Part shown: positions 1 to 43,398 of the stretch, piece after piece
How the letters are laid out: each line of letters opens with the position of its first letter
How positions within the stretch are numbered: the stretch's first letter is position 1
Source: Candidatus Oscillibacter pullicola
GTDB taxonomy: Bacteria > Bacillota > Clostridia > Oscillospirales > Oscillospiraceae
Direction: 5' to 3'
NCBI GenBank assembly: GCA_019118935.1
Contig: DWXY01000097.1
Location: 1-43,398, forward strand
DNA: 43,398 bases
Position numbers and translations under genes: made by a program
The notes under the pieces: model-generated
Told to the model about the DNA's origin: nothing
The model's input: the letters and a program-made list of their open reading frames with translations, nothing else
The model's database searches: none

Positions 1-815
1 TCCCCTCCGACTACATGATCGCCCGGATGATCGAAGAAGACATGCTGGAGCCCCTGAATTTTGACAATATCCCCAACTTCGCGGATGTCGACCCGGAGCT
101 GAAGAACCCCGAGTACGACCCGGAGAACCTGTACTCCGTCCCCTATATGTGGGGCCTGATGGGTGTCATCTACAACACCACCATGGTGGACGAGGCGGAC
201 TTGGGCAGCTGGGATCTGCTGTGGAACGAGAAGTACGCCGGGGACATCGTGATGATCGACAACTCCCGGGATGCCATCGGTATTGCCCTGAAATCCCAGG
301 GCATCTCCTACAACACCACGGATGCGGCTCAGATCACCGCCGCCGTGGACCGGCTGGTCGAGCAGAAACCTCTGGTGCAGGCCTATGTCATGGACGAGGT
401 ATTCCAGAAGATGGAGGGCGGCAACGCCGCTATCGGCACTTATTACTACGGCGACTACCTGACCATGGTGGAGAACAACCCCGACCTGGGCTTCTACATT
501 CCGGAGGAGGGCACCAACATCTATGTGGATGCCATGTGCATCCTGAAGGACGCCCCCAACAAGGAGAACGCCGAAATCTTCATCAACTATATGTGCTCCA
601 CCGAGGCCGGTCTGAAGAACTGCGAGGAGATCTGGTACTCCTCCCCCCTGCTGAGCGTGCGGGATGCCCTGGACCCGGAGGTCTCCTCCGATCCCCTGGC
701 CTATCCCGATGAGGCCATCATGGCCCAGTGCGAGAGCTACGCCGGTCTGCCCCAGGAGATCCTGGACCTGTATGACAGCGAGTGGACGCGGCTGAAATCC
801 GCCTCCGTCTCCTGA
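1..815 (+). CDS. Spermidine/putrescine ABC transporter substrate-binding protein (PotD-like), 3' part
   Basis: The open frame runs in from the left edge (first whole codon at base 3) and stops at 813-815, so only about the last 270 residues are present; the signal peptide and N-lobe start are outside. The visible part begins PSDYMI and has the PotD-like order of motifs: a VPYMWG segment, a GVIYNT strand, a SWDLLW segment, a GDIVMIDN strand and a YYYGDYL binding-lobe segment. In the family the protein is a lipoprotein that captures spermidine or putrescine outside the cell and delivers it to PotABC. The rest of the pot operon would be expected to the left. The next gene starts 27 bases downstream and is probably co-transcribed. 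Confidence 0.85.
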   Translation, partial: PSDYMIARMIEEDMLEPLNFDNIPNFADVDPELKNPEYDPENLYSVPYMWGLMGVIYNTTMVDEADLGSWDLLWNEKYAGDIVMIDNSRDAIGIALKSQGISYNTTDAAQITAAVDRLVEQKPLVQAYVMDEVFQKMEGGNAAIGTYYYGDYLTMVENNPDLGFYIPEEGTNIYVDAMCILKDAPNKENAEIFINYMCSTEAGLKNCEEIWYSSPLLSVRDALDPEVSSDPLAYPDEAIMAQCESYAGLPQEILDLYDSEWTRLKSASVS

Positions 816-842
816 CGGAGCGCCATCGGAAAGGAATCGACC

Positions 843-1241
843 ATGATTGTCATTGGAACAAAATGCCAGCTGGAGGAGACCGTCACCCCAGAGCTGACTG
901 CCGCCCACGCAGGTTCCGGCGCCCTGCCGGTGTTCGGCACGCCCTACATGTCCGCTTTGATGGAAAATGCCGCCATGACCTGCCTGCAGAGCTTTCTGGA
1001 GGAAGGCCAGGGCAGTGTGGGCACCCATCTGGACATCTCCCACGACGCCCCCACCCCCATCGGCATGAAGGTGTGGGCGGAGGCGGAGATCACCGCCGTT
1101 TCGGAAAACGGCAAAATGGTGGACTTCGCTGTGAAAGCCTGGGATGAGAGCGGCCCCATCGGCAGCGGCACCCATACACGGGCCATCATCCAGAACGAAA
1201 AATTTTTGGCAAAATGCAATGCCAAGCTGGAAAAGAAGTAA
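843..1241 (+). CDS. Hotdog-fold thioesterase, FlK (fluoroacetyl-CoA thioesterase)-like
   Basis: This gene encodes 132 residues preceded by a good ribosome site (GGAAAGG). It matches the small FlK-like hotdog thioesterases. T33, E41 and H67 (in the TPYMSALMENAA and SHDAPTP segments) have the same spacing as the FlK catalytic triad Thr42/Glu50/His76, seen by eye only. The family hydrolyses small acyl-CoA thioesters in the cytoplasm. Most anaerobe homologs are not known to act on fluoroacetyl-CoA, so the true substrate is unknown. It follows potD by 27 bases and is followed directly by a strong terminator, so it is probably the last gene of the polyamine transporter operon. Confidence 0.8.
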   Translation: MIVIGTKCQLEETVTPELTAAHAGSGALPVFGTPYMSALMENAAMTCLQSFLEEGQGSVGTHLDISHDAPTPIGMKVWAEAEITAVSENGKMVDFAVKAWDESGPIGSGTHTRAIIQNEKFLAKCNAKLEKK

Positions 1242-1263
1242 TTCTTTCCACATGGACAAAATG

Positions 1264-1296
1264 AGGGAGGACCCGGAATGGGTCCTCCCTTTTTTT
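1264..1296 (+). terminator. Rho-independent terminator after the thioesterase gene
   Basis: A perfect 11-bp stem (AGGGAGGACCC / GGGTCCTCCCT) with a 5-base loop GGAAT is followed by seven T. It lies 23 bases after the thioesterase stop. The stem also faces the convergent polC gene, whose stop is about 70 bases to the right, and may serve both strands. Confidence 0.95.
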
Positions 1297-1366
1297 CTGC
1301 TGTGGCGGTGCCATGGGGGGTGCGGGCCGCCGCCCAGCGGCCATGGGGAGTCTGCTCCCGCAGGCC

Positions 1367-4300
1367 TCAAAACAGCGTCAACTGGCTGGTCTCCGCCATC
1401 CCGGCGAAGGCGCCCAGGGCCTTCAGCTGCTCAATATGGGTCTTGGACAGCTTGTTGCAGCACATGGCGAACTCCTCGATGGAGACGAACTCCTTCCCCT
1501 TCCGCTTTTCCACCGTGTCGATGGCCGCCGCCTCTCCCAGGCCGTGGACTGTGGTGAAGGGCGGCAGCAGACCGTTCTCCGTCACCTTGAACTTGGTTGC
1601 ATCGGACTCATAGATGTTGATAGTATCGAAGTGGAAGCCCCGCAGATAGAACTCATAGCACACTTCCAGGGTGGTCAGCAGGTTCTGCTCCACCGCCGTG
1701 GCGTCCTTGTTGTTCTCGATCTCCCGGATCTTCCGCTTCACCGCCTCTTTTCCGGCGCAGCAGTACTCCGCGTCAAAGGCCTTGGCCCGAACGGAGAAAA
1801 AGGTTGCATAGAACGCCAGGGGCTCATGGACCTTGAACCAGGCGATGCGGAAGGCCATCATCACGTAGGCCACCGCGTGGGCCTTGGGGAACAGGTAGCC
1901 GATCTTGGCCAGGGACTCGATGTACCACTCGGGCACGTCGTGGTCCCGCATGGCCTCCACCCAGCCCTCGTCAAAGCCGCCCTTCTTCACCTTGCCCTTG
2001 CGGACCTTCTCCATGATCTTGAAGCTCATCTTGGGGTCCAGGCCCTTGGAGATCAGGTACAGCATGATGTCGTCCCGGCAGCCCACCGTCTCCAGAACGG
2101 AGGCGGTGCCGCTGACGATCAACTCCCGGGCGTTGCCCAGCCACACGTCCGTCCCGTGGGAGAAGCCGGAGAGCCGCACCAGGGTGTTGAAGTCCTTGGG
2201 CTGGGTGTCCACCAGCATCTGCCGGGTGAACCGGGTGTTGAACTCCGGAATGGCCACGGCGCCGGTGGGCCCCAGAATCTCGTCGTTCTCGTATCCCAGC
2301 ACTTTGCTGGAGGTGAAGATGGACATGGTGTCCGGGTCATCCAGGGGGATCTGGCGGGCGTTGACGCCGGTCAGATCCTCCATCATGCGGACCATGGTGG
2401 GATCATCGTGTCCCAGCATGTCCAGCTTCAGGAGGTTTGCCTCCATGGAGTGGTATTCAAAATGAGTGGTGATGGTGTCGGAGTCGTCGGCGTCCGCCGG
2501 GTGCTGGACCGGACAGAAGTCCTCCATGTCCATATCGTCGGGGACGACCACCAGGCCGCCGGGGTGCTGGCCGGTGGTCCGGCGGGTGCCCACGCAGCCC
2601 AGGGTCAGGCGGTTCTCCTCCGCCCGGCCCACGGTCATGCCGTTCTCTTCCAGGTACTTTTTCACAAAGCCGTAGGCGGTCTTCTCCGCCAGTGTACCGA
2701 TGGTACCGGCCCGGAACACCTGGGTCTCTCCGAACATCTCAATGGCGTGGCGGTGGGCCCGGGCCTGATACTCACCGGAGAAGTTCAGGTCGATATCCGG
2801 CACCTTGCCGCCGCCGAAGCCCAGGAAGGTCTCAAAGGGGATATCGAAGCCGTCTTTGATGTATTTTGTGCCGCACACCGGGCAGATCTTGTCCGGCATG
2901 TCCGCGCCGCAGCCGTAGGAGCCGTCCCGGATGAACTCCGCGTGCTTGCAATTCGGGCAGCGGTAGTGGGGTGGGAGGCTGTTCACCTCCGTGATCCCGG
3001 ACATGTAGGCCACCAGGGACGAGCCCACGGAGCCCCGGGAACCCACCAGATAGCCATTCTCCAGGGACCGCTGCACCAGCTTCTGTGCGGACATGTACAC
3101 CACGTCGTACTTGCCCAGGATGCCGCCCAACTCCACGTTCAGCCGGTCCACAATCAGCTTGGGCGGGTCCTCGCCGTACAGCTCGTGGACCTTGTTCCAC
3201 ACCAGGGAGTTCAGCTCCTCCTCAGAGTTCTCCAGCCTGGGCGGGAACAGCTCCTCCGGCAGCAGGGGGAAGGTCTCCACCTGGTCGGCGATGGCCTGGG
3301 TGTTGGTCACCACCACCTCATAGGCCTTCTCCTTCCCCAGGTAGGCGAACTCCTCCAGCATCTCATCGGTGGTCTTGAAGTAGATGGGCAGCGGGGCGTT
3401 GGCGTCCGGGAACTTCTTGGATGCCAGCAGGATGTGGCGGTACACCTCGTCCTCCGGCTCCCGGAAGTGGACGTCGCCGGTGGCGCAGACGGGCTTGCCC
3501 AGCTCCTCCCCCAGCCGGACGATGGTGCGGTTGAACTCCCGCAGCTCCTCCTCCGACTGGACGTCGCCGTTTCGCAGCATGAAGGCGTTGTTGCACAGGG
3601 GCTGGATCTCCAGATAGTCGTAGAAGGAGGCGATGCGCTTCAGCTCCTCCCAGTCCTTGTGGTCCGCCACGGCCCGGAACAGCTCGCCCGCCTCACAGGC
3701 GGAGCCCACGATGATGCCCTCCCGGTGCTCCAGCAGCAGACTCTTGGGAATGGTGGGCACCCGCTTGAAGTACTTCAGGTTGGAGGCGGAGATCATCTGG
3801 TACAGATTTTTCAGACCCACCTTGTTCCGGGCGATCAGGATGATGTGCTTGGGGAAGCGGTTGGTCTTGCTGCCCAGGGGCCGCAGCTTCTCCATCTCGC
3901 GATTCACCGCCTGGAGGGTATGGATCCCCCGCTCGTGGAGCATCTTCCAGAAGGGGATCAGCATATAGCCCACAGTGGCGGCGTCGTCGCTGGCCCGGTG
4001 GTGGTTGAAGTTGGGCAGCTCCAGCCGGTCCGCCACGATGTCCAGCTTGTACTTCCCCAGATCCGGCAGCAGGTTCTGGGCCAGGATCAGAGAGTCCACA
4101 TAGGTGGGCTGGAAGTCCAGCCCCACCTTCCGGCAGCCCGCCCGGATGAAGCCGATGTCGAACTCTGCGTTGTGGGCCGCCAGGGGGCGGCCGTCCACGA
4201 ACTTCAGAAATTCCGCCAGGGCCTCCTTCAGCTGGGGGGCGTCCTTCAGCATGTCGTCGGTGATGCCGGTGAGGCCGATGATCTCCGGCGTCAGCCGCCG

Positions 4301-5377
4301 GTTGGGGTTGACGAAGGTCTGGAACCGGTCGGTGATCTCGCCGTTTTTCAGCACCACGGCGCCGATCTCCGTAATGGCCTCCCGGTCCACCTTGAGGCCC
4401 GTGGTCTCGATGTCGAAGCACACGAACTCCCCGTCCAGGGAGCAGTCCTGGGGGCCGTGGACCACCACCCGGTCGTCGATGTTGTTGACGAAGTAGCCCT
4501 CCACGCCGTAGAGGATCTTGATCTTGTCCCCGGCGGCGTGCCAGGCGTCCGGGAAGGACTGGGCCACGCCGTGGTCCGTGATGGCGATGGCGGGATGTCC
4601 CCACCGGATGGCCTGCTGGACCACCTCTTTCGTGTCCGTCAGGGCGTCCATATTGCTCATCTTGGTGTGGAGGTGCAGCTCCACACGCTTCTCCGGGGCG
4701 GTATCCTGCCGCTCGGCGTGCTCCGCCAGCTGGATGTGGTAGGGGTTCAGCTGGATGTCCTTGCCGTCCCAGGTGGGCTCCATCTTGCCCTGGACGCACA
4801 GCCACATGCCGGGCTTGATGGCGCTCTCCAGCCCCTGGGCCTCCTTCTCCGTCAGGTTCTTCTGGACGGTGACGGAGTTGGTGTAGTCCGTCATGTCGAA
4901 GCTCAGCCGCCACATGCCGGGCCGCCGGGTCTCCCGGCACTCGAAGGAGAACACCTTCCCCGCCACGGTGGCGTTTCCCATCTTCAGATCCAGGATTTTC
5001 ATGGGCACCGGCTGGATACGGATGGGCTTGCCCATCAGGACCTTGCCCACGGCCTGCTTCTCGCCCTTGCCACCGGAGACAGCCGCCGGGGCCGAAGCAG
5101 CCGGGCGGCTCCCCGCGGCTGCGGCCTGGGAGGCCGGGGCCTTGCAGGTGACCTCCGCCGTCACCTGCTGGAAGCCGTACACGCCCATCAGCAGATGCTT
5201 CAGCTCCTCCAGCTCCGCATCTCCCAGCTCCGCCCGGGTGGTGAGGCGCAGCGCCAGCGACATGCTGGCCTGGTCGATGCAGGCGCCGTTCACCACTGCG
5301 CCGGCCAAACGAAGCCGCAGCTCTCCGGAGAGCTGCAGCTCGGTAAACATTTCAAAAAAGGGAATATCTCTGGACAT
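1367..5377 (-). CDS. polC: DNA polymerase III alpha subunit, PolC type
   Basis: This is the Gram-positive replicative polymerase with built-in proofreading, 1336 residues. Visible in order: an OB-type nucleic-acid domain (about 110-225), the first PHP part (VELHLHT at 232), an inserted DnaQ-like 3'-5' exonuclease (FDIETTGL from 321), the rest of PHP (to about 650), a four-cysteine zinc site (CPNC ... CPVC, 807-835), and the catalytic palm with PDIDLNF at 860-866. It is about 100 residues shorter than the B. subtilis enzyme, mostly in the N-terminal region, where a Pro/Ala-rich linker (81-110) is seen. The start has AAGGAAGG upstream. It is the last gene of the pyrH-to-polC cluster, separated from ispG by a palindromic repeat. 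Confidence 0.98.
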   Translation of the reverse strand: MSRDIPFFEMFTELQLSGELRLRLAGAVVNGACIDQASMSLALRLTTRAELGDAELEELKHLLMGVYGFQQVTAEVTCKAPASQAAAAGSRPAASAPAAVSGGKGEKQAVGKVLMGKPIRIQPVPMKILDLKMGNATVAGKVFSFECRETRRPGMWRLSFDMTDYTNSVTVQKNLTEKEAQGLESAIKPGMWLCVQGKMEPTWDGKDIQLNPYHIQLAEHAERQDTAPEKRVELHLHTKMSNMDALTDTKEVVQQAIRWGHPAIAITDHGVAQSFPDAWHAAGDKIKILYGVEGYFVNNIDDRVVVHGPQDCSLDGEFVCFDIETTGLKVDREAITEIGAVVLKNGEITDRFQTFVNPNRRLTPEIIGLTGITDDMLKDAPQLKEALAEFLKFVDGRPLAAHNAEFDIGFIRAGCRKVGLDFQPTYVDSLILAQNLLPDLGKYKLDIVADRLELPNFNHHRASDDAATVGYMLIPFWKMLHERGIHTLQAVNREMEKLRPLGSKTNRFPKHIILIARNKVGLKNLYQMISASNLKYFKRVPTIPKSLLLEHREGIIVGSACEAGELFRAVADHKDWEELKRIASFYDYLEIQPLCNNAFMLRNGDVQSEEELREFNRTIVRLGEELGKPVCATGDVHFREPEDEVYRHILLASKKFPDANAPLPIYFKTTDEMLEEFAYLGKEKAYEVVVTNTQAIADQVETFPLLPEELFPPRLENSEEELNSLVWNKVHELYGEDPPKLIVDRLNVELGGILGKYDVVYMSAQKLVQRSLENGYLVGSRGSVGSSLVAYMSGITEVNSLPPHYRCPNCKHAEFIRDGSYGCGADMPDKICPVCGTKYIKDGFDIPFETFLGFGGGKVPDIDLNFSGEYQARAHRHAIEMFGETQVFRAGTIGTLAEKTAYGFVKKYLEENGMTVGRAEENRLTLGCVGTRRTTGQHPGGLVVVPDDMDMEDFCPVQHPADADDSDTITTHFEYHSMEANLLKLDMLGHDDPTMVRMMEDLTGVNARQIPLDDPDTMSIFTSSKVLGYENDEILGPTGAVAIPEFNTRFTRQMLVDTQPKDFNTLVRLSGFSHGTDVWLGNARELIVSGTASVLETVGCRDDIMLYLISKGLDPKMSFKIMEKVRKGKVKKGGFDEGWVEAMRDHDVPEWYIESLAKIGYLFPKAHAVAYVMMAFRIAWFKVHEPLAFYATFFSVRAKAFDAEYCCAGKEAVKRKIREIENNKDATAVEQNLLTTLEVCYEFYLRGFHFDTINIYESDATKFKVTENGLLPPFTTVHGLGEAAAIDTVEKRKGKEFVSIEEFAMCCNKLSKTHIEQLKALGAFAGMAETSQLTLF

Positions 5378-5410
5378 GAAAACCTTCCTTCAATGCGGAA
5401 CACTTTTTAC

Positions 5411-5529
5411 AGAGTGAAGAGTTGAGAGTTCAGAGTGAAGATATGGAATTCGCCAAAGGCGAATGATTTGAATTCGTCCGGCTCTGCCGGACACGAAATT
5501 TCCACTCTCCACTCTAAACTCTTCACTCT
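5411..5529. repeat. Palindromic MITE-like element between ispG and polC
   Basis: Two 25-base arms (5411-5435 and 5505-5529) are inverted repeats of one another with four mismatches, built from GAGTGAAGAGTT-like units. Between them lie two smaller hairpins, ATTCGCC-AAA-GGCGAAT (about 5448-5464) and GTCCGG-CTCTG-CCGGAC (5476-5492). The right arm overlaps the end of ispG: the TGA stop (5523-5525) is inside the arm. Nothing in it looks coding. It is probably a non-autonomous palindromic repeat that could also act as a terminator or processing site between ispG and polC. Confidence 0.75.
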
Positions 5530-6563
5530 AATTTTTCAATCTCCTCCATCAGCTTGTCCACCAGCTGCTCCTGCGGAACTTTGTAAAGGATTTCTCCTTT
5601 GCGGAAAATCAGTCCCTCTCCCTTGCCGCCGGCGATGCCGATATCCGCTGCCGCCGCCTCGCCGGGGCCGTTGACGGCACAGCCCATCACCGCCACGGTG
5701 ATGTTCTTCGTGCAGTTCATGAGGCGCCGCTCCACCTCTTCCGCCATGGGGATCAGGTCGATGCGGGTGCGGCCGCAGGTGGGGCAGGCGATCAGGTTCA
5801 CGCCCTCCTTGCGGAGTCCGGCGGCCTTCAGAATCTTCTTGGCAGCGACAATTTCCTCCACCGGGTCGGCGGTCAGCGTCACCCGGATGGTGTCCCCGAT
5901 CCCCAGGCACAGCAGGCCCCCAATTCCCATGGCGGATTTCACAAGCCCCATGGAAGGGGTGCCCGCCTCTGTCACGCCCAGGTGCAGCGGGTAGTCCGTC
6001 CGTTCGCTGAGAAGCCGGTAGGCGGCCATGGTCAGGGGCACATCGGAGCACTTGACGGAAATGCAGATGTCGTCAAAATCGAACTTGTTCAAAAGGGCCA
6101 CGTGGCCCATGGCGCTCTCCACCAGGGCCTCTGCCGTGACGCCGCCGTACTTGGCCCGCAGGTCCTTTTCCAGGGATCCGCCGTTGACCCCGATGCGGAT
6201 GGGGATGGATTTTTGGCGGCAGATGTCTGCCACCGCCTTCACCTTCTCCTCCCCGCCGATGTTGCCGGGATTGATGCGGATGGCGTCGATGCCCCGCTCC
6301 GCGCACTCCAGGGCGTACTTGTAATTGAAGTGGATGTCCGCGATCAGAGGGATGGAGATCTGTTCCTTGATCCGGTCCACCGCTTCCGCCGCGGCCTGAT
6401 CCGGAATGGCAATGCGGATGATCTCGCATCCGGCGGCCTCCAGCGCGTGGATCTGGTCCACAGTGGCGCGGACGTCATCGGTCTTCGTATTGCACATGGA
6501 CTGGATGGACACCGGGGCGCCGCCGCCCACGGCCACGTCACCCACCAACAAACGCTTTGTCAT
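5523..6563 (-). CDS. ispG: 4-hydroxy-3-methylbut-2-en-1-yl diphosphate synthase (IspG/GcpE)
   Basis: This [4Fe-4S] enzyme of the MEP isoprenoid pathway converts MEcPP to HMBPP in the cytoplasm. It has 346 residues, the usual short bacterial length. Visible motifs are the N-terminal TIM barrel (SIQSMCNT, LIADIHFNY, RINPGNIG, RIGVNGGSLE) and the C-terminal cluster domain with ACPTCGRT and VMGCAVNGPGE, which carry the iron-sulfur cysteines and the glutamate. The open frame extends 63 codons further upstream, but MTKRLLVG is chosen because GGGAGGAAG precedes it and its ATG overlaps the upstream gene's TGA by four bases. The last codons and stop are provided by a palindromic repeat. Confidence 0.97.
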   Translation of the reverse strand: MTKRLLVGDVAVGGGAPVSIQSMCNTKTDDVRATVDQIHALEAAGCEIIRIAIPDQAAAEAVDRIKEQISIPLIADIHFNYKYALECAERGIDAIRINPGNIGGEEKVKAVADICRQKSIPIRIGVNGGSLEKDLRAKYGGVTAEALVESAMGHVALLNKFDFDDICISVKCSDVPLTMAAYRLLSERTDYPLHLGVTEAGTPSMGLVKSAMGIGGLLCLGIGDTIRVTLTADPVEEIVAAKKILKAAGLRKEGVNLIACPTCGRTRIDLIPMAEEVERRLMNCTKNITVAVMGCAVNGPGEAAAADIGIAGGKGEGLIFRKGEILYKVPQEQLVDKLMEEIEKLE

Positions 6564-7078
6564 GGCGCTTCCTCCCTCACCAGGGCGTAGATGCAGGAAT
6601 CCAGCATCTCCCCGTTTTTGTACACGCTCCGCCGCAGGGTACCCTCCAGGGCGAACCCCGCCTTCTCCAGCACTCGGCGGGAGGCCGCATTCCGGGCAAA
6701 GGGCTCGGCGTGGATGCGGACGATGTCCCAGGCTGCAAAGCCCTCCCGGCACATGGTCTCCACGGCGGCGGTCATGATCCCGCGGCCCCAGAAGGGCTCT
6801 CCCAGCCAGTAACCCAGCTCTGCGCTCCTCCGGTACACATCGCTGCCCAGGAACAGGCCGATGCTGCCCACAGCTTCGCCGTCCACCTCAATGGCCCGGC
6901 ACAGCTGGCCACAGCCCTCCTGCCGGATGCAGCTCTCCACAAACGCGGCCGCATCCTGCGGGGCATAGGGCCAGGGAAACACGTCCCGCAGGCTGGCGGC
7001 GATCTTTGCATTGTCCGCATACCGGGCGATGGAGGCGGCATCCGCCTCCCGCCAGGGCCGCAGGGTAAAGTCCGTCAT
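6560..7078 (-). CDS. GNAT N-acetyltransferase, RimJ/RimL-like
   Basis: This is a 172-residue single-domain acetyltransferase. It has the N-terminal LRPWREADA start, the RSAELGYWLGEPFWGRG segment (acetyl-CoA loop) and the ASRRVLEKAGFALEG motif typical of the RimJ/RimL branch. That branch acetylates alpha- or side-chain amines, classically of ribosomal proteins; the substrate here is unknown. The ATG has TAGGAG upstream, overlapping the end of rseP, and the stop overlaps the ispG ATG, so the gene is translationally coupled on both sides. It is not a standard member of the pyrH-polC cluster, so it is a lineage-specific insertion into the operon. Confidence 0.85.
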   Translation of the reverse strand: MTDFTLRPWREADAASIARYADNAKIAASLRDVFPWPYAPQDAAAFVESCIRQEGCGQLCRAIEVDGEAVGSIGLFLGSDVYRRSAELGYWLGEPFWGRGIMTAAVETMCREGFAAWDIVRIHAEPFARNAASRRVLEKAGFALEGTLRRSVYKNGEMLDSCIYALVREEAP

Positions 7079-7087
7079 GGCTCGCTC

Positions 7088-8158
7088 CTATCCGAACAGT
7101 TTGAACACATCATTGAAGGTCACCACCAGCATGAAGCCCATCAGGGCCACAAAGCCCACGGTGTTCACCGCCATCTCATACTTCTCCGGGATCTTCTTCC
7201 GGAACAGCTTCATGGCGATCTCGTCAATGATGAGGAAAAAGATCTTGCCGCCGTCCAGAGCCGGGACGGGCAGCATGTTCATCACTGCCAGGTTCACCGC
7301 CAGCATGGCGCCGAAGTAGAGGATGTTCTCCACCGCGGCGGCAATGGTCTCCGACGCGGTGCCCACCTGGGTGATGGTGGAGACAATGCCCACCGGGCCG
7401 CTGAGATCGTCCATGCCCGCCTGACCGGTCACCAGCATCTGCAGGCTCAGCCGCACGATCCGCACAAAGTCGATGGTGTTCAGCCAGCTGGTCTTCAGGA
7501 TCGTCCAGAGGTTGGCCTCCTCGATCTGGTCTCTTGCGATATAGACGCCGTAGCCCTGGTAGGTCTCCCCCTCCGTGCCGGTGTAGGTGCCCCATGTGAC
7601 GTCGTTCAGCTCCACCTTCTCGCCGTCCCGCAGGACCACCAAATCCATGGGCTGGCCCTGGTGCAGGCTCATCAGCAGGGACACGTCGCTGTACAGGTAC
7701 ACCCGCTCCCCGTTGACGGAATAAAAAATGTCCCCGGCCTGGATGGTTTGGCCGTTCCGCTCCTCAAACTCCGGCGCGGTCCCGGCGGCCGCCGGGATCA
7801 GGAATCCCTGGGCGCCGCTGTACACCGCCAGAATGATGAGAAAGCCCGCCAGGAAGTTCATAAAGGAGCCGGCGGCAAAGATCACCACCTTCTTCCAGAA
7901 GCCCTGGCGGCCCAGAGACCGCTCGTCGCTGGAGTCCTCATCCTCCCCCTCCATGGCGCAGAAGCCGCCGATGGGCAGCAGCCGGAGGGAATACTGGGTC
8001 TCCTCCGTCTCCTTATGCCAGATCAGAGGCCCCATGCCGATGGAAAACTCGTTGACCCGCACGCCGCAGAGCTTGGCGGCCAGGAAGTGGCCCAGCTCGT
8101 GGACGGCGATCAGTACGCCGAAAATCAGAATGGCCGCCAGGATATACACAATGGTCAT
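7088..8158 (-). CDS. rseP: RIP metalloprotease RseP/RasP (site-2 protease)
   Basis: This 356-residue membrane zinc protease has the HELGH active site at 20-24 in the first membrane helix and the second motif NMLPVPALDGGK near residue 300, which supplies the metal-binding Asp. Between them is a PDZ domain (about 125-195, GDIFYSVNGE). Further helices are at the C-terminus. In Firmicutes RasP cleaves anti-sigma factors, FtsL and remnant signal peptides inside the membrane. It sits between dxr and ispG as in many Clostridia. The ribosome site is GGGAG. A candidate partner, signal peptidase, is encoded in duplicate about 19 kb to the right. Confidence 0.96.
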   Translation of the reverse strand: MTIVYILAAILIFGVLIAVHELGHFLAAKLCGVRVNEFSIGMGPLIWHKETEETQYSLRLLPIGGFCAMEGEDEDSSDERSLGRQGFWKKVVIFAAGSFMNFLAGFLIILAVYSGAQGFLIPAAAGTAPEFEERNGQTIQAGDIFYSVNGERVYLYSDVSLLMSLHQGQPMDLVVLRDGEKVELNDVTWGTYTGTEGETYQGYGVYIARDQIEEANLWTILKTSWLNTIDFVRIVRLSLQMLVTGQAGMDDLSGPVGIVSTITQVGTASETIAAAVENILYFGAMLAVNLAVMNMLPVPALDGGKIFFLIIDEIAMKLFRKKIPEKYEMAVNTVGFVALMGFMLVVTFNDVFKLFG

Positions 8159-8185
8159 GCAAAAACTCCCGTCAAAAAACTTGCT

Positions 8186-9331
8186 TCAGGTCCGGTCCAG
8201 CACTGCCTGCCGGGCCGCCTGGTCCGCCGCCAGAATGTCCTCCAGCGCCGGGTCCTGCTGGACCGCCACCACCGCCCGGGCCTCCGCCACCAGGTGGGGA
8301 ATGTCGTGGAAGCCGATCCTGTCCGCCAGGAACAGGCCCACCGCCTCCTCGTTGGCGCCGTTCAAAACGGCGCAGGCGGTGCCGCCCTGAGCCGCCGCCT
8401 CCTCTGCCAGCCGCAGGCACGGGAACGCATCCCGGTCCGGCTGGGCGAAGGTCAGGGGCGGGCAGGACAGCAGGTCCAGCGGCTCCGCCGGACTTTCCGC
8501 CCGGTCGGGGTATGTCATGGCGTACCGGATGGGCAGGCGCATATCCGGTGTGCCCAGCTGGGCCAGGACCGCCCCGTCCCGGTACTCCACCAGGGAGTGG
8601 ACAATGCTCTGCCGGTGGATCACCACCGACACCTGGTCCAGCGGCAGACGGTAGAGGCGCATGGCCTCGATGACCTCCAGCCCCTTGTTCATCAGCGTGG
8701 CGCAGTCCACAGTGATCTTGGGACCCATAGTCCAGTTGGGGTGGCGGAGGGCATCCGCTTTGGTCATTTTGCCCACTTCTTCATAGGTCATGCCGTAAAA
8801 AGGCCCGCCGGAGCAGGTCAGAATCAGCCGCCGGATCTCCCGGCGGTCAGCACAGCCCCGAAGGCACTGGAAGATGGCCGAGTGCTCCGAGTCCACGGGC
8901 ACGATCTCGGCGCCGTACGTATCCGCCGCATCCATCACCAGCTGCCCGGCGCAGACCAGCGTCTCCTTGTTGGCCAGGGCGATGCGCTTTTTCTCCCGGA
9001 TGGCGGCCAGGGTGGGGCGCAGTCCCACCATGCCCACCACGGCGGTGACGACTGTATCCGCCTCCGGCGCTGTTGCCGCCTCCAAAAGGGCCTCCGGACC
9101 GCCCAGGACCTTTGTGTCCGTGTCCCGGAGGCGCACCGCCAGATCCTGCGCCGCCGCCTCGTCCGTCAGCACTGCCAGGCGGGGCCGGAACTGCCGGGCC
9201 TGGGCCTCCAGCCGCTCCACATCCGTGTGGGCGGTAAGGGCGGCCACACGCAGTCCCAGCTGTTCCGCCACGTCCAATGTCTGGCGGCCGATGGAGCCGG
9301 TGGCACCTAAAATCGAAATCGTCTTGCTCAT
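8186..9331 (-). CDS. dxr: 1-deoxy-D-xylulose 5-phosphate reductoisomerase
   Basis: This is the second MEP-pathway enzyme, an NADPH-dependent reductoisomerase converting DXP to MEP, of normal length (381 residues). Visible: the nucleotide-binding GATGSIG at 9-15, the metal-binding PVDSEHSAIFQ, the substrate loop CSGGPF, and HPNWTMGPKITVDCATLMNKGLE. The start ATG follows an AGGATAGG ribosome site. It belongs to the isoprenoid/lipid block, where cdsA precedes it and rseP follows 27 bases later. Together with ispG it shows that the MEP route is used. Confidence 0.97.
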   Translation of the reverse strand: MSKTISILGATGSIGRQTLDVAEQLGLRVAALTAHTDVERLEAQARQFRPRLAVLTDEAAAQDLAVRLRDTDTKVLGGPEALLEAATAPEADTVVTAVVGMVGLRPTLAAIREKKRIALANKETLVCAGQLVMDAADTYGAEIVPVDSEHSAIFQCLRGCADRREIRRLILTCSGGPFYGMTYEEVGKMTKADALRHPNWTMGPKITVDCATLMNKGLEVIEAMRLYRLPLDQVSVVIHRQSIVHSLVEYRDGAVLAQLGTPDMRLPIRYAMTYPDRAESPAEPLDLLSCPPLTFAQPDRDAFPCLRLAEEAAAQGGTACAVLNGANEEAVGLFLADRIGFHDIPHLVAEARAVVAVQQDPALEDILAADQAARQAVLDRT

Positions 9332-9389
9332 ACGCCTATCCTATTCCAAAAATCTGAAAGTAACCCTAAATTGCCGGCAAAACGCCGGC

Positions 9390-10235
9390 TCAGATCAGTT
9401 CCAGCAGCAGCCACACGAACGGCGCCACGAAGGTGACGGAGTCAAACCGGTCCAGGATGCCCCCGTGGCCTGGCAGCAGGTTGCCGTAGTCCTTGACGCC
9501 GAACTCCCGCTTGATGACGGAAAAGCTCAAGTCGCCGATCTGACTGACCACACTGCCCAACAAGCCGAAGGCCACCGCCATAGTCGGACTCATAAAGGCA
9601 TCACTAATCACCATACCGCCCACAAAGGGCATGATCATCATGCCGATCACACCGCCGATCAAACCGCCGATGGCGCCCTCTACGGTCTTTTTAGGGCTAA
9701 CCGGAGTCAGCTTGTGCTTTCCGAACAGCAGGCCGGCAAAAAAAGCGAAGGTGTCAGACCCAAAGGAAATACACAAGGGGAAGAACACCAACAGCATCCC
9801 AATATAGGGCACCATCCGCAGCCGCAGCATGCAGGAGAGCATCAGCGGGAACACAAGACCGGCAAAAATCGCTGTGGTCAGGGCAGCAAAGGGCACGGCC
9901 CGCTCCCCGCCATACCGGCAGATGGATACCACGAACAGCGCCAGCACCAGCACCGCTCCCAGCAGGGCAGTCAAAGGCAGCACCGGCAGGGCGGTCAGCT
10001 CCGTGTTCTCAATGGACACCTCCGCGTATACGCACACCGGCACCAGGGCCGCGGCGATCACCGTCAGGGGGATCAGGGGCCTGCCCCTCTCCCCCGCCGC
10101 CGCGTGCATCAGCTCCCAGGCGCCGATGGCGCACATGGCCGCCAGCAGCAGCATGGTGGCCCAGGACGGGGCCCAGCCTAGGATCAGAATCAGAAGCGGC
10201 AGGCCCACCACGGCCACCATCACACGCTTGAACAT
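9390..10235 (-). CDS. cdsA: Phosphatidate cytidylyltransferase
   Basis: This 281-residue polytopic membrane enzyme makes CDP-diacylglycerol from phosphatidate and CTP, the branch point of phospholipid synthesis. About eight hydrophobic helices are visible, and the family signature is intact near the C-terminus (SVIKREFGVKDYGN followed by LPGHGGILDR). The ribosome site is the weaker AAAGGG, 8 bases before ATG. The upstream gene uppS ends 33 bases before it and dxr begins 58 bases after it, an arrangement standard in Firmicutes. Confidence 0.96.
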   Translation of the reverse strand: MFKRVMVAVVGLPLLILILGWAPSWATMLLLAAMCAIGAWELMHAAAGERGRPLIPLTVIAAALVPVCVYAEVSIENTELTALPVLPLTALLGAVLVLALFVVSICRYGGERAVPFAALTTAIFAGLVFPLMLSCMLRLRMVPYIGMLLVFFPLCISFGSDTFAFFAGLLFGKHKLTPVSPKKTVEGAIGGLIGGVIGMMIMPFVGGMVISDAFMSPTMAVAFGLLGSVVSQIGDLSFSVIKREFGVKDYGNLLPGHGGILDRFDSVTFVAPFVWLLLELI

Positions 10236-10268
10236 AGGATCAGCCCTTTTCTCAATCTCTGTAAAGGA

Positions 10269-11015
10269 TTATTTCTTTACGCCACCAAACCGGCGGTCTC
10301 TCTGCTGGTAGGCTGCAATGGCCCGGTCCAGCTCCGTTTCGTCGAAGTCCGGCCACAGGGTATCCGTGTAATAAAACTCCGAATAGGCGCACTGCCACAG
10401 CAGGAAGTTGCTCAGCCGCTGCTCTCCGCTGGGCCGGATGATGAGCTCCGGGTCCGGGATCCCGGCGGAGTCCAGATAGCTGGAGAACAGGGCGTCATCC
10501 AGCTCCTCCGGCCGCTTCTCCCCGGCGGCGCAGTCGGCGGCAAACCGCCGGGCTGCCCGCAGAATCTCGTCTCTTCCGCCGTAATTCAGGCACACGTTGG
10601 CCTGGAAGTCATCCTTGGACAGGTGCTCCGTGATCTCGTCCGTCTCCCGGGCCAGGGCCCGCAGATCCGGGGCGATGGGGGTCATGTCCCCGAAGAAGTG
10701 GAGCCGGATGTGGTCCTTCTCCATGGTGTCCACTGCCTCCAGCAGATACCGCTTCAGCAGGGCCATGATGGCAGAGACCTCCGTCTCCGACCGCTTCCAG
10801 TTTTCCGTGGAAAAGGCGTACACCGTCAGGTATTTCACGCCGATGTTCTTGCAGTAAGTGGCGATCCGGCGGAAGGTCTCCGCTCCCGCCTTGTGGCCGG
10901 CGGTGCGGGGCAGGCCCCGCTTCGTGGCCCAGCGGCCGTTGCCGTCCATGATGATCGCAATGTGGCGGGGGGGCGCCAGGGCCCGCCCTGCCGCTTCGTT
11001 GATATTCTCTGGCAT
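10269..11015 (-). CDS. uppS: Isoprenyl (undecaprenyl) diphosphate synthase
   Basis: This cis-prenyltransferase condenses IPP units onto FPP to give the C55 lipid carrier of peptidoglycan. It has 248 residues. Motifs are HIAIIMDGNGRWA with the catalytic Asp, AFSTENWKR, and RPSGEQRLSNF near the C-terminus. The frame stays open far upstream into a repeat, so the start must be chosen: MPENINE (11015) is preferred over MRESI (11030) because only the former has a GAGAG sequence at suitable distance. The sequence immediately upstream is a structured repeat, so the leader differs from that of a normal frr-uppS junction. Confidence 0.95.
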   Translation of the reverse strand: MPENINEAAGRALAPPRHIAIIMDGNGRWATKRGLPRTAGHKAGAETFRRIATYCKNIGVKYLTVYAFSTENWKRSETEVSAIMALLKRYLLEAVDTMEKDHIRLHFFGDMTPIAPDLRALARETDEITEHLSKDDFQANVCLNYGGRDEILRAARRFAADCAAGEKRPEELDDALFSSYLDSAGIPDPELIIRPSGEQRLSNFLLWQCAYSEFYYTDTLWPDFDETELDRAIAAYQQRDRRFGGVKK

Positions 11016-11028
11016 GATGGATTCTCTC

Positions 11029-11445
11029 ATTTCAAAATGGATTGTTGGGGGAGCCGTCCCATTGGACGGGAAATGCGGCCATGATGATGGCTGGGCAATA
11101 CACCCCCCATTGTCGTCATCGCAAAGTCCGCTCAGCTCCGTTTCCGCCTGGGGCCAAAACTGCGCCCGCTCCCTTGCTCCTCCACTCCCCACCGCGCGAA
11201 GCGCGGCGGAGGCTCCGTATTGTTCTTGGCAAAAAGAGCACAGGCCGTGAACGGTCCAAGAGAAAAAATCCCTTTTGGTCGCAACTTCGCACATACGTGC
11301 AAAGTTGCTGTACGGGGGGCGGCGTGAGATAGTGCCTGCGTGTTTGTGCGGACCGTCCGACGGGCGCGGCGGGGCACGTCTTTGGTCGGGGTGATAAAAC
11401 GCATTCGATCTGCTTCTGTCTTCGCGCGTTCCGCTTTACCCGCAA
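11029..11445 (-). repeat. Dispersed structured repeat, module A, copy 1
   Basis: This non-coding stretch begins directly upstream of uppS. It shares blocks in the same order with 21909-22262. Read on the minus strand these are AAGCGGAACGCGCG, an ATGCGTT block, CGCCGCGCCCGTCGG, GCAGGCAC-ATCTCACGCCG, a hairpin GCAACTTTGCAC/GTGCGAAGTTGC (+ 11284-11311), an AATGGGGGG block, GCCAT/ATGGC (about 11079-11093) and CCGTCC-CATT-GGACGG (11055-11070). Copy 1 holds about 120 bases of extra sequence in its middle (11111-11230). Open frames across it resemble those in copy 2 only because the DNA is repeated; no ribosome sites or known domains are seen. Confidence 0.75.
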
Positions 11446-11628
11446 GGGGTACGCCGCATCCGTAAGGCGGCAGAGCCGCCAACGGCTGCGCAGCTGCTAC
11501 GCGCTGGCTGAATTCCATACGGCAGAGCGCCGCCGGATGCCCAGCGGCTGCGCGCTGGCTGGACAGCTGCAGAAGGGAGTCAAAGGCCCACAGCTGCTGT
11601 ATCCTGATTTGTGGAAATCAGGAGCCGC
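11446..11628. other. Gene-free GC-rich spacer with small hairpins
   Basis: No gene is supported here. Visible structures are GGCGGC-AGA-GCCGCC at 11466-11480 and CCTGATTT-GTGG-AAATCAGG at 11603-11622. The second lies just downstream (minus strand) of the 95-residue gene. It has no T-run, so it is at most a weak terminator or RNA-end hairpin. Several near-repeats of GGCTGCGC occur between 11480 and 11560. Confidence 0.5.
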
Positions 11629-11916
11629 TCAGTTCCCCTTCTCCCACCAGCGGCGGACCTGCCAGGCAAAGCGGAAGCCGCAGGCGCGGCAGTATTGGGT
11701 CTCCTCCATGGGAAACCAGGGCAGGATGAAGCGCCCACAGTTGGGGTAGCGAAGGTGACGCATTTCGATTCTTGAGAAAGCGGCTGCCGCGACAGCGCCC
11801 AAGGCCAGGAACACCAGTCCCAGTCCGCCCCGCACTCCGCCTGACAGACATAAAAGCAAAACCGTCGCGAATAGCGTTCCCCTGGCTGCCGAATACCATT
11901 TCTGCTCCAGCTTCAC
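11629..11916 (-). CDS. Small membrane protein with a CxxC/CxxC-like zinc ribbon
   Basis: This gene encodes 95 residues and starts at GTG with GAGAGGAG 8 bases upstream. Two hydrophobic stretches (about 12-28 and 31-46) are followed by a cytoplasm-like tail with YPNCG and, 15 residues on, YCRACGFRF. This is half of a normal zinc ribbon plus a single Cys, so metal binding is uncertain. No family is recognised. It starts 15 bases after the 160-residue gene and is probably co-transcribed with it. Both genes interrupt the normally adjacent frr and uppS and lie between repeat modules A and B. Confidence 0.65.
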   Translation of the reverse strand: MKLEQKWYSAARGTLFATVLLLCLSGGVRGGLGLVFLALGAVAAAAFSRIEMRHLRYPNCGRFILPWFPMEETQYCRACGFRFAWQVRRWWEKGN

Positions 11917-11931
11917 AAAGACACTCCTCTC

Positions 11932-12414
11932 TCAATCAGTCGGCAGGTCCAGCAGGACATTCATCTGTTCGACGGCCTCGGCCAGATCGCAGCCTTTCAG
12001 CTGGTAGCAGGCATAGCCCAAGCTCCAATCCCCCACATACAGGGGCGTATACAGCAGTCCATCGGAGCGAAGGTCAAACCGCGCGTCCAGCACACCCTGA
12101 TCGCCCTCCGCGTGGTTGAGCCAGAAGGAGTAGACCTGCTGGCCCCCGGACCAGGAGATGTTCCGCTGGCGGCCGTAGAAATGGACGGTGCCCTCCTCCA
12201 GCTCCGCCAGCAGCGGCGCGATCTCCGCCCGGCTGGGCCGGGCCTCCCGTACAGCGTCTGTTCCACCCACAAAGGCGATGACGAGAAACTCCGTGGCCCG
12301 GTCCGAGTGGGCGAACTCCCGAAAGGGCACCGGGCGCAGCAAAACCGCCACTGTCACCGCCAGCAGGACCAGGCACCCCAGCCATCGGCTGTGTTTCTCA
12401 ATCCAGCGTCCCAC
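11932..12414 (-). CDS. Hypothetical protein with one N-terminal membrane anchor
   Basis: This gene encodes 160 residues from a GTG start, with a strong AAAGGAG ribosome site 9 bases upstream. A single hydrophobic helix (about 12-28, LGCLVLLAVTVAVLL) anchors a predicted external domain of about 125 residues rich in beta-type sequence (GTVHFYGRQRNISW, VYSFWLNHAEG, LYVGDWSLGYACYQL). I recognise no domain. It is the first of a two-gene unit with the 95-residue zinc-ribbon membrane protein and lies just inside repeat module B. Base composition is like its neighbours. It may be cargo of a repeat-bounded insertion or simply a lineage-specific gene. Confidence 0.7.
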   Translation of the reverse strand: MGRWIEKHSRWLGCLVLLAVTVAVLLRPVPFREFAHSDRATEFLVIAFVGGTDAVREARPSRAEIAPLLAELEEGTVHFYGRQRNISWSGGQQVYSFWLNHAEGDQGVLDARFDLRSDGLLYTPLYVGDWSLGYACYQLKGCDLAEAVEQMNVLLDLPTD

Positions 12415-12454
12415 ACTGTTCGCTCCTTTCTGTAGGCCCCATAAAGCACTAATT

Positions 12455-12732
12455 CAGCGGCAGCGAAAATCGGCGCTGGTCCATACGACGACCGCCCCGA
12501 CGAGGTCGGCACCATCCGCCACGGAACGGCAGTTGGGGGAATCGCAGAAGGCCATAGCGTGCCCGAAGGCCAGCCCAAATCGGCGCTTGCACCGATCCGC
12601 CGACTCCCGTCAGCGCGGAGGACCACTGCCCCGGAGCGCGTCTAAAGCGATTTTTCTCTTCCACCGGGCGCGGCACATCCCCCGTGGAAACGGCCCCTGC
12701 GGGAGCAGGATCACCCCGTCCGGCGGCCCGCA
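12455..12732. repeat. Dispersed repeat, module B, copy 1
   Basis: About 280 bases match 22452-22778 closely on the same strand: CAGCGGCAGCGAAAA at one end, the block CCCCGACGAGGTCGG, CCATCCGCCACGG, AATCGGCGCTTGCACCGATC, CGCCGAC, TTTTTCTCTTCCACCGGGCG and a final CCGGCGGCCCGC. Copy 1 lacks the 40-base CTTTTTGG...CCAAAAAG hairpin present in copy 2. It lies between frr and the 160-residue gene. No coding sequence is supported. Confidence 0.8.
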
Positions 12733-12842
12733 TCTCCCCCAGGTGACCGCACATCCCCAGTCCCTGAAAGGGTGCCGGCACCTTTAAAACGCGCAATGCC
12801 CCCGGCGGGCAGCCGTGCTCCCGCCGGAGGCCCCGGCGGCTT
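12733..12842 (-). other. frr downstream spacer with GC-rich stem
   Basis: Directly after the frr stop (minus strand) a long GC stem can form between CTCCGGCGGG and CCCGCCGGGGG (about 12794-12825), followed by GCGCGTTTTAAAGG. It may act as the frr terminator, but the T-run is short and about ten bases away from the stem. Confidence 0.35.
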
Positions 12843-13400
12843 TTACACCGCCATCAGTTCCTTTTCCTTTTTGGCCAGCAGGGCGTCCAGCTCCTTGCAG
12901 CTGTCGTCCGTCAGCTTCTGGAGATCCTTTTCCGCCTGCTTCAGATCGTCCTCCGTGATCTCGGAGGCCTTCTCCTTCTTCTTGAACGCCTCCATAGCGT
13001 CCCGGCGGATGTTGCGGATGGCCACCTTGCCGTTCTCCGCGTACTTGTGAATCTGCTTCACCAGCTCCTTGCGGCGCTCCTCCGTCAGCTGGGGGAAGCT
13101 CAGCCGGATGCTGGCGCCGTCGTTCTGGGGGTTGATGCCCAGATCGGAGTTCTGGATGGCCTTTTCAATGCTCTTCACCGCTGTCTTATCCCAGGGAGAG
13201 ATCAACAGCGTCCGGGCGTCGGGGGAGGAGATGGCCGCGATCTGCTGGATGGGCGTAGGGCTGCCGTAGTAGTCCACCATGATCCGGTCCAGCACGGAGG
13301 CATTGGCCCTGCCCGCCCGCACGGAGGCAAAGTCCGCGGCCACGGAGTCGATGCTCTTCTTCATCTTGCCCTCGTAAATCTTGTAATCTTCCTTCAGCAT
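12843..13400 (-). CDS. frr: Ribosome recycling factor
   Basis: This 185-residue protein of standard length releases ribosomes from mRNA after termination together with EF-G. The three-helix-bundle arms are evident (KMKKSIDSVAADFASVRAGRANASVLD; the C-terminal coiled part DLKQAEKDLQKLTDDSCKELDALLAKKEKEL), as is the conserved PTPIQQIA / DARTLLISPWDK region. The ribosome site is AAAGGAAGG. It lies 60 bases after pyrH. The usual next gene, uppS, is displaced by about 1.8 kb of repeats and two small genes. Confidence 0.98.
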   Translation of the reverse strand: MLKEDYKIYEGKMKKSIDSVAADFASVRAGRANASVLDRIMVDYYGSPTPIQQIAAISSPDARTLLISPWDKTAVKSIEKAIQNSDLGINPQNDGASIRLSFPQLTEERRKELVKQIHKYAENGKVAIRNIRRDAMEAFKKKEKASEITEDDLKQAEKDLQKLTDDSCKELDALLAKKEKELMAV

Positions 13401-13460
13401 AAATAGGTCCTTCCTTTCACAGTTGTGTGTATGGGGAGGCGCTGTCGCGCATGCGTGCTC

Positions 13461-14177
13461 TCATTCCTTGACGATGGTGCCCACATTCTCACCGCACAGG
13501 GCCCGGATGATGTTCCGCGGGTCCTTCAGGGCGAACAGCAGCACCGGAATATGGTTGTCCATGGACAGGGACGTGGCGGTGGAGTCCATCACCGCCAGGT
13601 GCTGGGCCAGCACGTCGTCATAGGTGATGACGTCGTACTTCACCGCAGTGGGGTCCTTTACCGGGTCGGCCGTGTAGACGCCGTCCACGTTCTTGGCCAG
13701 CAAAATCACGTCGGCGTCGATCTCCGCCGCCCGCAGCACCGCCGCAGTGTCCGTGGAGAAGTAGGGATTGCCGGTGCCTGCGCCGAAGATCACCACCCGG
13801 CCCTTCTCCAGGTGCCGGATGGCCCGGGAGCGGATGTAGGGCTCCGCCACAGCCCGCATCTCAATGGCGGTCTGCACCCGGACGGGAATCCCCTTCTGTT
13901 CGCACACGTCCGCCACAGCCAGGCAGTTCATCACCGTGGCCAGCATGCCCATGTGGTCGGCCCGGGTGCGCTCCATGGCGCCGCCGCTGTTTTTCGCACC
14001 GCGCCAGAAGTTGCCGCCGCCTACCACCAGACCTACCTGGACGCCCATGTCCAGGCACTCCTTGATGACATCGCAGACCTGACCAATCACCTCAAAATCC
14101 AGGCCGGTATGCTTGTCACCGGCCAGGGCCTCGCCGCTGATCTTCAGCAGGACCCGTTTATACACAGGCTTCGCCAT
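13461..14177 (-). CDS. pyrH: Uridylate kinase
   Basis: This hexameric UMP kinase phosphorylates UMP to UDP for RNA, DNA and cell-wall precursors. It has 238 residues. It shows the amino-acid-kinase fold motifs [12 protein letters not shown] at 7-18, [20 protein letters not shown] and the C-terminal NNxGT-type segment CGENVGTIV. It is the first gene of the pyrH-frr cluster and has a separate leader of about 120 bases with a perfect palindrome. The ribosome site is GGAGG 8 bases before ATG. Confidence 0.98.
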
Positions 14178-14205
14178 GATGAAAACCTCCGTCTGTTCTG
14201 CTCAC

Positions 14206-14224
14206 AAAATATCATTGATATTTT
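14206..14224. promoter_or_regulatory. Perfect palindrome in the pyrH promoter/leader
   Basis: AAAATATCA-T-TGATATTTT is a perfect 19-base palindrome 29 bases upstream of the pyrH start. Read on the minus strand it overlaps a good -10 (TAAAAT, 14220-14225). Its AT-richness in GC-rich DNA and its overlap with the -10 make it a likely repressor operator. I see no matching regulator and no good -35. Confidence 0.55.
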
Positions 14225-14296
14225 AGCGTATTTTTCCGCTTTTGCATAGGGGGTAGACAAAGTTTTTCCAAAAAAGCAGGTCCTGCGGACAGGAAG

Positions 14297-14320
14297 AAGA
14301 GAGGACCGTGGTCCTCTCTT
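14297..14320 (-). terminator. Hairpin terminator after engB
   Basis: A 10-bp perfect stem (AAGAGAGGAC / GTCCTCTCTT) with loop CACG (minus strand) lies 7 bases after the engB stop. A second small hairpin and CTGCTTTTTT follow about 20 bases on. It separates the tig-engB block from the pyrH block. Confidence 0.7.
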
Positions 14321-14326
14321 TCCGCA

Positions 14327-14923
14327 TTATCCCCCGCAGGCCTGGACCAGCAGGCGGATCAGGTCCTCTTTCCCCATTCCCTTCTCCGCGGAAAAGGGGA
14401 GCAGGATATCCGCCTCCGTCAGCTCCAATGTCTCCCGGATCAGCTGAAGGGCCGGCTCCACCTGGCTCTTTTTCAGCTTATCCAGCTTGTTGGCCACCAC
14501 GATCTCCGGGCAGCCCGTCTGGCGGAACCAGTCGTGCATGACAAGATCGTTGGCCGTGGGCTTGTGGCGGATGTCCACGATCAGCACACCGGTGGTGATC
14601 CGGTCCGCCTCCTCCTGGAAGTAGCTCTCCATCAGCTTCGCCCACCGCTCCTTCTCCGCCTGGGAGACCTTGGCATAGCCGTACCCCGGCAGGTCCACCA
14701 GATAGGCCCGGCGGTCAATGAGAAAGTAGTTCACCTGAGTGGTCTTGCCGGGAGAAGCGCCCACATAGGCCAGATTCTTCCGCCCCACCAGCCGGTTGAT
14801 GACGGAGCTCTTGCCCACGTTGGACCGGCCCGCAAATGCGAACTGGGGCAGGCCGTCCCGGATGAAATCCTCCCGCCGTCCGGCGGAGCGGACAAACTCC
14901 GCCTTGGCAAAATTCAAAGCCAT
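14327..14923 (-). CDS. engB: Ribosome biogenesis GTP-binding protein YsxC/EngB
   Basis: This is a 198-residue TrmE-Era-EngA-type GTPase needed for late 50S assembly. G motifs are visible: G1 GRSNVGKSS, G2 around KTTQ, G3 DLPGYG, G4 NKLD and G5-like SAEKG. Its ATG is 12 bases after the lon stop and its ribosome site AAAGGAG overlaps that stop, so it is co-translated with lon. The order clpX-lon-engB is the same in Bacillus. A terminator follows. Confidence 0.97.
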   Translation of the reverse strand: MALNFAKAEFVRSAGRREDFIRDGLPQFAFAGRSNVGKSSVINRLVGRKNLAYVGASPGKTTQVNYFLIDRRAYLVDLPGYGYAKVSQAEKERWAKLMESYFQEEADRITTGVLIVDIRHKPTANDLVMHDWFRQTGCPEIVVANKLDKLKKSQVEPALQLIRETLELTEADILLPFSAEKGMGKEDLIRLLVQACGG

Positions 14924-14935
14924 GCAAACGCTCCT

Positions 14936-17359
14936 TTACTGCCGCACGGCGGCGTCACGGCCGCTCTCACGCCCTGCCGGGGCGAAGGCCGCCACATGGT
15001 CCGCCACCTCTTCCCGGATGGGGTCCCGCTCCGGGCACAGGGCGGCGGCGAACACCTGGTCCACCGTCTCCACCGGCACGAACCGCAGGGCGGCCCGGAC
15101 GGTCTGGTCGATCTCCTCCAGATCCCGAACATTGTCCTTGGGGATCAGCACCGTGGTGATGCCGCTGCGAAGGGCGGCCATGGTCTTCTCCTTCAATCCG
15201 CCGATGGGCAGCACCCGGCCCCGCAGCGTGACTTCGCCTGTCATGGCAATGCCCGCCTTGATCTTCCGGTCCGTCAGGGCGGAGAGCATGGCAGTGGTGA
15301 CGGCGATGCCGGCGGAGGGTCCGTCCTTGGGCACGGCGCCCTCCGGGAAGTGGACGTGGATGTCCTTCGTCTTGTAAAAGTCCGCCGGAATGCCCAGCAC
15401 CGCCGCCCGGCTCCGCAGGCAGCTGAGGGCCGCCTGGGCGGACTCCTTCATCACGTCTCCCAGGTTGCCGGTGAGCTCCAGCTTGCCGGAGCCGTCCATG
15501 ACGTTGACCTCCACCTCCAGGATCTCGCCGCCCGCTTCGGTCCAGGCCAGGCCGTTCACCACGCCGATCTCCTCCCGGTCCGTGTGGAGATCGGGGGGAT
15601 AGGGCTGGCAGTCCAGGAACTTGGGCAGCTCCTCCTCTGTCACGGTGATCCGCTTGATAGTGCCTTCCAGCAGGCGCATATCCGCCTTCCGGCAGATGGC
15701 AGCCAGCCGCCGCTCCAGCAGGCGCACGCCGGATTCCCGGGTGTAGTCCCGGATGACGGCTCGGTATACGTCGTCGCTGATGCGGACAGCGCTCTTCTTC
15801 AATCCGTGCTCCGCCAGCTGCTTGGGGAACAGGTGGCGCTTGGCGATCTGCAGCTTCTCCTCATCCGTGTAGCTGGAGAGCTGGATTACCTCCATCCGGT
15901 CCAGCAGAGGCCGGGGGATGGTGTCTGTGGTGTTGGCGGTGGTGATGAACATGATCTTGGACAGGTCCACCGGGATCTCCAGGAAGTGGTCCCGGAAGGT
16001 GCTGTTCTGCTCGCTGTCCAGCACCTCCAGCAGGGCGGAGGCCGGGTCGCCCCGGTAGTCGTTGCCCAGCTTGTCGATCTCGTCCAGCAGCAGAAGGGGA
16101 TTCATAGACCCGCTGCGGCTGATGGCCTCGATGATCCGGCCGGGCATGGAGCCTATGTAGGTCTTCCGATGTCCCCGGATGTCCGCCTCGTCCCGGACGC
16201 CGCCCAAGCTCAGGCGAGCCAGCTTCCGGTTCAGCGCCTTGGCCACGCTGATGGCGATGGAGGTCTTACCCACGCCGGGCGGGCCCACCAGACAGAGGAT
16301 CTGCCCCTTGGCGTCCGGATTCATCTGCCGGACGGCGATGGTCTCCAGAATCCGCTCCTTCACCTTTTCCAGGCCGAAGTGATCCTTTTCCAGCACCCTG
16401 CGGGCGGCGTCCACGCTGACCCGCTCCTTTGTGGTGGTGTTCCAGGGCATCTCCAGACACACGTCCAGATAGTTGCGGATCACCGCACCCTCGGCGGAGC
16501 CGAAGGGCTGCTTGGCCAGCTTGTTCACTTCCTTCAGCAGGTGCTGCTCCGTCTCCTCCGGCAGCTCCAGGGCCAGGATCTCCTGGCGGTAGGATTCGAT
16601 CTCGTCCTCGTCGCCGTCGTCGGTCTCCCCCAGCTCGTTCTGGAGGACCCGGATCTGGGTGCGGAGGATCTGGTCCCGCTGGGTGCGGACCAGCTGGTCC
16701 CGGACCTTGCTCTCCATCTCGTGCTCAAAGCCCAGCACGTTGTTCTCCCGCACCAGGAAGCCGTTGAGCTTCCGCAGCCGGGCGAAGGGGGAGAATTCCT
16801 CCAGGATCTCTTGCTTGTCGGTGTAGCGCAGGGCGATGTTCTGGGCAATGTAGTCCGCCAGGAAGCCGGGGTCCCGGCTGTCCATCACCGTGGCTACCAC
16901 CTCCTCCGGCACGCCGCTGGCCTGCTCGGCATACTCGCCGAACAGGGCGTAGGTCTGGCGGAGCAGGGCCTCCGTCCGGGGGCTCTTCCGCATGGCCTCG
17001 GAGGACGGCTCCTCCGGGATGGCCTCCACATTGGCCTGGAGGAAGGGCTCCGTCTGCCACAGGCGGCGCAGGTGGGCCCGCTGCCGCCCCTCCACCATCA
17101 CCCGGACGGAGGACTGGCCCAGCCGCAGGATCTGTGTGATGTGGGAGACCGTGCCAATGGTGTACAGGTCCTTTTCCTCCGCCGCGTTCACGCCGATCTC
17201 CCGCTGGGTCACCAGAAAGATGTCCTGGTCGGCCTCCATGGCCCGCTCCAGGGCCGCGATGGAGATTGGCCGCTCCACGTCGAAGGTCAGTGTCATGTGT
17301 GGAAACACCGTCAGGCCCCGGAGGGCCAGGACGGGAAGATTCCAGGTGGTCAGTTCCAT
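14936..17359 (-). CDS. lon: ATP-dependent protease Lon (LonA)
   Basis: This 807-residue cytoplasmic AAA+ protease degrades damaged and regulatory proteins. The N-terminal substrate domain (about 1-200) is followed by a coiled region, Walker A GPPGVGKTS, Walker B LLLLDEIDKLG and the protease domain with the catalytic Ser in GPSAGIAVT and the dyad Lys about 40 residues later. The length is normal for LonA. It lies 69 bases after clpX; the gap contains a possible weak stem (AGAGAGGG ... CCCTCTCT, 17395-17425) that may modulate read-through. No CIRCE or CtsR heptads were seen around it. Confidence 0.98.
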   Translation of the reverse strand: MELTTWNLPVLALRGLTVFPHMTLTFDVERPISIAALERAMEADQDIFLVTQREIGVNAAEEKDLYTIGTVSHITQILRLGQSSVRVMVEGRQRAHLRRLWQTEPFLQANVEAIPEEPSSEAMRKSPRTEALLRQTYALFGEYAEQASGVPEEVVATVMDSRDPGFLADYIAQNIALRYTDKQEILEEFSPFARLRKLNGFLVRENNVLGFEHEMESKVRDQLVRTQRDQILRTQIRVLQNELGETDDGDEDEIESYRQEILALELPEETEQHLLKEVNKLAKQPFGSAEGAVIRNYLDVCLEMPWNTTTKERVSVDAARRVLEKDHFGLEKVKERILETIAVRQMNPDAKGQILCLVGPPGVGKTSIAISVAKALNRKLARLSLGGVRDEADIRGHRKTYIGSMPGRIIEAISRSGSMNPLLLLDEIDKLGNDYRGDPASALLEVLDSEQNSTFRDHFLEIPVDLSKIMFITTANTTDTIPRPLLDRMEVIQLSSYTDEEKLQIAKRHLFPKQLAEHGLKKSAVRISDDVYRAVIRDYTRESGVRLLERRLAAICRKADMRLLEGTIKRITVTEEELPKFLDCQPYPPDLHTDREEIGVVNGLAWTEAGGEILEVEVNVMDGSGKLELTGNLGDVMKESAQAALSCLRSRAAVLGIPADFYKTKDIHVHFPEGAVPKDGPSAGIAVTTAMLSALTDRKIKAGIAMTGEVTLRGRVLPIGGLKEKTMAALRSGITTVLIPKDNVRDLEEIDQTVRAALRFVPVETVDQVFAAALCPERDPIREEVADHVAAFAPAGRESGRDAAVRQ

Positions 17360-17428
17360 GTGCTTGTTCCTTTCTGAGGGGATGGTAAAACAGGAGAGAG
17401 GGCGCGGCAGCGTCCCTCCCTCTCTTCA

Positions 17429-18751
17429 TTAAGACGCCGACGCGGGGGTCGAGGAGCCGGAAGCCGGCCTGCCCTCTCCCTTGCCGGTGTTCAATTTCAC
17501 AGAATAGTTGATCTTCTTGGGGTCGTGGGTCAGCTCGGGGCCGCTCCTGCCCTCCACGCAGTCCTTTGTGATGACCGCTTTCACCACGGTGGGGTCGGAG
17601 GGGATGTCGTACATCATGGGGGTGAGAATCCCTTCCATGACGGCCCGCAGGCCCCGGGCGCCGATGTTCCGCTCGATGGCCTTGTCGGCAATGGCCTCCA
17701 GGGCCTCCGGCTGGAACTCCAGCTCCACCTCGTCGTACTCCATCAGCTTCTTGTACTGCTTCACCAGGGCGTTCTTGGGCTCCGTCAGGATGCGGACCAG
17801 GTCCTCCCGCTTCAGCGCGTTCAAAGACGCAATCACCGGCAGGCGGCCCACCAGTTCCGGGATGATGCCGAATTTCAGCAGGTCGTGGGGCTGGACCTCG
17901 TGCAGGATCTTGCTGATGTCCTTGTCCTTCTTCCCCTGGACGTTGGCGCCGAAGCCGATGGACTTCTGGTCCAGCCGCCGCTCGATGATCTTCTCCAGGC
18001 CGTCGAAAGCGCCGCCGCAGATGAAGAGGATGTTCTTCGTGTTCACCTGGATGAACTCCTGGTGGGGATGCTTCCGGCCTCCCTGGGGCGGCACGTTGGC
18101 AACAGTCCCCTCCACGATCTTCAGCAGAGCCTGCTGGACCCCCTCGCCGGACACGTCCCGGGTGATGGAGGTGTTCTCGCTCTTCCGGGCGATCTTGTCG
18201 ATCTCATCCACATAGATGATGCCGTGCTCCGCCCGCTCCACGTCGAAGTCCGCGGCCTGGAGCAGCCGCAGCAGGATGTTCTCCACATCGTCGCCCACAT
18301 AGCCGGCCTCCGTCAGGGTGGTGGCGTCCGCAATGGCGAAGGGCACCTTCAGAATCCGGGCCAGCGTCTGGGCGAACAGCGTCTTGCCGGAACCGGTGGG
18401 CCCCAGCAGCAGGATGTTGCTCTTCTGGAGCTCCACATCCTCGTCCCCGCCGAAGTAGATCCGCTTGTAGTGGTTGTACACCGCCACGGACAGGGCCACC
18501 TTGGCCTCGTCCTGGCCGATGACGTACTGGTCCAGCACGTCCTTGATCTCGCGGGGCGTGGGCAGCTGGTCAGGCAGGTCCTCCAGCGCGCTGGAGGAGG
18601 TGTCCTCAAACCCGTCGTTCAAAATGCTCATGCACAGCTGGACGCACTCGTCGCAGATGCGCACGCCGGGTCCCTGGATCATCCGGTGGACCTGGCTCTC
18701 ATGCTTGCCGCAGAAGGAGCACCGCAGGCCCTTCTTGCTCTCGTCACTCAT
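17429..18751 (-). CDS. clpX: ATP-dependent Clp protease ATP-binding subunit ClpX
   Basis: This 440-residue unfoldase partners ClpP. The N-terminal C4 zinc-binding domain is complete (CSFCG ... CDECVQLC, about 11-44). The AAA+ module shows Walker A GPTGSGKT and Walker [11 protein letters not shown]. The C-terminal tail ends in a Ser/Ala/Pro-rich stretch. It starts 29 bases after the clpP stop and is presumably transcribed from the clpP promoter. An IGF-type ClpP-docking loop is expected after Walker B; the segment [19 protein letters not shown] contains IGFG. Confidence 0.98.
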
Positions 18752-18780
18752 GGTATTACCTCAGTTTTGGAATTTTGCGC

Positions 18781-19365
18781 TCATTTCTTGCTGGTGATGA
18801 TCTTGTCGATGAGACCGAAGTCCAAAGCCTCCCGGGACGTCATCCAGTGGTCCCGCTCGGAGGCCGCCTTGATCTCCTCTGCCGTCTTTCCGGTGTTACC
18901 TGCCAGGATCTCGTTCAAGTTCTTCTTGATGCGCAGGAAGTGCTCCACGTCGATCTCCATGTCCGTCACCTTGCCCTTGGTGCCGGCGGAGGGCTGATGG
19001 ATCATGATCTCCGCGTTGGGCAAAGCAATGCGCTTGCCCTTGGCGCCGGAGGACAGCAGGAACGCGCCCATGCTGGCGGCCATGCCGATGCAGATGGTGG
19101 ACACGTCGCACTTCACATACTGCATGGTGTCGTAGATGGCCATGCCGTCGGTGACGGAGCCGCCGGGGCTGTTGATATACAGCTGGATGTCCTTGTCGGG
19201 GTCCTGGGCCTCCAGATACAGCAGCTGGGCGACCACAAGGCTGGCAGTGGTGGCGTTGACCTCTTCCCCCAGAAAGACGATCCGGTCGTTCAGCAGACGG
19301 GAGAAAATATCATAGGACCGCTCGCCGCGATTGGTCTGCTCGACTACATAAGGGACTAAGCTCAT
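18781..19365 (-). CDS. clpP: ATP-dependent Clp protease proteolytic subunit
   Basis: This 194-residue serine peptidase forms the ClpXP barrel. The catalytic residues are visible: Ser in GMAASMGAF, His in MIHQPSAG and a later Asp. The oxyanion loop GGSVTDG is also present. MSLVPYV is chosen as start because AAGGAGG lies 9 bases before it; the open frame runs 49 codons further upstream without a ribosome site. A consensus SigA promoter lies about 165 bases upstream, giving a long GC-rich leader. Confidence 0.98.
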
Positions 19366-19439
19366 TGGTAAAAAACCTCCTTGATTTCCGCACCGGGAAC
19401 CGGCACGAATGACAGATCTGTTCCTCCCAAACCCGATGC

Positions 19440-19500
19440 GTCTTCCCCGCCCCGGCGGGGCAGGTAAGGCAAAAGCGCCCGGCCCGCCTGCGGGCCGCCG
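19440..19500 (-). promoter_or_regulatory. Structured leader of clpP
   Basis: Within the clpP 5' leader (minus strand) there are two strong adjacent hairpins: CGGCCCGC-AG-GCGGGCCG (about 19479-19496), followed by GGCGCTTTTGCC, and CCCCGCC-GGGGCGGGG (about 19445-19460). The first with its TTTT tail resembles a weak intrinsic terminator and could attenuate clpP. No CtsR-type GGTCAAA direct repeat was found. Confidence 0.4.
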
Positions 19501-19528
19501 CGCCTCTGCCAACGCACACGCCTATCTT

Positions 19529-19557
19529 AATATAGACGCCATGCGGGAATCTGTCAA
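19529..19557 (-). promoter_or_regulatory. SigA promoter of clpP-clpX
   Basis: Minus strand: -35 TTGACA (19552-19557), a 17-base spacer and -10 TATATT (19529-19534). Eleven of twelve consensus bases match. It lies between tig and clpP and would start a leader of about 155 bases. Confidence 0.85.
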
Positions 19558-19633
19558 ATCGATGTAGAGCGCCTTCCGCCGGCGGAAAAACACACCGCTC
19601 CGCCGGGGCCGTCAATTCCTAGTATACCCGGAA

Positions 19634-21106
19634 TTATTTGGATTCAGCAGGCGTCTCCTCTTCTTTTTTTGCCGCAGCCTTCTTGGTGGTCTTCTTGGCG
19701 GGCTTCTTCTCCTCGCCGTCCTCGTCCGCCTTCTTGCGGGTGGTCTTCTTGGCGGGCTTTTCCTCAGCGGCCTCCTCACCCTCGGCGTCCTCCGCCTTCT
19801 TGGCAGACTTCTTGGCGGTCTTCTTCTCCGGCTTCACAGCGGTGGCGCTGTCCACCACCACGGCGATGGCCTTCTGGCTCTTCAGCTGGTCCTTCACCTG
19901 CTCGGCCTGGAGATACTTCTTCACGGTCTCCAGATCCATGCCGTACTGGTCGGCCATCCGCTGGAACTCGGCCTCCACCTCTTCATCGGTGGCGTCGATG
20001 TTCTCCTCCTTGATGATGGCGGCCATGGCCAGATCCATGCGGACCTGCTTCAGAGCGGGCTCCTTGGCGTCGGCCAGCAGCTGGGCCTCGTCCATGCCGG
20101 TGGCCTTCATGTACTGGTCGTACTGGAGGCCCTGCTGGGCCAGCTGCATCTTGAAGTTGTCCAGGAACTGGCGGGACTGGGCCTCCACCATGGCGTCGGG
20201 CACATCGGCGGTGATGTTCTCCGCCACCTGCTCCATCAGGGCGTCCTCAAAGGCCCGCTTCACGGTCTCCTCCCGCTCGGCGGCGATCTTCTTCTTCAGG
20301 TCGGCCTTCAGGTCCTTCAGGGTGTCGAACTCGCTGACGTCCTTGGCGAACTCGTCGTCCAGGGCCGGGATCTCCTTCTCCTTCACCTCATGGACCTTCA
20401 CCTTGAACACCACGGCCTTGCCGGCCAGGTCCTTGTGATAGTCCTCCGGGAAGGTGATGTCCAGGTCCTTCTCATCGCCGGCCTTCACGCCGACGAGCTG
20501 CTCCTCAAAGCCGGGCACAAAGGTGTGGGAACCCAGCTCCAGGCTGAAGTTCTCGCCCTTGCCGCCCTCAAAGGGCTTGCCCTCCAGGAAGCCCTCGAAG
20601 TCGATGACGGCCGTGTCGCCCTCCTTGGCCTCCCGGTCCACGCTCACCAGGCGGGTGTTGCGGTCGGTCAGAGCCTTCAGCCGCTCGTCCACGTCCGCAG
20701 CGGAGACCTTGACCTCCTCCTTGGGGGCGGACAGGCCCTTGTACTGGCCCAGGGTCACTTCGGGATACACGGGGGCAGTGGCCTTGAAGGTGAAGCCGTC
20801 CCGGGTCACCTGGCCCTCGATCTCCACAGAGGGATAGCCCACCACCTGGAGCTCCTGCTCCTTCACAGCGGCCTCATAGGCCTCGGGGAACGCGATATTG
20901 ATTGCCTCTTCGAAAAACACCTCTGCGCCGTACATCCCCTCGATGATCTTCCGGGGGGCCTTGCCGGGGCGGAAGCCCGGCACGTTGATCTTCTTGCGCA
21001 TCTTCTGATATGCCTTTTCGATGGCAGCTTCAAACTCCGGTGCACCGACCTCGATGGTCAGAACGACCTGGCTCTTTTCGATCTTTTCGCAGCTTTTCAC
21101 ACTCAT
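19634..21106 (-). CDS. tig: Trigger factor with a lysine-rich C-terminal tail
   Basis: This ribosome-associated chaperone and prolyl isomerase has an N-terminal ribosome-binding domain with NVPGFRPGKAPR (about 40-51), a central FKBP-type PPIase domain (about 155-245, GDTAVIDFEGFLEG ... FVPGFEEQLVG) and a helical C-domain to about 420. The last 65 residues are an extra low-complexity tail of KKTAKK, PAKKTTRKK and PAKKTTKKAAAKK blocks alternating with Glu/Asp-rich stretches. It makes the protein 490 residues instead of about 430. MSVKSCEK is chosen as start, with GGAGGAATAA upstream. The gene heads the tig-clpP-clpX-lon-engB block. Confidence 0.96.
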   Translation of the reverse strand: MSVKSCEKIEKSQVVLTIEVGAPEFEAAIEKAYQKMRKKINVPGFRPGKAPRKIIEGMYGAEVFFEEAINIAFPEAYEAAVKEQELQVVGYPSVEIEGQVTRDGFTFKATAPVYPEVTLGQYKGLSAPKEEVKVSAADVDERLKALTDRNTRLVSVDREAKEGDTAVIDFEGFLEGKPFEGGKGENFSLELGSHTFVPGFEEQLVGVKAGDEKDLDITFPEDYHKDLAGKAVVFKVKVHEVKEKEIPALDDEFAKDVSEFDTLKDLKADLKKKIAAEREETVKRAFEDALMEQVAENITADVPDAMVEAQSRQFLDNFKMQLAQQGLQYDQYMKATGMDEAQLLADAKEPALKQVRMDLAMAAIIKEENIDATDEEVEAEFQRMADQYGMDLETVKKYLQAEQVKDQLKSQKAIAVVVDSATAVKPEKKTAKKSAKKAEDAEGEEAAEEKPAKKTTRKKADEDGEEKKPAKKTTKKAAAKKEEETPAESK

Positions 21107-21150
21107 CTTGTTTATTCCTCCGTTCATCGCCGGTCATAAGCCGGTGCGAA

Positions 21151-21165
21151 ATGGTATTTTACCAT
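21151..21165 (-). promoter_or_regulatory. tig extended -10 promoter inside a palindrome
   Basis: Minus strand TGGTAAAAT (an extended -10) lies within the perfect palindrome ATGGTA-AAA-TACCAT, about 45 bases upstream of the tig start. No good -35 is present, as is common for TGn promoters. The palindrome covering the -10 could be an operator. Confidence 0.5.
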
Positions 21166-21196
21166 ACAAAACCCGAAAATGCTATACTTTTTTCCG

Positions 21197-21883
21197 TTAT
21201 TCGCAAATTTTTTTTGGAACAAATCCCAGATAGTCGGCGGAGATCAGGGAGAAGTCCGTCCCGTTCCGCCCGCCCTCCAGCCGCCGTTTGATGGCGTAGC
21301 CGTGGAGGTGGCCGTAGCAGCACCGCTCCACGGGGTAGGCCGAGAGCAGCCGCAGGATCTCCGGGCACTCGTAGCCCTGGTACAGCGGCGGATAGTGCAG
21401 GAAGCAGAAGATTGGCCGCCCCTCCGCCGCCTTCAGGGAGGTCTCCAGCCGTCCCACCTCCCGATTGAGGACCTTGGCGTTGTGGGGCTTCTGGTCCTCC
21501 TCAAAGAACCATCCCCGGGTCCCGCACAGGGCATAGTCCCCGTACAGGGCGCAGTTGTTGTGGAGAAAGTCCAGGGTGGTAAAGCCCTTCTCCGTGAAGA
21601 AGTTCTTCATTTTGGACACCGTGGACCACCAGTAGTCGTGGTTCCCCTTCACCAGATACTTTTTGCAGGGGAACTGGTCCAGGAAGCGGAAGTCCGCCTC
21701 CGCCTCGTTCAGGTCGATGCCCCAGGAGGTGTCCCCCGCCAGGACCAGCACATCACCGGCGGTCAGCCGGCTCAGGGCATCGCCGATGCGCTCCGTGTAA
21801 TTCTCCCAGGCGGAGCCGAACACCTCCATAGGCTTGTCCGCTGTCAGGGAGAGGTGCAGGTCCCCGATGGCGTAGAGGGCCAT
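21197..21883 (-). CDS. Metallophosphoesterase (calcineurin-like)
   Basis: This 228-residue binuclear-metal phosphoesterase has the full motif set: GDLHLS at 7-12, GDTSWG, GNHDYWW, HYPP and GHLHG. It belongs to the predicted phosphohydrolase branch that has a Trp-rich GNHDYWW box. The substrate (a nucleotide or phosphoester) cannot be assigned. It starts with AAAGGAGG 9 bases before ATG. Its upstream region is entirely the structured module A repeat and no SigA promoter is evident, so its transcript probably begins in or beyond that repeat. tig follows on the same strand with its own promoter. Confidence 0.88.
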   Translation of the reverse strand: MALYAIGDLHLSLTADKPMEVFGSAWENYTERIGDALSRLTAGDVLVLAGDTSWGIDLNEAEADFRFLDQFPCKKYLVKGNHDYWWSTVSKMKNFFTEKGFTTLDFLHNNCALYGDYALCGTRGWFFEEDQKPHNAKVLNREVGRLETSLKAAEGRPIFCFLHYPPLYQGYECPEILRLLSAYPVERCCYGHLHGYAIKRRLEGGRNGTDFSLISADYLGFVPKKICE

Positions 21884-21908
21884 GCGGCACCCCTCCTTTC
21901 TTTCATTG

Positions 21909-22262
21909 GGATTTCAATGGGGGATGGGAGTGCGTCCCATTGGACGCGGAATTCAGCCATGCTGATGGCTGGGCAGATGCGCCCCCCATTTTCTTTTTGA
22001 GACATCAAAAAGAAAATGCGCCGCGCCCGGTGGAAAAGAAAAAATGTTGGGCGCAAACTTGCACGTGCGTGCAAGTTTGCTTAAATACGAGGGTCGGCGT
22101 GAGATGGTGCCTGCGGGTTTGCGAGGACTGGCCGACGGGCGCGGCGGGGTGCGGTGGCAACTTGAATGCTGATTCCCGCGGCACAGGTGCGGTGGTCAAC
22201 GGGGTGCAAGAACGCATTTGACATGCTTCTCTTTCCGCGCGTTCCGCTTCGCTACGCGCTGC
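21909..22262 (-). repeat. Dispersed structured repeat, module A, copy 2
   Basis: This is the partner of 11029-11445, in the same orientation and likewise directly upstream of a minus-strand gene. Hairpins are GCGTCC-CATT-GGACGC (21932-21947), AGCCAT-GCTG-ATGGCT (21955-21970), CATTTTCTTTTTG/CAAAAAGAAAATG (21987-22018) and a perfect 12-bp stem GCAAACTTGCAC/GTGCAAGTTTGC (22051-22078). Arms differ from copy 1 at several positions but pairing is largely kept. The apparent short open frame here has no ribosome site. Confidence 0.78.
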
Positions 22263-22715
22263 CCGGGCGGTCGTGGGGGCCTGTATCGGCAGGCCGATGA
22301 GGGCATCGGTCCCTACGCTGGGGTGGTGGCCTTCGGCGACCTCGCAAGGGCCGACACATAGATCGGCCCTACGGATGGGTTAGGTCCCCTTCTACTCTGT
22401 AGGGGCGGATGCCCTCATCGGCCCGTTGCACCAACTCCCGCGCGGGACAGCCAGCGGCAGCGAAAAGAGGAGCAGCTCAATGCGACGACCACCCCGACGA
22501 GGTCGGAACCATCCGCCACGGGACGGCAGTTGCAAACTCGCAGAAGCCCCTAGCGCGCCCGAAGGCCAGGCAAAATCGGCGCTTGCACCGATCCGCCGAC
22601 CCCCGTCGCGCGCGGAGGGCCACTGCACCGGAGCGCGCTAAGCGCCTTTTTCTCTTCCACCGGGCGCGGCGCATTCTCTTTTTGGGCAAGACCAAAAAGA
22701 GAATGGGGGGCGCAT
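21977..22715. mobile_element. MITE-like element bounded by ~68-bp inverted repeats
   Basis: Bases 21977-22044 and the complement of 22646-22715 are nearly the same sequence. The shared order is ATGCGCCCCCCATT, a CTTTTTG/CAAAAAG hairpin, GCGCCGCGCCCGGTGGAA and an A-rich end. They enclose about 600 bases with no gene: the hairpin part of module A, a run of small palindromes and most of module B. Long, nearly identical inverted ends around non-coding DNA suggest a non-autonomous mobile element. Target-site duplications could not be found by eye. Confidence 0.6.
22263..22451. repeat. Cluster of small palindromes (GTAGGGGCGGAT-type)
   Basis: This gene-free stretch is made of short inverted repeats: GGCCTG-TATCGG-CAGGCC (about 22288-22305), a GAGGGCATCGG-TCCCTACG unit, AGGGCCGA-CACATAGA-TCGGCCCT (about 22347-22370) and TGTAGGGGCGGATGCCCTC (about 22400-22418). 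These resemble the dispersed GTAGGG(G)C-CGAT units common between genes in this bacterial group. I infer nested repeats inside the larger element. Confidence 0.5.
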
Positions 22716-22778
22716 CCCGCATGGACAATGCCCCCTGGCGGGAGCCAGACCCCCGTGGCCAACCTCCGGCGGCCCGCC
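22452..22778. repeat. Dispersed repeat, module B, copy 2
   Basis: It matches 12455-12732 along its length, with an additional hairpin (CATTCTCTTTTTGG ... CCAAAAAGAGAATG, 22672-22705) that copy 1 lacks. That hairpin is followed by GGGGGGCGCAT and is the right inverted end of the element. It lies about 90 bases beyond the thrC stop and may also terminate thrC transcription on the minus strand. Confidence 0.75.
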
Positions 22779-22794
22779 TTCGGCAAGGCCTGCC

Positions 22795-24282
22795 TTACTT
22801 CAAAAACTCCAGCACCACGCCGTCCATGCCGGGCTTCTCACAGGTGAGGTCGAACCGCCGGGCCTTGCCCTTCAGGGCCGCCAGGCGCCGGGGAATGGCC
22901 GTGCCGGTGGTTTCATGCAGCTGGTCCAGCAGCTCCACGCCGTCGCCCGCCGGGGTCTCCCCGATGGCGCGCAGCACGTGGTCGCAGAATTTGTAAGGAG
23001 AAGCTGTGGAGACGAACACCGTCACGGTCTCGTCGCCGGTGGCCTTGCGGTACTGCTCCATGACGCTGGCGGCCACGGCGGTGTGGGTGTCGATCAGATA
23101 GCCGTTCTCCTTGTAATACTTGGCGATGGCAGCGGAGGTGCCGGCCTCATCGCAGAAGCCGCCCCAGAACTGGTCCGCCAGGGCCGCCTTGATGGTATCG
23201 GACACTTCGTACTTTCCGGTGCTGGACAGGGCGTCCATATAGCCCTTCACCTCCGCATCGTTCTCGCCGGAGAGGTCGAACAGCAGCCGCTCCAGGTTGC
23301 TGGACACCAGGATGTCCATGGAGGGGCTCATGGTGGTATGGAAGGGACGGTTCTTGTCGTACACGCCGGTGCGGAGGAAGTCCGTCAGCACATCGTTGCA
23401 GTTGGAGGCGCAGATCAGCTTCCCAACCGGCAGGCCCATGCGCTTTGCGTAATAGGCCGCCAGGATGTCGCCGAAGTTGCCGGTGGGCACGCAGAAGTTG
23501 ACCTTGTCGCCCATGGTGAGCTTCCCATCCCGCACCAGATCGCAGTAGGCGGAGATGTAGTAGACCACCTGGGGCAGGATGCGGCCCCAGTTGATGGAGT
23601 TGGCGGAGGACAGGAAGTAGCCCCGGTCCGCCAGGGTGGTCCGGATGGCCTCGTCGGAGAAAATGCGCTTCACACCGGCCTGGGCGTCGTCAAAGTTGCC
23701 CTCCACGGCGCAGACGCCCACGTTGGCGCCGTCCTGGGTGACCATCTGGGTCTCCTGGACCTTGGACACGCCGTCCTTGGGGTAGAACACCAGGATCTTG
23801 GTCTGGGGCACATCGGCAAAGCCCTCCATGGCAGCCTTGCCGGTGTCGCCGGAGGTGGCTACCAGGATGCACACCGTCTTGGCCTCCCCGGTCTTGCGGA
23901 GGGCAGCGGAGAGCAGCTGGGGCAGCATCTGCAGGGCCATGTCCTTGAAGGCGCTGGTGGGGCCGTGCCACAGCTCCAGGCAGTGGGTGGTCTCGTTTAC
24001 CGTGCGGACGGGGGCCACGGCGTCCGTGTCGAACTTCTCGGGGCCGTAGGCGTTCTCGGCGAAAGCGGACAGCTCCTCATAGGTGTAGTCGGTCAGGTAC
24101 AGCCCCATGACCTTGGCGGCCCGCTCCTGGTAGCGGACATGCACCAGACTCTCCAGAAAACTCCGGTCGATTTGCGGGATCTCACAGGGGGTCAGCAGGC
24201 CGCCGTCCCGGCTCAGGCCCATCTTGATGGCCTCCGCGGCGTCCATGCGGACGGCGGCATCCCGTGTGCTGTAATACTTCAT
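22795..24282 (-). CDS. thrC: Threonine synthase
   Basis: This PLP enzyme converts O-phosphohomoserine to threonine. It has 495 residues, the long form. Visible: the N-terminal YYSTRD start typical of this branch, the PLP-lysine segment HGPTSAFKDMALQ, VATSGDTGKAAMEGF (phosphate loop), NSINWGRILPQ and the FGDILAAYYAKRMGLP region. The open frame continues upstream, but MKYYSTRD has AGAAGGAG at the right distance. It is the last gene of the rplS-to-thrC run, 25 bases after the YraN gene; no other threonine gene is in the window. Confidence 0.97.
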   Translation of the reverse strand: MKYYSTRDAAVRMDAAEAIKMGLSRDGGLLTPCEIPQIDRSFLESLVHVRYQERAAKVMGLYLTDYTYEELSAFAENAYGPEKFDTDAVAPVRTVNETTHCLELWHGPTSAFKDMALQMLPQLLSAALRKTGEAKTVCILVATSGDTGKAAMEGFADVPQTKILVFYPKDGVSKVQETQMVTQDGANVGVCAVEGNFDDAQAGVKRIFSDEAIRTTLADRGYFLSSANSINWGRILPQVVYYISAYCDLVRDGKLTMGDKVNFCVPTGNFGDILAAYYAKRMGLPVGKLICASNCNDVLTDFLRTGVYDKNRPFHTTMSPSMDILVSSNLERLLFDLSGENDAEVKGYMDALSSTGKYEVSDTIKAALADQFWGGFCDEAGTSAAIAKYYKENGYLIDTHTAVAASVMEQYRKATGDETVTVFVSTASPYKFCDHVLRAIGETPAGDGVELLDQLHETTGTAIPRRLAALKGKARRFDLTCEKPGMDGVVLEFLK

Positions 24283-24307
24283 GTCGCTCTCTCCTTCTGA
24301 CTGTTTT

Positions 24308-24667
24308 TCAAAACGCATTTTCCAGATATTCCAGCCGGAGGGGGCGGTGAGCCCCGTCCGTATAAACCTCCGCCACATCGAACCGGGCGGGAGCGTCCAG
24401 GTCGTGCTGGCTGAGATAGCAGGCCGCTGCGGCCCGAAGCCGTTCCTGCTTCCGCCGGTCCACCGCCTCCCGCGGCAGGCCCGCGAAGCTGCCGCTGCGG
24501 AGCTTTACTTCCACAAAGCAGATGGTGCCGTCTCTGTCCCGGGCCACCAGGTCCAGCTCTCCGTACCGGCAGCGCCACTGGCTTGCCAGCAGCTGGCAGC
24601 CCCTCTTCCGCAGGTACTGTGCCGCTGCGGCCTCGCCCCGGTCCCCCAGGGCCTTGGTGGTGTTCAT
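24308..24667 (-). CDS. YraN family protein (UPF0102), endonuclease-like fold
   Basis: This 119-residue protein has the UPF0102 core: GDRGEAAAAQYLRKRGCQLLA, then GELDLVARDRDGTICFVEVKLR, which matches a restriction-endonuclease-like D-(x)n-ExK active site. The function of the family is unsettled; it often sits next to rnhB, as here. MNTTK is chosen as start because its ATG overlaps the rnhB stop by four bases and GGGAGG lies upstream. A GTG six codons earlier is possible. Confidence 0.9.
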   Translation of the reverse strand: MNTTKALGDRGEAAAAQYLRKRGCQLLASQWRCRYGELDLVARDRDGTICFVEVKLRSGSFAGLPREAVDRRKQERLRAAAACYLSQHDLDAPARFDVAEVYTDGAHRPLRLEYLENAF

Positions 24668-25287
24668 GTGCGCCGGGCCTCCCACTTCTTCAGAAAAGTC
24701 CGCCGGTGGGCCGGGCAGGGGCCGTACCGGTCCAGCATTTCATAGTGGAGCTTCGTCCCATAGCCCTTGTGTTTGGCGAACTGGTACTGGGGGTACGCCC
24801 GGTCCAGCACGTCGGTCACATACCGGTCCCGGCTGACCTTGGCCAGGATGGAGGCCGCCGCGATGGAGGCGCTCTTCCCGTCCCCGCCCACCAGGCACAT
24901 GTGGGGCGCCGTGATGGAGACGCTGCTGCCGTGGTCCCGGTTGCCGTCGATCAGGCACAGGTCCGGTTTGACCGAAAGTCCGTCGACAGCCCGCTGCATC
25001 GCCAGCATCCGGGCGTTGAGGATGTCCAAACCGTCGATCTCCTCCGCTGTCACAAAGGCGATGCTGTACGCCTCTGCCGCAGCGGTGATCTGGTCGAACA
25101 GGACATCCCGCTTCTTCGCCGTCAGCTTCTTGGAGTCGTTGAGACCGGGGAGGTCGATCTCCCGGGGCAGGATGACGGCGGCGGCGTACACCGGCCCCGC
25201 CAGGGGCCCGGCTCCCGCCTCGTCCACCCCGCAGAGGGCGGTGAGGCCGGTATTCCATTGTTGACGCTCATAGGTCCAGAGGTCCAT
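24664..25287 (-). CDS. rnhB: Ribonuclease HII
   Basis: This 207-residue endonuclease removes ribonucleotides and RNA primers from RNA/DNA hybrids. The four acidic residues are present: GVDEAGAGPLAGP (Asp-Glu), LIDGN (Asp) and ILAKVSRDR (Asp). The open frame extends upstream through the next gene, but MDLWTYERQQW, one base after that gene's stop, fits the family start. Proximity to rbgA and rplS is the Bacillus arrangement, here interrupted by three small zinc-ribbon genes. Confidence 0.96.
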   Translation of the reverse strand: MDLWTYERQQWNTGLTALCGVDEAGAGPLAGPVYAAAVILPREIDLPGLNDSKKLTAKKRDVLFDQITAAAEAYSIAFVTAEEIDGLDILNARMLAMQRAVDGLSVKPDLCLIDGNRDHGSSVSITAPHMCLVGGDGKSASIAAASILAKVSRDRYVTDVLDRAYPQYQFAKHKGYGTKLHYEMLDRYGPCPAHRRTFLKKWEARRT

Positions 25288-25288
25288 G

Positions 25289-25525
25289 TCAGTACTCCAA
25301 TACAATCTTGTGGCAGGCACGGCAGACATAGCCGCGCACTTCAGAACGGTTTGGCAGGCTGCTGTTATAGGGGCCGTCCAATACAATCCCGCCCTGCTTT
25401 TCCACGCCGCGCTCGGAGGCCCAAAGCCCCACCTTACCGCCGGGCGGCAGAAAATAGAGGCCACGGCTGGAATCCGTATACAAAATGCCCCGCTCCATCT
25501 CTTTTCCGCATACAGGACAGTTCAC
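25289..25525 (-). CDS. Small zinc-ribbon protein, DUF6487-like, paralog A
   Basis: This gene encodes 78 residues from a GTG start with GGAGGGAG upstream. It begins NCPVCGKEMERG and ends VCRACHKIVLEY, so two CxxC pairs frame a beta-rich core containing GGIVLDGPY. This is the architecture of the DUF6487 family; the assignment is from memory of the pattern. It has no known function. It is the last of three tandem copies and the most diverged. Its stop is one base before the rnhB start. Confidence 0.75.
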   Translation of the reverse strand: MNCPVCGKEMERGILYTDSSRGLYFLPPGGKVGLWASERGVEKQGGIVLDGPYNSSLPNRSEVRGYVCRACHKIVLEY

Positions 25526-25576
25526 CAGTATGTCTCCCTCCGTACGTGCGCGTAAACCCGAAGGCCCACGTCCATC

Positions 25577-25813
25577 CTACCAATACTCCATAACGATCTT
25601 CTTACAAGCGCGGCAGACCCAGGCGGGAAGCCAGGTCCGGTTGTCGCGGAACGTCATCGGTCCGTCCAGCACAATGCCGCCGTCCGCCTCGATGTTCCGC
25701 TTGGTATAAAACGTACGGAGGTCCTTCTCTCCCGGCATGAAAAAGAGGCCGATGCTGTTCTTGGTGATGATATGACCCTTTTCCATCTCATTTCCGCAAA
25801 CTGGACAGTTCAT
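25577..25813 (-). CDS. Small zinc-ribbon protein, DUF6487-like, paralog B
   Basis: This gene encodes 78 residues starting MNCPVCGNEMEKG and ending VCRACKKIVMEYW. It has the same two CxxC pairs and GGIVLDGP core as its neighbours. The ATG is chosen because all three paralogs begin with NCPxCG; an open frame reaches 19 codons further upstream. The spacer before it is a diverged copy of the spacer before paralog A, so the duplication unit included the intergenic sequence. Confidence 0.78.
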   Translation of the reverse strand: MNCPVCGNEMEKGHIITKNSIGLFFMPGEKDLRTFYTKRNIEADGGIVLDGPMTFRDNRTWLPAWVCRACKKIVMEYW

Positions 25814-25863
25814 AGGTGCGCCTCCTCTCACGTATGCGCATAAGCCGGACAGCCCACATCCAT

Positions 25864-26103
25864 TCACCAATACTCCATAACAATCTTCTTACAACTGCGG
25901 CAGACCCAGGCGGGGCGTTCCAAAGAACCGGCATCCTTCGGACTGGTATACGGGTCCTTGAGCACAATCCCGCCCCGCTTCTCAATGCCGCCCGTGGTAA
26001 GCCATTTCAGCTTTGGCGCATCCTGGGGCAGAAAATATTCCCACATCCCGAAGGTATTCAGAAATCCAGATTCCATCTCATTTCCGCAAATCGGGCAATT
26101 CAT
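25864..26103 (-). CDS. Small zinc-ribbon protein, DUF6487-like, paralog C
   Basis: This gene encodes 79 residues, MNCPICGNEMESG to VCRSCKKIVMEYW, with the conserved GGIVLKDPYTS core. It starts 12 bases after rbgA and is the first of the triplet. C-terminal DNA is nearly identical to paralog B (AATACTCCATAAC-ATCTTCTTAC), while the middle has diverged, suggesting duplication followed by change in the loop between the zinc half-sites. Confidence 0.78.
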   Translation of the reverse strand: MNCPICGNEMESGFLNTFGMWEYFLPQDAPKLKWLTTGGIEKRGGIVLKDPYTSPKDAGSLERPAWVCRSCKKIVMEYW

Positions 26104-26115
26104 GGAATTCCTCCT

Positions 26116-27012
26116 TCATGTCTCCGCCGGGATCTGCATCAAATTCTCCGGCATCTCCAGTGTAAAGCGTCCCAGCTTGCCTGCCCGGTACTCGTCCAGC
26201 AGGATCTTGGCCATCCGCTCCGTGTCCACCTCGCCGCCGGAGATCAGAAATCCACGCTTTTTCCCAGCGGTCTCCAGCAGGCGGTAGCCCCAGGCCACGT
26301 CCTCCTCGCCGTCCTCCCGCTCCGGCAGGGCGGGGAGCTTGTAGCCGGTCTTCAGGGCCTCCGGGTAGTTGGTGCCCAGGTACGCCATCAGGTGGCAGCC
26401 CAGGGTCTCCACGTCCAGGATCTCGTCCTTCACGGCGCCGGTGTAGGCCAGGTTCAGCCCCACGCTCTGGTCCTCGAACTTGGGCCACAGGATACCGGGG
26501 GTGTCCAGCAGCTCCAGCCCGCGGTCGATGGGCACCCACTGCTTGGCCCGGGTGACGCCGGGCCGGTCCTCGGTCTTGGCGGTCTTTCGGCCGGCGATCC
26601 TGTTGATAAAGGTGGACTTGCCCACGTTGGGCACCCCCAGGATCATTACCCGGACCACCCGGTTCTGCCCCTTTTCCGCATAGGCGCGCAGCTTGTCCGC
26701 AAGAAGCGTCTTGACAGCGGCGGCGAACTGCTTTGTCCCGGCGCCGCTCTTGGCGTCGGACTCCATCACCGCGTACCCTTTTGCCCGGAACCAGGCCGCC
26801 CACCGCTTCGTGGCGTCCGGGTCCGCCTGGTCCACCCGGTTCAGCACCACCAGCCGGGGCTTCCCCGCCGTCAGTTCGTCCACATCCGGGTTCCGGCTGG
26901 ACACGGGGATCCGGGCGTCCACGATTTCGCACACTGCATCCACATGTTTGATCTGCTCGGCGATCATCCGCCGGGTTTTGGTCATGTGACCGGGATACCA
27001 TTGAATATTCAT
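26116..27012 (-). CDS. rbgA: Ribosome biogenesis GTPase RbgA/YlqF
   Basis: This 298-residue circularly permuted GTPase is required for late 50S maturation. The permuted order is seen: NRVD (G4) and the following SDAKSG (G5) come first, then GVPNVGKST (G1), RPGVTR (G2) and DTPG (G3). The start MNIQWYPGHMTK is typical of the family. The C-terminal ANTAR-like helical part has low similarity but normal length. It lies between lepB and rnhB as in Bacillus. Confidence 0.97.
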   Translation of the reverse strand: MNIQWYPGHMTKTRRMIAEQIKHVDAVCEIVDARIPVSSRNPDVDELTAGKPRLVVLNRVDQADPDATKRWAAWFRAKGYAVMESDAKSGAGTKQFAAAVKTLLADKLRAYAEKGQNRVVRVMILGVPNVGKSTFINRIAGRKTAKTEDRPGVTRAKQWVPIDRGLELLDTPGILWPKFEDQSVGLNLAYTGAVKDEILDVETLGCHLMAYLGTNYPEALKTGYKLPALPEREDGEEDVAWGYRLLETAGKKRGFLISGGEVDTERMAKILLDEYRAGKLGRFTLEMPENLMQIPAET

Positions 27013-27080
27013 CGTCCTACCTCACACCGCCCCGGCGGGCGGCGCCCAATCAAATCTTCTCGGGAAGCTGTCCCCGTGGC

Positions 27081-27698
27081 TCAGTCGATCCCCGTAATGG
27101 GGCCGATACGGCCGAAGTCCCGCTGCCCGGTGGCCTCATCCGCGCCGGGAAACAGCAGGAACACCGCCTTGCCGATGACATACCGGATGTCCACCGTGCC
27201 CAGGTCGCTGCTGCGGCTGTCGCTGGAGTGGTTCCGATTGTCGCCCATGACGAAAATGGAACCCTCCGGCACTGTCAGGGGAAACTCCGTCCCCTCCTCC
27301 ACATAGGTGGGCTCGTTGATATAGTCCTCCTCCAGCAGCTCCCCGTCCACATAGACGGCGCCGGAGACGAAGTCGATGTCCACCGTCTGGCCCTCCGTGG
27401 CGATCACCCGCTTCACGATGGGCTCCTCCAGGAAGGTGTCCTTCCGTAGTACCACGATATCGCCGTACTGGTAGTTGCTGTCCAACATGGCGTTCAGCAC
27501 CAGCAGCCGGTCTCCGTCCTGCAGAGTGGGCACCATGGAGTGGCCGTCCACGCCGATGAGCCGGATGACGAAGGTGAACAGCAGCACCACCGCCAGCACG
27601 GAGCACACCAGCGCCTGGGCCCACTCATACAGGTCCCGGCCCTCCTCCTTTTCCGGGGACGCCTCCTGTGTCTCCTGCTTCTTCTCTTTCTTCCACAT
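27081..27698 (-). CDS. lepB: Signal peptidase I, copy 1
   Basis: This 205-residue membrane-anchored signal peptidase has one N-terminal helix (about 28-48), catalytic Ser54 in GHSMVPTL and Lys96 in IVKRVIATEGQ, and the later boxes GDIVVLRK, FVMGDNRNHSSDSR and GKAVFLLFPG. It removes signal peptides from exported proteins at the outer face of the membrane. It lies 70 bases after a second, very similar copy, and both retain all catalytic residues. The ribosome site is GGAGG. Confidence 0.96.
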   Translation of the reverse strand: MWKKEKKQETQEASPEKEEGRDLYEWAQALVCSVLAVVLLFTFVIRLIGVDGHSMVPTLQDGDRLLVLNAMLDSNYQYGDIVVLRKDTFLEEPIVKRVIATEGQTVDIDFVSGAVYVDGELLEEDYINEPTYVEEGTEFPLTVPEGSIFVMGDNRNHSSDSRSSDLGTVDIRYVIGKAVFLLFPGADEATGQRDFGRIGPITGID

Positions 27699-27768
27699 GT
27701 CTGCAAAACCTCCGCGGGCGATTTCGCCCCTGTTGATGGAAAGCCCCCCGCCGGAGTTCTCCTTGTCC

Positions 27769-28362
27769 TTATGTCAGCGGGCCGATCCTGCCGAAGTCCC
27801 GCTTGTCGGTGTCCGCCGTCACGCCGGGGAACAGCAGGAACACCGCCCGGCCCAAAATCTGCCGGGTATCCACCGGCCCCAGCTCCGGGTCCCGGCTGTC
27901 ATCGCTGTCGTTGCGGTTGTCGCCCATGACGAAGACGCAGCCCTCCGGCACGGTGACGGGGAACTCCAGCCCCTCCTCCAGATAGGTGGGCTGGCGGATG
28001 TAGTCCTCCTCCAGCAGCTGACCATCCACATAGACGGCGCCGGCGGCAAAGTCGATGTCCACCGTCTGGCCTTCCGTGGCGATCACCCGCTTCACGATGG
28101 GCTCCCCGTCCTTGAAGCTCTCCTTCCGGATGATGACGATGTCCCCGGCCTCAAACCCGCCGCACAGGTGGGCGTTCACCACCAGCAGGCAGTCCTGGTG
28201 CTGGAGCGTCTCCCGCATGGAGGGGCCGGACACCAGCACCACCCGCGCCGCAAAGGTGAACAGCAGCACCATTGCCGTCACGGCGCACACCAGCACCTGC
28301 ACCCACTCGTACAGCCCGCGGAGGGAAAGCGCGTCCCTGCTGAGCCGTTTTCCTCCCCGCAC
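27769..28362 (-). CDS. lepB: Signal peptidase I, copy 2
   Basis: This gene encodes 197 residues with catalytic Ser48 (SGPSMRETL) and Lys91 (IVKRVIATEGQ) and the family boxes GDIVIIRK, FVMGDNRNDSDDSR and GRAVFLLFPG. The open frame begins at a GTG at 28395, but that has no ribosome site. The GTG at 28362 is preceded by GGAGGAGG at 7 bases and is preferred. The middle and end are close to copy 1, while the substrate-contact segment after the serine differs. A consensus-like promoter lies just upstream. Confidence 0.95.
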   Translation of the reverse strand: MRGGKRLSRDALSLRGLYEWVQVLVCAVTAMVLLFTFAARVVLVSGPSMRETLQHQDCLLVVNAHLCGGFEAGDIVIIRKESFKDGEPIVKRVIATEGQTVDIDFAAGAVYVDGQLLEEDYIRQPTYLEEGLEFPVTVPEGCVFVMGDNRNDSDDSRDPELGPVDTRQILGRAVFLLFPGVTADTDKRDFGRIGPLT

Positions 28363-28408
28363 GTGACCGCCTCCTCCAGCGCCGCAGTTTTCCACAATAA
28401 CGTATGCT

Positions 28409-28437
28409 AGTATATCAAAGAACCGTCAAAATCACAA
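28409..28437 (-). promoter_or_regulatory. SigA promoter of lepB copy 2
   Basis: Minus strand: -35 TTGTGA (28432-28437), a 17-base spacer and -10 TATACT (28409-28414). It directly follows the rplS terminator and would give a leader of about 40 bases to the GTG start at 28362. Confidence 0.75.
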
Positions 28438-28460
28438 GATGCCGGGGAAATTTTGTGGGA

Positions 28461-28490
28461 CAAGAAAAAGAGAGGCTTTCGCCTCTCTTT
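28461..28490 (-). terminator. Rho-independent terminator of rplS
   Basis: Minus strand stem AAAGAGAGGC-GAAA-GCCTCTCTTT, 10 bp with a GAAA tetraloop, followed by TTCTTG. It begins 9 bases after the rplS stop. Confidence 0.93.
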
Positions 28491-28499
28491 CGTCTTGGA

Positions 28500-28841
28500 T
28501 CACAGCTTTTCCTTGACCTTGGCGCCCTTGCCCACGCGGCCGCGCAGATAGTACAGCTTGGCACGCCGCACAGCACCGTTGCGGACCACCTCGATCTTGT
28601 CGATGGAGGGAGAGTGCACGGGGAAGACCTTCTCCACGCCGACACCGTAAGAGATGCGGCGCACGGTGATGGTCTCGGTGATGCCGCCGTGCTTCTTGGC
28701 GATGACAGTGCCCTCGAAGACCTGGATACGCTCGCGGGAGCCTTCCTTGACCTTCACGTGCACCCGGACCGTGTCGCCCACCTTGACGGGGGTCACTTCC
28801 GCTTCCAGACGCTCTTTGTTCAGTTCCTTGATCAGATCCAT
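28500..28841 (-). CDS. rplS: 50S ribosomal protein L19
   Basis: This 113-residue ribosomal protein lies at the 30S-50S interface. It contains the family segments [47 protein letters not shown] and [30 protein letters not shown] is chosen as start, with AGGAGG 8 bases upstream. It has its own promoter and terminator, so it is monocistronic here. The partner genes rpsP, rimM and trmD are not in the window. Confidence 0.98.
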
Positions 28842-28943
28842 GGATGTTCCTCCTAAATAATAGGTGTTCATGCCGCTTCTCTCAAGGCACATCGGCGCAC
28901 TCCGGCGCGTGCACGGCAGAGGACCACCCTTTGTAGCCGTAAT
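28842..28943 (-). promoter_or_regulatory. rplS leader, possibly autoregulatory
   Basis: About 95 bases lie between the rplS promoter and start. The RNA contains several complementary short tracts (GCCGTGC, GCGCCGG/AGTGCGCC). L19 leaders that bind the protein are known in Firmicutes. I cannot confirm that this sequence matches the model, so this is a suggestion only. Confidence 0.3.
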
Positions 28944-28972
28944 AGGATACCACGGCCAGGAGGAAAATGCAA
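28944..28972 (-). promoter_or_regulatory. SigA promoter of rplS
   Basis: Minus strand: -35 TTGCAT (28967-28972), a 17-base spacer ending TGG (extended -10) and -10 TATCCT (28944-28949). The leader would be about 95 bases. Confidence 0.7.
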
Positions 28973-28979
28973 GTGTTTT

Positions 28980-29573
28980 TTACAAAAAATCCGCCTTTCT
29001 GCCGGGCAGTTCCCGAAGAGCCGCCGCCAGCAGGCCGAATGCCGCCGGCAGCAGCCACAGGCTCCCGCCGGTCCGCCCGATCAGCCACAGCACCAGGCCG
29101 CCCAGAGCCAGCGCCGTCACGCCCCCCGCCCAGCGGGCGATCCGCTCCGCGGCGGCGGGGCCCGCCAGCCATGCGGCCGTGAGATACAGCGCCCGGCCGC
29201 CGTCCAGGGGCCGCACCGGCAGCAGGTTGAACAGGCACAGTGACAGGTGGGCCCCCGCCGCCACCCAGGCGTGGGCGCCCCCCAGACCCAGCGCGCACAG
29301 CAGATTCACTGCCGGCCCCGCCAGCACCGCCGCGATCTCTCCCGGATAGGACAGGCGGGCGGCGGAGGTCACCAGTTCCGCCCCAAAGACGCTGACCCGC
29401 AGCTCCCGCACCCGGGCCCCCAGCAGCCGCAGCACCAGCAGGTGTCCCAGCTCATGGAGCGCCGCGGCGGAGAGGATCACCGCCAGCAGCTGCCAGCCGT
29501 TCACCAGTGTGAACCAGGCCGCCAGCAGCCAGAAGCCGCCGGAAATCCGAATCCGGTCACGCCAGCGAGACAT
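28980..29573 (-). CDS. Site-2 intramembrane metalloprotease, SpoIVFB-like
   Basis: This 197-residue polytopic M50 protease has HELGH at 40-44 and the second metal motif NLLPVRPLDGGR with Asp124. The short length without a PDZ domain is that of SpoIVFB, which cleaves pro-SigK in the mother cell during sporulation. The upstream gene encodes a membrane-anchored LytM protein, matching the SpoIVFA-SpoIVFB pairing. Its ATG lies inside the upstream gene (17-base overlap) and has no clear ribosome site, so it is probably translationally coupled. Assignment to SpoIVFB itself rests on context. Confidence 0.82.
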   Translation of the reverse strand: MSRWRDRIRISGGFWLLAAWFTLVNGWQLLAVILSAAALHELGHLLVLRLLGARVRELRVSVFGAELVTSAARLSYPGEIAAVLAGPAVNLLCALGLGGAHAWVAAGAHLSLCLFNLLPVRPLDGGRALYLTAAWLAGPAAAERIARWAGGVTALALGGLVLWLIGRTGGSLWLLPAAFGLLAAALRELPGRKADFL

Positions 29574-30600
29574 AGTAGATGGGGTTCAGGTACTGGCTGC
29601 CCTCGTGGAGCTCGAAGTGCAGGTGAGGCCCGGTGGCCACGCCGGTCTCCCCCACCTCCGCGACCACGTCCCCCTCCTTCACGGAGGCACCGGAGGAGGC
29701 GATGATCCGGCTGCAATGGGCATACAGGGTGGAGTAGCCCCCCTCGTGGGCGACGGTGATGTACTTGCCGTAGCTGCTGCTCTCCCCCACGGCGGTGACG
29801 GTGCCGTCGGCAAAGCAGCCGATCTCCGTCCCGGCGGCAGCGCCGATGTCGATGCCGTAATGGAACCGCTCCTCTCCCTCCACCGGGTGCTCCCGGTAGC
29901 CGAAATCGGAGGTGAGGGTGCCCATCACCGGGGTGCAGTAGTCAAATCCCAGCAGGGCCTGTTCCAGACACACGTTGTCCGGCAGGTTCTGGTCGGAGTA
30001 GAGGACATAGGCCAGGGTGGATGCCTCCGCCGCACCCTGGGACGCGGTTTCCGCGGTCTCCGCCGTCTGATCGGCCTCTGCCGTCTGGGATGCCGCTGCG
30101 GGCAGGTCCAGCCAGCCGTCGCTGCTTCCGGTCCCGGTCCGGAAGGCCCGCAGGGGCGCGATGGCCGCAGGAAGCTGGAGAGACACCGCCTCTCCTCCTG
30201 CCGGGGCCGACACCTCCACGGCGGAGTCCTTCTGAGGATCGAACACCGCCTGATACATATCCTGAAGGGCCACGTCCACATCCGCTTCGCCGCTCACGGC
30301 CCGCCCCACAGCGGAGAACACGGCCTGCACGTCGATGTTCTGTTCCAGCATTCCGGTGAGCCTGGCATTCACCTGGGCCATGCGTCCCGGCAGCAGGAGC
30401 TTCACCGCCACCAGCAGCACGAAGATGCTGCCGCAGGCCACCAGCTGGATCAGATGCCGCCGTTCCCCCGGAGTCAGAGTTTCCCGCTTTCCCCGCTGGA
30501 CCCTGCGCGGCGCGGTCGGGGTACTCCGCCGCCGCCTTTCCGCCGCCCGATGCTGAGACGAGACGGTGCCGATCCGCCGCCCAACGTGCCGTGCCGCCAT
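29557..30600 (-). CDS. Membrane-anchored M23 (LytM) peptidase, SpoIVFA-like
   Basis: This gene encodes 347 residues: a basic cytoplasmic N-terminus (1-48), one membrane helix (about 51-70), a long low-complexity Ala/Glu/Thr linker (about 160-195) and a LytM domain (about 225-345). Unlike B. subtilis SpoIVFA, all the M23 zinc and catalytic residues are present: H247 and D251 (HYGIDIG), H295 (YAHC) and H326/H328 (GPHLHFE). It may therefore cut peptidoglycan, as clostridial SpoIIQ does. Its position directly upstream of, and overlapping, a SpoIVFB-like protease suggests the SpoIVFA role. The ribosome site is GGGAGGGAG. Confidence 0.82.
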   Translation of the reverse strand: MAARHVGRRIGTVSSQHRAAERRRRSTPTAPRRVQRGKRETLTPGERRHLIQLVACGSIFVLLVAVKLLLPGRMAQVNARLTGMLEQNIDVQAVFSAVGRAVSGEADVDVALQDMYQAVFDPQKDSAVEVSAPAGGEAVSLQLPAAIAPLRAFRTGTGSSDGWLDLPAAASQTAEADQTAETAETASQGAAEASTLAYVLYSDQNLPDNVCLEQALLGFDYCTPVMGTLTSDFGYREHPVEGEERFHYGIDIGAAAGTEIGCFADGTVTAVGESSSYGKYITVAHEGGYSTLYAHCSRIIASSGASVKEGDVVAEVGETGVATGPHLHFELHEGSQYLNPIYYVSLA

Positions 30601-30632
30601 GACGCTCCCTCCCCTGTCGGAATCTATTCCAA

Positions 30633-30661
30633 ACTCTATGCGCCGGCCGGGCGGGATATGC
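30633..30661 (-). promoter_or_regulatory. Candidate SigE (mother-cell) promoter for the SpoIVFA/B-like pair
   Basis: Minus strand: -35-like GCATATC (30655-30661), a 14-base spacer and -10-like CATAGAGT (30633-30640). This matches the published SigE consensus KMATATT-N14-15-CATACAHT at 6 of 7 and 6 of 8 positions. It would start RNA about 25 bases before the LytM gene. No SigA-like promoter is seen there. Confidence 0.55.
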
Positions 30662-30688
30662 GTCTTTCGGAATCGTCTGTCCCCGCCG

Positions 30689-30727
30689 AAAAAGAGGCCG
30701 GGAAGGGGGCTCCCTTCCCAGCCTCTT
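30689..30727 (-). terminator. Rho-independent terminator of the thiamin-salvage operon
   Basis: Minus strand stem AAGAGGC-T-GGGAAGGG paired with CCCTTCCC-G-GCCTCTT (one mismatch) followed by TTTC. It starts 24 bases after the M20 hydrolase stop. Confidence 0.9.
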
Positions 30728-30750
30728 GCACTTGCCCGCTTTGCGGGGCG

Positions 30751-31932
30751 TTAGCCCAGCAGGCCCAGCACCGCGGCGCACAGGGCCGTCCGGTCCCGGA
30801 TGGAGGGGATGCGCACCCGCTCCTCCGTGGTGTGGATCTGTTCCGCCATGGCGGAGAGGGCGTCCACCGTGGGGACACCGTAAGTGGAGAGATAGGCCCC
30901 GTCGGTGGCGGCGGGGTCCGCGATCTCCTCCGGCTCCCAGCCCAGCAGCTCCGCCGCCTCCGCCGCCCGGAGATAGGCTCTGTGGTTGGCGGCGTTCCGC
31001 TCCATGGCGGGGAACAGCGTCCGGTAGGTGACCTGCACCCGGCAGCCCTCCACCGTCACCTGGTCCGCCATGCTGTCCAGCTTGGCCTGGATCACCGGGA
31101 AGTCCGCGTTTTCCGGAATCCCGGCCACGCAGAACTCTCCCCGGGCCGCTCCGGCCACCACACCGTTAGGCCGTCCGCCGGAGATGGGCGCCACATTGTA
31201 GTAGATGCCCTTCTCATAGTCGTTGAAGCTGTATAGCCGGATGATCTGGTGGGCCAGCTCCAGCACGGCGCTGCGGCCCTCCAGATAGGCCTTGCCCGCA
31301 TGGGCCTCCCGGCCCTCCACGTCGATGGCCCCCAGGATCACGCCCCGGCGGGACGTGACGAACCGGGGACGTCCGTCCCGCTCCCGGCCGCCCTCGAACA
31401 CCAGGGCCAGATCCGCGCCCTGCGCCTCCCGGGCATAGACCTTGCGGCCGGACCGGGAGCCGGTCTCCTCGTCACAGGTGAAAAGGTACGTCAGCTCCCA
31501 GGGGGGCAGCAGGCCTGCCTTTTTCAAAATCAGCGCCCCGAACAGGGAGATGAGGACGCCGCTCTTGCAGTCCCCGGCCCCCAGGCCGTGGGCCCACTCC
31601 CCCTCAATATGAAAGGGGTGCTTCTCCGCAAAGCCGGGGCCGAACACCGTGTCCAGGTGGGCCGCCAGCAGCACCTTTCCCCGGGGCCGCTCCGGCCGCA
31701 CCCGGACCACCAGATGGGTCCCCAGCCCAGACTCCGTCACCCGCTCCGTCCGGGCCCCCAGCTCCGAGAGCACCGGCATCAGCAGCCCGATCACAGCGGC
31801 GTTGCCCGCCTCATTGCCGGTGCCGCTGTCGATGGCGCAGAGCTGTTCCAGCAGCGCCAGCTGGCGGGGCAGCATCTCCTCCGCCCCGGCCCGGACGATC
31901 CGGGCCAGTGTCTGTCTCTTGGCGTCCTCCAT
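30751..31932 (-). CDS. M20 family metallohydrolase (CPG2-like), candidate formylaminopyrimidine amidohydrolase
   Basis: This gene encodes 393 residues with the M20 dinuclear zinc motifs AAHLDTVF, GAGDCKSG and CDEETGS, and the dimerisation-domain box REAHAGKAYLEGRSA of the glutamate-carboxypeptidase (CPG2) branch. It is the last gene of the tenA-thiZXY operon, 10 bases after thiY and before the terminator. In Bacillus the M20 enzyme YlmB removes the formyl group of formylaminopyrimidine before TenA acts. I infer that this protein does that job here, although by sequence it looks more like CPG2 than YlmB. An unrelated peptidase role is possible. Confidence 0.85.
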   Translation of the reverse strand: MEDAKRQTLARIVRAGAEEMLPRQLALLEQLCAIDSGTGNEAGNAAVIGLLMPVLSELGARTERVTESGLGTHLVVRVRPERPRGKVLLAAHLDTVFGPGFAEKHPFHIEGEWAHGLGAGDCKSGVLISLFGALILKKAGLLPPWELTYLFTCDEETGSRSGRKVYAREAQGADLALVFEGGRERDGRPRFVTSRRGVILGAIDVEGREAHAGKAYLEGRSAVLELAHQIIRLYSFNDYEKGIYYNVAPISGGRPNGVVAGAARGEFCVAGIPENADFPVIQAKLDSMADQVTVEGCRVQVTYRTLFPAMERNAANHRAYLRAAEAAELLGWEPEEIADPAATDGAYLSTYGVPTVDALSAMAEQIHTTEERVRIPSIRDRTALCAAVLGLLG

Positions 31933-31942
31933 CGGCTGCGCC

Positions 31943-32956
31943 TCACTCCGCCAGCAGGTCCACCATGACCTCCGCCGGATCGAAGGCGGTGTCGATCATG
32001 CCCACCTTCTGGAGCCAGTCGATGTTCTCCTGCCACACGGACACGTCCTGGGACAGGAAGGGCGCGTCGGCCGTCTCCATGATAGGCAGCAGCACGTCAA
32101 AGCTCCGCCGCTCCACGGACTCCGTCAGGGGGAAGTTCTCCTCGTCCTGGTTGGCCAGCAGCAGCTGCAACGCCTCCTCCGGGTCCGCCTGCATGTCGGC
32201 AAAGCCCTTCTGACAGGCCCGCAGGAACCGGGTGTACTTGTCCCGGTTGGCCTCCAGCTGGTCCTCGCCGGTCACCAGCATCAGCGCGTAGTAGTTGGGC
32301 ACGCCGTAGTCCATGACCTCCATGTAGTCCACGGCAAAGCCCTCTTCCTCCAGCGCGGGGATCTCGTGGTTGATGAAGCAGCCGAAGGTGGCGTCCACAT
32401 TGCCGGTGGTCATGGCGCTCATCAGGTCAAAACCCACGTCGATCATCTCCACGTCGTCCAGGGTGGCGCCCACGGTCTCCAGCATCTGGCCCACCGCCAC
32501 CTCGCCGAAGCGGGTGCCGGAGTAGCCGATGGTCTTGCCGATCAGGTCCTCCGGGGTCTTGATGTTCTTCTCCGCCAGGGCGCAGACGATGCTGATGGGC
32601 TGCTGGACCACAGCTCCCAGCACCTTCACCGGCACGTCCTCATTGGCCTTGGCGATGATGGTGTCCTCCTGATAATAGAAGCCGATGTCCGCCCGGCCCG
32701 CCGCCGTCATGGTCAGGGGGTCGCTGGCGTTGGAGGGGAACAGGATGTTCACCTGCAGGCCCTCCTCCGCAAAGTAACCCTTCTCCTCCGCCTCGTAGAG
32801 GAAGGCATGGACGGCGTTGGGATACCAGTCCAGCACCACGTCGATGGTCTCCAGCTCTCCGTCGTCCTGCCCGTCCGCCGTGTCCCCGCTTCCGCCGGAG
32901 GAGCAGCCGGTGAGCAGCAGAAGCGCCGTCAGCAGCAGCGCAAGTTTCCGTTTCAT
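31943..32956 (-). CDS. thiY: ABC transporter substrate-binding lipoprotein, ThiY/NMT1-like
   Basis: This gene encodes 337 residues with a lipoprotein signal peptide (LLTALLLLTGCSS, cleavage before the Cys). The NMT1/THI5-like fold is recognisable from VVLDWYPNAVHAFLYEA near the start and the GRADIGFYYQ segment. Homologs bind formylaminopyrimidine or hydroxymethylpyrimidine. The ATG at 32956 is preferred to a TTG two codons earlier because AAAGGAAG is then 9 bases away. A stable hairpin separates it from thiX. Confidence 0.88.
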   Translation of the reverse strand: MKRKLALLLTALLLLTGCSSGGSGDTADGQDDGELETIDVVLDWYPNAVHAFLYEAEEKGYFAEEGLQVNILFPSNASDPLTMTAAGRADIGFYYQEDTIIAKANEDVPVKVLGAVVQQPISIVCALAEKNIKTPEDLIGKTIGYSGTRFGEVAVGQMLETVGATLDDVEMIDVGFDLMSAMTTGNVDATFGCFINHEIPALEEEGFAVDYMEVMDYGVPNYYALMLVTGEDQLEANRDKYTRFLRACQKGFADMQADPEEALQLLLANQDEENFPLTESVERRSFDVLLPIMETADAPFLSQDVSVWQENIDWLQKVGMIDTAFDPAEVMVDLLAE

Positions 32957-32998
32957 CGTCAATCTTCCTTTCTTTATAAACCGGATCCCGGTAATTCA

Positions 32999-33016
32999 TG
33001 CGGGGCCTGCCCCGCA
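32999..33016 (-). promoter_or_regulatory. Intercistronic hairpin between thiX and thiY
   Basis: An 8-bp perfect stem TGCGGGGC-AG-GCCCCGCA lies four bases beyond the thiX stop, without a T-run. Such stems often stabilise or separate transcript parts so that a binding protein is made in excess over its permease. Here that is an inference. Confidence 0.45.
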
Positions 33017-33020
33017 GGTC

Positions 33021-33776
33021 TCAGGACTCCCCTCTCCAGCGGACGAACCGCTTTTCCAGCAGGTTGACAACGGCCACCGCCAGGATGGCCGCCGCGGACA
33101 GCAGCACAATGGGGGCGAACACCCCGGCGCCGTCCAGCTGGGTCATCATGCGGCGGGAGAAGTAGCCCAGGCCGCTCTTGGCCCCCAGCCACTCGCCGAT
33201 GGCCGCGCCGATGATGCTCATGGGCACCGCCATCTTGACGGCGGAGAAAAAGTACGGCAGGGCGCAGGGCACCTTGATCTTCAGAAAGATGTCCTTCTTC
33301 GTGGCGCCGTAGGTCTCCAGCAGCTCCGCCATCTCCGTCTTGGCGGAGCGGAGCCCGTCGTACACCGTGATGGTGATGGGGAAAAAGGTGATGAGCACCG
33401 TCACCAGCACCTTGCTCCAGATGCCGTAGCCGAACCACAGCACAAAGAGCGGCGCGATGGCGGTGGTGGGAATGGTCTGGGACACCACCACGATGGGATA
33501 GATCATCTTGCGGACCAGGTCGCTCTCGTCCATCACCACCGCCAGGGCCAGGCCCAGCACCAGGGAGATCCCCAGGCCGATGGCCGTCACCAGCATGGTG
33601 GCGGGCAGATGAACGGTGAAGAGGACGTCCCGCAGCTCCCACAGCTTGGCCAGGATCTGGGTGGGAGACGGCAGGATGTAGGCTGCGTCCAGCCCCATAG
33701 CCCCCGCCTGCCAGAGAATCAGCAGGGCGAAGAGAAAAATCATGGCAGGGAGATTTGCTTTACAGGCCTTTTTCAT
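33021..33776 (-). CDS. thiX: ABC transporter permease, ThiX-like
   Basis: This 251-residue inner-membrane permease of the nitrate/taurine/pyrimidine type has about six helices and the EAA loop (ETYGATKKDIFLKIKVPCALPYFF) that contacts the ATPase. MKKACKAN is the start because its ATG overlaps the thiZ stop by four bases. The 79 upstream codons of open frame are shadow sequence over thiZ. It forms the channel for the pyrimidine precursor captured by ThiY. Confidence 0.92.
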   Translation of the reverse strand: MKKACKANLPAMIFLFALLILWQAGAMGLDAAYILPSPTQILAKLWELRDVLFTVHLPATMLVTAIGLGISLVLGLALAVVMDESDLVRKMIYPIVVVSQTIPTTAIAPLFVLWFGYGIWSKVLVTVLITFFPITITVYDGLRSAKTEMAELLETYGATKKDIFLKIKVPCALPYFFSAVKMAVPMSIIGAAIGEWLGAKSGLGYFSRRMMTQLDGAGVFAPIVLLSAAAILAVAVVNLLEKRFVRWRGES

Positions 33777-34534
33777 GGGGTCACCTGCTTTCGCAGAAGG
33801 TCGATGAGATGCTCCTTCAGCTCCACCATCTCCGGCAGCTTGAGGCAGGAGCGGTCCCGCGGGAAGGACGCGGGAACCGGAATCTCCGCCAGCTCCCGGA
33901 TGGGGGTGCGCTCCACCACCAGCACGCTGGAGGAGAGGAACAGCGCCTCCTCCACGTCGTGGGTGATGAAGAGGATGGTCCTCTTGTGCCGCTGCCACTG
34001 GTCCAGCAGCCACTCCTGCATGGAAATCCGGGTGAGGAAGTCCAGGGCGGAGAAGGGCTCGTCCAGCAGCAGCAGGTCACAGCCCGTCAGCATGGTGCGG
34101 GCAAAGGCCGCCCGCTGCCGCATTCCGCCGGAGAGCTCGTCCGGCATCTTGCCGCCGCAGCCGGCAAGGCCCACGTCGGCCAGCGCCGCCTCCGCCCGGT
34201 CCCGGCGCTCCGCACGGGTCAGTCCCCCCTGGATCTCCAGGGGCAGTGCCACGTTCTCCCCCACGGTCCGCCAGGGGAACAGCAGGTCCTTCTGGGGCAT
34301 ATAGCCGCAGTAGTGCTTGCGCCCCACGATGGACTGCCCCTCCACCAGAATGGTCCCGGCCTTGGGCTTCAGGAGTCCGTTGGTCATGCGGAAGATGGTG
34401 CTCTTGCCGCAGCCGCTGATGCCGATGATGCAGTGGAAGGAGCCGGGTTCCACGGCAAAGCTCAGGTGGTCGATGATGTCGAAGTCCTCGCTGGGGTACT
34501 GATAGGAGACGTTCTGAAATTCCAGCATAGTCAT
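33773..34534 (-). CDS. thiZ: ABC transporter ATP-binding protein, ThiZ-like
   Basis: This 253-residue ATPase of the ThiXYZ system has Walker A GISGCGKST, Q-loop YMPQKDLLFPW, signature LSGGMRQR, Walker B LLLLDEPFSALD and the switch His in ITHD. Its start overlaps the tenA stop by four bases and its stop overlaps the thiX start by four, so all three are tightly coupled. It is placed in the NitT/TauT-like ATPase subgroup. Confidence 0.93.
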   Translation of the reverse strand: MTMLEFQNVSYQYPSEDFDIIDHLSFAVEPGSFHCIIGISGCGKSTIFRMTNGLLKPKAGTILVEGQSIVGRKHYCGYMPQKDLLFPWRTVGENVALPLEIQGGLTRAERRDRAEAALADVGLAGCGGKMPDELSGGMRQRAAFARTMLTGCDLLLLDEPFSALDFLTRISMQEWLLDQWQRHKRTILFITHDVEEALFLSSSVLVVERTPIRELAEIPVPASFPRDRSCLKLPEMVELKEHLIDLLRKQVTP

Positions 34535-35190
34535 CGCTCCAGCGTCCAGGCCATCTCCCAGAAGCCCAGCTCATACCGGCTGCAGTTGACGAAGATCTCC
34601 TCCAGCCGCCGGTATTCCGCCTCCGTGCAGCCCTCCGCCAGGGTGTCCATCAGCTCCACCAGCGCGTCGTTGGTTTTCTGGTAGTCCTCCCCCGCGTAGC
34701 TGCGGATCCACTCGCCGTAGAAGGGGTGGTCCGCCGCACCGGGGATGGCCGCCAGGCGCGTGCCGATCTCCGCATAGCTCCAGGAGCAGGAGAGGATGGC
34801 GGCGATGATCTCCGCCGGGCCGCCGGCGGCGGCGCAGGAGAGCATGTAGTGGGTGTAGGACAAATTGGAGAGGGCCGGCTGGACAGAAAACACCTGCTCC
34901 TCCGTGATGCCCAGCCGGGCCATGTAGGCCCGGTGGACCTTCATCTCCCCGCCCAGGATCGCATCCACGTTGGCGGAGAAGGTCCGCATCAGGCCGGGGT
35001 CCCGGGCCTTCACCACGCCGTAGGCGAACACCCGGGCGTAGTCGAACAGGTACAGGTAGTCCTGCAGCAGGAACCACTGGAACTTCTCCAGGTCCAGGCT
35101 GCCGTCTCCGATCCCCTGGACAAAGGGGTGGTCATAGCACTGCTCCCAGATGGGATGGGCGGCCTCGTACAGCCGCTGTGTCGTTCTCAT
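34531..35190 (-). CDS. tenA: Aminopyrimidine aminohydrolase TenA (thiaminase II)
   Basis: This enzyme converts aminomethylpyrimidine from degraded thiamin to HMP. It has 219 residues. The active-site residues of B. subtilis TenA are present with the same numbering: Cys135 (LSCSWSYAEIG) and Asp44 (LQDYLYL). Glu212 in FWEMAW corresponds to Glu205. MRTTQRLYE is the start, with AGGAGG upstream. It is the first gene after a TPP riboswitch and terminator and is coupled to thiZ. Confidence 0.96.
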   Translation of the reverse strand: MRTTQRLYEAAHPIWEQCYDHPFVQGIGDGSLDLEKFQWFLLQDYLYLFDYARVFAYGVVKARDPGLMRTFSANVDAILGGEMKVHRAYMARLGITEEQVFSVQPALSNLSYTHYMLSCAAAGGPAEIIAAILSCSWSYAEIGTRLAAIPGAADHPFYGEWIRSYAGEDYQKTNDALVELMDTLAEGCTEAEYRRLEEIFVNCSRYELGFWEMAWTLER

Positions 35191-35227
35191 TCGTATTCCT
35201 CCTATCCAATAGCCGGTCCGCCCCCAT

Positions 35228-35265
35228 GTAAAAAGGCGGGGCACCCCCTTGGGACACCCCGCCTT
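35228..35265 (-). terminator. Terminator of the TPP riboswitch expression platform
   Basis: Minus strand stem AAGGCGGGG / CCCCGCCTT (9 bp, with inner pairing GTGTCCC/GGGGGTGC-like) followed by TTTTTAC. It lies between the aptamer and the tenA ribosome site and is the presumed OFF structure when TPP is bound. Confidence 0.9.
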
Positions 35266-35285
35266 CGATCCAGTCCTATCTCTTC

Positions 35286-35307
35286 CGTGCGGAAGAGACT
35301 CCGCACG
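35286..35307 (-). promoter_or_regulatory. Hairpin between TPP aptamer and terminator
   Basis: A perfect 8-bp stem CGTGCGGA-GTCTCT-TCCGCACG lies between the aptamer and the terminator. It is probably part of the expression platform, either a spacer hairpin or part of the antiterminator competition. Confidence 0.5.
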
Positions 35308-35315
35308 AATAGCTT

Positions 35316-35406
35316 GTGCTGCGTCCCTACGTTGGCATTACCCACATCAGGTCAGGTCGAGGGACCGGCCCCTCATCTCAGCCTCCTCGCGGAAGCTCCC
35401 TTGCAC
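35316..35406 (-). ncRNA. TPP riboswitch (THI element)
   Basis: Minus strand: GGGAGCTTC, then GGCTGAGATGAGGG, then CCCTCGACCTGACCTGAT, GTGGGTAATGCCAACG and TAGGGA. These are the conserved CTGAGAT pyrimidine-sensor loop and the ACCTGAT ... TAATGCCA-CG-AGGGA core of TPP riboswitches. It lies between a consensus promoter and an intrinsic terminator ahead of tenA, so high TPP should switch the salvage operon off. Confidence 0.95.
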
Positions 35407-35411
35407 GCTTT

Positions 35412-35440
35412 ATTGTAAAAGCCTATCTTCTTTTTGTCAA
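35412..35440 (-). promoter_or_regulatory. SigA promoter of the tenA operon
   Basis: Minus strand: -35 TTGACA (35435-35440), a 17-base spacer and -10 TACAAT (35412-35417), just upstream of the TPP aptamer. Eleven of twelve consensus bases match. Confidence 0.88.
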
Positions 35441-35475
35441 TAAATTTTTCCCGGCTTCCGGCAAAAGTTCCGCAC

Positions 35476-36408
35476 TTACACCAGATACCGCTCGATCTCC
35501 TGCCGGGTGGGCAGGGACGGGATCGCCCCTCTCCCCTGGACACAGAGCCAGCCGCTGACGTTGCCGTACTCCAGCGCCTCCTGCACCAGCGGCTCCGTCA
35601 GCTGCTCCGCCCGGGTGACGCCCCGGAAGCGCATCTGAGACAGCATCCCGCCCCAGAAGGCGTCTCCGGCGCCGGTGGCATCCGCGCAGTGGGCCCGCCG
35701 GCCCGGGACGGCCAGGCGCCGCCCCCGGAAATACCCCCTGGCGCCCTGACCGCCCAGGGTCAGCACCACCAGCGTCAATCCGTACCGCTCCATAAGGGCG
35801 GGCAGCTCCGCCTCGCCCCCCAGCATATCGGCCTCCTCCTCCGAGATCTTCAGCAGATCCACGTCCGGCAGGATCTCCCGCACCTTCGCGGCGCAGGCCT
35901 CCTGACTGCCGTTCCACATCATGTCCCGGTAATTCACATCAAAGCTCACCAGCCTGCCCATCTCCCGGCCCAGGCGCAGGGCCTTGGCCGTGGCCTCCGC
36001 CGCCGGAGAGGCGGAGAGGGAGCAGGACCCGGCGTGGACGATCACCGTGTCCCGGATGTCCGCCTCCCGCACGTCCGCCTCCCGGAGGAACATATCCGCC
36101 CCAGGCTTGCGGACAAAGGTGAAGCTCCGCTCTCCCTCCTCCGTCAGGGAGACGAACGCCATGGTTGTGACCGCCTCCTGGCAGGGCTCCCGCCGGATGC
36201 AGCGCACCCCGTTTTCCCGGAGGGTGTCCAGCAGGTATCGCCCGAAGTCGTCATCCCCCACGGAGCAGCACATGGCCGCCTCCAGTCCGTTCCGGGCGGC
36301 GGCGATGGCCACATTTGCCGGGGCGCCCCCGGCGTTCCGGATATAGCTTCCGGGCTCGCTGCCCGGCAAAAAGTCAACTAGCATCTCGCCAACGCTGTAA
36401 AGGTCCAC
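35476..36408 (-). CDS. PfkB family sugar kinase, fructokinase-like
   Basis: This gene encodes 310 residues with the ribokinase fold. It has the N-terminal GGAPANVAIAAARNG box and the C-terminal DATGAGDAFWGG box with the catalytic Asp and anion hole. GEMLVDFLPG at the start is typical of fructokinases, but other sugars cannot be excluded. The GTG start has AAGGAGG at 7 bases. It has its own consensus promoter with a palindrome just downstream, and the gene before it is a ROK repressor, which probably controls it. No sucrose hydrolase or transporter is in view. Confidence 0.88.
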   Translation of the reverse strand: MDLYSVGEMLVDFLPGSEPGSYIRNAGGAPANVAIAAARNGLEAAMCCSVGDDDFGRYLLDTLRENGVRCIRREPCQEAVTTMAFVSLTEEGERSFTFVRKPGADMFLREADVREADIRDTVIVHAGSCSLSASPAAEATAKALRLGREMGRLVSFDVNYRDMMWNGSQEACAAKVREILPDVDLLKISEEEADMLGGEAELPALMERYGLTLVVLTLGGQGARGYFRGRRLAVPGRRAHCADATGAGDAFWGGMLSQMRFRGVTRAEQLTEPLVQEALEYGNVSGWLCVQGRGAIPSLPTRQEIERYLV

Positions 36409-36437
36409 CAGTGGTCCTCCTTGTCTCAGGTGGTTTC

Positions 36438-36454
36438 GCGATGATTCGCATCGC
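36438..36454. promoter_or_regulatory. Candidate operator of the sugar kinase gene
   Basis: GCGATG-ATTCG-CATCGC is a perfect 6-bp inverted repeat with 5-base spacing, starting three bases downstream of the -10. It would lie over the transcription start, a classic repressor position. A second spaced repeat, TAAAC ... GTTTA, spans the promoter. The neighbouring ROK protein is the obvious candidate. Confidence 0.5.
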
Positions 36455-36456
36455 TT

Positions 36457-36485
36457 ATTAAACCATTTCCAGCGTTCAATGTCAA
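36457..36485 (-). promoter_or_regulatory. SigA promoter of the sugar kinase gene
   Basis: Minus strand: -35 TTGACA (36480-36485), a 17-base spacer ending TGG (extended -10) and -10 TTTAAT (36457-36462). Confidence 0.85.
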
Positions 36486-36590
36486 TCGTTTAGCTGACGT
36501 TTTTATAGGAGAAAAATGTACTTTTTTGTGGGATTTTTCGACATTGCGGCAAGCCGCTCCGGACCCGTCCGCACCTGAAAATCACCCATC

Positions 36591-37730
36591 CTAAAGCGGC
36601 AGCTCCCCGGAGAAGATCCGGGCGATCCCGCCGCAGGCCGCCCCCAGAAGCGCTCCGTCCCCCAGGAAGCGGGGCTTTCTCACCGGGACTCTGCCGCCCC
36701 CATCCGCCGGGCGCAGGCGGGCGATGGCGGATTCCAGATCCGCCACACGGCGGTCGGTCCAGCAGAGCCCATCGCCGCCCAGCAGCACCAGTTCGCTGTT
36801 CAGCAGGTTCAGGGCGCCGGCGATCCCCGCAGCCAGGAAGTCCGCGGTCTCCCGGAACACCTGGTCTACGTCCTCACTGCCGGCCATCCGGCAGAAATCG
36901 GCGTAGGAACCCTCCAGTCCCGTCCGCTGGCACAGCTTTTTCAGCACCTCCGGCGAACGAACGTACAGCTCCAGGCAGCCCCGGCCGCCGCACCGGCAGG
37001 GACGGCCTTCGGCGCAGATGGTGACGTGGCCCAGCCCCAGGGGCCGTCCTCCCCGGCCCCTGCACAGCTGCCCGCCGCTGAGGACCGCGCTGCCCACCCG
37101 GTCCCCCAGGCTGACGAACAGCACGTCCCGGCAGCTCCGGGCCCTGCCGAACAGGCTCTCCACCAGCAGGGCGCTCTGGCAGGTGTCCTCCAGGAACACC
37201 GGGAGGCCGTACCGCTCCCGGACTGCCGGACGCACGGATTCCGGGGGACGCATCCGCTCCCCGCCGGGCCGCCAGGGCAGGTCCGCCGTCAGACCGATGG
37301 CCCGTACACCGTCCTCCCCGGCCAGCATCTTGTCCAGCAGCCGGAGAGCGGTCTCCCGCCGCACCGCCTCCGGAGCGTCCTCCGGCAGGTCCGCGCCCGC
37401 CCGCCGGAATACCCGGAGGTCCAGCCCGCACAGGACGCTTTCGCAGCGCCCCCGGAGAAATGCCACTCCCGCCGTCTTCGGCCCGCCGGGAGAGAGCCGC
37501 AGACGCACGGGGTTCCGCCCCGGCTCCTCGCTGCACACCACCTCGCTCTCCCGCAGGACATCCCCGTCGATCATCTCGCCCACGATATTGGAGATGGTCA
37601 TTTTGCTCAAGCCCGTTCTGGCCACCAGTTCCCGCCGGGTCCGGCACGCGCCGGTGGCGACCATGCGCAGGACCAGTCCGCGGTTGCCCCGCCGGTTGTC
37701 TCCGCTGTTTTTTCCCGCTTTGTCCAGCAT
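36591..37730 (-). CDS. ROK family transcriptional repressor
   Basis: This gene encodes 379 residues: an N-terminal winged helix (about 10-75, TRRELVARTGLSKMTISNIVGEMIDG) and a ROK sugar-binding domain. The ROK zinc site is intact (GHVTICAEGRPCRCGGRGCLE). The phosphate loop is poor (SLGDRVGSAV) and the usual END box reads EDT, so it is probably a repressor and not a kinase. MLDKAGKNS is the start, with AAAGGACAGG upstream. It precedes the PfkB kinase on the same strand and is presumably its regulator. Confidence 0.88.
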   Translation of the reverse strand: MLDKAGKNSGDNRRGNRGLVLRMVATGACRTRRELVARTGLSKMTISNIVGEMIDGDVLRESEVVCSEEPGRNPVRLRLSPGGPKTAGVAFLRGRCESVLCGLDLRVFRRAGADLPEDAPEAVRRETALRLLDKMLAGEDGVRAIGLTADLPWRPGGERMRPPESVRPAVRERYGLPVFLEDTCQSALLVESLFGRARSCRDVLFVSLGDRVGSAVLSGGQLCRGRGGRPLGLGHVTICAEGRPCRCGGRGCLELYVRSPEVLKKLCQRTGLEGSYADFCRMAGSEDVDQVFRETADFLAAGIAGALNLLNSELVLLGGDGLCWTDRRVADLESAIARLRPADGGGRVPVRKPRFLGDGALLGAACGGIARIFSGELPL

Positions 37731-37802
37731 GACCTGTCCTTTCCCGCGACGCCTGTCAAACCTCCCGTGCCGGAGCCGAACCCCGGCATTCTTCATTTGT
37801 TT

Positions 37803-37831
37803 ACTATAGGACGCTCCCGGAGGCCCGTCAA
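37803..37831 (-). promoter_or_regulatory. SigA promoter of the ROK regulator
   Basis: Minus strand: -35 TTGACG (37826-37831), a 17-base spacer and -10 TATAGT (37803-37808). It directly follows the terminator of the DUF1624 gene. Confidence 0.8.
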
Positions 37832-37862
37832 GAAAAACCGCTCCCCCACCCGGAGGAGCGGT
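37831..37862 (-). terminator. Rho-independent terminator of the DUF1624 gene
   Basis: Minus strand stem ACCGCTCC / GGGAGCGGT with a loop of about ten bases, followed by TTTTCTT. It lies 30 bases after the stop of the acyltransferase-like gene, and its T-tract abuts the -35 of the ROK promoter. Confidence 0.85.
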
Positions 37863-37891
37863 ATAGGACATCATCCAAATTCCGTCCTATA

Positions 37892-38674
37892 TCACCGTCC
37901 CAGCAGGGCGGCCCCGGCCAGCAGCACCCCATAGACCACCGGCTGGTGGAGCATATACACCGGCAGGGACCGCCTGCCCAGGGCACACAGGGGCGGACAC
38001 CGGAGAGCGTCCGGATCCAGCCGCTCCAGCGGCCCGGCCAGCAGGCGGCGGAGAAAATACCCCGTCAGGAACAGGAACAGCCAGGGCAGCAGAGAGAAAT
38101 AATCCGTGGAGAAAAAGTCCGGCGGCGGAAAGCCTATGTACGCCGTCAGCAGATTGCGGTAAAGCCCCTCCGGCACCGTTCCCAGCACCCAGCCCTCAAA
38201 TCCCAGCGTCCCCCGGTTCACGTTCCGCAGCAGGGTGAACAGGGCTGCGGCGGCGGCAAGGCCCACCCCAGCAGGTACGTGCCGCAGCAGCTTTTCCAGT
38301 GGGACCATCAGCAGCATGCAGGAGCCGATCAGCGTCAGCACGCCGAACCAGATCTGCTCCTCCGGCATGAAGAGCACCGTCACCAGCGTCACCACCCAGC
38401 CGCAGCCGAACACCGTCAGTCCCCGCCGGAGGGGCCACCGCCCCAGGCTGAAACAGAATCCGGAGAGGAGGATAAAGGTCCAGCAGATGCTCTGCTGCCA
38501 GATGTATGCGCCGGTGCCCCGGTACCAGTCCCAGTCCGCGTGGAACAGATACACCAGGTCCCAGCAGGCGTGATAGGCGATCATGCTCACCAGCGTCAGG
38601 CCCCGCAGGGCGTCCAGGGCGGCGATCCGCCTTCTGGGCCGGACCAGTGTCCGGGTCCCGCTGTCTGCTGCCAT
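37892..38674 (-). CDS. DUF1624 / heparan-alpha-glucosaminide N-acetyltransferase-like membrane protein
   Basis: This gene encodes 260 residues with about seven membrane helices. The N-terminus RIAALDALRGLTLVSMIAYHACWDL is the family's hallmark, with the conserved His expected to act in transmembrane acetyl transfer. SLPVYMLHQPVVYG lies near the C-terminus. Family members are thought to move acyl groups across the membrane onto sugars, but the substrate is not known. The ribosome site is GGAGAGGAGGAG. It is the third gene of an arsR-araC-DUF1624 run. Confidence 0.85.
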   Translation of the reverse strand: MAADSGTRTLVRPRRRIAALDALRGLTLVSMIAYHACWDLVYLFHADWDWYRGTGAYIWQQSICWTFILLSGFCFSLGRWPLRRGLTVFGCGWVVTLVTVLFMPEEQIWFGVLTLIGSCMLLMVPLEKLLRHVPAGVGLAAAAALFTLLRNVNRGTLGFEGWVLGTVPEGLYRNLLTAYIGFPPPDFFSTDYFSLLPWLFLFLTGYFLRRLLAGPLERLDPDALRCPPLCALGRRSLPVYMLHQPVVYGVLLAGAALLGR

Positions 38675-38732
38675 CTTCCGCTCCTCCTCTCCGGCGGCCG
38701 GCGGGAACCGGCCGTCTTATCTCTCTCCGGGG

Positions 38733-39716
38733 TCAGCCCCGGTGCTCCCGCCGGTACTCCGTTGGGAGCTGTCCCGTCACATCCTTGAATGCCCGGGTGA
38801 ATTTCCCCTGGCTCTCGTAGCCCACGGCGGCGGCGATGGCGGCGATGCTCCCGCCGCTCTCCCGCAGCAGCTCCATGGCTCGGCGCACCCGGTACTCCTT
38901 CATATAGGTGGCAATGGGCAGGCCGTACACCGCCTTGAACACCTCCTTCAAGGTGGAGGTGTTCAGCAGATACCTGTGGGAGAGCTCCTCAATGGTGTAC
39001 CGCCGGTCCAGGTGCTCGGTCAGCAGGGCATGGATCTCCTGGATGCGCGCCGTCTGCTGGGAGCCGTACCGGGTCAGCTCCCGCCCGCCGGGCTCCAGCC
39101 CCTCCAGATACAGCAGCAGCTCCTGGAGCTTCAGCCGGAGATAGGGCGGCCGCCGCATCTCCGGCTGCCGGTACAGGGGCCGGAAGATCTCCTCCAGCTC
39201 CGGTCCCGCCGGAAGGGCGAAGGTCCCGCCTCCGCAGAATTTTTCCGCCAGCCTCTCAGCCAGGAAGCCCGCCTCCGCCAAGATGGGGGGCGGCGACTCC
39301 GCCAAGCGGGTCAGATCCACGCAGATCATCAGCCCCGCGTATGCCTCCGCCGGGAAGTGCATCACAGAGTCCGCGCAGCAGTCCGCACTGTGGAGGGACA
39401 GATCCCCCTCCCCCAGATAGACCGACATGCCGTCCCGCAGGTCCCAGCCCACCCGGCCCAGGCGGCAGTGGTTGATCTCCAGCGTGGACCGGGCCGCCTC
39501 GTGCCGGAAGGCGGCATAGGTGCCCAGGACCGTGTTGAAGGACGCCTCCACGCCCGGAAAGACCGGGTAGACCTCCATCCGTCCCCGGCCGTCCGTCTCT
39601 CCCTGAAACGTCCCGGTGAACAGGACCCCGGGTCCGATCGCAGGGCGGCCCACGATCTCCATGGTCCCCTGCGGCAGCTCCGCCAGGGCCGTCCGCAGGC
39701 AATCCGCTTGCTTCAT
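38733..39716 (-). CDS. AraC family transcriptional regulator
   Basis: This gene encodes 327 residues. The C-terminal 100 residues carry two helix-turn-helix motifs (YTIEELSHRYLLNTSTLKEVFKAVYG and GSIAAIAAAVGYESQGKFTRAFKDVTG). The N-terminal 220 residues are a sensor domain of unknown ligand, with a DDxM-free beta region and several cysteines (DCCADS). It starts 19 bases after the ArsR gene, with GGAAGGAG upstream. Targets are unknown; the adjacent DUF1624 gene is a candidate. No obvious siderophore or efflux gene is linked. Confidence 0.88.
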   Translation of the reverse strand: MKQADCLRTALAELPQGTMEIVGRPAIGPGVLFTGTFQGETDGRGRMEVYPVFPGVEASFNTVLGTYAAFRHEAARSTLEINHCRLGRVGWDLRDGMSVYLGEGDLSLHSADCCADSVMHFPAEAYAGLMICVDLTRLAESPPPILAEAGFLAERLAEKFCGGGTFALPAGPELEEIFRPLYRQPEMRRPPYLRLKLQELLLYLEGLEPGGRELTRYGSQQTARIQEIHALLTEHLDRRYTIEELSHRYLLNTSTLKEVFKAVYGLPIATYMKEYRVRRAMELLRESGGSIAAIAAAVGYESQGKFTRAFKDVTGQLPTEYRREHRG

Positions 39717-39735
39717 TCCGCCGCTCCTTCCCGCC

Positions 39736-40098
39736 TCACGCCGACGGGCAGGCGATTTCCACCATCGCCTCGATCATGTGGTGCAGCAGCTGGGCCCGCT
39801 CCGTCTCCGCCGCCTTATAGTAGACCTCTTTCCCGTCCCGCCGGCTGACGATCAGGCCGCCGGCCTTCAGCTGCTTCAGGTGGTGGGACACCGCCGGGGA
39901 GCTCATCTCCACCATAGAGGAGAGGTTGATGACGCACTCCTCACAGTGGCACAGCAGCCAGAAAATCCGGATGCGGCTGCCGTCCCCCAGCTGTTTGAAG
40001 ATGTCGGCCACTGTCTGGAAATCGTCCACGCTGGGCATCTGTTCCAGCTCCCGCTCCATGGACTGTCCATGGTCGTGGGGCAGCTTCTTTTCTTCCAT
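39736..40098 (-). CDS. ArsR/SmtB family metal-sensing repressor (CadC-like thiol site)
   Basis: This gene encodes 120 residues with a winged helix (CVINLSSMVEMSSPAVSHHLKQLKAGGLI ... RDGKEVYYKA). The helix before the recognition helix carries LCHCEECV, resembling the ELCVCD thiolate site of ArsR/CadC that binds Cd, Pb, Zn or As. The C-terminal helix has HH and Glu residues that could form an alpha-5 site. The true start MEEKKLP has AAGGAGGG upstream. It is divergent from an HMA chaperone and a Zn/Cd/Pb ATPase, whose shared spacer carries AT-rich palindromes, so it very likely represses them until metal rises. Confidence 0.93.
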   Translation of the reverse strand: MEEKKLPHDHGQSMERELEQMPSVDDFQTVADIFKQLGDGSRIRIFWLLCHCEECVINLSSMVEMSSPAVSHHLKQLKAGGLIVSRRDGKEVYYKAAETERAQLLHHMIEAMVEIACPSA

Positions 40099-40123
40099 CG
40101 GTCGTCCCTCCTTCTGGTTTTGT

Positions 40124-40129
40124 ATTCTA
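40124..40129 (-). promoter_or_regulatory. -10 of the arsR gene
   Basis: Minus strand TGGTAGAAT is an extended -10 (TAGAAT), 26 bases before the start codon. The -35 (TTCCAG, 17 bases upstream) is poor. Confidence 0.5.
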
Positions 40130-40178
40130 CCACACCCCGCGCCATTCTGGAAGAGCGAAAATATGGCGCCCCGCATTG

Positions 40179-40212
40179 GCCCAATCGGAAGGAGTTTTTG
40201 CCCAATCGGAAG
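40179..40212. repeat. 13-base direct repeat with a 21-base period
   Basis: GCCCAATCGGAAG occurs at 40179-40191 and 40200-40212. The period of 21 bases puts both copies on the same face of the helix. It lies between the divergent arsR and HMA promoters, about 18 bases upstream of the HMA -35: the position of an activator site. Confidence 0.7.
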
Positions 40213-40229
40213 ATTCTCTCCCTCCCCCG

Positions 40230-40258
40230 TTGACTTGGGGTGCCGGTCCGTGTATGAT
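40230..40258 (+). promoter_or_regulatory. SigA promoter of the metal-efflux genes
   Basis: Plus strand: -35 TTGACT (40230-40235), a 17-base spacer and -10 TATGAT (40253-40258). Ten of twelve consensus bases match. It is followed directly by the ArsR-type palindromes. Confidence 0.85.
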
Positions 40259-40267
40259 AAGACCATA

Positions 40268-40300
40268 GATTAAATAATTGCTTAATCGTTTTACTCGATT
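40268..40300. promoter_or_regulatory. Candidate ArsR-family operator
   Basis: GATTAA-ATAATTGC-TTAATC (40268-40287) is an AT-rich inverted repeat of the ArsR/SmtB type, overlapping a second one, AATCG-TTTTACT-CGATT (40284-40300). Both lie across and just after the transcription start of the HMA gene, where a bound repressor would block RNA polymerase. Confidence 0.65.
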
Positions 40301-40319
40301 GCTGAAAGGAGACGTTCTT

Positions 40320-40538
40320 ATGAAAAAAACCTATAAGATCGATGTGGACTGCGCCAACTGCGCCAACAAGATGGAGGAGGCCGCCCGGAAGACCGAAGGC
40401 GTCCAAAGCGCCACAGTGAACTTCATGGCGCTGAAGATGATCGTGGAATTCGCAGAGGGGCAGGACCCCAAGGCCGTGATGGAGCAGGTCCGCAGAAACT
40501 GCAAAAAGGTGGAGGACGACTGCGAAATCTACCTGTAA
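40320..40538 (+). CDS. Free-standing HMA metal-binding protein (metallochaperone)
   Basis: This gene encodes 72 residues of the ferredoxin-like HMA fold, with the metal loop VDCANCANKMEE. An Asp directly before the first Cys is the pattern of Zn/Cd/Pb-binding HMA domains, unlike the usual GMTC of copper carriers. MKKTYKIDV is the start, with AAAGGAG 8 bases before it. The next gene is a P1B ATPase lacking an N-terminal HMA domain, so this protein probably serves as that domain in trans. Confidence 0.9.
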   Translation: MKKTYKIDVDCANCANKMEEAARKTEGVQSATVNFMALKMIVEFAEGQDPKAVMEQVRRNCKKVEDDCEIYL

Positions 40539-40552
40539 GCGCGTTTTCCAGG

Positions 40553-40586
40553 AAAGCACCCCCTCCGGAAGCGGGGTGTTTTCTTT
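40553..40586 (+). terminator. Terminator-like stem after the HMA gene
   Basis: CACCCC-CTCCGGAAGC-GGGGTG followed by TTTTCTTT lies 18 bases after the HMA stop. It may give partial termination, so that the small chaperone is made in excess of the ATPase. Confidence 0.7.
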
Positions 40587-40597
40587 CCCGAAACAAT

Positions 40598-40607
40598 TAA
40601 ACGTTTA
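40598..40607. promoter_or_regulatory. AT-rich palindrome ahead of the P1B ATPase
   Basis: TAAACGTTTA lies inside the AT-rich stretch AATTAAACGTTTATTGAATT between the HMA terminator and the ATPase start. It may be a second ArsR-type operator for separate control of the ATPase; no clear promoter was seen. Confidence 0.4.
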
Positions 40608-40653
40608 TTGAATTATCAGCCGCACGGCGCGGCTCAGATCGGAAGTGAACCTC

Positions 40654-42540
40654 ATGAATAAGAAACAGAAAATCATGCTCATCCGCATTCTGACAGCGGC
40701 GGCCCTGCTGGCCGTCCTGCATGTTCTCCCCGTCACAGGCTGGCTGCGGTTCGGGCTGTACCTGATCCCCTATCTGATCACAGGTTACGACATCCTGCGA
40801 AAGGCCCTGAAGGGCATCCAGAACCGCCAGGTGTTCGACGAGAACTTCCTGATGGCCGTGGCCACTGTGGGCGCCATTGTCTTGGCCCTGTACGAGCAGA
40901 GCGGGGATTACACCGAGGCCATCGCCGTCATGCTGTTCTATCAGATCGGCGAGTGGTTCCAGAGCTATGCCGTGGGCAGGAGCCGCCGGAACATCAGCGA
41001 GCTGATGGACATCCGCCCGGACTACGCCAACGTGGAGCGGGACGGGAAGCTGGAGCAGGTGGACCCGGACGAGGTGTCCATCGGCACCGTCATTGTGGTC
41101 CAGCCCGGCGAAAAGGTTCCCATCGACGGCACCGTGGTGGAGGGCGCCTCCACCCTGAATACCGCCGCTCTCACCGGCGAGTCCCTGCCCCGGGAGGTCC
41201 GGGAGGGGGACGAGATCATCAGCGGCTGCGTCAACATGACCGGGCTTCTGAAAATCCGCACCACCCGGGAATTCGGCGAGTCCACGGTGTCCAAGATCCT
41301 GGACCTGGTGGAGAACGCCTCCTCCCGCAAGTCCCGGTCGGAGGATTTCATCTCCCGGTTCGCCCGGGTGTACACCCCCGCCGTGTGTTTCGCCGCCCTG
41401 GCCCTGGCCATTCTGGTCCCCCTGGCCCGGATGTTCCTTCTGGGCCTGCCCGCCGGTTGGGGCGTCTGGGTCTACCGGGCCCTCACCTTCCTGGTGGCCA
41501 GCTGTCCCTGCGCCCTGGTCATCAGCATCCCTCTCAGCTTTTTTGCCGGCATCGGCGGGGCCAGCAACGCCGGCGTGCTGGTGAAGGGCTCCAACTATCT
41601 GGAGACTCTCTCCCAAACCAGGACGGTGGTCTTTGACAAGACCGGCACTCTGACCCAGGGCGTGTTCGAGGTCAACGGCATCCACCATCATGAGATGGAG
41701 AACGAGAAGCTGGTGGAGTACGCCGCCCTGGCGGAGAGCGCTTCCAGCCACCCCATCAGCAAAAGCCTGCAGCGGGCCTATGGCCGGGAGATCGACCGCA
41801 GCCGGGTGACGGATGTCCAGGAGATCAGCGGCAGCGGCGTCATCGCCAAAGTGGACGGCGTGGAGGTAGCCGCCGGCAACGACAAGCTGATGGACCGGCT
41901 GGGCGTGCCGTACATCCCCTGCCACAGCGTGGGCACCATCATCCACATGGCCGTCGGCGGGAAGTATGCCGGACATATCGTCATCTCCGACGTGGTGAAG
42001 CCCCATGCCCGGGAGGCTGTCCAGGCGCTGCGGTCCGCCGGTGTCCACAGGACCGTCATGCTCACCGGCGACGCCAAGCCGGTGGCAGACCAGGTGGCCC
42101 AGTCCCTGGGCATCGATCAGGTTTACGCCGAGCTGCTCCCCGCCGGAAAGGTGGAGAAGGTGGAAGAGCTGCTGCAGGACAACTCTGAGCGGGGAAAGCT
42201 GGCCTTCGTGGGCGACGGCATCAACGACGCCCCGGTCCTCAGCCGTGCGGATATCGGCATCGCCATGGGCGCCATGGGCTCCGACGCCGCCATCGAGGCC
42301 GCCGATGTGGTCCTGATGGATGACGATCCCGCAAAAATCGCAAAGGCCATCCGGATCTCCCGCAAGTGCCTGCGGATCGTCTATGAGAACATCGTCTTTG
42401 CCATCGGCATCAAGCTGGCGTGTCTGGTACTGGTGGCCCTGGGGTTCGCCAATATGTGGCTGGCCATCTTCGCCGATGTGGGCGTGATGATCCTGGCGGT
42501 GCTCAACGCCATCCGCGCGCTGTTCGTCAAAAAGCTGTGA
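40654..42540 (+). CDS. Heavy-metal P1B-type ATPase (Zn/Cd/Pb exporter), ZntA/CadA-like without HMA domain
   Basis: This gene encodes 628 residues. Motifs are the actuator TGES, the metal site CPC in VASCPCALV, phosphorylation DKTGTLT, SSHP of the nucleotide domain and GDGINDAP. The last helices contain GIKLACLV and ADVGVMI, the Lys and DxG features of the P1B-2 (Zn/Cd/Pb) group. It pumps metal out of the cytoplasm. There is no N-terminal metal-binding domain, fitting the separate HMA gene upstream. The ATG at 40654 is preferred over a GTG three codons earlier because GGAAGTG is then at a suitable distance. Confidence 0.95.
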   Translation: MNKKQKIMLIRILTAAALLAVLHVLPVTGWLRFGLYLIPYLITGYDILRKALKGIQNRQVFDENFLMAVATVGAIVLALYEQSGDYTEAIAVMLFYQIGEWFQSYAVGRSRRNISELMDIRPDYANVERDGKLEQVDPDEVSIGTVIVVQPGEKVPIDGTVVEGASTLNTAALTGESLPREVREGDEIISGCVNMTGLLKIRTTREFGESTVSKILDLVENASSRKSRSEDFISRFARVYTPAVCFAALALAILVPLARMFLLGLPAGWGVWVYRALTFLVASCPCALVISIPLSFFAGIGGASNAGVLVKGSNYLETLSQTRTVVFDKTGTLTQGVFEVNGIHHHEMENEKLVEYAALAESASSHPISKSLQRAYGREIDRSRVTDVQEISGSGVIAKVDGVEVAAGNDKLMDRLGVPYIPCHSVGTIIHMAVGGKYAGHIVISDVVKPHAREAVQALRSAGVHRTVMLTGDAKPVADQVAQSLGIDQVYAELLPAGKVEKVEELLQDNSERGKLAFVGDGINDAPVLSRADIGIAMGAMGSDAAIEAADVVLMDDDPAKIAKAIRISRKCLRIVYENIVFAIGIKLACLVLVALGFANMWLAIFADVGVMILAVLNAIRALFVKKL

Positions 42541-42787
42541 ACGCGGCAAGCGCCCCGGCCAAGGCAGCCACAAGCATATGCCGGAGCCCGGCGGCAGGTC
42601 CCCAAGCGAAGGCAGAGGCCACCCGGATCAAGCGCGAAGGAGTCAAAGCAGCGTGAAAAACCCGGCGCCGGATTCTGTCTGTGATTTTTAGTCGGAATAT
42701 AATAGGACTTGGAAAAGTCAGGTATACCAATGGTTTGCAGGCTGTCAGCAAGGACTTCTCACTCAGACAATTAACAGATAAAAGACA
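42541..42787. other. Gene-free junction with a change in base composition
   Basis: No gene is supported. The first 120 bases are GC-rich like the core DNA. From about 42685 the sequence becomes clearly AT-richer (AATATAATAGGACTTGG, then AATTAACAGATAAAAGAC). No clear terminator for the ATPase gene was seen; CCCGGCGCCGG (about 42661-42671) followed by a distant TTTTTAG is at best weak. Confidence 0.5.
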
Positions 42788-42818
42788 AAGGTTCCTGCTC
42801 TAAAGAAGCAGAAACCTT
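42788..42818 (-). terminator. Terminator after the DUF4417-type gene
   Basis: A 12-bp stem with one mismatch (minus strand AAGGTTTCTGCT ... AGCAGGAACCTT) is followed by TGTCTTTTATC. It begins 11 bases after the gene's stop. Confidence 0.75.
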
Positions 42819-42829
42819 CTATATCTATC

Positions 42830-43398
42830 TTAGTTTCCCATAGCAATTACTAAATCTTCGGGCCAATAATTGATGTGTGTTTTTTCGAAATTGGGAATTC
42901 CATATCGCGGAGATTCCCAATTGATATGATGACCATGGGGGGTGCTGTGCACCCGAGGTTGACCGTGATTCGTATAGTGCCGTTCTGCAATTGCTCGACT
43001 GTCTTTCACAATTTTTGTTTTTATGCCATCTCTTTTGAATGATACTTTGACTTCTCCAGGTACGCCGATGAGACGTTCATCCTCTGGCTTGGATGGTTTC
43101 CGCGCTCCGCCGTAGGCGCTGCCGCCGCCCTTGCCGTTCCGGAACGGCTCATTGTACCGCAGAAGGACTGGGAAGCGCCGTTAATTTTGAAAGATTCCAG
43201 ATCTTCTTTCTGAAACCTTCCCTCATAATTCATATATCGCCAAGAGCTGCGCTCATAGTCCACATAGATGATATTACCCTGCATCTCGGGAAACGGCGTG
43301 TTATAGCAGATGATTTTTTCCGGCTCAATACGCCGCAGCACCTCTTGATAGCCCGCCATGAACCATTCTTTCTGGTCACAGCGGTTGTCGTGTTCGGA
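42830..43398 (-). pseudogene. DUF4417-type protein, apparently frameshifted and cut by the window edge
   Basis: From the right edge the minus strand reads RCDQKEWFMAGYQEVLRR, then IICYNTPFPEMQGNIIYVDY, typical of DUF4417 proteins (family recalled, function unknown). Continued in that frame it turns into Ala/Arg-rich nonsense after about base 43165 and stops at 43021. In another frame, from about 43170 on, sensible sequence resumes (LRYNEPFRNGKGGGSAYGG, PSKPEDERLIGVPGEVKV, ERHYTNHGQPRVHSTPHGH) and runs to a TAA at 42830-42832. I infer a single gene broken by a frameshift or small deletion near 43150-43190. Two real adjacent genes or a sequencing error are alternatives. Confidence 0.7.

Follow-up and report, generated by a model that had tools for sequence, protein, structure and literature searches.

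A dispersed, probably MITE-like element of the Oscillibacter group whose ends carry the sequence signature of an intrastrand triple helix

Why should a hairpin-rich, non-coding stretch of DNA lie directly upstream of uppS, and why should a second version of it be found some 11 kb away on the same contig? The question arises from 43,398 nucleotides of Candidatus Oscillibacter pullicola (assembly GCA_019118935.1, contig DWXY01000097.1), the whole of which is called the window here. A preliminary description singled out positions 11029–11445 and 21909–22262 as two copies of one structured block, and saw in them either an undescribed structured leader or an RNA-bearing mobile element. The two loci are probably copies, one intact and the other decayed, of a non-autonomous MITE-like element that is dispersed in the Oscillibacter/Dysosmobacter group and has ends that would fold as triplexes.

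Two copies of one element in the window

The blocks common to the two loci do exist, in collinear order: 11230–11374 matches 22006–22149 (75.7% identity, 3e-22), 11055–11114 matches 21933–21993 (85%, 2e-11) and 11387–11436 matches 22200–22249 (82%, 2e-6). Both stems quoted in the preliminary description are present, with the base changes it gave. The stem CCGTCC/GGACGG at 11054–11069 in copy 1 corresponds to GCGTCC/GGACGC at 21932–21947 in copy 2 and, on the plus strand, GCAACTTCGCAC/GTGCAAAGTTGC at 11281–11308 (copy 1, one mismatch) corresponds to GCAAACTTGCAC/GTGCAAGTTTGC at 22054–22081 (copy 2). At both loci the element does end right before a minus-strand gene, a little ahead of the start codons of uppS and of a calcineurin-like phosphoesterase (Pfam). 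Three features had gone unnoticed: a second (B) half of each element (12455–12678 against 22452–22674, 87% identity), some 60 BLAST matches across the organism's own genome, both window copies included, and the loss from both ends of copy 1 of the hairpin formed by the arms W and R described below. Nine near-full copies of this genome align over about 860 bp as a B half, a middle of variable length and an A half, so the block first described is half of an element.

Copy 2 is intact and occupies 21916–22776 on the minus strand. Alignment with the eight other near-full copies of the same genome divides it into a B half (22430–22776), the variable middle and an A half (21916–22270). Each end of an element is one core unit of about 75 nt, the two units being inverted with their 3′ sides outward. 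Read 5′ to 3′ on the outward strand, the core consists of a pyrimidine tract T, a trinucleotide that is mostly CCA or GGA, the stem-loop CCG-NNNN-CGG, a pyrimidine arm W, a short loop, a purine arm R that pairs with W, a G-run and a 4-nt tail that pairs with the tetraloop; compensatory changes are found in both pairings. The A-end core of copy 2 (21975–22048, minus strand; model R1, 80.7 bits, E 4.1e-18) is made up of T at 22044–22034, the tetraloop GGCG at 22027–22024, W at 22018–22005, R at 22000–21987, further Gs at 21986–21982 and the tail CGCA at 21981–21978. Its B-end core, which has the opposite orientation (22642–22717, plus strand; 80.3 bits, E 5.2e-18), has T at 22647–22656, GGCG at 22663–22666, W at 22672–22685, R at 22692–22705, further Gs at 22706–22710 and CGCA at 22711–22714. 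In each of the two cores the parallel match of T to R is 10 bases long. On the 5′ side of the A-end T lies a hairpin, H0 (22054–22081, minus strand), which was read from the sequence and whose stems differ yet stay paired in other copies; the outer hairpins H3 (21932–21947) and H2 (21954–21971) together cover 21932–21971 on the minus strand, and H2 varies elsewhere with its pairing kept.

Copy 1 is decayed and split into an A half (11029–11445) and a B half (12455–12710), both on the minus strand. As BLAST and alignment place them, the A half retains H3 (11054–11069), a remnant of H2 (11076–11093) and H0 (11281–11308). Its core remnant (11208–11272, minus strand) keeps T and CCG-TTCA-CGG and has lost the R arm, while the remnant in the B half (12646–12710, plus strand) is without the hairpin; R1 gives these 27.8 and 24.0 bits, against the scores above 80 bits of copy 2. 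Folded as RNA, the two end regions of copy 2 reach z values of −4.5 and −3.7 against shuffles, with MFE programs that omit the triplex, while the outer stretch of copy 1 is not special (z −0.7) and its H0 stretch reaches −3.5. The middle of copy 1 (11446–12454, about 1 kb) holds two small minus-strand ORFs (11630–11926 and 11932–12414) of no Pfam family, and most of it has similar counterparts in the frr-uppS spacers of genomes G018 and G068, part of it in those of G060 and G079. The site of the lost R arm is taken by a separate repeat module (about 11100–11230, minus strand), which recurs on contigs C79, C101 and C25 of the same genome, the C79 and C101 matches lying within a few bases of contig ends. 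Elsewhere, the window holds two direct repeats, 27100–27632 / 27779–28314 (536 aligned bases, 76% identity) and 25494–25627 / 25782–25914 (82%), each perhaps a gene duplication.

Is the element then a leader of uppS, as had been proposed? That reading was rejected on the following ground. From a search of 61 genomes of the genus 30 loci were fetched; both frr and uppS were located in 29, and in 21 of them the two genes overlap and leave no space for the element. Five loci, that of the window's genome included, have spacers of 1.2–2.1 kb; among the remaining ones, G062 carries a core-like hairpin without the tetraloop and two have other inserts. Other copies adjoin unrelated genes, and the uppS site is one of dozens. 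At 11446–12842 of the window, the junction at which the two genes overlap in most loci inspected holds a spacer with the two small ORFs noted above.

Sequence evidence for a hairpin, a loop-tail lock and a third strand

The two pairings of the core were examined by comparison of its variants. The first core finder returned 64 candidates, two of which were set aside as false, and 23 of 30 non-redundant cores were aligned, seven being omitted to keep the alignment clean. In these 23 cores two-sided changes occur at 8 of 13 pairs of the W-R helix and at 3 of 4 pairs of the loop-tail helix. The covariation score is reached by none of 500 shuffles and falls from 0.364 to 0.157 or less when the partner is shifted by 1–3 columns; further pair types are no more numerous than in shuffled data, where the observed count is reached 436 times in 500. 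The CCG/CGG stem is invariant in the aligned cores and is required by the finders. A set of 107 distinct hairpins, none dropped by hand, has two-sided changes at 9 of the 10 inner W-R pairs, in 1 to 31 hairpins each; the percentage paired in this set is no test, because its finder demands 7 of 8 pairs. Between loop and tail, at least three of four pairs form in 152 of 156 cases, against a shuffle mean of 138.1 and maximum of 146, a baseline that is high because TGCA dominates. The partners nevertheless change together (TGCA/TGCA, GGCG/CGCA, TCCA/TGGA, TGAA/TTCA, CCAG/CTGA), with TCAA/TTGA in a genome from a second genus. This pairing may be either a pseudoknot or a substitute for the CCG/CGG stem.

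Some further properties of the core concern its flanks and its strand. A run of four Cs with GTA lies 5′ of the core in 61 of 262 cores, compared with 0.84% of random 90-mers, and this nearly invariant C-run (CCCCCGTA) could plausibly pair with the G-run. Asymmetry of G·T wobbles was considered as proof of the folding strand and dropped, because the finder accepts G·T as a pair and most cases fall on one closing pair, outside which the counts are too small. The core does not have the layout of an intrinsic terminator, since what comes after the W-R hairpin is a G-run, not a U-tract, and the pyrimidine tract lies 5′ of it.

What sets the core apart is the tract T, which is the mirror image of W and could lie parallel to R with T·A and C·G contacts. 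In the largest set (262 unique cores with the named loci added, giving 127 distinct combinations of T and R arm), the perfect parallel run of T along R at a fixed register averages 10.4 nt. Shuffling R brings the mean to 5.31 (sd 0.22, maximum 5.98 of 1000), and shuffling it within equal arm length to 6.17 (sd 0.24, maximum 7.03). The best antiparallel run, taken over all registers, averages 8.99; parallel wins in 101 of the 127 combinations, ties in 22 and loses in 4. Six columns switch between T·A and C·G, for instance 92/31 with four exceptions and 27/95 with five. Register 0 matches 84.5% of positions over 117 cores and 81.4% over 70 non-redundant combinations. In the 117 cores no other parallel register scanned (−4 to 0) goes above 55%, and no antiparallel one (−6 to 0) above 48%. 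An earlier set of 134 cores (138 less four without clear tracts) had parallel ahead of antiparallel in 123, with 10 ties and one loss, and a mean run of 10.63 compared with 7.69 (sd 0.13) for shuffled partners, none of 500 shuffles reaching the observed value.

Could so long a match come merely from the low complexity of pyrimidine and purine tracts? This is hardly credible: the tract TTTTCTTTT is its own mirror, for which reason some copies cannot separate parallel from antiparallel (the ties number 10 of 134 and 22 of 127), but the asymmetric tracts are decisive, with parallel against antiparallel runs of 16 and 9 at L139, 15 and 9 at L223 and 14 and 9 at L141, and shuffles that preserve the tracts lose the match, the observed run length being reached by 0 of 500 and 0 of 1000.

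Read from its 5′ side, the core has the Hoogsteen pyrimidine tract first, the pyrimidine arm of the hairpin second and the purine arm last, with the third strand running parallel to the purines; at the sequence level this is the order of class IV. The core is, in its sequence, the signature of an intrastrand pyrimidine-motif triplex of this class, with a loop-tail lock. We know of no copying process that generates mirror repeats, and a triplex is the only structural reason known to us for the mirror symmetry of T and W; it presumably does form. Selection for structure, which the preliminary description had suggested from two copies, gains strong support from the covariation of the W-R helix, the loop-tail pairing and the third strand, and it is very likely that what has been selected is the folding of one strand, triple helix included. 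To our knowledge, natural triple helices backed by co-evolving bases have rarely been documented.

Around the core, the outer hairpins vary in their own way. H0 lies 5′ of T in many copies and has several unrelated stem sequences; among 40 distinct segments behind the C-run and GTA, 39 are more stable than their own mononucleotide shuffles, with means of −19.8 and −8.8 kcal/mol. H2 has the form CAGCNNN/NNNGCTG. Of 261 distinct stretches downstream of cores, 93 contain it, 88 of these with full pairing, and it has at least six sequence variants (CAGCCAT, CAGCTAT, CAGCTAG, CAGCTGG and others). The exact ends of the element are less sure, since H2 and H3 lie behind many cores, not all, and some cores run straight into a gene. 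After the core of L211, H3 (CGCCCGCAAGGGC and variants) stands three times in a row; H3 may therefore be a small repeat in its own right or a target for insertion.

Distribution, paired ends and insertion sites

Further copies are present genome-wide and genus-wide. In the organism's own genome (2.65 Mb, 161 contigs), BLAST finds 60 matches to copy 1, in separate modules, 63 to copy 2 and 60 to the segment 22430–22790. On contigs C79, C101, C117 and C98 the matches stop at most four bases from the contig ends; the assembly may therefore be interrupted by the element, and the true copy numbers may be higher. Of 86 genomes of the genus, model R1 detects cores in 63, with a maximum of at least 56 in one genome. 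In the family they occur in 31 of 300 genomes and 19 of 106 genera at E ≤ 0.001 (best E below 1e-6 in 16, the rest weak), in the order in 3 of 394 genomes, one of them from another family with 8 copies, and in the phylum in 1 of 398, the organism's own; R1 searches of more than 40 genomes used stricter filters, by which weak matches are lost. The exact core pattern occurs in at least 113 stretches of the named sequence collection, and the titles among the 80 matches listed are Oscillibacter, Dysosmobacter, unspecified Oscillospiraceae and one "Clostridia bacterium." The cultured laboratory strain Oscillibacter sp. 1-3 is among the carriers.

Elements mostly measure about 0.45–1.2 kb. In six genomes, 135 cores at E ≤ 1e-5 form 41 neighbour pairs less than 2.5 kb apart, of which 38 are outward, none inward and three tandem. 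The outward pairs are spaced 387–1116 bp from start to start and take up 76 of the 135 cores, the other 59 lying outside such a pair; matches with E above 1e-5 were omitted from this count, and some would add outward pairs (for instance G013 C4 127415/128438 and C5 103729/104548; G060 3077209/3077752). Among the 80 matches listed for TGCA-loop cores, no outward pair exceeds 1.11 kb. Spacings of about 1.4 kb are known in three cases: copy 1, a pair on C101 of the same genome, whose interior has a ribbon-helix-helix-like ORF (by reading) and a second small ORF without a Pfam match, and L251 of G005, with XRE genes inside. Like a MITE, the element has inverted, outward-facing terminal repeats around a short non-autonomous body. 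An autonomous copy was sought in the interiors of pairs and not found: no transposase was recognised in those examined among the 38 pairs, where the longest ORF listed has 203 aa, ten of the longest interior frames have no Pfam match, and the other interiors, read by eye, held no convincing ORF.

Some interiors and flanks hold a regulator. An XRE-type HTH gene lies inside the pair (4) or abuts it within 300 bp with its 3′ end toward it (10) in 14 of the 38 pairs, and one further pair has an XRE gene with its 5′ side toward it. Random placements give 0.27%; the HMM was seeded from core-adjacent XRE genes, so that one such gene in 400 kb may understate the control rate, and the P of 1e-26 is optimistic. 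The count per genome is the safer statement: 5 of 5 pairs in G060, 3 of 4 in G074, 2 of 4 in G032, 2 of 3 in G085, 2 of 12 in G013 and 0 of 10 in G082. Of the five small ORFs beside an interior XRE gene, those of L249, L312 and L313 pass the Pfam cut-off for DUF6809 and those of L248 and L316 fail it. At L197/L324, three tandem XRE genes are all directed at one core pair.

Of the earlier proposal of an RNA-bearing mobile element, half has support. Mobility agrees with the number of copies, with the inverted ends that face outward and with a contrast at one orthologous site, where one genome has the element and another lacks it; as to RNA, a single-stranded DNA fold is equally allowed. The contrast concerns the rpmA-obg spacer, which measures 973 bp in G005, with a core pair, XRE and DUF6809, and 96 bp in G083, the two genomes being 94.6% identical in rpmA and 91.0% in obg. 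This single site hints, weakly, at gain rather than precise loss. Over the 18 of 30 loci with both genes found, the spacer ranges from 96 to 1224 bp, and it is possibly an insertion hot spot. In G005 and G032 (L263, L264, L312) an XRE/DUF6809 cassette is enclosed there by cores. Inspection of loci by eye, the rpmA-obg empty-site comparison included, revealed no target-site duplication. Taken as a whole, it is likely that the cores are the ends of a mobile element.

Mechanism, alternatives and known systems

How might such an element work? Each complete copy is bounded by two inverted copies of the presumed folding module, with their 3′ sides outward. On the outward-reading strand R would pair with W as a hairpin, T would lie on R as a Hoogsteen third strand (U/T·A and C·G), and the CCG-NNNN-CGG tetraloop would lock onto the four bases after the G-run, with H0, H2 and H3 flanking the triplex in many copies. 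The folded end, as single-stranded DNA or RNA, would be recognised by a putative trans-acting enzyme that moves the element between intergenic sites, and some copies carry a small XRE-type regulator between their ends, with or without the DUF6809 ORF.

MITEs, BIMEs and the BOX-type mosaic repeats of pneumococci are non-coding, with inverted ends, tens of copies and mosaic modules. The Oscillibacter element resembles them in all of this and differs in the triplex and loop-tail covariation of its ends; no parent transposase was recognised in the interiors examined and no target duplication at the loci inspected. In the RNA triplexes of riboswitches, telomerase RNA and ENE elements, a U·A-U third strand lies on a helix beside pseudoknot-like pairing, an arrangement similar to the one proposed here, but those are not dispersed repeats, and an RNA form of the Oscillibacter element is putative.

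The module could instead act as RNA, a transcribed 5′-UTR or 3′-UTR element whose triplex stabilises the mRNA or regulates a neighbour, its dispersal being secondary. In the gene-bearing cassettes (L248, L249, L312, L313, L316) the XRE gene and a small ORF diverge, and each of them leads in sense orientation into a core; many cores lie directly 5′ of a start codon (by eye, uncounted), H0 is stable as noted above in 39 of 40 segments, and RNA, according to PMC4666352, can form triplexes of the pyrimidine but not of the purine motif. We nonetheless consider this reading somewhat unlikely: neighbour genes differ, an XRE gene outside the pair is antisense to the core in 10 of 14 cases, the element is absent from frr-uppS in most relatives inspected, and no Rfam family reaches its gathering score anywhere in the window (at relaxed E over 10950–12900, two matches of E 3.5–4.4 fall far under the gathering scores and outside 11029–11445).

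Intrastrand triplex repeats are already described in enterobacteria, as BoxC/PIT/TMECO (Holder et al., 2015, PMC4666352). In that paper the TMECO motif is G/C-rich and of the purine type, has loops of 3–6 nt and strong sequence conservation, and is reported not to be associated with transposons; its loci rearrange more than control sites, and some lie in inverted pairs. The Oscillibacter element might be a DNA-instability repeat of this sort, a motif of the same physical kind, intergenic and multi-copy, whose triplex stalls replication and promotes rearrangement and which spreads by recombination rather than transposition. This is unlikely, as the pairs here lie 0.4–1.1 kb apart in fixed orientation (38 outward, 0 inward) and the element also conserves H0, the loop-tail pairing and H2 and in some copies carries cargo genes. 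The likeness lies in dispersed intergenic multi-copy repeats, sometimes inverted, of which one strand folds into a hairpin plus third strand. In contrast to TMECO, the Oscillibacter element is A/T-rich with class IV order on the outward strand, its spacer exceeds 10 nt and carries the tail-pairing tetraloop, its third strand co-varies, and its ends are paired 0.4–1.1 kb apart, in some copies around cargo. Its core consensus also differs from the purine-motif consensus CCCTCNCCC..GGGNGAGGG..GGGNGAGGG given for TMECO/BoxC (PMC4666352). Class IV (Hoogsteen–pyrimidine–purine) there makes up 4% of predictions, and the prediction limits loops to 1–6 nt, and would therefore miss the spacer of the Oscillibacter core. 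The fold is thus of a known kind in another lineage; the co-evolving third strand, the loop-tail lock, the paired outward ends and the cargo have no counterpart that we noticed in PMC4666352. A full-text literature search returned no paper that describes the Oscillibacter element by title or abstract opening.

IS200/IS605 elements have structured single-stranded ends, which are not inverted, and a tetranucleotide pairing with a guide-like loop. A resident Y1/RAYT (REP-type) transposase acting on folded single-stranded ends would fit the likeness to this chemistry, but it is very improbable, since the ends here are inverted and Y1 (PF01797), the one transposase searched for genome-wide, is present in 36 of 86 genomes of the genus, does not track core copy number and is absent from the core-rich G005, G006, G020, G036, G106 and G062.

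We return to the MITE-like element with triplex-folding ends. It may, more tentatively, represent a previously undescribed class of mobile element, with ends that are recognised in folded single-stranded form, as a class IV triplex locked by a tetraloop-tail pairing that co-varies like guide and site, moved in trans by a putative enzyme and spreading XRE/DUF6809 cassettes through the Oscillospiraceae. Natural intramolecular triplexes have usually been proposed from the symmetry of single sequences. Here, more than 100 distinct variants, each with a third strand that follows its purine arm position by position, provide comparative evidence of the type used for RNA helices. This makes the question whether genomic triplex repeats do anything a testable one, and it points to a putative new mobility system in common gut bacteria.
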